Shown here: positions 1 to 36,447 of the stretch, piece by piece
Numbering within the stretch: the stretch's first letter is position 1
Layout: each line of letters starts with the position of its first letter
Assembly: GCA_903825645.1 (NCBI GenBank)
Contig: CAIKBL010000058.1
Location: 1 to 36,447, forward strand
Direction: 5' to 3'
DNA: 36,447 nucleotides
Source: an uncultured Pseudomonadota bacterium
GTDB taxonomy: Bacteria; Pseudomonadota; Gammaproteobacteria; Ga0077536
Made by a program: the position numbers and the translations under genes
Notes under the pieces: model-generated
Seen by the model: only the letters and a program-made list of their open reading frames with translations
Told to the model about the DNA's origin: nothing
The model's database searches: none

Positions 1-2
1 AA

Positions 3-79
<77 letters not shown>

Positions 80-94
80 GGCAGAAGGTTGGAT

Positions 95-122
95 GGCAAG
101 GAACCCGTACGGGTTCCTTGCC
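95..122. terminator. Perfect 28-bp palindrome between rpoD and the tRNA
   Basis: The 28 bases form an uninterrupted palindrome centred on GTAC (each half is GGCAAGGAACCCGT). In RNA this gives a long GC-rich hairpin with a minimal loop directly after the rpoD stop and before the tRNA. There is no T-run on the minus-strand 3' side, so it is not a textbook intrinsic terminator. It may act as a terminator, an mRNA 3' stabiliser or a processing site separating the rpoD message from the tRNA. Confidence 0.5.
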
Positions 123-131
123 TGCGTTTTA

Positions 132-1979
132 TTAATCTAGGAAGGTTCGTAGTCGCTCCGAACGTGAGGGATGGCGCAGTTTCCTCAGCGCTTTTGCTTC
201 GATTTGTCGGATCCTCTCGCGTGTGACATCGAACTGTTTCCCGACTTCCTCGAGTGTGTGGTCGGTATTCATATCAATTCCAAACCTCATCCGGAGGACT
301 TTAGCCTCTCGTGGCGTCAGTCCTTCGAGGACTTCACGCGTACTTCGACAGAGCCCTTCAAAGGTTGCAGAATCCACCGGCGACTGGATATTGATGTCCT
401 CAATGAAATCCCCGAGGTGTGAGTCTTCGTCATCACCGATAGGCGTTTCCATCGAGATGGGCTCCTTGGCAATTTTGAGGACTTTTCGGATTTTATCCTC
501 CGGCATTTCCATCCGCTGTGCGAGTTCCTCTGGGGTTGGCTCACGGCCCTTTTCCTGCAGAATTTGTCGTGAGATCCGGTTGAGCTTATTGATAGTCTCT
601 ATCATGTGAACCGGAATGCGGATGGTTCTCGCCTGATCGGCGATGGAGCGCGTAATGGCCTGTCGAATCCACCAGGTCGCATACGTAGAGAACTTATAGC
701 CGCGGCGATATTCGAACTTATCGACGGCCTTCATGAGGCCAATATTGCCTTCTTGAATAAGGTCCAAGAAAAGTAGCCCGCGGTTCGTATACTTCTTGGC
801 GATCGAAATGACGAGTCGTAGATTGGCCTCGACCATTTCTTTTTTCGCACGTCGTGCCTTGGCTTCACCAATGGACATGCGTCGATTGATGTCTTTAATC
901 TCGCTGACGAGAACACCGGCGTTCTGTTCGATGCGGACGAAGTGTTCCTGAACGGCCTCTAATTCTGGCACACACTCTTTGAGTGCGGCGACGAAAGGCT
1001 TCTTTTGGCGGAGCAGACCTTTTAGCCAACCGCCGTCGGTCTCGCGATCGACGAACATTTGCAGGAAATCCTTGCGGGGGATCCGGCATTGTTTGACGCA
1101 AATATCCATCACAATTTTTTCTTGTTGACGGATTTCTTCAATGACTGAACGAATTTTCTGGCCTAATTGTTCGGCGACGCGTGGGATCAATTTGAACACC
1201 AAGAATTTTTCTTGGAGTTCCTTACGCGCTTCCAGGGTCTTAACGTGACTGCGTCCGTTCTTCTTAGTCGCTGCCTGGACCTTTTTTTGCAAACGGCGGA
1301 ATTCTTCGAAGTGCGCTTTTACCTCTTCCGGATCGAGTTGGTTCGGTATCGGGTCGGTCTCCTCCCCGCTTTCCTCGTCGTCACCCGTTGGCGCAACAAC
1401 TTCCGGATCTGCCAACACCTCGACTTCTTCACGAATATCTGCCGTATGGGCATTGAGATCAATGAATCCGCTGATAACCTCAGAGATCTTGATTTCACCG
1501 GCCGCCGCCCTGTCGTATTCCGCTAGAAAAGTCTCGGCGACCGTGGGGAAATCCGCGACGGCGGAGAGCACCTGATTAAGGCCGTCTTCAATGCGGCGCG
1601 CGATCTTGATTTCGCCTTCGCGGGTGAGCAAATCCACCGTACCCATCTCGCGCATGTACATGCGGACTGGGTCCGTGGTGCGGCCGAACTCTGTGTCTAC
1701 CGCCGCGATCGCGGCTGCGGCTTCTTCGGCCGCTTCTTCATCGACTTCGGGTTCGTTCATCAGGATCGCATCGAGATCGGGTGCCGTCTCGTGGACCATG
1801 ATCCCCATGTCATTGATCATGTTAATGATATCTTCGATCTGTTCAGGATCGACAATATCATCAGGAAGATGGTCATTAACCTCGTGGTAGGTTAGAAACC
1901 CTTGCTCCTTTCCCTTAGCGATCAGCCGTTTGAGTTGCGATTGTTCGTCGGTCGATTCAAGATCGTCGCGGGTTTCCAT
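132..1979 (-). CDS. rpoD: RNA polymerase primary sigma factor RpoD (sigma-70)
   Basis: Housekeeping sigma factor that gives RNA polymerase promoter specificity. The 615-residue length is typical of gammaproteobacterial RpoD. An acidic N-terminal region 1.1 is followed by region 1.2 ([11 protein letters not shown]), the non-conserved spacer with an acidic stretch, and region 2 ([17 protein letters not shown], then [16 protein letters not shown], which melts and reads the -10 element). Region 3 follows, and then region 4.2 ([20 protein letters not shown], the -35 helix-turn-helix) ends in LRTFLD. The frame stays open 19 codons further upstream, but the ATG at 1979 gives the conserved start METRDDLES and has an AAGG ribosome-binding site 6 bases before it. 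It is the last gene of the rpsU-yqeY-dnaG-rpoD operon, 165 bases after dnaG, a gap that may hold an internal promoter. Nothing in it looks unusual. Confidence 0.98.
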
Positions 1980-2144
1980 AGGCCTTACCTTAGGTCGAAT
2001 GCCACCGGACGGTGCCCTTGCGAGCACGCCGTCCAACAGAGTCTTTGAGTTTAGTTCAACACCAGCGTTCCGCTAGGTCAGCGCGGAAATAGCCGGGCAG
2101 TATAACGGAAACGCTATTCTCCCGGCCACCGTCTTTTGGGGGCT

Positions 2145-3899
2145 TTAGCGAGATTCCGGTTGCCGGTTCCCCTGTAGCTTGAGTCGGGTCTGTGCTTCCA
2201 GATCACTTGGGGCCGCGGCGGCATTTTCGACCAGCCGGCTGTAGTAGTTTCGTTGCCCATGCCGCAGGATTTGCTGCAACGCACCTGAAAATTCAGCGTC
2301 CCATAACTCCGGATCAAGCACCACGGATGGTGCCAGAATCTCCGCGATTAGGCTCATTTGAGGGGTGTCCCTGAATTTCTCGACTAATGCGCCACTGGTG
2401 GTGGCGGGATCTGTCCGCAGATGTTCGAGTAATTCGACTAACAGAGCGAGACGGGGATCCGAAGTCACATTGAGTGCCGGGAATTCGTTGGCGAGCCGCG
2501 CTAGTGCAGGTTGGTGTAACAACAGGGCCAGCGCGCGATCGAGTATCGGCTGTACGCGCTGGCGGGGAGGAAGGGCGGCAGACACGCGGCGGGCCGGTGC
2601 CAACGGGGTCGCTGTTGGCGGCGGATCCGCGGTTAACTCGACTCGAGTTTGCGCGAGGGCAGCCAGACGCTCCAAAAGCAGTTGGCGGAAAGTTCCTGCT
2701 GGTACTTTATGGATCAAGGGCTTGGCGAGCGCCACTAAGCGAGCCCGGCCTTCAAGGCTGCGCATGTCGGTTTGTGTCTCTAGCTCCTTGAAGAGCAGCT
2801 CTGACAAGCCTACAAAATGCGCTTGTGTTTCAAATGCGGCCTTGCCCTGCCTCCTCACCAACGTATCGGGATCCTCGCCTTGGGGTAAAAACAGGAACAA
2901 GGCTGTTCGTCCGTCTTGCATCAAGGGCAGTGTCGCCTCTAGGGCGCGCCAGCTGGCCCGCTTTCCGGCAGCGTCACCGTCAAAACAAAAAACAATTTCA
3001 GGCACGGCCCGAAACAATTGCTCGAGATGTTCGGCGGTCGTGGCGGTACCGAGCGTTGCTACCGCGTAGTCGAGGCCATGTTGAGCGAGCGCGACAACAT
3101 CCATGTAGCCTTCAACGATGAGTACTCGCGAAAGTTTCGTATTGGCTTTCAGCGCGAGGTCCAAGCCATAGAGTTCGCGGCGTTTGTGAAAGATCGGTGT
3201 TTCCGGAGAGTTCAGGTATTTGGGCTCTCCTTGGTCGAGCACGCGCCCCCCAAACGCAACACAGCGTCCCCGCCGGTCTTTGATCGGAAACATGATGCGG
3301 TCTCGAAAGCGATCATAAAAGCCACCGCCGTCTCTCTCCACGATGAGTCCGGCCGTTCCGAGCAGACGCTGTCGTTCCGGGGAAGTTCCTAGTGCCGACA
3401 GCAACGTGTCCCAGCCTGCGGGGGCGAAACCGACGCCGAAACGCTTGGCGATTTCTCCGGTCAGCCCCCGTTTTTTCAGATAGGTGATGGCCTGCTCGCG
3501 CGCGGGGTGCGTACGAAGCAGGTGGGCGAAAAGTGCTTCGGCTTCAGCCATGATGGCGTAGAGGGGATCATGGTTCTCGCGGGGCGTATCCTGGCTGCCT
3601 TCATATTCAATGGCCATGCCGAGCTGGCCGGCGAGATCTTCGATGGCCTCGGTGAAGCTCAGGCCACCATGGTTCATCAGGAATCCGATAGCGGAGCCGT
3701 GCTGGCCGCACCCAAAGCAATGATAAAACTGCTTGGCCGGGCTGACGGTGAAGGAAGGTGTCTTCTCGTTATGGAAAGGGCACAGCCCTTGAAAGTCTCG
3801 ACCGGCCTTTTTTAAGGGCAGCGCTTTCCCGACGACGTCGACAATATCGACGCGCGCCAGCAATTGGTCTACAAAAGATCGGGCGATTCGGCCGGCCAT
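2145..3899 (-). CDS. dnaG: DNA primase DnaG
   Basis: Synthesises the RNA primers for lagging-strand replication and works with the DnaB helicase. The 584-residue protein shows the N-terminal CHC2 zinc finger with ligands C40, H43, C61 and C64 (CPFH, then CFGCG). The catalytic core with the TOPRIM fold follows: EGYMD carries the catalytic Glu, and FDGDAAGKRA carries the metal-binding DxD. A proline- and alanine-rich linker near residue 430 leads to the C-terminal helicase-interaction domain, which is less conserved. The ATG at 3899 has GGAG 4 bases upstream. It sits between yqeY and rpoD in the macromolecular-synthesis operon. This ties initiation of translation (S21), replication and transcription to one transcript, as is known for this operon in proteobacteria. 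Confidence 0.98.
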   Translation of the reverse strand: MAGRIARSFVDQLLARVDIVDVVGKALPLKKAGRDFQGLCPFHNEKTPSFTVSPAKQFYHCFGCGQHGSAIGFLMNHGGLSFTEAIEDLAGQLGMAIEYEGSQDTPRENHDPLYAIMAEAEALFAHLLRTHPAREQAITYLKKRGLTGEIAKRFGVGFAPAGWDTLLSALGTSPERQRLLGTAGLIVERDGGGFYDRFRDRIMFPIKDRRGRCVAFGGRVLDQGEPKYLNSPETPIFHKRRELYGLDLALKANTKLSRVLIVEGYMDVVALAQHGLDYAVATLGTATTAEHLEQLFRAVPEIVFCFDGDAAGKRASWRALEATLPLMQDGRTALFLFLPQGEDPDTLVRRQGKAAFETQAHFVGLSELLFKELETQTDMRSLEGRARLVALAKPLIHKVPAGTFRQLLLERLAALAQTRVELTADPPPTATPLAPARRVSAALPPRQRVQPILDRALALLLHQPALARLANEFPALNVTSDPRLALLVELLEHLRTDPATTSGALVEKFRDTPQMSLIAEILAPSVVLDPELWDAEFSGALQQILRHGQRNYYSRLVENAAAAPSDLEAQTRLKLQGNRQPESR

Positions 3900-3975
3900 G
3901 GCTCCGTAGATCGGGGTCGCGAAAGGTACGCCGGAAGGATTCTACGGGAGAAACCCCCGCAGGACAGACGTTTTT

Positions 3976-4428
3976 TTAACCGCCGGTGAGGCGGGACTTT
4001 ACGATGGCGCTCACCACCGCAATATCGGTCCGACCGATAAGTTGCGGCCGCAGAACGTTCATCACTTTCCCCATGTCCTTGATCTGACTCGCTTCAGTGC
4101 TTTTAATCGATTCTGCGATCAACGCCTCGATCTCGTCAGGACTCAGTGGGGAAGGCAGGAACGCCTCAATAATTTTGAGCTCGGCACGCTCTTTGTCAGC
4201 CAAATCGGTGCGCTGCGCCGCATCAAATTGTGCGATTGAATCGCGTCGCTGATTCGTGAGCTTGGTCAAGATACCAATGATGGTCGGCTCGTCCAGTACC
4301 ACGCGACTATCCACTTCCACTTGCTTGAGGGCAGCTAACATCCCTCTGAGCGTTGTGGTTTTGAGTTTGTCGCCTGCTTTCAATGCCGCTTTAACATCGA
4401 CATTCATGCGATCTTTGAGTTCGGACAT
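3976..4428 (-). CDS. GatB/YqeY domain-containing protein
   Basis: A 150-residue protein of the YqeY family, which shares the C-terminal tRNA-binding domain of the GatB subunit of Asp/Glu-tRNA amidotransferase. It starts with an N-terminal helical segment (MSELKDRMNVDVKAALKAGD) followed by KTTTLRGMLAALKQVEVD. The C-terminal part, KDMGKVMNVLRPQLIGRTD with a final VVSAIVKSRL, is the family signature. The length matches the family (about 150). A role in tRNA charging or quality control is guessed from the domain but not established. It lies between rpsU and dnaG, an arrangement also known from pseudomonads. The start at 4428 gives the conserved N-terminus, although no strong ribosome-binding site is visible. 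Confidence 0.93.
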   Translation of the reverse strand: MSELKDRMNVDVKAALKAGDKLKTTTLRGMLAALKQVEVDSRVVLDEPTIIGILTKLTNQRRDSIAQFDAAQRTDLADKERAELKIIEAFLPSPLSPDEIEALIAESIKSTEASQIKDMGKVMNVLRPQLIGRTDIAVVSAIVKSRLTGG

Positions 4429-4442
4429 TATGTCGTGCCAGA

Positions 4443-4467
4443 ACCGGGGACCCCAAGGCGCCCCGGT
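4443..4467 (-). terminator. Hairpin between rpsU and yqeY (possible attenuator)
   Basis: On the minus strand ACCGGGG and CCCCGGT form a 7-bp GC stem around an 11-base loop, just after the rpsU stop. No U-tract follows. In the E. coli operon a partial terminator downstream of rpsU makes S21 more abundant than primase. A similar role here is plausible from position but unproven. Confidence 0.4.
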
Positions 4468-4475
4468 GCTTGAAC

Positions 4476-4691
4476 TCAGTACGGTCGGACTTTACGGGCA
4501 ACCGAACGGGCTGCCTTCTTCTGCCAACGCTTGACGGCCGCAGCAGCTTTGCGTTTACGCTCTTGGGTCGGCTTCTCGTAGAATTCCCGTTTGTGGACTT
4601 CGGCTAGCACGCCAGCTTTTTCACAGGCACGCTTGAAACGGCGCATCGCTATATCGAAGGGTTCATTTTCGCGGATTTTGACGCTGGGCAT
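4476..4691 (-). CDS. rpsU: 30S ribosomal protein S21
   Basis: Small basic protein of the 30S subunit, located near the anti-Shine-Dalgarno region of 16S rRNA and involved in translation initiation. At 71 residues it has the standard length and the standard sequence: [20 protein letters not shown] at the N-terminus, the central [14 protein letters not shown], and a highly basic C-terminal tail ending in VRPY. It is the first gene of the minus-strand operon leading through yqeY and dnaG to rpoD. It faces tsaD, which is transcribed the other way from the same 100-base gap, a classical pairing in gammaproteobacteria. Confidence 0.98.
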
Positions 4692-4793
4692 ACGGGTTGC
4701 TTCTTATTCCTATTCGAGGCCTGTTGAGGACCCCGAATCGTACCGATCCGCTCAGCAAATGTCCATAAGTAGAGAGATTTAGGGTTGCAGACT
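4692..4793. promoter_or_regulatory. Divergent control region of rpsU and tsaD
   Basis: This 102-base gap separates the outward-facing rpsU and tsaD genes and must contain promoters for both. An AGGG ribosome-binding site for tsaD is visible at 4781-4784. No clear consensus -10/-35 pair could be assigned, so the call rests on position. Confidence 0.4.
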
Positions 4794-5804
4794 ATGAAAA
4801 TCTTAGGAATTGAGACCTCTTGTGACGAGACGGGCGTCGCGATTTACAGTGAAACGGGTGGCCTGCTCGCGCACCGGCTGTATAGCCAAACGGCGATGCA
4901 TGAACGGCATGGGGGGGTTGTGCCAGAACTGGCTTCCCGCGATCACGTGCAGAAACTAGCGCCGCTGATTAGGGCCACGGTGCGGGAAGCCGGAATCACC
5001 TGCGCCGCATTGGATGCCGTCGCGTTTACCGCGGGGCCTGGGCTTATCGGCGCGCTGCTGGTCGGTGCGACGCTTGCTCGTAGCCTTGCATGGGGCCTCG
5101 GGATCCCGGCTATTCCTATTCACCACATGGAGGCGCATTTGCTCGCGCCCATGCTTGAAGTAGATCGTCCATCCTTCCCGTTTCTTGCGCTCCTGGTTTC
5201 CGGCGGGCATACGATGCTCGTGCGAGTCGAAGGTCTGGGGGATTACCAAATTCTGGGCGAATCATTGGATGACGCGGCGGGCGAGGCTTTTGACAAAACG
5301 GCAAAACTACTAGGGCTTGGATATCCTGGGGGACCGGCGGTTGAACGTCTGGCAGCGCAGGGTAAAACGGGACGATTTGTTTTCCCACGTCCGATGACGG
5401 ACCGGCCGGGCCTTGATTTCAGTTTCAGCGGATTGAAGACCTTTTGTGCGAATACGGTCCGTCAGCACCAGCGCGACGAGGCCGACAAAGCCGATATTGC
5501 GTTAGCTTTCATGGAAGCGGTCGTAGACACCTTCGTCATCAAGTGCCGGCGAGCACTGCGGGAGACGGGTTTGAAGACCCTAGTCGTCGCCGGCGGCGTC
5601 AGTGCAAACAAGGCGCTGCGACAGGCACTGGATGAGTTGGCACGGAGCCTGCGTGCGCAGGTTTACTACCCGCAAGCGCAGTTCTGCACCGACAATGGGG
5701 CCATGATTGCCTACGCCGGTTATCTGCGGCACCGCGCCGGTGTGCAGGCGCCGCTCGGCTTCAAGGTCCAGGCTCGTTGGTCGCTGGAGGACATCGGGGT
5801 CTGA
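4794..5804 (+). CDS. tsaD: tRNA N6-threonylcarbamoyladenosine transferase TsaD
   Basis: Transfers the threonylcarbamoyl group from TC-AMP to A37 of tRNAs reading ANN codons, in a complex with TsaB and TsaE; it is essential in most bacteria. The 336-residue protein begins with the family signature [18 protein letters not shown]. Metal ligands H111 and H115 lie in [11 protein letters not shown], and [10 protein letters not shown] and [13 protein letters not shown] are the ASKHA-fold nucleotide-binding motifs. A TTG start three codons earlier is possible, but the ATG at 4794 gives the conserved N-terminus and lies 9 bases after AGGG. It is divergent from rpsU and ends 7 bases from the convergent plsY gene. 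Confidence 0.97.
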
Positions 5805-5811
5805 AATCGTG

Positions 5812-6405
5812 TTAACCCTTACGCGCACCGATACGACCTTCGTTGCCGCTCCGCAGCCGTTGAATATTCTCTCGGTGGCGCCAGAACACCGCAATTACCA
5901 TCAGACCGAGTGCGGCAGCCTCCGGCAGCGGCAAACCGAGACCAAGCACGAAAGCGGGCGCGAGCGCGGTTGCTGTCAGCGCGGCGAGTGACGAATAGCG
6001 TGTGATGGCGGCCATCAGCAGCCAGACCAAAACAAAACCACAACCCAACCGCAAATCGTAACCAAATACCACGCCGATAAGGGTCGCGACGCCCTTTCCA
6101 CCTCGGAAAGCAAAAAAGATCGGGAACAAATGCCCGAGGAATGCGGCGAGACCGGCCGCGGCCACCGTGGTGGCGGTCAGATGGAGGCCACCCGCGAGCA
6201 CCACGGGTAAAAATCCCTTCAGTACATCACCGGCCAAGGTGGCGGCCGCCGGTCCCTTACCGAAGGCGCGGAGCACGTTGGTTGCGCCGGGGTTGCCGGA
6301 GCCAACACCCCGCGGATCGCCTTTGCCTAAGGCGCGACAAACCAAAATCGCCGCGGAGAGCGAACCCACGAGGTAGCTGCTTAGCAGATAAAAGACGGTG
6401 AACAT
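5812..6405 (-). CDS. plsY: Glycerol-3-phosphate acyltransferase PlsY
   Basis: Inner-membrane enzyme that transfers an acyl group from acyl-phosphate (made by PlsX) to glycerol-3-phosphate, the first step of phospholipid synthesis. The 197-residue length is typical. Five hydrophobic segments can be seen, starting with FTVFYLLSSYLVGSLSAAIL. The conserved cytoplasmic-loop motifs are GSGNPGATNVLR near residue 38 and FRGGKGVAT near residue 105, the latter being part of the acyl-phosphate site. The gene is convergent with tsaD and divergent from folB, a neighbourhood (tsaD-plsY-folB-folK) common in gammaproteobacteria. Nothing seems unusual in it. Confidence 0.96.
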   Translation of the reverse strand: MFTVFYLLSSYLVGSLSAAILVCRALGKGDPRGVGSGNPGATNVLRAFGKGPAAATLAGDVLKGFLPVVLAGGLHLTATTVAAAGLAAFLGHLFPIFFAFRGGKGVATLIGVVFGYDLRLGCGFVLVWLLMAAITRYSSLAALTATALAPAFVLGLGLPLPEAAALGLMVIAVFWRHRENIQRLRSGNEGRIGARKG

Positions 6406-6500
6406 GTCGGTATTGCACCGGATGGGCGTGTATCAATCAAGTGGGCTTATACTTCCGCCTACCTTTAGGCGGATGAATGTTGAGTTATGGGCAGCAGCGA

Positions 6501-6857
6501 ATGGATATAGTGTTTCTCCACGGCCTTCGGATCGATACGGTGATTGGTATCTGGGATTGGGAGCGCCGTCTCAGACAACCGCTCGTCCTCGATCTGGATA
6601 TGGGGGCGGATTTGTCTATTCCCGGGCGCAGCGACTCCATTACTGACACCATCGACTACAAGGCGGTCACCAAGCGAATTTTTCGGCTGGCTGACGAGAG
6701 CGCCTTCCAGTTAGTCGAAGCGCTGGCAGAGGCCATCGCGGCTATCTTGCTGACGGAGTTCGGCCTTCTCTGGGTAAGAATCAAGATTAATAAACAGGGT
6801 GCTGTGCGTCAGGTGCGGGATGTTGGCGTCATTATCGAACGTCGCCGTGCCCCTTAA
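6501..6857 (+). CDS. folB: Dihydroneopterin aldolase FolB
   Basis: Converts 7,8-dihydroneopterin to 6-hydroxymethyl-dihydropterin plus glycolaldehyde in folate synthesis. The 118-residue protein has the N-terminal strand MDIVFLHGLRIDTVIGIWDW with the conserved Glu just after it (E21 in WDWER). LVEALAE lies in the middle, and the C-terminal KINKQGAVRQV carries the family catalytic Lys (K98). The open frame extends 8 codons upstream, but the ATG at 6501 gives the canonical start. No strong ribosome-binding site is visible. folK starts 4 bases after its stop, so the two are probably co-translated. These are consecutive steps of the same pathway. Confidence 0.95.
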   Translation: MDIVFLHGLRIDTVIGIWDWERRLRQPLVLDLDMGADLSIPGRSDSITDTIDYKAVTKRIFRLADESAFQLVEALAEAIAAILLTEFGLLWVRIKINKQGAVRQVRDVGVIIERRRAP

Positions 6858-6861
6858 GGCC

Positions 6862-7365
6862 ATGGCGAGTGTTCGCGCCTATGCCAGTATTGGCAGCAAC
6901 CTCGAACCCGAACGCAACATCCGTGACTGCATTCGATTGCTTAAGGAGACATTTTCCCCACTCACCTGCTCTCCGGTCTACCGCAACCCAGCGGTCGGGT
7001 TTGTTGGCGACGATTTCTACAATCTAGTGGTTGGTTTTGACACCGAGTGTCCGTTTTCTGATTTAAAGGACTTGTTTCGTCGCTTCGAGCAGGCACAGGG
7101 ACGTCAGCGCGGTGGCCCCAAATTTTCGGCGCGAACCCTTGATCTCGATCTGCTGACTTATGGGGATCTGGTGATGGATCTTCCTGGCGGCGTGTTACCG
7201 CATCCGGATATTCTCGCCTACCCCTTTGTGTTGCAGCCTTTAGCGGATATCGCACCGGACGAATATCATCCCCGCGTGGGCAAAACCTACGCTGAATTGT
7301 GGCGTTCTCAGACCCCAACGAGCGCACCAATGGCCGTCCTTGCGGATTTCCGCAACACGCTATGA
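6862..7365 (+). CDS. folK: 6-hydroxymethyl-dihydropterin pyrophosphokinase FolK
   Basis: Transfers pyrophosphate from ATP to 6-hydroxymethyl-dihydropterin, making the substrate of FolP. With the start at 6862 it is 167 residues. It shows the N-terminal YASIGSNLEPERNI and the central SPVYRNPAVGFVGDDFYNLV. The Mg-binding motif ARTLDLDLLTYGD (Asp near 94 and 96) is followed by LPHPDILAYPFVLQPLADIAP. Earlier in-frame starts exist (ATG at 6820, inside folB). I chose 6862 because homologues begin close to the GSN loop, although the AAGG before it is only 2 bases away, so the start is uncertain. The stop overlaps the start of the following lipoprotein gene (ATGA). Confidence 0.95.
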   Translation: MASVRAYASIGSNLEPERNIRDCIRLLKETFSPLTCSPVYRNPAVGFVGDDFYNLVVGFDTECPFSDLKDLFRRFEQAQGRQRGGPKFSARTLDLDLLTYGDLVMDLPGGVLPHPDILAYPFVLQPLADIAPDEYHPRVGKTYAELWRSQTPTSAPMAVLADFRNTL

Positions 7366-7808
7366 ATGCATGGCCCTCCTTAGGATCTGCGCGCACGAAA
7401 TCGAACCGTCTTACGTTCCTGACACTGCTCGTGTGCTTGGTGAGTGGATGTGGCCATTTGGGGACCAACGACCGGCAATCGAGCTTAATCGTTGCGACCG
7501 AAACTTATCGCGAACTGTTTCGCTGGGGCAATTTCGGGCAGGCAGCGCTCTACCTGAAAGCGCGTGATGAGACACTCTCGACGCCCGATTTTCCGCAGAT
7601 GGCCCGCTTTAAGATCAGCAGCTACGAAACGAGTCAGGTGGTGCAGAACAGCACGTTCGATGAGGCTCGACTCGTTGCGCAAATCGAATACTACGAGTTG
7701 GATTCGCGGGTCCTCAGAACCTTGCGGGATGAACAATTTTGGTGGTTCGATAAGCAGACCGAAAAATGGTTTTTGGGATCGCCCATGCCCACCTTCGTTA
7801 AACACTAA
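7362..7808 (+). CDS. Small outer-membrane or periplasmic lipoprotein, function unknown
   Basis: A 148-residue protein that starts at the ATG overlapping the folK stop codon (ATGA), so it is probably translationally coupled to folK. The N-terminus has two basic residues (RTK, then R), a hydrophobic core LTFLTLLVCL and a lipobox VSGC. Signal peptidase II processing at that Cys (about residue 30) is expected. The mature part is mixed alpha/beta-looking: an early helical stretch (TYRELFRWGNFGQAALYLK), then alternating strands (ARLVAQIEYYELD, QFWWFDKQTEKWFL). The tryptophan- and tyrosine-rich end resembles small conserved lipoproteins of non-enteric gammaproteobacteria, but I do not recognise a named family. 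The link to folate genes is probably positional only. Confidence 0.85.
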   Translation: MNAWPSLGSARTKSNRLTFLTLLVCLVSGCGHLGTNDRQSSLIVATETYRELFRWGNFGQAALYLKARDETLSTPDFPQMARFKISSYETSQVVQNSTFDEARLVAQIEYYELDSRVLRTLRDEQFWWFDKQTEKWFLGSPMPTFVKH

Positions 7809-7835
7809 TCGAGCGCAACGGCGACTTGCCGACGC

Positions 7836-8588
7836 TCAGTCAAAAATAGTTCGCCCCCCGTCCACCGTCAGCACCTGACCGGTCACATAAGAGGCGTCGA
7901 CGAAATAATTCATTGCCCGTGCGATATCCTCAGAATCGCCAAACCTTCCCAATGGGGTCCGGGCCAACATCTCCGCTTGTCTCGTCGGCGTGGTCTCGCT
8001 GCTCAACAGGATAGCGCCGGGCGCGATGGCGTTGACGCGAATGTCGGGGGCGAGATCACGTGCCAGCGCGCGAGTCAGCCCAATCAGTCCAGCCTTGGAG
8101 GCACAATAAATCGGATAATCCGCGCGCGGACGCTCGGCATAGATGTCGGCCAGATTGATGACGAGACCTTGTTGGGCTCGGAGCATCGGCATCGCGGCCT
8201 GTGTCAAAAAATAAGGTGCACGCAAATTAACACCGAACAGCGCCTCCCAGTCTTCCGTGCGACTTTCGGCTATCGGCGTCGGATAAAAAGCAGAAGCGTT
8301 GTTAATCAATACGTCCAATCTGCCCCAGTGCGCTTCGACCGCTCCGATTATCGTCATGGGCGCGCCCGCGCTGATCAGATCTGCCTTGACGAGCCACGTG
8401 TCCCCTGGACGTTCGGCGTCGAGTGAGGCACATAAGGCGCGCGCAGCAGTCCCGGATTGGTGATAATGCACCACCACGCGCATGCCGCGTGCGTGTAGAG
8501 ACCGGGCCATATCGGCCCCGAGACGCTGACTTGCGCCCGTTATCAGGGCGACCGGTTTCTCGATACCATGGATAGCAGATGACGACAT
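7836..8588 (-). CDS. Pteridine reductase (PTR1/FolM-type short-chain dehydrogenase)
   Basis: NADPH-dependent short-chain dehydrogenase predicted to reduce dihydropterins or dihydrofolate. With the ATG at 8588 it has 250 residues; a GTG three codons earlier is less likely. The cofactor loop is TGASQRLG. The Arg in TGxxxRLG is the mark of PTR1/FolM enzymes rather than of ordinary SDRs. NNASAFYPTP follows, and the active site is NLADIYAERP plus YCASK. Asp takes the place of the usual catalytic Ser, again as in PTR1, with Tyr and Lys of YxxxK present. The C-terminus VTGQVLTVDGG is standard. It faces folB-folK across a convergent junction, and the pathway context supports a pterin substrate. Confidence 0.88.
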   Translation of the reverse strand: MSSSAIHGIEKPVALITGASQRLGADMARSLHARGMRVVVHYHQSGTAARALCASLDAERPGDTWLVKADLISAGAPMTIIGAVEAHWGRLDVLINNASAFYPTPIAESRTEDWEALFGVNLRAPYFLTQAAMPMLRAQQGLVINLADIYAERPRADYPIYCASKAGLIGLTRALARDLAPDIRVNAIAPGAILLSSETTPTRQAEMLARTPLGRFGDSEDIARAMNYFVDASYVTGQVLTVDGGRTIFD

Positions 8589-8618
8589 ACGCGACACAAC
8601 CTCGAGATCAAGCAGAAG

Positions 8619-9800
8619 ATGAAGCTGCCGGCGAGATTACCTGATCCTACTCAGGATGAAATAGCCATTTCATCCGTCCTCGCGGCGCAGATAGCGGAAG
8701 AGATCCGGATCGCGGGTGGGTTTCTCGGCTTTGAGCGGTTCATGGAGCTCGCACTCTATGCGCCCGGCCAGGGCTATTATGTGGCAGGCGCACATAAATT
8801 TGGTGCGGCGGGCGACTTTGTAACGGCGCCGGAAGTGTCTCCTCTTTTTGGCGCGTGTCTTGCCCGCCAATGCGCCGCCGTGGCACCGCTGGGCGGTCAG
8901 GGCATCATCGAGTTTGGGGGGGGGAGCGGACGCTTGGCGATCGGCCTGTTGACCGAATTACGGCGGCTCGGCATCGACCATCTCCCCTACGCGATAGTGG
9001 AACTCAGTCCGGAGTTGCAAGCGCGTCAGCAGGCCCTTATAGCGGCGGAGGCGCCAGATTTGCTCGCGCACGTCCAATGGTGGCGAGGACCACCCGTCAC
9101 GCCTTGGGACGGCGTGATAATCGCCAACGAAATCCTTGATGCGCTGCCGACGATCCGCTTCGAAATTTCTGGCGGGCATATTTTAGAACAAGGCGTTGGT
9201 TTAGACGATCATGGTGCATTCGACTGGCGCCTGCGCCCGGCCACGGTGGCGCTAGCTGACAGCGTACGGGCGGCCCTACCCGAGTCACCCGAGACCTACC
9301 CTGACGGGTTTCGATCGGAAATAAATCCGCGGCAGTCGATCTGGTTAGCACATCTGTCGGGTTTCCTGCGGCGTGGCGTGGTCGTGCTCGCGGATTACGG
9401 GTATCCCCGGGCCGAGTATTATCATCCGGATCGTGATGACGGCACCTTGCAGTGCTATTACCGACATCGGGTGCACGCGGATCCGTTTTGGTTCCCCGGG
9501 GTGCAGGACCTGACAGCGGCGGTAGATTTCTCCGCGCTGGCCGCCGCGGCGGAGGTGGCCGGTTTTGCCGTCATGGGGTTTGCCGAGCAGGCTCAGTACC
9601 TGATCGCCTGCGGAATTACAGACTTACTGGCCGCGTTTGTTGAGGAGCACCCGGCGGCGGGTTACCGTGCGACGCAAGCAGTTAAGACCCTGCTGCTACC
9701 CCAGGAAATGGGGACGCGGGTTAAATTCATGACCCTCGCGCGGAACTATGACGGTGCTATCGTGGGCCATAATTTGCGTGACGCGCGCCACCGTCTTTAG
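8619..9800 (+). CDS. SAM-dependent methyltransferase, MidA/NDUFAF7 family
   Basis: A 393-residue member of the MidA (NDUFAF7) family. The mitochondrial member methylates an Arg of a complex I subunit; the bacterial substrate is unknown to me. It has the N-terminal FMELALYAPGQGYYV, the family motif GDFVTAPEVSPLFGACLARQ, and the SAM-binding loop IIEFGGGSGRLAIGLL, followed by ANEILDALP and VVLADYGYPRAEYYHP. The C-terminal part contains the typical FWFPGVQDLTAAVDF. A run of eight or more G lies at the SAM loop codons (about 8917-8926), a slippage-prone spot, but the frame is intact. It is divergent from the pteridine reductase with only 30 bases between them, a pairing often seen in gammaproteobacteria. 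Confidence 0.93.
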   Translation: MKLPARLPDPTQDEIAISSVLAAQIAEEIRIAGGFLGFERFMELALYAPGQGYYVAGAHKFGAAGDFVTAPEVSPLFGACLARQCAAVAPLGGQGIIEFGGGSGRLAIGLLTELRRLGIDHLPYAIVELSPELQARQQALIAAEAPDLLAHVQWWRGPPVTPWDGVIIANEILDALPTIRFEISGGHILEQGVGLDDHGAFDWRLRPATVALADSVRAALPESPETYPDGFRSEINPRQSIWLAHLSGFLRRGVVVLADYGYPRAEYYHPDRDDGTLQCYYRHRVHADPFWFPGVQDLTAAVDFSALAAAAEVAGFAVMGFAEQAQYLIACGITDLLAAFVEEHPAAGYRATQAVKTLLLPQEMGTRVKFMTLARNYDGAIVGHNLRDARHRL

Positions 9801-9913
9801 CGGTTTGCCTGGCCGCGCGCCTTGTGCCCGATGGCTTATCGCGAGTACAACCGACAATCTGATTGACTAACCTTTGAGGCCTCGATCCTTCCATATCGGG
9901 TCAGCGAAATCCT

Positions 9914-10810
9914 GTGACGACATCCCCCAATCAAATCATCATGTTCGCCGATATTGTGGGCAGCAGTGCGCTCTACGACCAACTCGGGGACGTGGTTGCC
10001 CAGCGCATCATCGCCGAGTCGCTATCGGTGATGGCCAGAATAGTGCGGCATCATGATGGACGCGTGGCGGCGGAGCTTGGCGACGAATTAATGTGTTATT
10101 TCCCCACTGCCGGAGATGCCGCGGCCGCGGCCGGGGCGATGCATGCCCGGTTGTCGCAGCCCGATCCTTTGCCGACCCACGACTTCCGCCATCAACTCCG
10201 GATCGGCCTACACGTCATTCCTGTCGGTGACGAGGAAGCGGGATTAGCCAGTGAGGCAGGGAAAGTAGCGCATTGGGCTGCACGTCAGGCGAAAGCCGAC
10301 CAAACGTTGGCAACGCTACCCGTGATTGATGCGTTGCCCGGGATATTTCGTGCGGTCTCCTGGTTCGTGGGTGACGAGACTTGGAATTTCGTTTCTTTCG
10401 AGCATGTTACGCTGTATGAAATAGTCTGGGACGTTGGCGCGATCACGGTTTCTTCGCGCGATCAGCATGGGACGGAGGATGACCGGTATGATGCGGTTAT
10501 CTTCGTCTATGAGCATCAAACAGTGTTGCTCAACGCTGAACGTCCTGTGCTCAGTGTTGGACGTGCCGATGAGAACGATCTGAGTATCAAACATGACTTG
10601 GTCTCTCGCCAGCATTTTACCGCGCAGTTTAGCCGCGGTCGCTGCACGCTGACGGACAAAAGTACGAACGGAACGGTCCTCATCACTGATGGGGAAATGA
10701 TTTACACCTTGAAGCGTGATGTTGTGCGGTTGACAGGGGGCGGCCAAATCGTTCTCGGCCATACTACGCACGGAAGGCCCGTGGCCTCTATTCGTTTCGA
10801 CTGTTTATAG
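9914..10810 (+). CDS. Class III adenylate/guanylate cyclase-like domain fused to an FHA domain
   Basis: A 298-residue soluble protein starting at GTG 9914. Residues 1-170 form a class III cyclase domain. Metal-binding Asp13 lies in FADIVGSS and Asp57 in LGDELMCYF. The conserved transition-state Arg is present at R124 in AHWAAR, but the usual Asn of VNxAAR is replaced by His120, and the Asp expected a few residues earlier is not seen. After a linker, residues 200-298 form an FHA phosphothreonine-binding domain with VGRADENDLSI (R217), VSRQHF (S231, H234) and STNGT (N252). Cyclase-FHA fusions are a known architecture. Cyclase activity is uncertain here because of the substitutions. No kinase or phosphatase partner lies nearby. 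It is convergent with cca. Confidence 0.9.
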   Translation: MTTSPNQIIMFADIVGSSALYDQLGDVVAQRIIAESLSVMARIVRHHDGRVAAELGDELMCYFPTAGDAAAAAGAMHARLSQPDPLPTHDFRHQLRIGLHVIPVGDEEAGLASEAGKVAHWAARQAKADQTLATLPVIDALPGIFRAVSWFVGDETWNFVSFEHVTLYEIVWDVGAITVSSRDQHGTEDDRYDAVIFVYEHQTVLLNAERPVLSVGRADENDLSIKHDLVSRQHFTAQFSRGRCTLTDKSTNGTVLITDGEMIYTLKRDVVRLTGGGQIVLGHTTHGRPVASIRFDCL

Positions 10811-10827
10811 CGGCTCCTAAAACTTAA

Positions 10828-12048
10828 CTAATCCGACCTCGTCGAGCCGGTCCAATCGCCCTTCAGGTTGTGACGGAGCGCCTCAATTCGCGCCGCTCTC
10901 AATGCCGCCTTTACCTGCGGGCCATCAACGCACTGGGCCAGAATGGGCGCCATCTCCACCGCGCGACAGACTGCCACCGTCGCTCTTATCCACGCGCCTT
11001 GCGGATAAGAGATGAGATCCTCATCCCCCCTGCCCTGCATCGTCCCTATTTCACAGGCGAGGAGGAGCTCTTCGAGGCGAGCGGGTCTGCGGAAGGCGTC
11101 GAGATCGGACAGAAAATCTACGAGCGCTGACAAATCCAGTGCTCGTACGCGATGAATTTTCCCGTGATACCGCGCGACCAGCGACGCCAGGTCACGATAG
11201 GCACTAGGGACTTTAAGACGCGCACAAAAAATCTCAAGAAGATGTCTGCGTGGCGTCTGCTGCTCGGCCTGCACAGGTAACAAGGTGGCTGGACTTTCCG
11301 TCGCGCCGAAATCGTAGAGCAAGAGTGCGAAACGTACCGTGGTCGGTGTTTTGTGGTGTGCACTGGCACGGAGCCTGCGCAGTAGGTGCACGCGCAGGTC
11401 AGGTTGCGTCCCGTCAAATAAATACGCAAGCTCCGGAAATAACGCAGAAAGTGCGCCGCACGCGTGTAGGACTTCGATAAAACGTGCCGGATGAGGCTCG
11501 CCCAAAGCCCGCTCCAACTCAGACCAAACGCGCTCAGCAGTAAGCGTCGTCAGCTCTCCACTGATGGCCAGGCTCCGCATGAGTTCGAGTGTCTCCGGTG
11601 CGACCCGATAATCGAAACGGGCGGCAAACCGAGCGACACGTAATACTCGAAGGGGATCTTCAGCGAAAGCCGAAGTAATGTGACGAAGGATGCCTTTCTC
11701 GAGATCCGCCTGTCCACCGTAGGGATCAATCAATTTTCCGTGCTTATCTTGCGCGATCGCGTTGATGGTGAGATCGCGGCGCGCTAAATCTTGTTCCAAG
11801 GTAACGTTCGTTGCCGTATCAAACTCGAAGCCATGGTAACCGCGACCCTGTTTGCGCTCGGTACGTGCGAGCGCATATTCCTCTTGGGTGCGAGGATGGA
11901 GGAATACGGGAAAATCGCGTCCAACCTGACGAAATCCGAGTCTAATCAACTCTTCCGGCGTCGCGCCCACCACGACCCAGTCGCGATCAACGATCGCTCT
12001 CCCCAGAAGACGGTCCCGCACGGCCCCTCCCACCTCATATATCTCCAT
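10828..12048 (-). CDS. cca: CCA-adding tRNA nucleotidyltransferase with degenerate HD domain
   Basis: Adds or repairs the 3'-CCA of tRNAs. From the ATG at 12048 it has 406 residues, the length of the E. coli-type class II enzyme with an HD domain. The N-terminal MEIYEVGGAVRDRLLG and the catalytic DRDWVVVG (Asp21, Asp23) are intact, as are RRDLTINAIAQD and the nucleotide-selecting helix ERVWSELERAL. In the C-terminal region the HD motif of the E. coli enzyme (HDLGK) appears as YDFGA, and the downstream His cluster (LPRHHGHE in E. coli) is LPVQAEQQ. The phosphohydrolase site is therefore probably dead while nucleotidyl transfer remains. A TTG start nine codons upstream is possible. It follows slt on the same strand with a 118-base gap. 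Confidence 0.95.
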   Translation of the reverse strand: MEIYEVGGAVRDRLLGRAIVDRDWVVVGATPEELIRLGFRQVGRDFPVFLHPRTQEEYALARTERKQGRGYHGFEFDTATNVTLEQDLARRDLTINAIAQDKHGKLIDPYGGQADLEKGILRHITSAFAEDPLRVLRVARFAARFDYRVAPETLELMRSLAISGELTTLTAERVWSELERALGEPHPARFIEVLHACGALSALFPELAYLFDGTQPDLRVHLLRRLRASAHHKTPTTVRFALLLYDFGATESPATLLPVQAEQQTPRRHLLEIFCARLKVPSAYRDLASLVARYHGKIHRVRALDLSALVDFLSDLDAFRRPARLEELLLACEIGTMQGRGDEDLISYPQGAWIRATVAVCRAVEMAPILAQCVDGPQVKAALRAARIEALRHNLKGDWTGSTRSD

Positions 12049-12166
12049 CACGAACTTTCGCGTCCGCGGTGGCAACGGCGCGTCGTATCCGACAGCGCGT
12101 TTTCGGTATGGCCACCGAAAATTGAGTCCCTTGGTGGGGGATTTACGCTGAGGTGAGGCAATGCCG

Positions 12167-14098
12167 TCAACATTCGCGGGAGACGACTGGCGTGGGACGT
12201 GTCATATCTTTCATTCGGGTGGCCAGGGAGGTGACGCGTCCGCCGAGTCGCCATTCATAGATGGCGGTATAAAACAAAGCTCGACGCACATACCCTTCGG
12301 TTTCCGCAAAGGGGATCGTTTCCACCCAGAGATCTGCCGCCTCGCAGGGCGCGGCGCGCAACCAGGTCCTGACCCGACTGGGTCCTGCGTTGTAGGCGGC
12401 GGCCGCAAGCGGAAAGCTTCCACCAAACCTATGTAGAACCTGCGCCAGATAGGCGCTCCCCAGCGCGAGATTTTTGTCGGCCTGCTTAAGTTCGGCCGGC
12501 GAGCGCAGCCGTATGCCCGTTTCTTTTGCTGTCGCACGTGCGGTTTCCGGCATCAGCTGCATGAGTCCAAGGGCACCCACTATCGAACGTGCATCGGTCA
12601 TGAAGGCGCTTTCCTCCCGAACGATACTGTAGATAAACGCCGGCGGCAGCCCTTGTTGGCGCGCGAGCTGCTCAATCTGCGGTTGATGCAGGAGCGGGAA
12701 ACGCAATTCGAGATCGTCATAGGATCGCAGCAGGCCAAGCGCCTGAATCGTGCGTTCCGCCCAGCCCCAGTCACTGGTCAGAACGGCACCGATCTCCTGC
12801 GCACGTTTGTCGCGCCCCCCAAGTTCAAATTCGAGTTCGCTGCTCGCCTGTTGGCGCAACCCCAACCGATAGAATTCATGCGCCCTACCGATGCCAACGA
12901 GCCCATTGATGCGCGTCCGCTCGGCCATCGTCGGCGCAATGGCCCGCGACCCTATTGCGTAGGATTTCCCCCGCCGGTCGCTCGCTAAAAATCCGTAGTA
13001 ATCTCGCTCTTTGGCTAGTGCATCAAAAAGTGCATCCGCCTCTGTTTTGTGACCGGTCTGCTCTAACGCCCTGGCGTGCCAGTAGCGCCAACGTAGCGGG
13101 TTGGTTGCCGCATCCCGTGGCTGGCCGGCGGTCCAGAGAGCGATTTGCTGCCAGTCGCGGGCGCGCAAGCCTTCGCGTAAACGCAAGCGCTCAATGACCT
13201 CATTGACGCCCTCTGGATTCACTTGCGCCAGAAAGTCTCGGAGATCGGGACGGTGTTGGGCGGCGGCAGACAACGCAATTTCTCGCGTCACGAAGCCCTT
13301 GTCGCTTGCGGAGAACGTATATCTGGTGCGCGCCTCCCGCCAGGCGGCAGAGCCTCGGGCAACATCGAGGCGCGCTAGGCGCGACAAACCGTAGGCGACG
13401 AGATCGCGGACTTTCTGTGTGTCGTCCTTGAGCAACGGTAATTGAAGGGTGAGTTCCGGCGCTTCACTGATTTTTACCAGCAGTCCAGCCAGTGATTGAT
13501 CGGCGGCGCCGCCGAAATGCGTCGCGATTTGCGTCGCGATTCTTGGATTCCCCGCGTGTGCGGCGAGCACCACACGTCGCCAGACCAGTTCATCCGTCAG
13601 AATCTTGCGTTCGCGCAGCGCGGCGAATACAGCGTCGCAAGCTGCCGGTTGCGCGTTGCCGGTCAGCCAGAGATCGAGGCCGGCCTTCATGGCGGTGACT
13701 GGCGTCTTCTCCCGCAGTTGGTGAGCTAACAAATGACATCGAAGCTCCGGCTCGCTTTGGGGGGTGTAATCGGCGATGAACAGGTCAAACCGCCCTTGGC
13801 GCGCGGTTTCACGGAGCCATTCGGTACGTAGGCGACTTCCAATCAGAGTGTCGGGGTTGAAGGCGAGAAATGCGCGGATCTCTGGGGATGGGAGCGTGTG
13901 CAAACGCGCCATTAGCGCCTGATACTGAAGATAGGGGTACAGGGGATAATCGCGTAAGGTACGCAAATTTGCGAGGCGGGGCGTAACGCCCCGGAGTCCG
14001 GCAGCATAGGTCGTTTTGAACAAGAGGCGTTGTCTGGCGAGATCGCCGGACTCGGCCGACCAGGCGCAAAACAGAAGAATAAAGGCGAGATACTTCAT
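12167..14098 (-). CDS. slt: Soluble lytic murein transglycosylase, Slt70 family
   Basis: Periplasmic enzyme that cleaves the MurNAc-GlcNAc bond of peptidoglycan to give 1,6-anhydro products. The 643-residue protein starts with a signal peptide (MKYLAFILLFCAWSAESG). Residues 20-460 are helical superhelix repeats forming the U-ring, and the C-terminal SLT domain covers 475-625. The catalytic Glu is E496 in IVREESAF, followed by GALGLMQLMPETA (509-520) and AAAYNAGPSRV (566-576), all typical of the Slt70 fold. The length matches Slt70 (about 645). The ribosome-binding site AAGGA lies 5 bases before the ATG. It is divergent from the nitroreductase and upstream of cca on the same strand. Confidence 0.95.
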   Translation of the reverse strand: MKYLAFILLFCAWSAESGDLARQRLLFKTTYAAGLRGVTPRLANLRTLRDYPLYPYLQYQALMARLHTLPSPEIRAFLAFNPDTLIGSRLRTEWLRETARQGRFDLFIADYTPQSEPELRCHLLAHQLREKTPVTAMKAGLDLWLTGNAQPAACDAVFAALRERKILTDELVWRRVVLAAHAGNPRIATQIATHFGGAADQSLAGLLVKISEAPELTLQLPLLKDDTQKVRDLVAYGLSRLARLDVARGSAAWREARTRYTFSASDKGFVTREIALSAAAQHRPDLRDFLAQVNPEGVNEVIERLRLREGLRARDWQQIALWTAGQPRDAATNPLRWRYWHARALEQTGHKTEADALFDALAKERDYYGFLASDRRGKSYAIGSRAIAPTMAERTRINGLVGIGRAHEFYRLGLRQQASSELEFELGGRDKRAQEIGAVLTSDWGWAERTIQALGLLRSYDDLELRFPLLHQPQIEQLARQQGLPPAFIYSIVREESAFMTDARSIVGALGLMQLMPETARATAKETGIRLRSPAELKQADKNLALGSAYLAQVLHRFGGSFPLAAAAYNAGPSRVRTWLRAAPCEAADLWVETIPFAETEGYVRRALFYTAIYEWRLGGRVTSLATRMKDMTRPTPVVSREC

Positions 14099-14187
14099 GG
14101 GATCCTTGTAATCTGGAACGGAGGATTCTCGTTGCCGACTGACGTGTGCGCAATGTAACGTGAAAAATTTTTGGAGGCAGACCTTTT

Positions 14188-14754
14188 ATGACGACGCCCG
14201 CGCTGCTTGCTGAGCTAGGTACCTTGGTCCGGGAGCGACGGACTATTCACGATTATCGGGATGATACGCCTCCGCGGGAAACCGTGCTGGAGGCCTTGGA
14301 TGAGGCTTGTTGGGCACCCAACCATCGTCGCACCGAGCCCTGGCGTTTTACCTTGCTGGGACGCGCGTGTGCTTTGCAGGTCTCGGCCCTTAACGCGGAG
14401 TTGGTCGCTGCGAAGCAGGGTGCCGAGGCCGCCGAGGCCAAATTGCGCCGATGGTCAGCGATGCCCGGATGGTTGGTGGTTACCTGCATCAAGACGCCCG
14501 ATCAGATGCGTGAGCAGGAAGACTATGCAGCATGCTGTTGTGTGGTGCAGAACCTCGCCCTCACACTCTGGGCGCGCGGGATCGGCATGAAATGGGGGAC
14601 GGGTAAAGTCACCCGGGATCTGCGTTTTTTTCAGCTGATTCAGGCCGATCCGGCAACAGAGTTCGCAGTTGGGCTTTTCTGGTATGGTTACCCCGCCGAG
14701 GTTCCGAAACAGACACGTCGACCCCTAAACGAGTTTCTCAAAATCATTGAGTAG
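14188..14754 (+). CDS. Nitroreductase family protein (FMN-dependent, YdjA-like)
   Basis: A 188-residue flavin-dependent oxidoreductase of the nitroreductase superfamily. The N-terminal RRTIHDYRDD is the phosphate-binding segment for FMN (RRS/T-R-Y type), and EACWAPNHRRTEPWRF is the characteristic substrate-side motif of the short YdjA group. The C-terminal GIGMKWGTGKV and FWYGYPAEVPKQTRRPL complete the FMN site. The physiological substrate is not predictable. The length fits the minimal YdjA type, which lacks the extra helices of NfsB. GGAGG lies 11 bases before the ATG. It is divergent from slt and followed by the DUF427 gene on the same strand 63 bases later. Confidence 0.9.
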   Translation: MTTPALLAELGTLVRERRTIHDYRDDTPPRETVLEALDEACWAPNHRRTEPWRFTLLGRACALQVSALNAELVAAKQGAEAAEAKLRRWSAMPGWLVVTCIKTPDQMREQEDYAACCCVVQNLALTLWARGIGMKWGTGKVTRDLRFFQLIQADPATEFAVGLFWYGYPAEVPKQTRRPLNEFLKIIE

Positions 14755-14817
14755 CTGGCGTTAGTGTGCGACGGGCTAGAATAGGGGCCAACTTAATCGT
14801 TCACAGGGAGGGATTTC

Positions 14818-15102
14818 ATGGCTAAGGCAGTCTGGAATGGGGTGGTACTTGCGGAATCGCCCGACTACGAAGTGGTCGAAGGAAATATTTATTTTCCCCC
14901 GGCCACGCTCAAACGAGAATTCGTGCAGGAAAGCGCGACGCATACCGTTTGCGGCTGGAAAGGCACCGCCAGTTATTACGACGTGGTGGTCGATGGTAGG
15001 GTCAATTCGGATGCATGCTGGTTCTATCCGGAGGCGAAGGCCTTGGCAAAAAACATTGAGGGTTACGTCGCCTTTTGGCGCGGTGTCGAAGTCACGGCGT
15101 GA
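14818..15102 (+). CDS. DUF427 domain-containing protein
   Basis: A 94-residue single-domain protein with the DUF427 signature: WNGVVLAESPDYEVVEGNIY at the N-terminus, the central VCGWKGTASYYDV, and a C-terminal WFYPEAKALAKNIEGYVAFW. It is a small beta-fold protein, widespread in proteobacteria and actinobacteria, without an established biochemical role. The strong ribosome-binding site GGGAGGG lies 6 bases before the ATG. It may be co-transcribed with the nitroreductase gene. It is convergent with hemH, 22 bases apart. Family membership is clear; function is unknown. Confidence 0.93.
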   Translation: MAKAVWNGVVLAESPDYEVVEGNIYFPPATLKREFVQESATHTVCGWKGTASYYDVVVDGRVNSDACWFYPEAKALAKNIEGYVAFWRGVEVTA

Positions 15103-15124
15103 ATGAGGCCGTGACCGGTTGCCA

Positions 15125-16342
15125 CTAGGCGGATGCACCGAGTGCGAGTGCCCGACGCTGGCGCGCGAGACCACGTTGGATTTCCTCGGTCTCATCCCAG
15201 TCTGGTGCAGCTTCCGGCCAACCCGCTAGGTGACGGCTTATTAGCGTTGTGAGGGCGTGGATATGGTCTTTTCGCGCATTTAACGCGGGGATGTAGCGCA
15301 GGGCTTTCCCCCCGGCGGCGATAAACAGCGCGCTATTTTGCAGTGCGATTTCTTCAAGCGTTTCTAGGCAGTCGACTGCGAAGCCTGGACATATCACGTC
15401 CACTACGCCCAAACCCTCGCGGGCCGCGGCGATTAAGGTGCGATCGGCATAGGGCTCGAGCCAGCGGTCGCGACCAAAACGCGACTGGAATACGACTTGC
15501 CAATGCGAATCGTCTAATTCGAGTTTCTCCGCGACTAGTCGCGCGGTGGCCTGACATTGACAAAAATAGGGATCCCCCGCCATAAAATAACGATGCGGAA
15601 GGCCGTGGAACGAGAAAAACAAACGTGCTCCCCGGCCGTTTTTTTCCCAATGCTCGGTGACGGAGGCCGCAAGTGCGTCAATGTAACGCGATTCGTCATG
15701 ATAGCTGGCGATGAAGCGCACGTCCGGGAGCCATCGCCAGCGCTGCAATACTGTGGTGACGGCGTCGAACACCGAGCCGGTCGCTGGACCGGAATATTGG
15801 GGATAGAGGGGCACCACGAGTAGGCGGCGCATCCCCGCGGCCCGGAACGCCTCCAGTGCGGTCATGACAGACGGCGCGCCGTAGCGCATGGCTAATCCCA
15901 CCCGAATTCGACCCGGAAAAAGCAGGTCGAGCTGCTGGGCGACAGCTACTTGCTGAGCAAGAGAGAAGGCCAGTAAGGGGGAGCCTTCCGGGGTCCATAT
16001 TTTGGCGTAGGCGTGCGCGGACCGTCGTGGCCGAATATTTAGAATGACCCCGTAGAGGATGGGTAGCCACAGCCAGCGGGGAAGCTCGATAAGTCGTGGA
16101 TCGGACAGGAATTCCGCCAAATAACGGCGCACGGCTTTGGGGGTCGGGGCATCCGGAGTCCCGAGGTTACAGAGCAGGACGCCGACGCTGTCTCGCGTCG
16201 TGTGAGAATGGCCGCTGACGCCGAGGTACCGAGAATTGGATAAAGCCACTGGTTGAATCTCGGGTATGGAGGTGAGCGTTATGTTATCAGGGCTGGACAG
16301 CCTGCTGATCAAATCCAGCCCGGAGTGTGTAATGTCGGTCAT
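15125..16342 (-). CDS. hemH: Ferrochelatase HemH, with an extended N-terminus
   Basis: Inserts Fe(II) into protoporphyrin IX in the last step of heme synthesis. The catalytic His is in FFSFHGLPHRYF, and VFQSRFGRDRWLEPY carries the conserved acidic residue. GVLLCNLGTPDAPT is the N-terminal family signature, and VICPGFAVDCLETLEEI the C-terminal one. From the ATG at 16342 the protein is 405 residues, about 40 longer than usual. The extra N-terminal segment (MTDITHSGLDLISRL onward) precedes the usual SRYLG region. The real start may lie further in, for example at a GTG near the codons for VALSNS, since no good ribosome-binding site precedes 16342. It is divergent from ppk2. Confidence 0.95.
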   Translation of the reverse strand: MTDITHSGLDLISRLSSPDNITLTSIPEIQPVALSNSRYLGVSGHSHTTRDSVGVLLCNLGTPDAPTPKAVRRYLAEFLSDPRLIELPRWLWLPILYGVILNIRPRRSAHAYAKIWTPEGSPLLAFSLAQQVAVAQQLDLLFPGRIRVGLAMRYGAPSVMTALEAFRAAGMRRLLVVPLYPQYSGPATGSVFDAVTTVLQRWRWLPDVRFIASYHDESRYIDALAASVTEHWEKNGRGARLFFSFHGLPHRYFMAGDPYFCQCQATARLVAEKLELDDSHWQVVFQSRFGRDRWLEPYADRTLIAAAREGLGVVDVICPGFAVDCLETLEEIALQNSALFIAAGGKALRYIPALNARKDHIHALTTLISRHLAGWPEAAPDWDETEEIQRGLARQRRALALGASA

Positions 16343-16489
16343 GAGGGGTGACAACTTGTGTCTGTCACGCAAGCAGGAGTCCCTCTCCTGTCCTTGGGGA
16401 CTGTAGCGATTAGCCAAACGGCAGGGGGGCGCGTCTAAAAAAGCACCTCGAGTGACGACCAAATATTTTCGGTATTAAGGGCGCGGTAA

Positions 16490-17299
16490 ATGCATCTTGC
16501 AAAATTATTGGTTCAACCGGGTAGCAAACTCGACCTCAGCGTGCACGATCCGCGTGATCTCGCGGGCGCGCCGCCGGATAAACCAACGCGGCTGAGAAAG
16601 CTATCCGAAATTTCTGCTGAGATCGAAGCTTTACAGGACAAGCTTTACGCCGGGCAGCGGCACAAGGTGCTGATCGTCCTGCAGGGCATGGATACGGCGG
16701 GCAAGGATGGCACAATTCGGCATGTATTCAGCGCTGTTAATCCGCTGGCAGTGCGCGCTAAGGGTTTTCGTGCGCCGGCTGGCGAAGAGATCAGCTACGA
16801 TTACTTGTGGCGGGTTCATCGGCAGGTCCCCCGCCGGGGTGAGATCGTTATCTTCAATCGCAGCCACTATGAAGATGTACTCGTGGTGCGCGTCAACGGT
16901 CTCATCGACGCTTCGGAATGTGCCCGTCGTCTGCGCCAAATAAGAGAGTTTGAGCGTATGTTGGCCGAAACCGGCACAACTATCGTCAAGTTTTTTCTAA
17001 ACATTTCGCGTGAGGAGCAGGGGCGAAGATTGCAGAATCGTATCGATGATCCTGCCAAGCAATGGAAGTTCGACCCGACAGATCTCGAGGCGCGTAGTCA
17101 TTGGAACGACTATATGGACGCTTACACCACTGCGCTCGCGGAGACCTCGGCTTCTTGGGCGCCCTGGTATGTCATTCCGTCGGACTCTAAATCGACCCGT
17201 AATCTACTGGTCAGTGCGGTCTTACGCGATCAGCTTTCCGCGTTGCATCTGGAATATCCGCAGTCAAAGTTGGATTTTAAATTTTTTCGAATCGAATAA
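16490..17299 (+). CDS. ppk2: Polyphosphate kinase 2 family nucleotide phosphotransferase
   Basis: Transfers phosphate between polyphosphate and nucleotides. The 269-residue one-domain protein has Walker A GMDTAGKDG at 66-74 and the lid/Walker B block EIVIFNRSHYEDVLVVRV at 118-135, followed by the lid segment with KFFLNISREEQGRRLQ. NPLAVRAKGFRAP is the motif after the P-loop. The N-terminal LSVHDPRDLAGAPPDK and overall length fit the group annotated as polyphosphate:nucleotide phosphotransferase, often called class III PPK2, whose studied members can phosphorylate both AMP and ADP. Substrate class is inferred from resemblance only. AAGGG lies 7 bases before the ATG. It is divergent from hemH and convergent with the NhaD-like gene. 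Confidence 0.92.
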   Translation: MHLAKLLVQPGSKLDLSVHDPRDLAGAPPDKPTRLRKLSEISAEIEALQDKLYAGQRHKVLIVLQGMDTAGKDGTIRHVFSAVNPLAVRAKGFRAPAGEEISYDYLWRVHRQVPRRGEIVIFNRSHYEDVLVVRVNGLIDASECARRLRQIREFERMLAETGTTIVKFFLNISREEQGRRLQNRIDDPAKQWKFDPTDLEARSHWNDYMDAYTTALAETSASWAPWYVIPSDSKSTRNLLVSAVLRDQLSALHLEYPQSKLDFKFFRIE

Positions 17300-17326
17300 T
17301 TAACGCTATTTTGAATGCGCCGCGTT

Positions 17327-18712
17327 TTATCGGTCGCTGATGGGGTTCGCTGTCTCGACGCTCGGTGTTTCAGCGGATGGCGCAATTGGCGAGGGGTGCC
17401 AACCGACCGTTGCCAACAAGGCGGCGAAACCCAGAACGTAGGCGAGGGTGACATACCACCCTTGTCGAAGCCATTGGGCTACCGATCGAGATTCGGGATA
17501 TAGGTTGCTCAGGGCCACGCCCGCGCTTGATCCGAACCATGTTATCGATCCGCCGAAACCGACGGCATAGGCCAATATGCCCCAGTCGTATCGCCCTTGC
17601 TTGAGCGCGAGGGCTGTCAATGGGACGTTATCAAATATGGCGGAAAAAAATCCAAGTCCCAAGGTGGTCAGCCAGTCGGGGGCAGGTAGTTTTTCGACGG
17701 GCATCAGTGCTGCTGCGCCCACTAGCGAGAGCAGGAAAACTGCGCTACGCGCGGTTGAGGGCAGTACACACCAGTCCGGTTTGCGAAAGCCAGCGGAAAA
17801 AAGAATAGCGGCCCATATCGCGAGTCCGACAAACGGGAAGCGACCGGAAATCGCGTGGTACGCCGCGCTGACGTAGACATTGGTTGTGATGGTGGTTACC
17901 AAAATAACGAGCACAATGCTTACGCTTGTCCAGTCGACAAAGACGCCTTGGGGTACCTGCGTTTCTATAGGAGAATAGCGCTGTTGCTGCAACGCCGCCG
18001 GAATCGCGTAGATGGGAAACGCGAGTATTGCACCCACATAAGCATAAAACACGGCTAGGGGTGATACCCCTGCGGTCCACATCATGGTCGTGGTCGTATC
18101 ACCGACGACGCTACCGGCTCCCCCCGCATTCGCCGCGCCAACGATAGCCGTCAGATAGCCGAGATGGACCCGGTTACGGAAGAGTTGGCGTGCCATGGTG
18201 CCGCCGATAAGCGCCGCGGCGATATTGTCGAGGAAGGTGGAAACGGTGAAGACCATGACGAGCAACATGAACCCCCCACGCCAGTCGTTGTAGAGGTGGC
18301 GCGGTAGGATGGTCGGCAAGTGGCTTTTTTCAAAATGACGGGCCAGTACCGCGAAACCCGTGAGCAAGCAGAACAAGTTGGCTAGCGTCACCCATTCTTG
18401 GGATATCTGGACGAGTAGTCCAACCAGACCGGGACCGGTGCGAAAGCCTGTGAACATGCATTTAAAAACAACGAGGCAGACCAGCCCGACGAGGGCTGTC
18501 CGCAGGGCATGTCGACTAAAAAAAGCGATCCCGAGGAGCATCAATCCAAAAAGGACGAATTCGCCGGGGAGTGCTGCCGGTCCGGCGGGATCTGTTGTCG
18601 CCCAAGCGGTCCCGGGCAATAATATTCCCATCCCAAGGCGTTTCAAACGCCAAGCTGCAGATGAGCGTTGTGCGGTATGCATCGACTCGTGGCGCTGTCC
18701 GTAAATTTTCAT
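17327..18712 (-). CDS. Ion-transporter superfamily permease, NhaD/citrate-transporter-like
   Basis: A 461-residue integral membrane protein with about 11-12 hydrophobic segments and a probable signal-like N-terminus (GMGILLPGTAWA). The key motif is GSVVGDTTTTMMWTAGVSP near residue 200, which closely resembles the conserved segment of NhaD-type Na+/H+ antiporters, together with TFLDNIAAALIGG and the mirrored FFSAIFDNVPLTALAL in the second half. The paired DN motifs point to the inverted-repeat fold of the IT superfamily. Substrate could be Na+/H+ or an organic acid. Other starts (codons 11 or 28) are possible, and no clear ribosome-binding site helps. It is divergent from the RND operon across a 192-base gap. 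Confidence 0.85.
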   Translation of the reverse strand: MKIYGQRHESMHTAQRSSAAWRLKRLGMGILLPGTAWATTDPAGPAALPGEFVLFGLMLLGIAFFSRHALRTALVGLVCLVVFKCMFTGFRTGPGLVGLLVQISQEWVTLANLFCLLTGFAVLARHFEKSHLPTILPRHLYNDWRGGFMLLVMVFTVSTFLDNIAAALIGGTMARQLFRNRVHLGYLTAIVGAANAGGAGSVVGDTTTTMMWTAGVSPLAVFYAYVGAILAFPIYAIPAALQQQRYSPIETQVPQGVFVDWTSVSIVLVILVTTITTNVYVSAAYHAISGRFPFVGLAIWAAILFSAGFRKPDWCVLPSTARSAVFLLSLVGAAALMPVEKLPAPDWLTTLGLGFFSAIFDNVPLTALALKQGRYDWGILAYAVGFGGSITWFGSSAGVALSNLYPESRSVAQWLRQGWYVTLAYVLGFAALLATVGWHPSPIAPSAETPSVETANPISDR

Positions 18713-18832
18713 CTGTCAGTGTAACCCTACCCCCGTCCGGGAAGCAGTCCTGCGTCCTGAATTGTTTAAAATCGATACTGATTTAGCGCTAACGCTTCGC
18801 TCTCAGGTTAGAATCCTGATCACAAAAATGTG

Positions 18833-18855
18833 ATGTCGGGAACAACCCGATGTCC
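18833..18855. promoter_or_regulatory. Direct/inverted repeat upstream of the RND operon (candidate operator)
   Basis: A compact element reads GATGTC-GGG-AACAA-CCC-GATGTC: an inverted TCGGG/CCCGA pair around AACAA, flanked by a direct repeat of GATGTC. It lies 50 bases before the chosen start of the efflux adaptor gene, in the divergent gap with the NhaD-like gene. Its position suits a regulator site, but no regulator gene is adjacent and the repeat is short. Confidence 0.3.
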
Positions 18856-18904
18856 GATAAAAACAAGTGCAGCTTTCAGACTGCGCAAACCACGGATATT
18901 TGTC

Positions 18905-20068
18905 ATGTATCTTATGGCCGTTAATCGGCACGCTAGGCTTTTCTGGGCCGCGTGGACTCTCTTGCTTGGTGCTTGTCACAGGGGACCGCCGTCGCAATCG
19001 GCGCCACCGTCGCCACCGACGGTAACCGTCGCCGCGGCTATCGAGCGTAATGTCCAGTCGTCAGACGAATTCCCGGGTCGCATTGAAGCGATTGATCTGG
19101 TGAAGATTCGCGCGCGTGTCAGCGGATACCTACAGTCAATTCACTTCAAACCCGGCAGCGAGATCAAACGCGGAACTTTACTGTTTGTCGTTGATCCGCG
19201 TCCGTTCGAGGCACAGCGCTCGGAAGCTCAAGCGGAGCTCGCCAACACCAATGCCCGGTTGATGTTGGCGCGACTGGAACAAACCCGACAAACGCAGATG
19301 CTGGTCGACAGAGCCACCAGTCGACGGGAATATGATGCGGCGGTCGCAGCGGTTCAGACACTCGAAGCGGCACGTAGCGCCGATCTTGCGAGTATTGAGC
19401 GGGCGCGACTCAATCTGGAGTACACGCGCGTGGTGGCGCCCATTGATGGTCGCGTGGGTAAGGATGAAATCACGGTCGGCAACCTGATTCAGGGTGATGC
19501 GCCTGACTCCCCGGTGTTGACGACGATGGTGTCCATTGACCCTGTCTATGTGGCGTTCGAGGTGGATGAGCAGGCTTATCTTAAATATCTCGGGGCCGTC
19601 CGAGATGCACCCCTCTCCGCAGATGTCGGATTTGCCGACGAAACAGGCTTTCCCCATCAGGCACGTCTGGATTTCGTTGACAATCAGGTGGTCGCGAACA
19701 CCGGGACGGTCAGGGCTCGGGCAGTGCTCGCTAATCCTGATCGGCGCTTCACTCCCGGACTCTTTGTCCGCGTGCGCCTCCACGCGGCTGGGGCGGCGGC
19801 GCCAACCGTACTCGTCGTTGATCGCGCGGTAGGCACGGATCAGAACCGACGGTTCGTGCTGGTCGTAGGGGCGGATCACCATGCCAACTACCGGGAAGTT
19901 CACCTGGGGCGTCAGTTAGGCCCGCTGCGCGTGATTCTGAACGGTTTGCGGGCCGGCGAAATTGTCGTGGTGAACGGCTTGCAACGTGTACGCCCCGGCT
20001 CAGTTGTCACGCCTCAGACCGCACCAATGGAAGATCCCAGTACGCCATCGAACGCGGCTCGGGGCTGA
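18905..20068 (+). CDS. RND efflux periplasmic adaptor subunit (membrane fusion lipoprotein)
   Basis: Links the inner-membrane RND pump to the outer-membrane channel. From the ATG at 18905 it has 387 residues (another ATG at 18914 is equally possible). A short hydrophobic segment WAAWTLLLGAC forms a lipoprotein signal with the Cys as anchor. The order of parts is typical: a first beta-barrel/lipoyl half (RVSGYLQSIHFKPGSEIKRG), a coiled-coil hairpin rich in Ala/Arg/Glu (about 115-190), a second lipoyl half (NLEYTRVVAPIDGRVGKDEI), a barrel domain, and a membrane-proximal domain ending near RVRPGSVVTPQ. It is the first gene of a three-gene operon; the pump gene starts 6 bases after its stop. Similarity looks highest to MexE/BpeE-type adaptors. 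Confidence 0.93.
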   Translation: MYLMAVNRHARLFWAAWTLLLGACHRGPPSQSAPPSPPTVTVAAAIERNVQSSDEFPGRIEAIDLVKIRARVSGYLQSIHFKPGSEIKRGTLLFVVDPRPFEAQRSEAQAELANTNARLMLARLEQTRQTQMLVDRATSRREYDAAVAAVQTLEAARSADLASIERARLNLEYTRVVAPIDGRVGKDEITVGNLIQGDAPDSPVLTTMVSIDPVYVAFEVDEQAYLKYLGAVRDAPLSADVGFADETGFPHQARLDFVDNQVVANTGTVRARAVLANPDRRFTPGLFVRVRLHAAGAAAPTVLVVDRAVGTDQNRRFVLVVGADHHANYREVHLGRQLGPLRVILNGLRAGEIVVVNGLQRVRPGSVVTPQTAPMEDPSTPSNAARG

Positions 20069-20073
20069 TTCCG

Positions 20074-23000
20074 ATGAATATTTCGCGCACGTTTATCGAT
20101 CGTCCCATTTTTGCGGGCGTGCTATCGATGGCCATATTTTTGGCCGGCCTGATCGCGATCCCCTTGTTACCGATATCCGAATATCCGGATGTTGTGCCCC
20201 CCTCGATCGTCGTGACAGCGACTTATCCAGGTGCTAATCCTCAGGTGATCGCCGAGACCGTTGCCGCGCCGCTCGAGGAGCAGATCAACGGCGTTGACGA
20301 CATGCTTTACATGTCCACCATGGCTACTACAGATGGTGTTTTGCAACTCACAGTCACTTTCAAGATCGGCACCAATCCGGATGTGGCCGAGACAAAGGTG
20401 CAAAATCGCGTGCAACGGGCGTTGCCCCGCTTGCCGCAGGAAGTGCGGCAATTTGGGGTCATTACTCAGAAACAATCACCTAATCTCACGATGGTCGTGC
20501 ATGTTCTGTCCCCGAACGGTCGTTACGATGCCCTCTATCTGCGAAATTACGTCTTGCTGAATATCCGGGACAACTTGCGTCGTCTACCGGGAATGGGCGA
20601 TGTGGTGATTTTCGGCGGTGGGGATTACGCCATGCGCGTCTGGCTCGATCCCCGTAAACTCGCCGCCCGCAACCTGGCCGTGTCGGATGTGGTGACTGCG
20701 CTTCAGGAGCAGAATCAACAGGTCGCCGCGGGTGTGATCGGTGCCCCACCTGCGCCGGCTAATACGGAATTCCAGCTTTCGGTCAACACCCAGGGTCGTT
20801 TCACGACGGAAGCCGAATTTGGCAATATCATTATTGCCACTTCGCCTGATGGTGGCATTCTCCATCTCCGCGATGTCGCCCGTATCGAACTTGGCGCCGG
20901 GGATTATTCTCTGCGCGGCCTTTTGAACAACAAGCCGGCGGTCGGCATCGGGGTCTTCGAATCGCCGGGCGCAAATGCCATTGCCCTATCCAAGTCTGTC
21001 TTCGAATTCATGGAAAAGGCGAAGCGGGATTTCCCGGAGGGTGTTGATTACTCGGTGATTTACAATCCACCCCGTATCGTTGAAAAGTCAATTCATGCGG
21101 TCATTACAACGCTCCTTGAGGCCGTCGCGTTGGTGGTGGTGGTGGTCATCGTTTTCCTCAAGACGTGGCGGGCATCCATCATCCCGTTCATTTCGGTGCC
21201 GGTGTCGATCATCGGTACTTTCGCGGTCATGCTTGCAGCCGGATTTTCGATCAATACGCTGACTTTGTTCGGCATGGTGCTTGCCATCGGCATTGTCGTC
21301 GATGACGCAATCGTCGTCGTCGAAAATGTCGAACGTAATATCGAATTAGGGTTGATGCCGGCCGCAGCGACCCGGCGGGCGATGGAAGAAGTCTCGGGAC
21401 CGATAATCGCGATTGCGATGACTCTTTGTGCGGTATTTGTGCCGATCGCGTTCATCAGCGGGCTGACAGGACAGTTCTACCGGCAATTTGCACTGACCAT
21501 TGCCATCTCCACGGTGATCTCGGCATTCAGTTCGCTCACTTTGTCGCCGGCGCTTGCGGCCGTTCTTTTGCGCCCACACGATGCCCCGAAAGATTTTTTT
21601 ACGCGCGGAATGGACGCGGTTTTCGGTTGGTTTTTTGCCGCCTTCGATGCGGGATTCAGGCGCTTGTCTCAAGGTTATGTCCACGCTGTCCGTGGCCTGC
21701 TCCGAGTGAAGTCGTTAGCGCTCGTGGTGTATATACTGCTGATAGGGTTGACGTTTTTTATTTTTCAGCAGGTTCCCTCGGGTTTTATTCCTGGGCAGGA
21801 CAAACAATATTTAGTGGGTTTCTTGCAACTGCCGGACGGGGCTTCGCTTGATCGTACGGACAAAATCGTTCAGCAGGTAACGGACATAGCGTTGAAGACG
21901 CCGGGGATTCTGGATGTCATTGCGTTTCCCGGGTTGTCTATTAACGGGTTTTCGAATGCGCCTAACGCGGGGGTGTTCTTTTTCAATCTGGACGAATTCG
22001 AAAACCGCCAGACGCCTGAACTATCAGGAACGGGGCTCGCGAAGACGCTGAACGAACGTTTTGGGGTCATACAAGACGCTTTTGTTGTCGCGGTGCCTTC
22101 GCCGGCGGTTAGCGGACTTGGTGCGTTAGGTGGTTTTAAGATTGAACTCGAGGATCGTGCGGGTCTCGGGTCAGGCCCGCTGTATGACACTCTGCAGGCC
22201 GTGTTGATGAAGGCTTGGCAGAGCCCCGAATTGACCGGTGTGTTTTCCAGCTATCAGATAAATGTCCCACAGCTGTTCGCGAATGTAGATCGCGCCAAGG
22301 CAAAACGTATGGGCGTCAATCTGAATGATATTTTTGCAACGCTGCAAGTCAATCTCGGTTCGTATTACGTCAATGACTTCAATCGATTTGGAAAAACCTA
22401 CCGCGTGATTGTGCAGGCCGACGCGGCGTATCGGGCCAAGCCAGAAGATATTGCGACACTCAAGACGCGAAATGCGACTGGCGGGATGGTACCACTCGGG
22501 GCGCTGATCGATGTAAAACCGAGTTTCGGGCCGGACCACGCCATGCGCTATAACGCGTTCCCGGCGGCGGACATCAATGGCACGGCCGCACCGGGTTTCA
22601 GCTCTGGGCAAGCCGAGGCCGCGATTAAGAAGATCATCGAAGATACCGTGCCGCGCGGGATTTCATTCGAATGGACTGATCTCGTATATCAGGAGATATT
22701 AGCGGGTAATTCTGCCGTATTCGTGTTTCCGCTTTGTGCCTTTTTGGTTTTTCTGGTTTTAGCCGCGACCTATGAAAGCTTCAAGCTGCCGCTTGCCATC
22801 ATCCTGATCGTTCCGCTGTGTCTGCTTTTCGCGATCAGTGGTGTGTGGTTATCCGGCGGCGATCGAAACATCTTCACGCAGATAGCGCTGTTTGTATTGA
22901 TGGGGCTGGCTTGTAAGAACGCTATTCTCTTGGTCGAATTCGCACGGGAATTCGAAGCGCGCTCGCCACTCGCCGGACCCGTCGTTGCGGCATTGCAGGC

Positions 23001-23247
23001 CTGTCGGACCCGGTTGCGACCGATTTTGATGACCTCAACGGCCTTCATGATGGGCGTTCTTCCACTGGCCCTCTCCACCGGTGCCGGATCCGAAATGCGC
23101 AACACCATGGGGATAGCTGTGCTTTCCGGCATGGCCGGGGTCACCTTATTTGGCTTGTTTCTGACACCTGTTTTTTATGTGCTCCTGCATCGGGTGCCTA
23201 AGGCCGAGCGGCGAGTCACCGTATCGTCGGCGGAAGGGACGAAATGA
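20074..23247 (+). CDS. RND multidrug efflux permease, HAE1 family (MexF-like)
   Basis: Proton-driven inner-membrane trimeric pump. It has 1057 residues, the family length. The start MNISRTFIDRPIFAGVLSMA, PISEYPDVVPPSIVVTATYP and the porter-domain segment LPGMGDVVIFGGGDYAMRVW are very close to MexF. TM4 carries the proton-relay Asp pair in GIVVDDAIVVVENVERN. ALTIAISTVISAFSSLTLSP follows. In the second half LMGLACKNAILLVEFAREFE carries the TM10 Lys, and TSTAFMMGVLPLALSTGAG completes the relay. The 5' neighbour is the adaptor, and the 3' neighbour overlaps by ATGA with the outer-membrane factor. MexF homologues export chloramphenicol, quinolones and trimethoprim; actual substrates here are unknown. 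Confidence 0.96.
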   Translation: MNISRTFIDRPIFAGVLSMAIFLAGLIAIPLLPISEYPDVVPPSIVVTATYPGANPQVIAETVAAPLEEQINGVDDMLYMSTMATTDGVLQLTVTFKIGTNPDVAETKVQNRVQRALPRLPQEVRQFGVITQKQSPNLTMVVHVLSPNGRYDALYLRNYVLLNIRDNLRRLPGMGDVVIFGGGDYAMRVWLDPRKLAARNLAVSDVVTALQEQNQQVAAGVIGAPPAPANTEFQLSVNTQGRFTTEAEFGNIIIATSPDGGILHLRDVARIELGAGDYSLRGLLNNKPAVGIGVFESPGANAIALSKSVFEFMEKAKRDFPEGVDYSVIYNPPRIVEKSIHAVITTLLEAVALVVVVVIVFLKTWRASIIPFISVPVSIIGTFAVMLAAGFSINTLTLFGMVLAIGIVVDDAIVVVENVERNIELGLMPAAATRRAMEEVSGPIIAIAMTLCAVFVPIAFISGLTGQFYRQFALTIAISTVISAFSSLTLSPALAAVLLRPHDAPKDFFTRGMDAVFGWFFAAFDAGFRRLSQGYVHAVRGLLRVKSLALVVYILLIGLTFFIFQQVPSGFIPGQDKQYLVGFLQLPDGASLDRTDKIVQQVTDIALKTPGILDVIAFPGLSINGFSNAPNAGVFFFNLDEFENRQTPELSGTGLAKTLNERFGVIQDAFVVAVPSPAVSGLGALGGFKIELEDRAGLGSGPLYDTLQAVLMKAWQSPELTGVFSSYQINVPQLFANVDRAKAKRMGVNLNDIFATLQVNLGSYYVNDFNRFGKTYRVIVQADAAYRAKPEDIATLKTRNATGGMVPLGALIDVKPSFGPDHAMRYNAFPAADINGTAAPGFSSGQAEAAIKKIIEDTVPRGISFEWTDLVYQEILAGNSAVFVFPLCAFLVFLVLAATYESFKLPLAIILIVPLCLLFAISGVWLSGGDRNIFTQIALFVLMGLACKNAILLVEFAREFEARSPLAGPVVAALQACRTRLRPILMTSTAFMMGVLPLALSTGAGSEMRNTMGIAVLSGMAGVTLFGLFLTPVFYVLLHRVPKAERRVTVSSAEGTK

Positions 23248-24656
23248 AGTTGGTCTTGCCAGTCCTGATCAGTGGGCTGCTGGCCGGCTGTTCCCTTGCG
23301 CCGCCAATGCCGGATCCGGGGCTGAACTTACCCACGTCCTATAAAGAAACGAAGGCGGCGCCGCGGGGGGAGTGGAAGCTGGCCGCCCCGGCCGACCATG
23401 TGACACGTGGCGCTTGGTGGAAGATCTTTCGCGATCCTGTGCTTGACGGGCTCGCGGAGCGCGCTTCCGCTAACAACCAAAATTTACGGGCGGCGCTCGC
23501 GCGGCTGGAACGTACGCGAGCTCTCGTGCAGGAGGCGAAGGCGGCGCAGGTTCCCCGCATAGACCTAGGGGCCGGTGCTTCGCGCGTGCAGATGGCTAGT
23601 GTGCCGGGATTTAACGGCTTCTCGGAGAATTACGGTACGCTGAACATCGGGTTGACGGCGAGTTATGAAGTCGATCTGTTTGGTCGGATAAGAGATTCTG
23701 TGCGCGCGGCGCAGGCCGACTTGGATGCACAGAAGGCATTACTGTTCAGTTTGTTACTCAGCATCCAAGCCGATGTCGCCGAAACCTATTTTATCGTGCG
23801 CGCGCTGGACGAAGATTTGGCGGTGCTGAATCGCGCGGTGCAATTACGTCAAGAAGCCTTACAACTACTTCGGGCACGTGCAGCTGCGGGGCAGATCAGC
23901 GACTATGAGCTGCACAGTCAAATCGCCGATCTGGAAACTACCCGCGCCGAGGTGCAGGACACCACCCGTGCCCGTGCCAAGTATGAGCACGCGCTCGCTA
24001 TCCTCTGCGGAAGCGCCCCCGCCCAATTTACGTTGTCGCCTGCGCTACCGAGCCACCGACTGCCCGAGATTCCGGTGGATCTGCCCTCGACTTTGCTCGA
24101 GCGCCGACCGGATATCGCCGCGGCACAGCGCCGGATGGTGGCGGCCAATGCCCGTATCGGGGTGGCCAAAGCGGCCTTCTATCCGGTGCTGAATCTTTCG
24201 GCCAATGTGGGCCTGCAGGGGGACAGCATTGATCAGCTTTTTAAGTGGGGCAGCCGAACGTGGGCGCTGGGGCCGATCGCTGGGCCGCTGCTCAGTTTGC
24301 CTATTTTTGAGGGGGGACGGAACCGCGCAAATCTGGCGGCGAGTGCGGCCGATCTGGAAGCCGAAATCGCGACTTACCGACAGACGGTGCTGAGCGCTTT
24401 CGGAGAAATCGAAGATGGGCTTTCCGGGTTACGGACGCTCACGGGGCAACTTAATGCGCTGCAAACAGCCGACACCGCCGCCGAGCAGGCATATCACATC
24501 GCCCTGTCACGCTATACGGCGGGTGCCACCGGTTATCTTGAGGTGCTTGATGCCCGTCGGACTCTAATCGCGCTGCAACGTCTGATGGCGCAAGCCCAAG
24601 GGGTCCGCGCAACGACTACGGTGGCGTTGATTCGGGCGCTGGGTGGCGGTTGGTAG
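23244..24656 (+). CDS. RND efflux outer-membrane lipoprotein, NodT/OprM family
   Basis: Trimeric outer-membrane channel of the tripartite pump. The 470-residue protein has a lipoprotein signal (MKLVLPVLISGLLAGC) with the lipobox Cys at 16. The two repeated halves of the TolC fold are recognisable: AWWKIFRDPVLDGLAERASA, then NQNLRAALARLERTRAL, followed by TASYEVDLFGRIRD. The second half has LLERRPDIAAAQRRMVAANA and PILSLPIFEGGRN-like GPLLSLPIFEGGRNRA. The C-terminal YTAGATGYLEVLDARRTL is also standard. Its ATG overlaps the stop of the pump gene (ATGA), so production of all three components is coupled. A weak hairpin follows at 24687. Confidence 0.95.
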   Translation: MKLVLPVLISGLLAGCSLAPPMPDPGLNLPTSYKETKAAPRGEWKLAAPADHVTRGAWWKIFRDPVLDGLAERASANNQNLRAALARLERTRALVQEAKAAQVPRIDLGAGASRVQMASVPGFNGFSENYGTLNIGLTASYEVDLFGRIRDSVRAAQADLDAQKALLFSLLLSIQADVAETYFIVRALDEDLAVLNRAVQLRQEALQLLRARAAAGQISDYELHSQIADLETTRAEVQDTTRARAKYEHALAILCGSAPAQFTLSPALPSHRLPEIPVDLPSTLLERRPDIAAAQRRMVAANARIGVAKAAFYPVLNLSANVGLQGDSIDQLFKWGSRTWALGPIAGPLLSLPIFEGGRNRANLAASAADLEAEIATYRQTVLSAFGEIEDGLSGLRTLTGQLNALQTADTAAEQAYHIALSRYTAGATGYLEVLDARRTLIALQRLMAQAQGVRATTTVALIRALGGGW

Positions 24657-24686
24657 ACTGATCCCCTGACAAGGGCGCTTCCCCTG

Positions 24687-24700
24687 CGGGCGTCTGCCCG
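24687..24700 (+). terminator. Weak hairpin after the efflux operon
   Basis: CGGGC and GCCCG form a 5-bp stem with a 4-base loop 30 bases after the outer-membrane factor stop, followed by TTACGCTTAC. It is short and lacks a real T-run, so termination here is only possible. argC begins 39 bases later and might be read through. Confidence 0.25.
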
Positions 24701-24738
24701 TTACGCTTACTGCCTGCCCGAGCACGGATGGTACGCCA

Positions 24739-25686
24739 ATGACGGCGCGGATATTCATCGACGGAGAAGCTGGAACAACAGGATTGCAGATCCGTGCGCG
24801 TTTGGATGCGCGGACAGATCTGTCCCTCTTGAGCCTGCCGGTGGCTCACCGCAAAGATCCGCAAGCGCGTGCCGATTTATTGAATCAGGCCGATTTGGTT
24901 ATCTTGTGTCTTCCGGATGAGGCGGCACGCGAAGCAGTGTCCCTTATTACCCGGCCCGAAGTCCGGGTGATCGACGCCAGTACCGCTCATCGGGTCGCCC
25001 CGGGTTGGGTCTACGGATTTCCGGAGATTGAACAAAATCACGCCAGCAGAATCGCGCGCGCGACGCGAGTGGCGAATCCGGGCTGTTATCCCACGGGCGC
25101 CATCGCTTTGCTTCGGCCCTTGATTGCGGCCGGCCTTCTGCCGGCCGATTTGCCGTTTACCATCAACGCGGTGTCGGGTTACAGCGGTGGCGGGAAAGCA
25201 CTGATTCAGCGGTATGAAGACCCGAGCGCGCCGGATCCACTCGATTTGCCGTTTTGGTTATATTCGCTCGGTCTGGAGCACAAGCATGTCGCTGAGCTCG
25301 AATTACACGGAGGCCTTGCCCGACGGCCCCTGTTCCTCCCGAGCGTGGGCCGGTTTGCGCAAGGGATGTTGGTGCAGATCCCGCTTCAGCTCTGGGCGCT
25401 CCCGGGGCAGACGAGGATCGCTGATCTCCATGCGGTGCTTTTTGACTGGTATCGTGATCAGCCGTTCGTGAAGGTTGCCGCGCTGGATCATTGCCGACAG
25501 CTTGAAAGGCTCGGGCCAGAAGGGCTGAACGGGACCAATGAAATGCACCTGTTCTGTTTTGGCAACGAGGCGCATCAACAGATAGTGCTCACCGCGCTAT
25601 TGGATAACCTGGGTAAAGGCGCCTCGGGCGCAGCTGTTCAGAATTTGAATTTAATGTTGGGGTTGTCGAGCGACCTCGGCCTGTAG
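24739..25686 (+). CDS. argC: N-acetyl-gamma-glutamyl-phosphate reductase, type 2
   Basis: NADPH-dependent reduction of N-acetylglutamyl-5-phosphate to the semialdehyde in arginine synthesis. At 315 residues it belongs to the shorter type 2 ArgC family, as opposed to the roughly 335-345-residue type 1. The N-terminal FIDGEAGTTGLQIRARL is the dinucleotide-binding loop of this type. The catalytic Cys116 is in VANPGCYPTGAIALL, and NAVSGYSGGGKALI and the conserved His in GLEHKHVAELELHGGL follow. No other arg gene is adjacent, so this is a stand-alone locus. The frame is intact and ends cleanly. The ribosome-binding site is weak (GGA, 14 bases before the ATG). Confidence 0.94.
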   Translation: MTARIFIDGEAGTTGLQIRARLDARTDLSLLSLPVAHRKDPQARADLLNQADLVILCLPDEAAREAVSLITRPEVRVIDASTAHRVAPGWVYGFPEIEQNHASRIARATRVANPGCYPTGAIALLRPLIAAGLLPADLPFTINAVSGYSGGGKALIQRYEDPSAPDPLDLPFWLYSLGLEHKHVAELELHGGLARRPLFLPSVGRFAQGMLVQIPLQLWALPGQTRIADLHAVLFDWYRDQPFVKVAALDHCRQLERLGPEGLNGTNEMHLFCFGNEAHQQIVLTALLDNLGKGASGAAVQNLNLMLGLSSDLGL

Positions 25687-25794
25687 CCGACCATTTGCGC
25701 GCGACGTTCCGCTACATCGGGACTTGATGTGTCATCTTCGACGTCAGGTGATTATGATTCAACCCCAGCGAGCCCAAAGCGGAGTGTCTCACGT

Positions 25795-26649
25795 ATGTCG
25801 GAATACATTACCCAGTATAAACACTTCACCGTGCAACCCTTGTCGGGCGCGGTCGGCGCGATAGTGCACGGCTTGGATCTGACGCAACCACTGAATGCAG
25901 AGATCATCGCGGAAATTCGCGCGGCATGGCTGATTCATGGCGTTGTTTTTTTTCGTAACCAATCACTCCCACCGGCTGCTTTTCAGGCTTTTGCCGAGCG
26001 TTTCGGCAAGGTCATCGAATATCCTTTCGTCAAAGGGATTGACGGATTTCCGATGATCATTCCGGTGCTCAAACGTCCTCATGAGCGCAATAATTTCGGC
26101 GGCATCTGGCATACCGATACCGCCTATCTGGACGAGCCCCCGATGGCCACTATGCTGATTGGGCGGGAGATCCCGCCCTATGGCGGAGACACGCTATTCG
26201 CCAACGCGTATGCCGCGTATGAGGCATTGTCGTCGGGCATGCAGCAGATGTTGGCGGGGCTCCGCGGCGTGAATACCTCTGCGAAGGCTGATGTGACCAA
26301 AACCCGCGAAGACCGTATCAAAGAGTCGGCGACGGACAACGTGAAAAAGGAATATGTTGTCGAACATCCCGTGGTCCGGACTCATCCGGAGACTGGCCGC
26401 AAATCCTTGTATGTGAATTTTGGACATACCGCCCGTTTTGCACAGATGACGGAAGAAGAAAGCAAGCCGTTGCTGGACTTCCTTTTTGCGCACCAGACGC
26501 GGCCCGAGTTTACCTGTCGTTTCAGTTGGGCAGAGGGCTCTATCGCGTTTTGGGACAACCGGTGTGTGTTACATAACCCGGTCAATGACTATCACGGCTT
26601 CCAACGTCTCCTGCATCGGGTCACCTTGCAGGGTGATCGGCCCAGCTGA
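25795..26649 (+). CDS. TauD/TfdA-family Fe(II)/2-oxoglutarate dioxygenase
   Basis: A 284-residue non-heme iron dioxygenase. The facial triad is visible: H106 and D108 in [15 protein letters not shown], and the distal His in [16 protein letters not shown]. The 2-oxoglutarate-binding Arg is in [11 protein letters not shown] near the end. The N-terminal [20 protein letters not shown] is the usual first strand block. I chose the ATG at 25795 because GGAG lies 10 bases upstream and homologues start here; the frame is open 22 codons further. Substrate is not predictable; taurine, other sulfonates or aryloxyalkanoates are all used by relatives. No transporter for a substrate is adjacent. Its 3' end overlaps the nhaB remnant on the other strand by about 30 bases. 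Confidence 0.92.
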
Positions 26650-27189
26650 GCGGGGGCATCCACCGACGCGGTATGGCGCAGAGCTCGCGCAACAGACAGA
26701 CCGTGATAGCGATCATGAAAGTATAGGGCAGTGCTTCCCAGATCATGCGACCGTAGGAAAGTCGGATGAGTGGTGAGAGTGATGACGTCAATAAAAACAA
26801 GAAGGCGGCCCGCCCATTGGGGGTTCCGAAACTCCGGATATTGGTCCCGTGCGGGTGGCGACGGCTAACCGTTCGAGTTCCGATCGCGTGATCTGATCGG
26901 TGTTGAACGCTTTTAGCGTCTCGCCCATGTACACCGTCGCCACAAATACGTGGTCGGTGATGCGCGGAAGTGCGCCATTGACCAGATAGAACCCGGCGAG
27001 CAGCCGGGATCCCCTGAAACCCAGGACCCAATCGATTACCGGGGCAAATGGTTGCTGTTCGGTGATGATGGCCACGACTTTCTGCGGTGTGTGGCCGCGC
27101 TTGGCTGATATTCTGGAAGTTAAGATGAAGTCGGCAAAGGCAAACGCGGAATTCCCGACGATAGCGGGGAAGGCGCCGTCTGTGATGCC
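26621..27189 (-). pseudogene. nhaB: C-terminal remnant of Na+/H+ antiporter nhaB, frameshifted
   Basis: Reading the minus strand gives two overlapping frames that together match the C-terminal third of NhaB. The first frame, from about 27189 (GITD), contains [17 protein letters not shown], then [20 protein letters not shown] and [16 protein letters not shown]. At about 26847 the match jumps to another frame with [20 protein letters not shown], then [23 protein letters not shown]. coli NhaB has [20 protein letters not shown] and [20 protein letters not shown] at this place. Restoring one missing base (ACGGGACC to ACGGGGACC) rejoins the frames. The N-terminal two thirds are absent; the divergent CoA-transferase gene occupies that side. 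It is a relic, not a functional gene. This segment fills the otherwise gene-free gap 26650-27287. Confidence 0.85.
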
Positions 27190-27287
27190 GGGATCACTCC
27201 TCTGCCGCATCTGTGCTCATCGACCGTGCGCCTAAACGCGCAAGAGACAACTGGCTAGCGCCTGCATCTACAGGTAATCTGCCCACT

Positions 27288-28481
27288 ATGACAGACACCA
27301 ACGCTATTTTGACGGGGATCCGTGTACTCGATTTTGGTCGCTATATCGCAGGCCCCTATTGTGCCGCATTACTGGCCGACCTCGGGGCGGATGTGATCCG
27401 TATCGAGCGCCTTGAGGGCGGGGAAGATCGCTGGATATCGCCCCTCGAGCCGCAGGGCAGCGGCGCGCTTTATGTCGCGATGAATCGAAATAAGCGGGGG
27501 ATGACACTGGATCCCGCAAGTTCAGAAGGTCGGGAAATTGTCAAAAAATTGGTCGCCACGGCGGATATCGTCATCGCTAATTTGCCGCCGGATGTTCTGA
27601 AGACGCTCGGTCTTGATTTGGCGAGTCTGCAAGCCATCAAGCCCGACATTATCCTGAGCACGACGACTGCGTTCGGTGCCGGTGGCCCTTGGAGCCATAA
27701 GCATGGCTTTGACGGTATCGGACAGGCCATGTGCGGCTCGGCTTATCTGACGGGCACACCCGAACAACCCCTACGCGCGGCGGTGCCGTGGGTGGATTTC
27801 GGAACCGCCACCATGTCGGCATTCGGGACGCTCGCGGCGCTCATGTCCCGTGGTAAGACAGGACGAGGGCAAAAGGTCGAGACAGCCCTGCTGCATACGG
27901 CGGTCGCGTTCAACAATGCCATGCTAGTCGAACAGGCGGTGGTCGCGCCGAATCGCCAAGCGACGGTCAACACGGGTTTTATATCGGGGCCTTCGGACCT
28001 ATACCGGACCCGTGATGGCTGGGTGATGGTAGCCTGCGTGGGCAATCCCATGTTCAGACGCTTTGCGCGATTGATCGGGGAGGAGGCTTGGTTATCTGAT
28101 CCCGCGTTTTTGGACGACGCCGCGCGAGGAGAGCAGGGTGCGGTGCTGTCGGCACGCGTTACCCGCTGGACCGAGACCCTGGCGACGGCAGAAATCCTTG
28201 AGGCGTTGGAGAAGGCGCATATCCCCGCGGCACCCCTCTTTTCCCCGCAACAGGCGCTTGATGATGCGCATATCCGCGCGACTGGCATGATTGAGCCGGT
28301 CGAATATCCGGGATTACCACACGCCACGCCGCTCGTGCTGACGCCCTTCGATTTATCGGAAGCCCCCAAGCCGACGCCGCGACGGGCACCCCTTCTGGGT
28401 GAGCACACTGATGCCATTCTTGGCGAAATCGGCTATGACCTGTCGGCCATTCAGGGGTTACGAGATCGTCACGTGGTGTAG
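27288..28481 (+). CDS. CaiB/BaiF family (class III) CoA-transferase
   Basis: Moves CoA between acyl groups in an interlocked-ring homodimer. With the ATG at 27288 it has 397 residues. The N-terminal GIRVLDFGRYIAGPYCAALL is the standard CoA-binding start, followed by DLGADVIRIE and NRNKRGMTLD. The nucleophilic Asp corresponds to D170 in AAVPWVDFGTATMSA (Asp169 in formyl-CoA transferase and CaiB). The C-terminal GMIEPVEYPGLPHATPL and APLLGEHTDAIL are typical. The frame is open 25 codons further upstream, but homologues start at 27288. The true acyl substrates are unknown. The gene is convergent with the PQQ dehydrogenase and divergent from the nhaB relic. Confidence 0.93.
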   Translation: MTDTNAILTGIRVLDFGRYIAGPYCAALLADLGADVIRIERLEGGEDRWISPLEPQGSGALYVAMNRNKRGMTLDPASSEGREIVKKLVATADIVIANLPPDVLKTLGLDLASLQAIKPDIILSTTTAFGAGGPWSHKHGFDGIGQAMCGSAYLTGTPEQPLRAAVPWVDFGTATMSAFGTLAALMSRGKTGRGQKVETALLHTAVAFNNAMLVEQAVVAPNRQATVNTGFISGPSDLYRTRDGWVMVACVGNPMFRRFARLIGEEAWLSDPAFLDDAARGEQGAVLSARVTRWTETLATAEILEALEKAHIPAAPLFSPQQALDDAHIRATGMIEPVEYPGLPHATPLVLTPFDLSEAPKPTPRRAPLLGEHTDAILGEIGYDLSAIQGLRDRHVV

Positions 28482-28519
28482 GGCTAATCCGAGACGGTTA
28501 GGGTAGTCCCGATCGCAGG

Positions 28520-28549
28520 CTCGACCATGGCAGTTCTGGTGCGGTCGAG
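28520..28549. terminator. Hairpin between convergent CoA-transferase and PQQ dehydrogenase genes
   Basis: CTCGACC and GGTCGAG form a 7-bp stem around a 16-base loop in the 80-base convergent gap. On the plus strand it is followed by GGGGCTTTATCC, only weakly T-rich. It could serve as a bidirectional terminator. Confidence 0.35.
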
Positions 28550-28561
28550 GGGGCTTTATCC

Positions 28562-30283
28562 TTACTTCGACGGGAGCGCGAACACCCAGAGCACGCCTCC
28601 TTGTGGAACCGCAGTCTTGATTCCGAAGGACTTATCGAGGTATTCCTGCTTGCGTTGCGCGTCCACGCCCCAGCCGGATTGTACCGCGACGTATTGCACG
28701 CCATCGACTTCGTAGGAAGTGGGGACGCCGACCACGCCAGAGTTGGTGCGCTGCTTCCAGAGGATTTTGCCGGTCTTGGCATCGAAGGCGCGGAAATTAC
28801 GGTCATTGGTCCCACCCGAAAATACCAATCCCCCACCGGTAGTCAGAATGGGGCCCCAGTTATGAAAAGGGAATTTCACGGTCCAAACCTTCTCGCCTTT
28901 GGCGAGATCCCAGGCCTGCAATTCTCCGATGTGATCTTTGGCATCGGGATGGGTAAATACTTCGAGTTTGGCCAGTGACACGCCCATGTACAGCTCACCG
29001 CGTTTGTATTTTGCAGGCTCCCCGGTGATCGCACCACATAGATTTTCATTGGCCGGGATGTACAACAGGCCCGTTTGGGGGTTGTAGGCTTCTGGCGGCC
29101 AGTCTTTCCCGCCCCACATGCTGGGACAAAATTCCGCACGCTTGCCGATACGCGGCACTTTGGTCTCGTCGTAGGTTGGGCGTCCGGTCATGGGGTCAAT
29201 GCTTGTAAAGACATTCTGGCGCACGTACGGGCGCGCGCCAATGAAACCGATCGCGTCTGGTTTCCGCTCGAGGAACCAGAGGTAACCGTCACGTCCGGCG
29301 TGGACCAGTGCTTTGATTACCTTGCCGTTGCGGCGGATGTCGACCAGCAACGGCGCCGACACTTCATCCCAGTCCCAGGAATCGTTCCAGTGATATTGGT
29401 GATAGCCACGCAATTTCCCTGTTTTGACATCAAGCCCCAGAACCGAGCTGGAATAGAGGTTGTCACCCGGCCGTTCGGTCCCTATCCACTGGCCTGCATT
29501 GCCGGTCCCCCAGTACACCGTTTGGGTGATCGGATCGTAGCTGCCGGTGACCCAAGCAGGAACGCCGCCGCGTTTCCAAGAGTCGCCGGGCCAACTGTCG
29601 TTTCCAGGCTCCCCGGCTCCCGGGATGGTGTAGGTTTTCCAACCAGGTTTGCCGGTTTCGGCGTCGAACGCCTGGATAAATCCCCGTGTGCCGAATTCGC
29701 CACCGGATACGCCAACAATCACCTTGCCGTCCGCTGCCAGCGGCGCGAGCGTCATGTAGTAGCCGCCACGGTAGTCTTCGACTTTTTGTTCCCAGACCAC
29801 CGCCCCGCTCGTCGCATCTAGGGCGATCAGATACGCATCGACGGTCGCGAGATAAACCTTGTCACCATAGAGCGCGACGCCTCGATTCGTCGGGTGCAGC
29901 TGGAACAATTCATCCGGGAGCTCGCGCTGGTAACGCCACAGTTGTTCTCCCGTTCGCGCGTCCAGGGCAATGACCCGATTTTGCGGTGTGGTAATGAACA
30001 TCCGCCCCTCGTTGACGATCGGCGGCGACTGGTGGGCTTCCGTCATTCCCGTTGAGAAGGTCCAGGCTGGACGCAACTTTGCGACATTGGCCGTGGTGAT
30101 TTTAGCCAGGGGACTGTAGCCCCAACCATTGTAGGTGCCGCGGTACATCAACCAGTTCCGGGCCTCGGGCGCGATGAGTCGTGCATCGGTGACGGCCGGG
30201 TAACTGGCCTTTTCAGCCGCCATGAGCGGTAATCCGCCCTGTAATAGGAGTAGCAAACTGAGTATTAGAAGCGGCGATCGCAT
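28562..30283 (-). CDS. PQQ-dependent alcohol dehydrogenase-like quinoprotein (lanthanide-type Asp, no vicinal Cys pair)
   Basis: Periplasmic eight-bladed propeller dehydrogenase of the methanol/ethanol family. The 573-residue protein has a signal peptide (about 1-22) and no C-terminal cytochrome c domain. Blade W-motifs recur (for example ALDARTGEQLWRYQ, ALDATSGAVVWEQ, AFDAKTGKILWKQ). Active-site residues by alignment from memory: E196 (GGEFGTRG), N262 (GTGNAGQW), catalytic D304 and a second Asp D306 (SWDWDEVS). The Asp two residues after the catalytic Asp is the mark of lanthanide-using enzymes (XoxF, ExaF/PedH). The usual adjacent Cys pair before NRGVALY is missing; QL stands there. It lies 24 bases downstream of the Rieske gene and is surely co-transcribed with it. 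Substrate is unknown. Confidence 0.92.
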   Translation of the reverse strand: MRSPLLILSLLLLLQGGLPLMAAEKASYPAVTDARLIAPEARNWLMYRGTYNGWGYSPLAKITTANVAKLRPAWTFSTGMTEAHQSPPIVNEGRMFITTPQNRVIALDARTGEQLWRYQRELPDELFQLHPTNRGVALYGDKVYLATVDAYLIALDATSGAVVWEQKVEDYRGGYYMTLAPLAADGKVIVGVSGGEFGTRGFIQAFDAETGKPGWKTYTIPGAGEPGNDSWPGDSWKRGGVPAWVTGSYDPITQTVYWGTGNAGQWIGTERPGDNLYSSSVLGLDVKTGKLRGYHQYHWNDSWDWDEVSAPLLVDIRRNGKVIKALVHAGRDGYLWFLERKPDAIGFIGARPYVRQNVFTSIDPMTGRPTYDETKVPRIGKRAEFCPSMWGGKDWPPEAYNPQTGLLYIPANENLCGAITGEPAKYKRGELYMGVSLAKLEVFTHPDAKDHIGELQAWDLAKGEKVWTVKFPFHNWGPILTTGGGLVFSGGTNDRNFRAFDAKTGKILWKQRTNSGVVGVPTSYEVDGVQYVAVQSGWGVDAQRKQEYLDKSFGIKTAVPQGGVLWVFALPSK

Positions 30284-30306
30284 GTCGGTTTCCTGTCAGG
30301 AGTGGG

Positions 30307-30885
30307 TCACAATTTTTTGAGGCCGACCTTGGCAGTAAAGGCGCCTTGGACGATCAAATATTGGCCAGCAATTGAGAGTGGTAAGGCCGGCAGCGGACGG
30401 GGCGCGGGACCGGCGACGACATTTGCATGGCCGCTGACGTCATATTCGGAATTGTGGCAAGGGCAGAGGAGGTGTCGGGTTTCCCCCTTCCATTCCGAGA
30501 CCGCGCACGCAGCATGGGTACAAATGCCGGAGTAGGCCACTATTCCCTCAGCCGCGCGCACGCGGGTGGTGTCATCCAGTGTCTTGATGTCGAGTTTTAT
30601 CAGGAGGATCTGGTTAAGACGCGAGCCATCACGGACCACGCCACTGAGGGGATCTCGTGGATAGACCAGCAGCGGTGGCGCATTCAACATAACGTCCGCT
30701 GGAATAAGCGAACGTTCACCCGAGACGGTCAACTGGTCGCCCGGCTGGGGGGGAAGAGTCGAAGGCGAAGGCTCTTCGGCAGCACTGGGGTCGCTTAGGC
30801 CGATGATCGCGATTCCGACAACCTTTCGGAGCCATAGCCGCCGGGCTGTACATCCAACTGGTGGTTCGCTTTGGCATTCTGTCAT
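30307..30885 (-). CDS. Exported Rieske [2Fe-2S] protein, high-potential type, Tat signal
   Basis: A 192-residue electron-transfer protein from the ATG at 30885, preceded by a GAAAGAAGA ribosome-binding region; another in-frame ATG ten codons upstream is less likely. The N-terminus TARRLWLRKVVGIAIIG has twin arginines and a hydrophobic stretch, so Tat export of the folded protein is expected, possibly with the segment kept as an anchor. The Rieske motifs are CTHAAC and CPCHNSEYD. Ligands are the first Cys and His of each; the extra Cys in both loops forms the disulfide typical of high-potential bc1-type Rieske proteins. It is first in an operon with the PQQ dehydrogenase and could accept electrons from it. 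No cytochrome b or c1 gene of a bc1 complex is adjacent. Confidence 0.9.
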   Translation of the reverse strand: MTECQSEPPVGCTARRLWLRKVVGIAIIGLSDPSAAEEPSPSTLPPQPGDQLTVSGERSLIPADVMLNAPPLLVYPRDPLSGVVRDGSRLNQILLIKLDIKTLDDTTRVRAAEGIVAYSGICTHAACAVSEWKGETRHLLCPCHNSEYDVSGHANVVAGPAPRPLPALPLSIAGQYLIVQGAFTAKVGLKKL

Positions 30886-31795
30886 CTTCGGTCTTCTTTC
30901 ATGCGAAAACGGCATCGGAAATCAGGCGGAGGGCTTGTGGTGCGACGCAAACCCGCGGGGTGTCGCGGGGCGGGCTCAGAATCAACTTCGTCTGTTGTTG
31001 GTTGTTCACCTGATCTGATTTTTTCGCATTGTTCCTTAGAAACGAGCGGCACGTAAATCACCATGTGAAATGCTGCGACGCAACAACAATACAGTAAATC
31101 AACAGATGTTAGCCCGAAGGTATCCAGGCGCGACTCGGCTTACGTCAGCCCGGTGATCATGGATGCGCGCGTCGCGCACACTCTCCGACAATTCGAGCAA
31201 GATGGACGCTGCAGCGCCGACGGGAGTGGGTCCGTCCTTTATCAACCAATGACCACTAACGTCTGCGCTGACCGACCGGACCGGACGCCCGCGGGCGATT
31301 GGCGAAAAAGATTAAACGTCACGTTAGGTCTCACCATGGACCAAGTTCACACAGTCCTCGCAACGTCCGTCAACCCGGGTAAGGGAAAAGACGATGAGCG
31401 TAAGGTTTGCTCGTGGGTAGAGGAAGGCTCAAGCGGGGACTCGTGCTTTCACCTCTGCGTGCTAATTTGTGCGCCGATTTCTTCCTGCGATACAGTGGCG
31501 CGCCTCTTGCCGCGAGACCAAGGCGGAAACGTGGTGGCTAAAAAATCGTTACGGTCACCAATCGATAGACAGACATCAGTTAAGGACTTTGCAAAATTAC
31601 GCTGACGAATTAAAAATTCTAGGGCTTACTTGTTTCTGATCGACTCCAAAAAATTCTCCTTAAATTTTCAAAACGATAGATTGGAAATAATTTGCATCCA
31701 CCCGCCGCCGTTTATTTTCGCGCAAATCAGGCGTGATACTGCCAACCGTCAATGGATCCGAATGGTTCGCTCTCAATACGGTGATGCGCTCTTGA
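30886..31795. other. Gene-poor stretch upstream of the Rieske operon
   Basis: About 900 bases with no coding region I can support. The part next to 30885 must hold the promoter of the Rieske/PQQ unit. A plus-strand open frame at 31153-31605 (150 codons) shows no family motif, no good ribosome-binding site and uneven composition, and is probably chance. The stretch 31600-31700 is noticeably AT-rich. Confidence 0.5.
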
Positions 31796-32020
31796 CCTGA
31801 GCGCGTTCCGGTCCGGCAGAGACGAGGTCGACGTTGTGATCGAGACAAGCCGTCGCGGGCGGCGCCTGACAGGCTTGCTGCACATCCGTTGATCGACCGG
31901 GGTATCCAAGACGAGATACGCGAGCTCGTCATCTTTTATGGGCAGACTGGCCGCGTCGCACTGTATCGGTTTGTGGTGCCAAGAGACGAAGTGCGCGTTC
32001 GCGCCATGCGACACCAGTGA
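31796..32020 (+). pseudogene. C-terminal remnant of a ParE/RelE-family toxin
   Basis: The plus-strand frame ending at the TGA 32018-32020 reads IQDEIRELVIFYGQTGRVAL, then YRFVVPRDEVRVRAMRHQ. This matches the ParE toxin C-terminus, where an REL-I-x-FG segment is followed by GYVALYR and a final V-x-A-x-RHQ. About 45 residues are convincing (31883-32020). The frame is open back to a stop at 31793-31795, but the upstream 25 codons do not resemble the ParE N-terminal helices and there is no start codon context. No antitoxin gene is seen next to it. I judge it a decayed toxin-antitoxin fragment; a frameshift upstream could hide more of it. Confidence 0.65.
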
Positions 32021-32536
32021 GCGTTGGGTTTTCAGCCCTAAGCGATGCTCTTAACCCGACACGATTCGTCCCCGATGACGGCGCATGGCCGTCAGAATTG
32101 CGCGCCAACGAAGCACATCACGTTTGGCAGACTGGCGGGCCAGCTTCGTTGGCACACCCGGTGCCTGCGGACTACCGAGAAACCCTGCGCGACCCACACA
32201 GCGGGCTGCCACGACGCAACACCTTCTCCATAGCACTGTGATTTCGTGAGTGCCAACCCGAACGCCATGCAGTCTGATGTGCCGCAGCTTCGCCGCGGTT
32301 TTTGCGTTTACCGGTTGAGAGCCACATCACATACTGAGGCGTCGGGGCGCGTATCCCATGACCGCTACACGTCGGCGTACAAAGGCGGCGTGGTGACTTT
32401 ACCCCGCGGCGATGCTGCGTGACTTCTACTGTGCGGCCATTCGTTAGGTCTGGGTTTAGACGTAAAGGGTGCTGGTCGCTCCCCCTGTCGGCCTCCGAGA
32501 CCTCGGCGGTGGTAGACCGGCGTTTCCGGGCGCTCC
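32021..32536. other. Stretch without recognisable genes
   Basis: About 500 bases between the toxin remnant and the CMD/sigma unit. Three short open frames overlap at 32017-32241 on both strands, none with a recognisable motif or a convincing start. I see no repeats, RNA genes or transposase fragments here. It looks like decayed DNA. Confidence 0.45.
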
Positions 32537-32565
32537 TGTATCCTTAGGGATTGATTTTGCGTCTA
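32537..32565 (+). promoter_or_regulatory. Candidate ECF-type promoter of the CMD/sigma unit
   Basis: TGTATCC (32537-32543) and CGTCTA (32560-32565) are separated by 16 bases. This resembles the general pattern of ECF promoters: a -35 with a conserved CC after an A/T pair, and a CGTC-like -10. It lies 70 bases before the CMD gene, in front of a perfect AAGGAGG at 32573-32579. Autoregulation by the ECF sigma encoded two genes on would be the usual design. The match is by eye only. Confidence 0.33.
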
Positions 32566-32635
32566 AGTAATTAAGGAGGCGCGTTGGACATAGACCACCA
32601 GCTCGTCTCTAAACATTGAACCACGAGGAGACCAA

Positions 32636-32923
32636 ATGATGACACTTAGCTATCGTGATCGCGAACTGGTTGCGCTTGGTGCAGCACTCGCCGCCAATTG
32701 TATTCCATGTATCGAGTACCACGTCCCGGAGGCTCGAAAGGCGGGCCTTAGAGATTTGGAAATAGGGGAAGCCATCGAGCTTGCCGACAAGATTAAACGG
32801 GTACCGGCGGGAAAGGTACTGGAGGTGGCCGCCGCGTTGTTGGGCATGCCCGTCGCCAAAGCCGATGAAACCAAGCGCGACTGCAACGCGGGCTCAGCAC
32901 AAGCCACTAAGTCCTGTTGCTGA
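32636..32923 (+). CDS. Carboxymuconolactone decarboxylase/AhpD-like small protein with Cys-rich tail
   Basis: A 95-residue single-domain CMD-family protein. C22 and C25 in ANCIPCIEYH, with the following H29, form the CxxC-x3-H redox or peroxidase-like site found in AhpD and related proteins. The helix pair REALVALGAALAA-like (RDRELVALGAALAA) and EIGEAIELADKIKRVPAG fit the family. After the domain, the tail DCNAGSAQATKSCC adds three cysteines, which may bind a metal or take part in disulfide exchange. GGAG lies before the ATG at 32636; a second ATG follows at once. It is upstream of the ECF sigma gene by 59 bases, with a strong hairpin between. It is probably a redox or detoxification protein; no substrate is evident. 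Confidence 0.88.
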   Translation: MMTLSYRDRELVALGAALAANCIPCIEYHVPEARKAGLRDLEIGEAIELADKIKRVPAGKVLEVAAALLGMPVAKADETKRDCNAGSAQATKSCC

Positions 32924-32937
32924 TGTTGGCGTAAACA

Positions 32938-32967
32938 ATGAGGCGCGCCATGGCCGGCGCGCCTCAT
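32938..32967 (+). terminator. Strong 12-bp hairpin between the CMD and sigma genes
   Basis: ATGAGGCGCGCC and GGCGCGCCTCAT form a perfect 12-bp stem with the 6-base loop ATGGCC, 15 bases after the CMD stop. It contains two AscI-like GGCGCGCC cores. No T-run follows; GAGGGGG, the sigma ribosome-binding site, starts 4 bases later. It may be a partial terminator or an mRNA processing or translation-control hairpin that sets the CMD to sigma ratio. Confidence 0.6.
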
Positions 32968-32982
32968 GACGAGGGGGAAGTC

Positions 32983-33552
32983 ATGAGTACTCACGGAGAG
33001 AAGCGCGGATTCGTGCAGATAGCTCGAACGCTTCGCGCGCCTTTGCTCAGGTATCTGCAGCGTCAAGTCGGTGATCAGACCATGGCCGAAGATTTGCTCC
33101 AGGAGACACTGCTTCGTGTTGGTTGCGGTTTATCAGAATTTGCGGGACGGGCGAGCGTCAAGACCTGGGTATTCTCAATCGCCAGCAACGTCGCCATGGA
33201 TTATCTACGCCAACCCGCTCACCGACTGATGGTGGTCGAGATTGAGGAGGCTGCCAACGTCCCAACGGACGAGGTGGCACTTGATGACCGTTTAGTCATC
33301 GACGAGATGAACCTCTGTGTGCGCGAAGTGATCGACAGTCTGTCAGCCGACTATCGCACCGCTTTGATACTGCACGACTTCGAGGGTATGTCCGTCGAGC
33401 AAACGGCCGAAATCTGTCAGTGCGCACTCCCGACCGCCAAGATCCGCATCTACCGCGCGCGGCAACGCCTGAAGGATGCGTTAGGTCGTCAGTGTGACTT
33501 TTATCGAGATAGCGGGAACGTATTCAGATGCACGCGCAGCATAGAAGGCTGA
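32983..33552 (+). CDS. ECF-type RNA polymerase sigma factor with Cys-containing C-terminal tail
   Basis: A 189-residue sigma-70 family factor made of regions 2 and 4 only. Region 2 includes TMAEDLLQETLLRV and ASVKTWVFSIASNVAMDYLR. Region 4 has LSADYRTALILHDFEGMSVE followed by the helix-turn-helix QTAEICQCALPTAKIRIYRA. After region 4 the tail CDFYRDSGNVFRC carries two Cys, and CQC lies in the recognition domain. Such cysteines could bind zinc or sense redox state. The ATG at 32983 follows GAGGGGGAAG. No anti-sigma gene follows, so control may be through the CMD protein or the tail itself. The frame is open 15 codons upstream through the hairpin. It is not ECF41-like, since no SnoaL domain is attached. 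Confidence 0.9.
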   Translation: MSTHGEKRGFVQIARTLRAPLLRYLQRQVGDQTMAEDLLQETLLRVGCGLSEFAGRASVKTWVFSIASNVAMDYLRQPAHRLMVVEIEEAANVPTDEVALDDRLVIDEMNLCVREVIDSLSADYRTALILHDFEGMSVEQTAEICQCALPTAKIRIYRARQRLKDALGRQCDFYRDSGNVFRCTRSIEG

Positions 33553-33725
33553 CCAAATTTACGTTGCCAATTATTGCAGATTTCCTATTAGACCATTTTT
33601 CAAATGGAGGCCATTAGGGCAATTGATTTTTTTGTTGAGTATGAGGGGCAAGAAAGCGGTATTGCCGTGAAAATAAAATCGAGATTCTCGATTTTGCCGA
33701 ATTCGCGCTTGAGCGGCTCGAACGC

Positions 33726-33953
33726 CTAGAGGAAAAATACAGAGAGATCTTTATTTCCCTCGATTACCCGCTCCAGCGAGGCATAAGGCACATAGAAATA
33801 GCCCGCCCGTGGGCGCAGGAGCGTGGTGAACACACGGGCAAGCCGGCCGTAGCTATCCCGAAAAGGACGGATCGCTAGAAACGTCACGAAGAAGACGGCG
33901 GCGATAAGCGATGGGTTTGGTGCCTCTTCGAACAGACCCGGGGATCTCGCCCT
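33726..33953 (-). pseudogene. Fic-domain protein remnant with destroyed active site
   Basis: On the minus strand, one frame between stops reads PSLIAAVFFVTFLAIRPFRD, then SYGRLARVFTTLLRPRAGYF, then VPYASLERVIEGNK. Fic proteins of the common long type have LAIHPFxDGNGRLSRVLTTL, then LLLxAGYAYVPYSSLE, at this place. The catalytic motif HPFxDGNGR is RPFRDSYGR here: the catalytic His, one Gly and the Asn are changed. The fragment has no start codon region and stops soon after the VIExNK helix, so both ends are missing. It shares its upstream boundary with the stop of the cytochrome b gene. AMPylation activity can be excluded. It fills most of the gap 33553-33953. Confidence 0.75.
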
Positions 33954-34601
33954 CTATTGCGTCAAGTTCGGCAAAGATCCGCTGAGTATCATATAAAAAT
34001 AATAAGCCCACACTAGAGCTAAACCAATGCCAACGAAATACAGAGGATACCTAATGGCTTGGTCTGGTGAACCTTGTTTTTTGCCTGTCACCATCGATCG
34101 AATTAAGTTTTCTTTTTGTATGAGGCTCATGATGATTGCAGCGGCTATATGCATTACAACAATTCCAAACGCTAGGCTGGCAATTGCTTCATGTGCCCCA
34201 CTCATGAAGTGCCCAAGATACTCCTTGACGCTCCAATAACCCGTTAAGCCAATGAGCAGAATTAAGATCATTAATGAAATCATCGCCAAGGCGCCTGTAG
34301 GATTGTGCCCGAGGCCAGAATGCTGATTGCCGGTTAGCAGGGACTTAATATGACCCATAGTTTCTGCTGGGCCTTTAACGAATTGACTAAAGCGCGCATA
34401 TCTAGTGCCAACTACTCCCCAAACGATTCTAAATAGAACTAGGACGCAAGCTGAGTACCCAAACGTATAGTGAATCATTTGCGGCGGTTCGCTTTCCGAA
34501 GTGAGCCAAGCACCCGTAAATGAAATCACCAAAAGCCAATGAAAGACTCTGACAGGAACATCCCAAACTAGAACGGGTTTTTTTTGATTAGAAGTATTCA
34601 T
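33954..34601 (-). CDS. Cytochrome b561/Ni-Fe hydrogenase cytochrome b-type membrane protein
   Basis: A 215-residue di-heme cytochrome b of the b561 (bacterial/NiFe-hydrogenase) family. Motif by motif: VWDVPVRVFHWLLVISFTGAW with the first His in TM1, MIHYTFGYSACVLVLFRIVWG with His in TM2, a third membrane segment LAMISLMILILLIGLTGYWS, then SGAHEAIASLAFGIVVMHIAAA with two His in the fourth. A further C-terminal hydrophobic segment follows. It shuttles electrons between the quinone pool and a periplasmic c-type cytochrome. The ATG overlaps the stop of a truncated cytochrome c gene (ATGA), so its partner has been lost. Base use is visibly AT-richer than in the core genes, suggesting later acquisition. 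Confidence 0.9.
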   Translation of the reverse strand: MNTSNQKKPVLVWDVPVRVFHWLLVISFTGAWLTSESEPPQMIHYTFGYSACVLVLFRIVWGVVGTRYARFSQFVKGPAETMGHIKSLLTGNQHSGLGHNPTGALAMISLMILILLIGLTGYWSVKEYLGHFMSGAHEAIASLAFGIVVMHIAAAIIMSLIQKENLIRSMVTGKKQGSPDQAIRYPLYFVGIGLALVWAYYFYMILSGSLPNLTQ

Positions 34602-34678
34602 TTTTCAGGTATCCAAGTATTGTCTTCCTTAAAGAATCCTCTGGCAGCACCTGCATGACATGCGGAATCATTGGATGG
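34598..34678 (-). pseudogene. C-terminal 26 residues of a c-type (DHC-like) cytochrome
   Basis: The minus-strand frame that ends in the TGA overlapping the cytochrome b start reads PSNDSACHAGAARGFF, then KEDNTWIPEK. A CH-AG-A-x-G-x-(F/Y) segment followed by acidic residues and a final IP is how diheme cytochromes c of the DHC type end. These are frequent partners of b561-type cytochromes. The heme motif is incomplete (DSACH instead of CxxCH). Upstream of 34678 the similarity stops. It is the truncated remains of the partner gene, cut by a deletion or insertion edge. The family identification is tentative because the fragment is so short. Confidence 0.5.
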
Positions 34679-35041
34679 ACTTCGTCCCCGGGTTCTTTTT
34701 CATACATCGGTCATTACTTAGTCATGCCGACGTCCCCCGTCTTCCAGTAGCAGAGGGATTTAGAGTCCGTCACTAGTTTAGCTGGACCTCGGCCTGTGGC
34801 GCTCATCATTACCAGCGACCAAAATTCTAGCGGCGATTAAACATTCGAGATTTTGACTGACAGCACTCCTGTGCCGGACGCCTTGGACTACGTCTGATTT
34901 ATAACGGATAGCACCGACACCGAATATCAATCCGGCTTATGACGCATCGTTCAGAGTGGGTGGGATCAAGGAGATCGTAGCAGCCCCTGAAGCCACCAGC
35001 ATTCGGCCTTGCCGACCTAGACTTCAGCCGAAAGGGACCGT
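34679..35041. other. Stretch without recognisable genes
   Basis: About 360 bases with stops in all frames at short intervals. I see no RNA gene, repeat or protein remnant. The right-hand end must carry the promoter of the PEP-CTERM microprotein gene; AAAGGGA at 35030-35036 is its ribosome-binding site. Confidence 0.4.
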
Positions 35042-35191
35042 ATGAGCGCAAGTGTTATCGCGGATACTGTCTTGTGCCTGCTTATGGGGAACGCATGGGT
35101 CGGCGACTCCTTCCCGCTCCCCGAACCCGAGTCCCTCATGCTGCTGATAGCAGGTGCTGGTGCCTTCTGGCTGCTGCGGCGGCTACGTTAA
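35042..35191 (+). CDS. PEP-CTERM microprotein (49 residues)
   Basis: A very short gene. The ATG at 35042 follows an AAGGGA ribosome-binding site. The protein begins with a weak signal-like segment (SVIADTVLCLLMGNAW, cut perhaps after VGDS). It ends with a textbook PEP-CTERM sorting signal: the motif PLPEPES, a hydrophobic stretch LMLLIAGAGAFWLL, and the basic end RRLR. Such signals direct exported proteins to an exosortase (XrtA/EpsH type) for processing at the membrane. Between signal and sorting motif only a few residues are left, so this is either a minimal exosortase substrate or a gene that lost its central domain. A secreted protein is encoded 86 bases downstream. No exosortase gene lies in the window. 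Confidence 0.75.
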   Translation: MSASVIADTVLCLLMGNAWVGDSFPLPEPESLMLLIAGAGAFWLLRRLR

Positions 35192-35216
35192 GCGGAAGTA
35201 ACGTGTCTTTTCTCCC

Positions 35217-35237
35217 CCTCATGAATTGGTCATGAGG
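35217..35237 (+). terminator. Hairpin after the PEP-CTERM microprotein gene
   Basis: CCTCATGA and TCATGAGG form a perfect 8-bp stem with the loop ATTGG, 25 bases after the microprotein stop and 40 before the next gene. No T-run follows. It could be a weak terminator or a regulatory site (the halves are a near palindrome around TCATGA). Confidence 0.4.
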
Positions 35238-35277
35238 CATTCGTCCATTAACGTCCTCATCACAAGGCCAATATCCC

Positions 35278-35724
35278 ATGAGGAAAGTTAAAACCATTCT
35301 CGCGTCTGGTGCCCTATTAGGCAGTGCTGCTGCTTATGCAGCGAAGTGCGACTTGAGCACCGTTAAAGGTAGGTATGCTGAGACGGTGGCCGGTTGGGTC
35401 GGAGCCGGTGACGATCGACAACCTTTATCCGGCATTAGGGTTCGAAAGTTCGAAATAGTCGATGGCTTTGGCAAAGTAACTAGGCTATTTTCCGGCGGTG
35501 TAACGGACGGCGTCCCAGTGGTGGCAAGCGATGCGCCCACCTTGTATGGTTCTTATAAAGTTAGTGCCATAAGCAAAGGCTCTTGCAGCGTGGAAATAAA
35601 ACGCTCGTCGCCAACGCTCTTGACTGCGGTCGGCGTGAATTCAGATAACGGGAACCACATTTCTGCCGTTGGCAGTAGTGACGGCACCACGACGTCTACC
35701 GAGTACGTCCGCGTCGCCAACTAA
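35278..35724 (+). CDS. Secreted protein of unknown function
   Basis: A 148-residue protein with a clear signal peptide: basic MRKVK, hydrophobic TILASGALLGSAAA, and an AYA-A cleavage site near residue 22. The mature part (about 126 residues) contains two Cys (in AKCDLSTVKG and KGSCSVEIK) that could form one disulfide. It is rich in Gly, Ser, Thr and Val with alternating strands, suggesting a small beta-sandwich or lipocalin-like fold. The opening CDLSTVKGRYAETVAGWV resembles short secreted proteins of unknown function whose first strands begin with C-x-x-x-x-L/V-x-G-x-Y. AAGG lies 10 bases before the ATG. It follows the PEP-CTERM microprotein gene on the same strand. I do not recognise a named family. 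Confidence 0.8.
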   Translation: MRKVKTILASGALLGSAAAYAAKCDLSTVKGRYAETVAGWVGAGDDRQPLSGIRVRKFEIVDGFGKVTRLFSGGVTDGVPVVASDAPTLYGSYKVSAISKGSCSVEIKRSSPTLLTAVGVNSDNGNHISAVGSSDGTTTSTEYVRVAN

Positions 35725-35789
35725 GCAGAGACCGGCTTCTGTTACTCCCGCAGAGGCGACAGCAACGCGACGCAACCTGACGTGCACAC

Positions 35790-36447
35790 CCCGCTTATCA
35801 GCGGGTGGTCGAAAACAAAGATGCTGCCGGAGTCGACGGCATCGGGGTCGCCGAGTTCAAGGATCATCTCAAGCAACACTGGCCGACGATCAGGGCCAAA
35901 CTGTTGGGGGACTACCTGCCCCACGCAGTGCACCGAGTAGATATACCGAAGCCGCAAGGCGGGGTCAGGACACTCGGTATTCGAACGCTGGCGGATTGTA
36001 TGATCCAACAGACGTTACATCAGGTGCTCTCGCCGATCTTCGAGGCTGAATTTTCCGAATTAAGCTACGGCTTCCGACCGGGGAGGAACGCCCCCCAAGC
36101 GGCCAGGCAGTATGTCGCCGATGGTCGCAGGACTGTGGTCGACGTGGACTCAGAGAAATTCTTTGACCGTGTCAATCATGATTTGCTGATGGAGAAGCTC
36201 TCAAGGAAAATCGACGATGGGCGAGTACTTCGCTTCATACGCCGGTATCTCGAAGCGGGGATGATGGTAGACGGGAACGTATCCCAACGGACGGGAGGCA
36301 CGCCGGGGCCACGCCTTCTGCCGATAAGCCGATGACTGCAACCTCTATGTCAAAAGCCAACAGGCAGGGGAGCGGGTTATGGCGAGCATCACGCGGTTTC
36401 TGGCGGATACGCTCAAGCGCACGGTCAATGCGTCCAAGCGCGCGGTG
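35790..36447 (+). pseudogene. ltrA: Group II intron reverse transcriptase/maturase, degenerate, cut by the window end
   Basis: The plus strand encodes the first RT motifs of a group II intron maturase: AYQRVVENKDAAGVDG, then RVDIPKPQGGVRTLGIRTLA, SYGFRPGRN and VDVDSEKFFDRVNHD. After RTGGTP the reading is broken. The segment that should run from QGGPLSPLL to before the catalytic box is missing (about 25 residues), and the frame resumes as GHAFCR-stop-ADDCNLYVKSQQAGERV. The stop at 36325-36327 (TAA) stands exactly where the Tyr of YADD should be (TAT). The N-terminal 40 or so residues before AYQRVV are also absent and no intron RNA 5' end is seen. The element is dead. Coding similarity continues to the last base (TFVNASKRAV-like end), so the 3' part lies outside the window. 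Confidence 0.88.

Follow-up and report, generated by a model that had tools for sequence, protein, structure and literature searches.

An alcohol-oxidising quinoprotein is encoded beside a Rieske protein in many unrelated bacteria

PQQ alcohol dehydrogenases are generally taken to deliver their electrons to cytochrome c, which raises the question of why a gene for such an enzyme should lie next to a gene for an exported Rieske iron-sulfur protein. We encountered this arrangement in a 36,447-nucleotide stretch of DNA from an uncultured gammaproteobacterium (GCA_903825645.1, contig CAIKBL010000058.1), hereafter the window. A first-pass annotation based on the sequence alone had proposed that the two genes form one operon, that the quinoprotein is of the lanthanide type, and that a Rieske acceptor could constitute an unusual electron route and a distinct respiratory module. 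To determine whether the genes are as described, we examined the locus using profile searches, alignment with PedH and predicted structures, which resolved the following features:

28562-30283, minus strand: PQQ-dependent alcohol dehydrogenase (quinoprotein), 573 aa, beta-propeller without a cytochrome domain
30307-30885, minus strand: predicted exported Rieske [2Fe-2S] protein, 192 aa from the likely ATG (the first ATG of the frame is at 30915)
30284-30306, no strand: 23-base intergenic gap
30772-30885, minus strand: twin-arginine (Tat-like) signal region of the Rieske protein, RR at residues 15-16
30505-30522, minus strand: Rieske cluster box 1, C122-T-H-A-A-C127
30448-30465, minus strand: Rieske cluster box 2, C141-P-C-H-N-S146
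29879-29899, minus strand: LHPTNRG (residues 129-135), the site where other PQQ alcohol dehydrogenases have the vicinal Cys-Cys
29696-29698, minus strand: E196, at PedH position 199
29498-29500, minus strand: N262, at PedH position 281
29366-29374, minus strand: D304-W-D306, the catalytic Asp and the extra Asp of the lanthanide-type motif
29291-29293, minus strand: R331, active-site Arg

The observation made in the first pass holds, with the correction that the gap is 23 bases rather than 24, which is consistent with one transcript as inferred from spacing alone. The quinoprotein scores 578 bits against TIGR03075, the PQQ-dependent methanol/ethanol dehydrogenase family (cut-off 480), and its model (pLDDT 82.8) has PedH (6zcw) as its best structural match. 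In an alignment with PedH, E196, N262, D304 and D306 fall on PedH chain positions 199, 281, 323 and 325. The Rieske protein, encoded upstream, scores 40.9 bits against PF00355 (cut-off 20.3), and its model (pLDDT 89.3) best matches, among solved structures, the Thermus Rieske protein 1nyk (TM 0.92 by target). No cytochrome family was found among the Pfam matches of the enzyme, which indicates that it lacks the C-terminal cytochrome c domain of quinohemoprotein (type II) alcohol dehydrogenases. A scan for same-strand CXXCH genes with a hydrophobic N-terminus returned none within 3 kb, although that scan is not exhaustive. A cytochrome b561-family gene (PF01292) lies at 33954-34601. Elsewhere in the genome, pqqE is present. 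To determine whether the Rieske protein could instead be the subunit of cytochrome bc1, we scored it against the proteobacterial bc1 Rieske profile TIGR01416, which gave 42.4 bits against a cut-off of 97.4, whereas another gene of the genome scored 228.5. Based on these scores, we rejected the bc1 assignment.

By itself, the adjacency could be due to chance, since this genome has 12 Rieske-domain and 32 PQQ_2 matches. We therefore asked whether the pairing is conserved, because a pairing unique to this genome had been named in advance as grounds for rejecting the proposal. Among 58 genomes searched in the window's family, all 20 with a strong Rieske match (E below 1e-40, own genome included) have the enzyme beside it. 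In named genomes, for which 80 of 567 relatives were retained, the first 24 of 24 showed the pairing; two of these, L045 and L062 (our labels for individual loci carry the prefix L), appear to be the same records as family genomes and are counted in both sets. From the enzyme side, of 21 family loci at 65% identity or more, 20 are paired and 1 is cut by a contig end. On plasmids, 10 of 10 places examined at 46% identity or more are paired (8 read directly and 2 from coordinates), a count that covers the best place of each of records H1-H9 and one further place in Methylobacterium aquaticum but leaves out other places in H1, H2, H3 and H8. A phylum sample, in which only 3 candidates per genome were scored, gave 12 of 12 genomes at E below 1e-180, own included. 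In a Bradyrhizobium-like genus, in which the enzyme is present in 53 of 60 genomes, 30 of 30 loci examined, of 57 matches, are paired; one of the 30 (L232) is 100% identical to the Bradyrhizobium sp. Ghvi proteins of L040 and is probably the same genome. In contrast, a class-wide sample with a strict cut-off (E 1e-140, at most 6 candidates scored per genome) yielded 2 of 229 genomes, both of the window's genus, which indicates that the enzyme is rare in that class outside certain families. The roughly 90 pairs found, some of them partial, span five phyla, and the gene order is swapped but still adjacent in Paracoccus, Alteromonas and one sampled genome (L205). The pairing was thus found in every clade member whose neighbourhood could be read, which rules out chance adjacency. 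A fused Rieske-quinoprotein gene, which would have been near-direct proof, was looked for only in passing, and in two loci with long open frames (L204 and L124) the two genes lie in different frames by their coordinates.

We next examined whether the Rieske protein retains the features expected of a redox carrier. C122, H124 and C127 of the first box and C141, C143 and H144 of the second are invariant in 24 of 24 aligned rows, and across 46 of 46 pairs the C.H..C and C.CH motifs are kept, which comprise the 2 Cys and 2 His cluster ligands and 2 further Cys. An RR motif occurs in the signal stretch of 44 of 46 paired Rieske proteins, the window's included. The divergences of the two partners correlate (r = 0.66 over 46 pairs; best of 2000 permutations, 0.20), although correlated divergence would also arise from joint inheritance alone.

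To determine how the paired enzymes relate to other quinoproteins, we built trees and compared their active sites. The first tree left out four low-scoring propellers (L121_3, L041_10219, L042_10109 and L172), duplicates (L062, L045 and L142), partial genes (L043, L138, L140 and one piece of L059) and L055, whose fragment was not among the collected rows. With all remaining rows, 46 of 47 paired rows form one clade (SH-aLRT 97), and the Deinococcus pair does not join the others cleanly. The 47 rows labelled as paired, here and in the active-site counts, include L137, which is cut by a contig end with no visible partner. Only when 11 more rows were left out (ten distant or long-branch ones and L137) is the paired set, Deinococcus included, one clade (SH-aLRT 95), separate from XoxF and ExaA/PedH. 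E, N and the active-site Arg are present in 47 of 47 paired rows, and D-x-D occurs in 42 and D-x-A, the calcium motif, in 5. Three genomes of the phylum sample also have D-x-A. Because 34 of 37 unpaired rows have D at both positions, D-x-D is the common state in this superfamily; with the D-x-A members among the paired enzymes, this shows that Rieske pairing and the lanthanide motif are separate traits and that the designation 'lanthanide-type', which rests on a motif, is weaker than initially stated. The clearest structural mark, which the first-pass annotation did not mention, is the absence of the vicinal Cys-Cys typical of methanol and ethanol dehydrogenases: it is present in 1 of 47 paired rows, compared to 31 of 37 unpaired rows and 30 of 30 unpaired rows with the E-N-D-x-R site. 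However, loss of the disulfide and recruitment of the Rieske protein are each about one event on the tree, so their association is not statistically strong, and the Deinococcus pair keeps Cys-Cys. Quinoproteins of marine archaea (HMT) without the Cys-Cys motif, some with D-Y-D, have already been reported (PMC11845868), and the word Rieske does not occur in that report.

We also investigated what lies beside more distant enzymes. Those at 45% identity or less had no Rieske gene of their own in the flanks seen. In 15 plasmid regions with such enzymes, none has an annotated Rieske, 9 have a cytochrome c gene nearby, 1 has a HiPIP only and 5 have neither; in total, 2 have a HiPIP. In the window's own genome, a sister enzyme (C7, 42% identity) has a cytochrome c-domain gene beside it. 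The Rieske gene stands where some sister enzymes have a cytochrome c gene. These findings bear on the possibility that a general cytochrome c encoded elsewhere is the true acceptor and that the Rieske protein is an accessory factor for assembly, protection or sensing, which is suggested by the use of cytochrome c by XoxF and PedH-type enzymes and by the linkage of sister enzymes to cytochrome c genes. Four of 28 paired loci have a CXXCH gene in the 2-kb flank scanned (L041, L042 and L153, and L046, in which it lies beside another PQQ gene), and because the scan missed the cytochrome gene at C7, it undercounts. Although a distant cytochrome c is not excluded, no cytochrome c gene is a constant neighbour, the Rieske protein keeps its ligands and further cysteines, and the paired enzymes lack the Cys-Cys, which together make this alternative unlikely. 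A second alternative is that the Rieske protein belongs to the same pathway but serves another step, such as the molybdenum aldehyde oxidoreductase found beside some cassettes. A [2Fe-2S]/molybdopterin pair of the aldehyde oxidase/xanthine dehydrogenase type sits next to the cassette in Roseomonas, and similar genes, judged by eye, were found in 6 of 25 clustered loci, from Bradyrhizobium, Acetobacteraceae and another alphaproteobacterium. However, no such member was found in the other 19 of 25 loci, and the only constant neighbour of the Rieske gene is the quinoprotein, which suggests that this alternative is also unlikely.

Taken together, these results are best explained by a two-gene periplasmic alcohol-oxidation module in which the Rieske protein is the dedicated electron acceptor, a reading to which we assign a probability of roughly 0.8. 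In this view, the quinoprotein would oxidise an alcohol with PQQ bound to a metal, by its motif a lanthanide here, and reduced PQQ would give its two electrons, one at a time, to the separately encoded [2Fe-2S] protein, which would carry them on, most likely to the cell's cytochrome c pool and oxidase. The Rieske protein would thereby take the place that a cytochrome c (XoxG, PedF/ExaB, or a cytochrome domain) has in other PQQ alcohol dehydrogenases, in a clade that lost the vicinal disulfide next to PQQ and whose members carry either D-x-D or D-x-A. Our analysis establishes the genes, motifs, folds (as predicted models), linkage in five phyla and both gene orders, the separate clade, the absence of Cys-Cys and the cytochrome c genes beside sister enzymes, whereas direct electron transfer, lanthanide dependence and metal identity, the substrate, the solubility of the Rieske protein and the acceptor after it are inferred. 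The initial interpretation is therefore supported in part: the evidence favours a Rieske-linked route and a distinct module, but the passage of electrons to the Rieske protein remains an inference. A further reading, which we consider somewhat more likely than not, is that these proteins represent a new electron-transfer class of quinoprotein alcohol dehydrogenase, in which the enzyme and a soluble Rieske protein form a specific complex and reduced PQQ passes electrons directly to the cluster through a site freed by loss of the disulfide, in lanthanide and calcium versions. Literature searches revealed no paper that, by title, abstract start or passages, describes the pair (PMC11102522, PMC5023235, PMC10715153, PMC10654088, PMC12628762, PMC10875860, PMC11845868, PMC5784242 and PMC11996626 among those examined), although a mention in Keltjens 2014 or Huang 2019 is not excluded.

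A whole clade that uses an iron-sulfur protein would change how these respiratory routes are predicted from genomes and, with the HiPIP-linked enzymes, suggests that the acceptor is exchangeable. It also bears on what the vicinal disulfide is for, because a family without it and with another acceptor makes that question testable, and members in named, culturable genera (Paracoccus, Methylobacterium, Alteromonas and Bradyrhizobium) make such tests practical.

Finally, we compared the pair with known systems. The lanthanide-dependent alcohol dehydrogenase PedH of Pseudomonas putida (6zcv, 6zcw) is the best structural match of the enzyme (Z 50.5, 1.8 A over 530 residues, 41% identity) and has the same E/N/D/D/R positions, but PedH and ExaA lie in a separate clade and keep Cys-Cys, and three loci of that clade carry cytochrome c-550 PedF. 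XoxF methanol dehydrogenase shares the fold and the D-x-D motif but also lies in a separate clade, and the XoxF-type loci L192 and L193 have c-type cytochrome genes beside them and keep Cys-Cys. The PQQ dehydrogenases next to HiPIP (Variovorax L186 and Burkholderia multivorans L181) likewise have an exported-type iron-sulfur protein gene nearby, but HiPIP is another protein family, these enzymes lie outside the paired clade and keep Cys-Cys, and L181 also has a cytochrome c-domain gene. For the Rieske protein, the closest solved relative by sequence and fold is that of Thermus thermophilus (1nyk, 3fou), which is titled a quinol-cytochrome c reductase subunit, in contrast to the low bc1 Rieske score of the window protein. 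Arsenite oxidase AioAB has a Tat-exported Rieske subunit that takes electrons from a cofactor enzyme, and the window's Rieske fold matches AioB, but that enzyme is a molybdenum protein, not a quinoprotein. The sister group of the paired clade (SH-aLRT 94) comprises quinoproteins of Caballeronia, Burkholderia multivorans and C7 of this genome, whose partner gene carries a cytochrome c domain and which keep Cys-Cys.

We first examined the arrangement of the Rieske and quinoprotein genes within the window, which is one contig of a 4.1 Mb genome. The two genes lie on the same strand and are separated by 23 bases, with the Rieske gene first, and two further features were noted on the same contig:

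30307-30885, minus strand: Rieske gene
28562-30283, minus strand: quinoprotein gene
32636-33552: AhpD-like (carboxymuconolactone decarboxylase family) gene followed by an ECF sigma factor gene
35805-36335: open frame near the contig end that, by eye, looks like part of a group II intron reverse transcriptase

The Rieske frame also allows a start at 30915, but alignment with relatives favours the later ATG. The quinoprotein passes the NCBI cut-off for methanol/ethanol PQQ dehydrogenases. Its predicted structure (pLDDT 82.8, with a few stretches under 50) fits the two PedH entries best (Z 50.5 and 50.4, 1.8 A over 530 residues), followed by XoxF 6dam (48.4) and many alcohol dehydrogenases at 48 to 44. 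The predicted structure of the Rieske protein (pLDDT 89.3, low in the first 30 or so residues) fits the Thermus Rieske protein best. The genome as a whole contains 32 PQQ_2 matches and 12 Rieske-domain matches, with nine of the latter in frames of about 400-470 aa, as in ring-hydroxylating oxygenases.

To evaluate the active site, we aligned the quinoprotein with PedH and found Glu, Asn, Asp, Asp and Arg at the five positions checked, of which the first four correspond to PedH chain positions 199, 281, 323 and 325, which bind the metal in PedH. In related enzymes, a Cys-Cys pair forms a ring beside PQQ. In the window protein, this pair is replaced by Leu-His, with one residue fewer.

We next asked whether the pairing of the two genes is conserved. 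Among 58 genomes (own and relatives), the Rieske query gave strong matches (E below 1e-40) in 20, and all 20 have the quinoprotein next to it. The reverse search with the enzyme gave 21 loci at 65% identity or more in the same 20 genomes, of which 20 are paired and 1 begins at a contig end, while the seven weaker enzyme matches there (41-45%) show no Rieske in the fetched flanks. Using a Rieske alignment to scan named genomes, we retained 80 of 567 relatives, of which the first 24 are all paired (two of the enzymes are cut by a contig end and one is split over two frames), whereas the other 56, actinobacterial by title, have no such enzyme in the fetched flank. The 24 include records titled Rokubacteria, Gemmatimonadota, Myxococcota, Bradyrhizobium, Acetobacteraceae, Chenggangzhangella and Gammaproteobacteria. 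The Rieske-linked quinoprotein of Chenggangzhangella methanolivorans (locus L059, 8170-10241) is split over two frames in a complete genome, which represents either a broken gene or a sequence error. A record titled Klebsiella pneumoniae MAG (locus L045) matches a contig of the window's family (C9 of genome G008), and its title is probably wrong. Plasmids add paired cassettes in Roseomonas, Azoarcus, Deinococcus, Paracoccus and Alteromonas and two cassettes in Methylobacterium aquaticum 22A. In a sample of 398 genomes of the phylum, the clade was found in 12, all of which are paired, and two weaker matches (43-44%) are not. Finally, in a genus whose examined enzymes are 84-100% identical to one of Bradyrhizobium, 53 of 60 genomes have the enzyme, and each of the 30 loci examined, of 57 matches, is paired.

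We also investigated the genes that surround the pair and found no third gene that is constant. Among 25 clustered loci (the window plus 24), apart from the two genes and frames antisense to them, the most frequent clusters occur in 4 loci. These comprise two kinds of molybdenum aldehyde oxidoreductase subunit (together 6 loci) and a di-heme peroxidase-like gene, all named by eye, and the Roseomonas pair of the first kind was checked with Pfam. In addition, aldA aldehyde dehydrogenase genes lie near the cassette in Azoarcus, Paracoccus and Alteromonas, which fits a primary alcohol as the inferred substrate. A protein of 146-153 aa with no Pfam match follows the Rieske gene in the Paracoccus and Alteromonas cassettes (L151, 8391-8831; L152, 8372-8818; L153, 8443-8904), and a luciferase-like flavin monooxygenase-type gene, identified by eye, recurs near PQQ dehydrogenase genes in loci L044, L045, L046 and L170. 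To determine whether cytochrome c genes accompany the pair, we scanned for same-strand CXXCH genes with a hydrophobic N-terminus, which were found in the 2-kb flank of 4 of 28 paired loci, in none for the window (3 kb), and in 12 of 35 unpaired loci. This comparison is weak, because the flanks differ and because the scan missed the cytochrome gene beside the sister enzyme in the window's own genome (contig C7), the open frame of which overlaps that of the enzyme.

All 46 paired Rieske proteins have the C-x-H-x-x-C and C-x-C-H motifs. An RR motif within the signal stretch was found in 44 of 46, and of the other two, one (L052) is masked sequence and one (L058) has an RR further upstream. Likely cleavage sites, judged by eye only, suggest a soluble protein. 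The Rieske protein is not the bc1 subunit.

We then considered whether the paired enzymes depend on lanthanides. The D-x-D motif is used as the mark of lanthanide binding, and 61% of ocean PQQ dehydrogenases have it (PMC11996626); among our unpaired rows, 34 of 37 have D at both positions. In M. aquaticum 22A, the gene 1p30675, which encodes Ala at the position, is reported to be repressed by La, and 1p32165 shows no clear pattern (Masuda et al., 2018; PMC5784242). The spacing of those tags (298 steps if tags rise by five) fits the distance of about 305 kb between the two cassettes that we found on that plasmid, of which the first has D-x-A and the second D-x-D. The identity of these genes is thus inferred and was not read from annotation. 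If this assignment is right, the calcium-type member responds as expected, and the D-x-D member gives no support for lanthanide control. A search of that paper found no occurrence of the word Rieske.

Taken together, these results show that the observation made in the first-pass annotation, that a Rieske gene and a PQQ dehydrogenase gene lie side by side, is correct, and that the pairing is a conserved module found in unrelated surroundings, which suggests that it moves as a unit. The accompanying interpretation, that the Rieske protein could be an unusual electron acceptor for a lanthanide-type enzyme, is supported in part. Whereas the gene arrangement, the motifs and the linkage were observed directly, electron transfer to the Rieske protein is inferred, and we consider it the best reading on present evidence (probability of roughly 0.8). 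Lanthanide dependence is likewise inferred and, on present evidence, only plausible.

To compare the paired enzymes with other PQQ dehydrogenases, we constructed a tree of 84 rows, in which 46 of the 47 paired rows form one clade (SH-aLRT 97) and Deinococcus lies just outside with two long-branch rows. When 11 rows were left out, all 46 remaining paired rows formed one clade (SH-aLRT 95) with Deinococcus first. The other 45 split into a D-x-A group of 5 and a D-x-D group, the latter seen in full in the tree of 84 rows. Support values are from quick searches without bootstrap. One inferred reading of this topology is that the Rieske protein was recruited first, that Cys-Cys was then lost, and that the metal motif diverged thereafter. 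The divergences of the Rieske protein and the enzyme correlate, with r = 0.66 in 46 pairs.

In the tree with 11 rows left out, the enzymes with a cytochrome c-domain partner are sister to the paired clade (SH-aLRT 94), and the sister enzyme on contig C7 of the window's own genome has a gene with a cytochrome c domain next to it. We also examined fifteen plasmid regions around more distant enzymes, none of which has an annotated Rieske and five of which have neither a cytochrome c gene nor HiPIP. Nine of these regions have a gene with a cytochrome c annotation or domain (L155, L181, L183, L184, L187, L188, L190, L192 and L193). Two have a HiPIP gene beside or near the PQQ alcohol dehydrogenase, which is the case for Variovorax (L186), where it occurs alone, and for Burkholderia multivorans (L181), where it occurs in addition to the cytochrome c gene, and which places another iron-sulfur protein near the usual position of cytochrome c.
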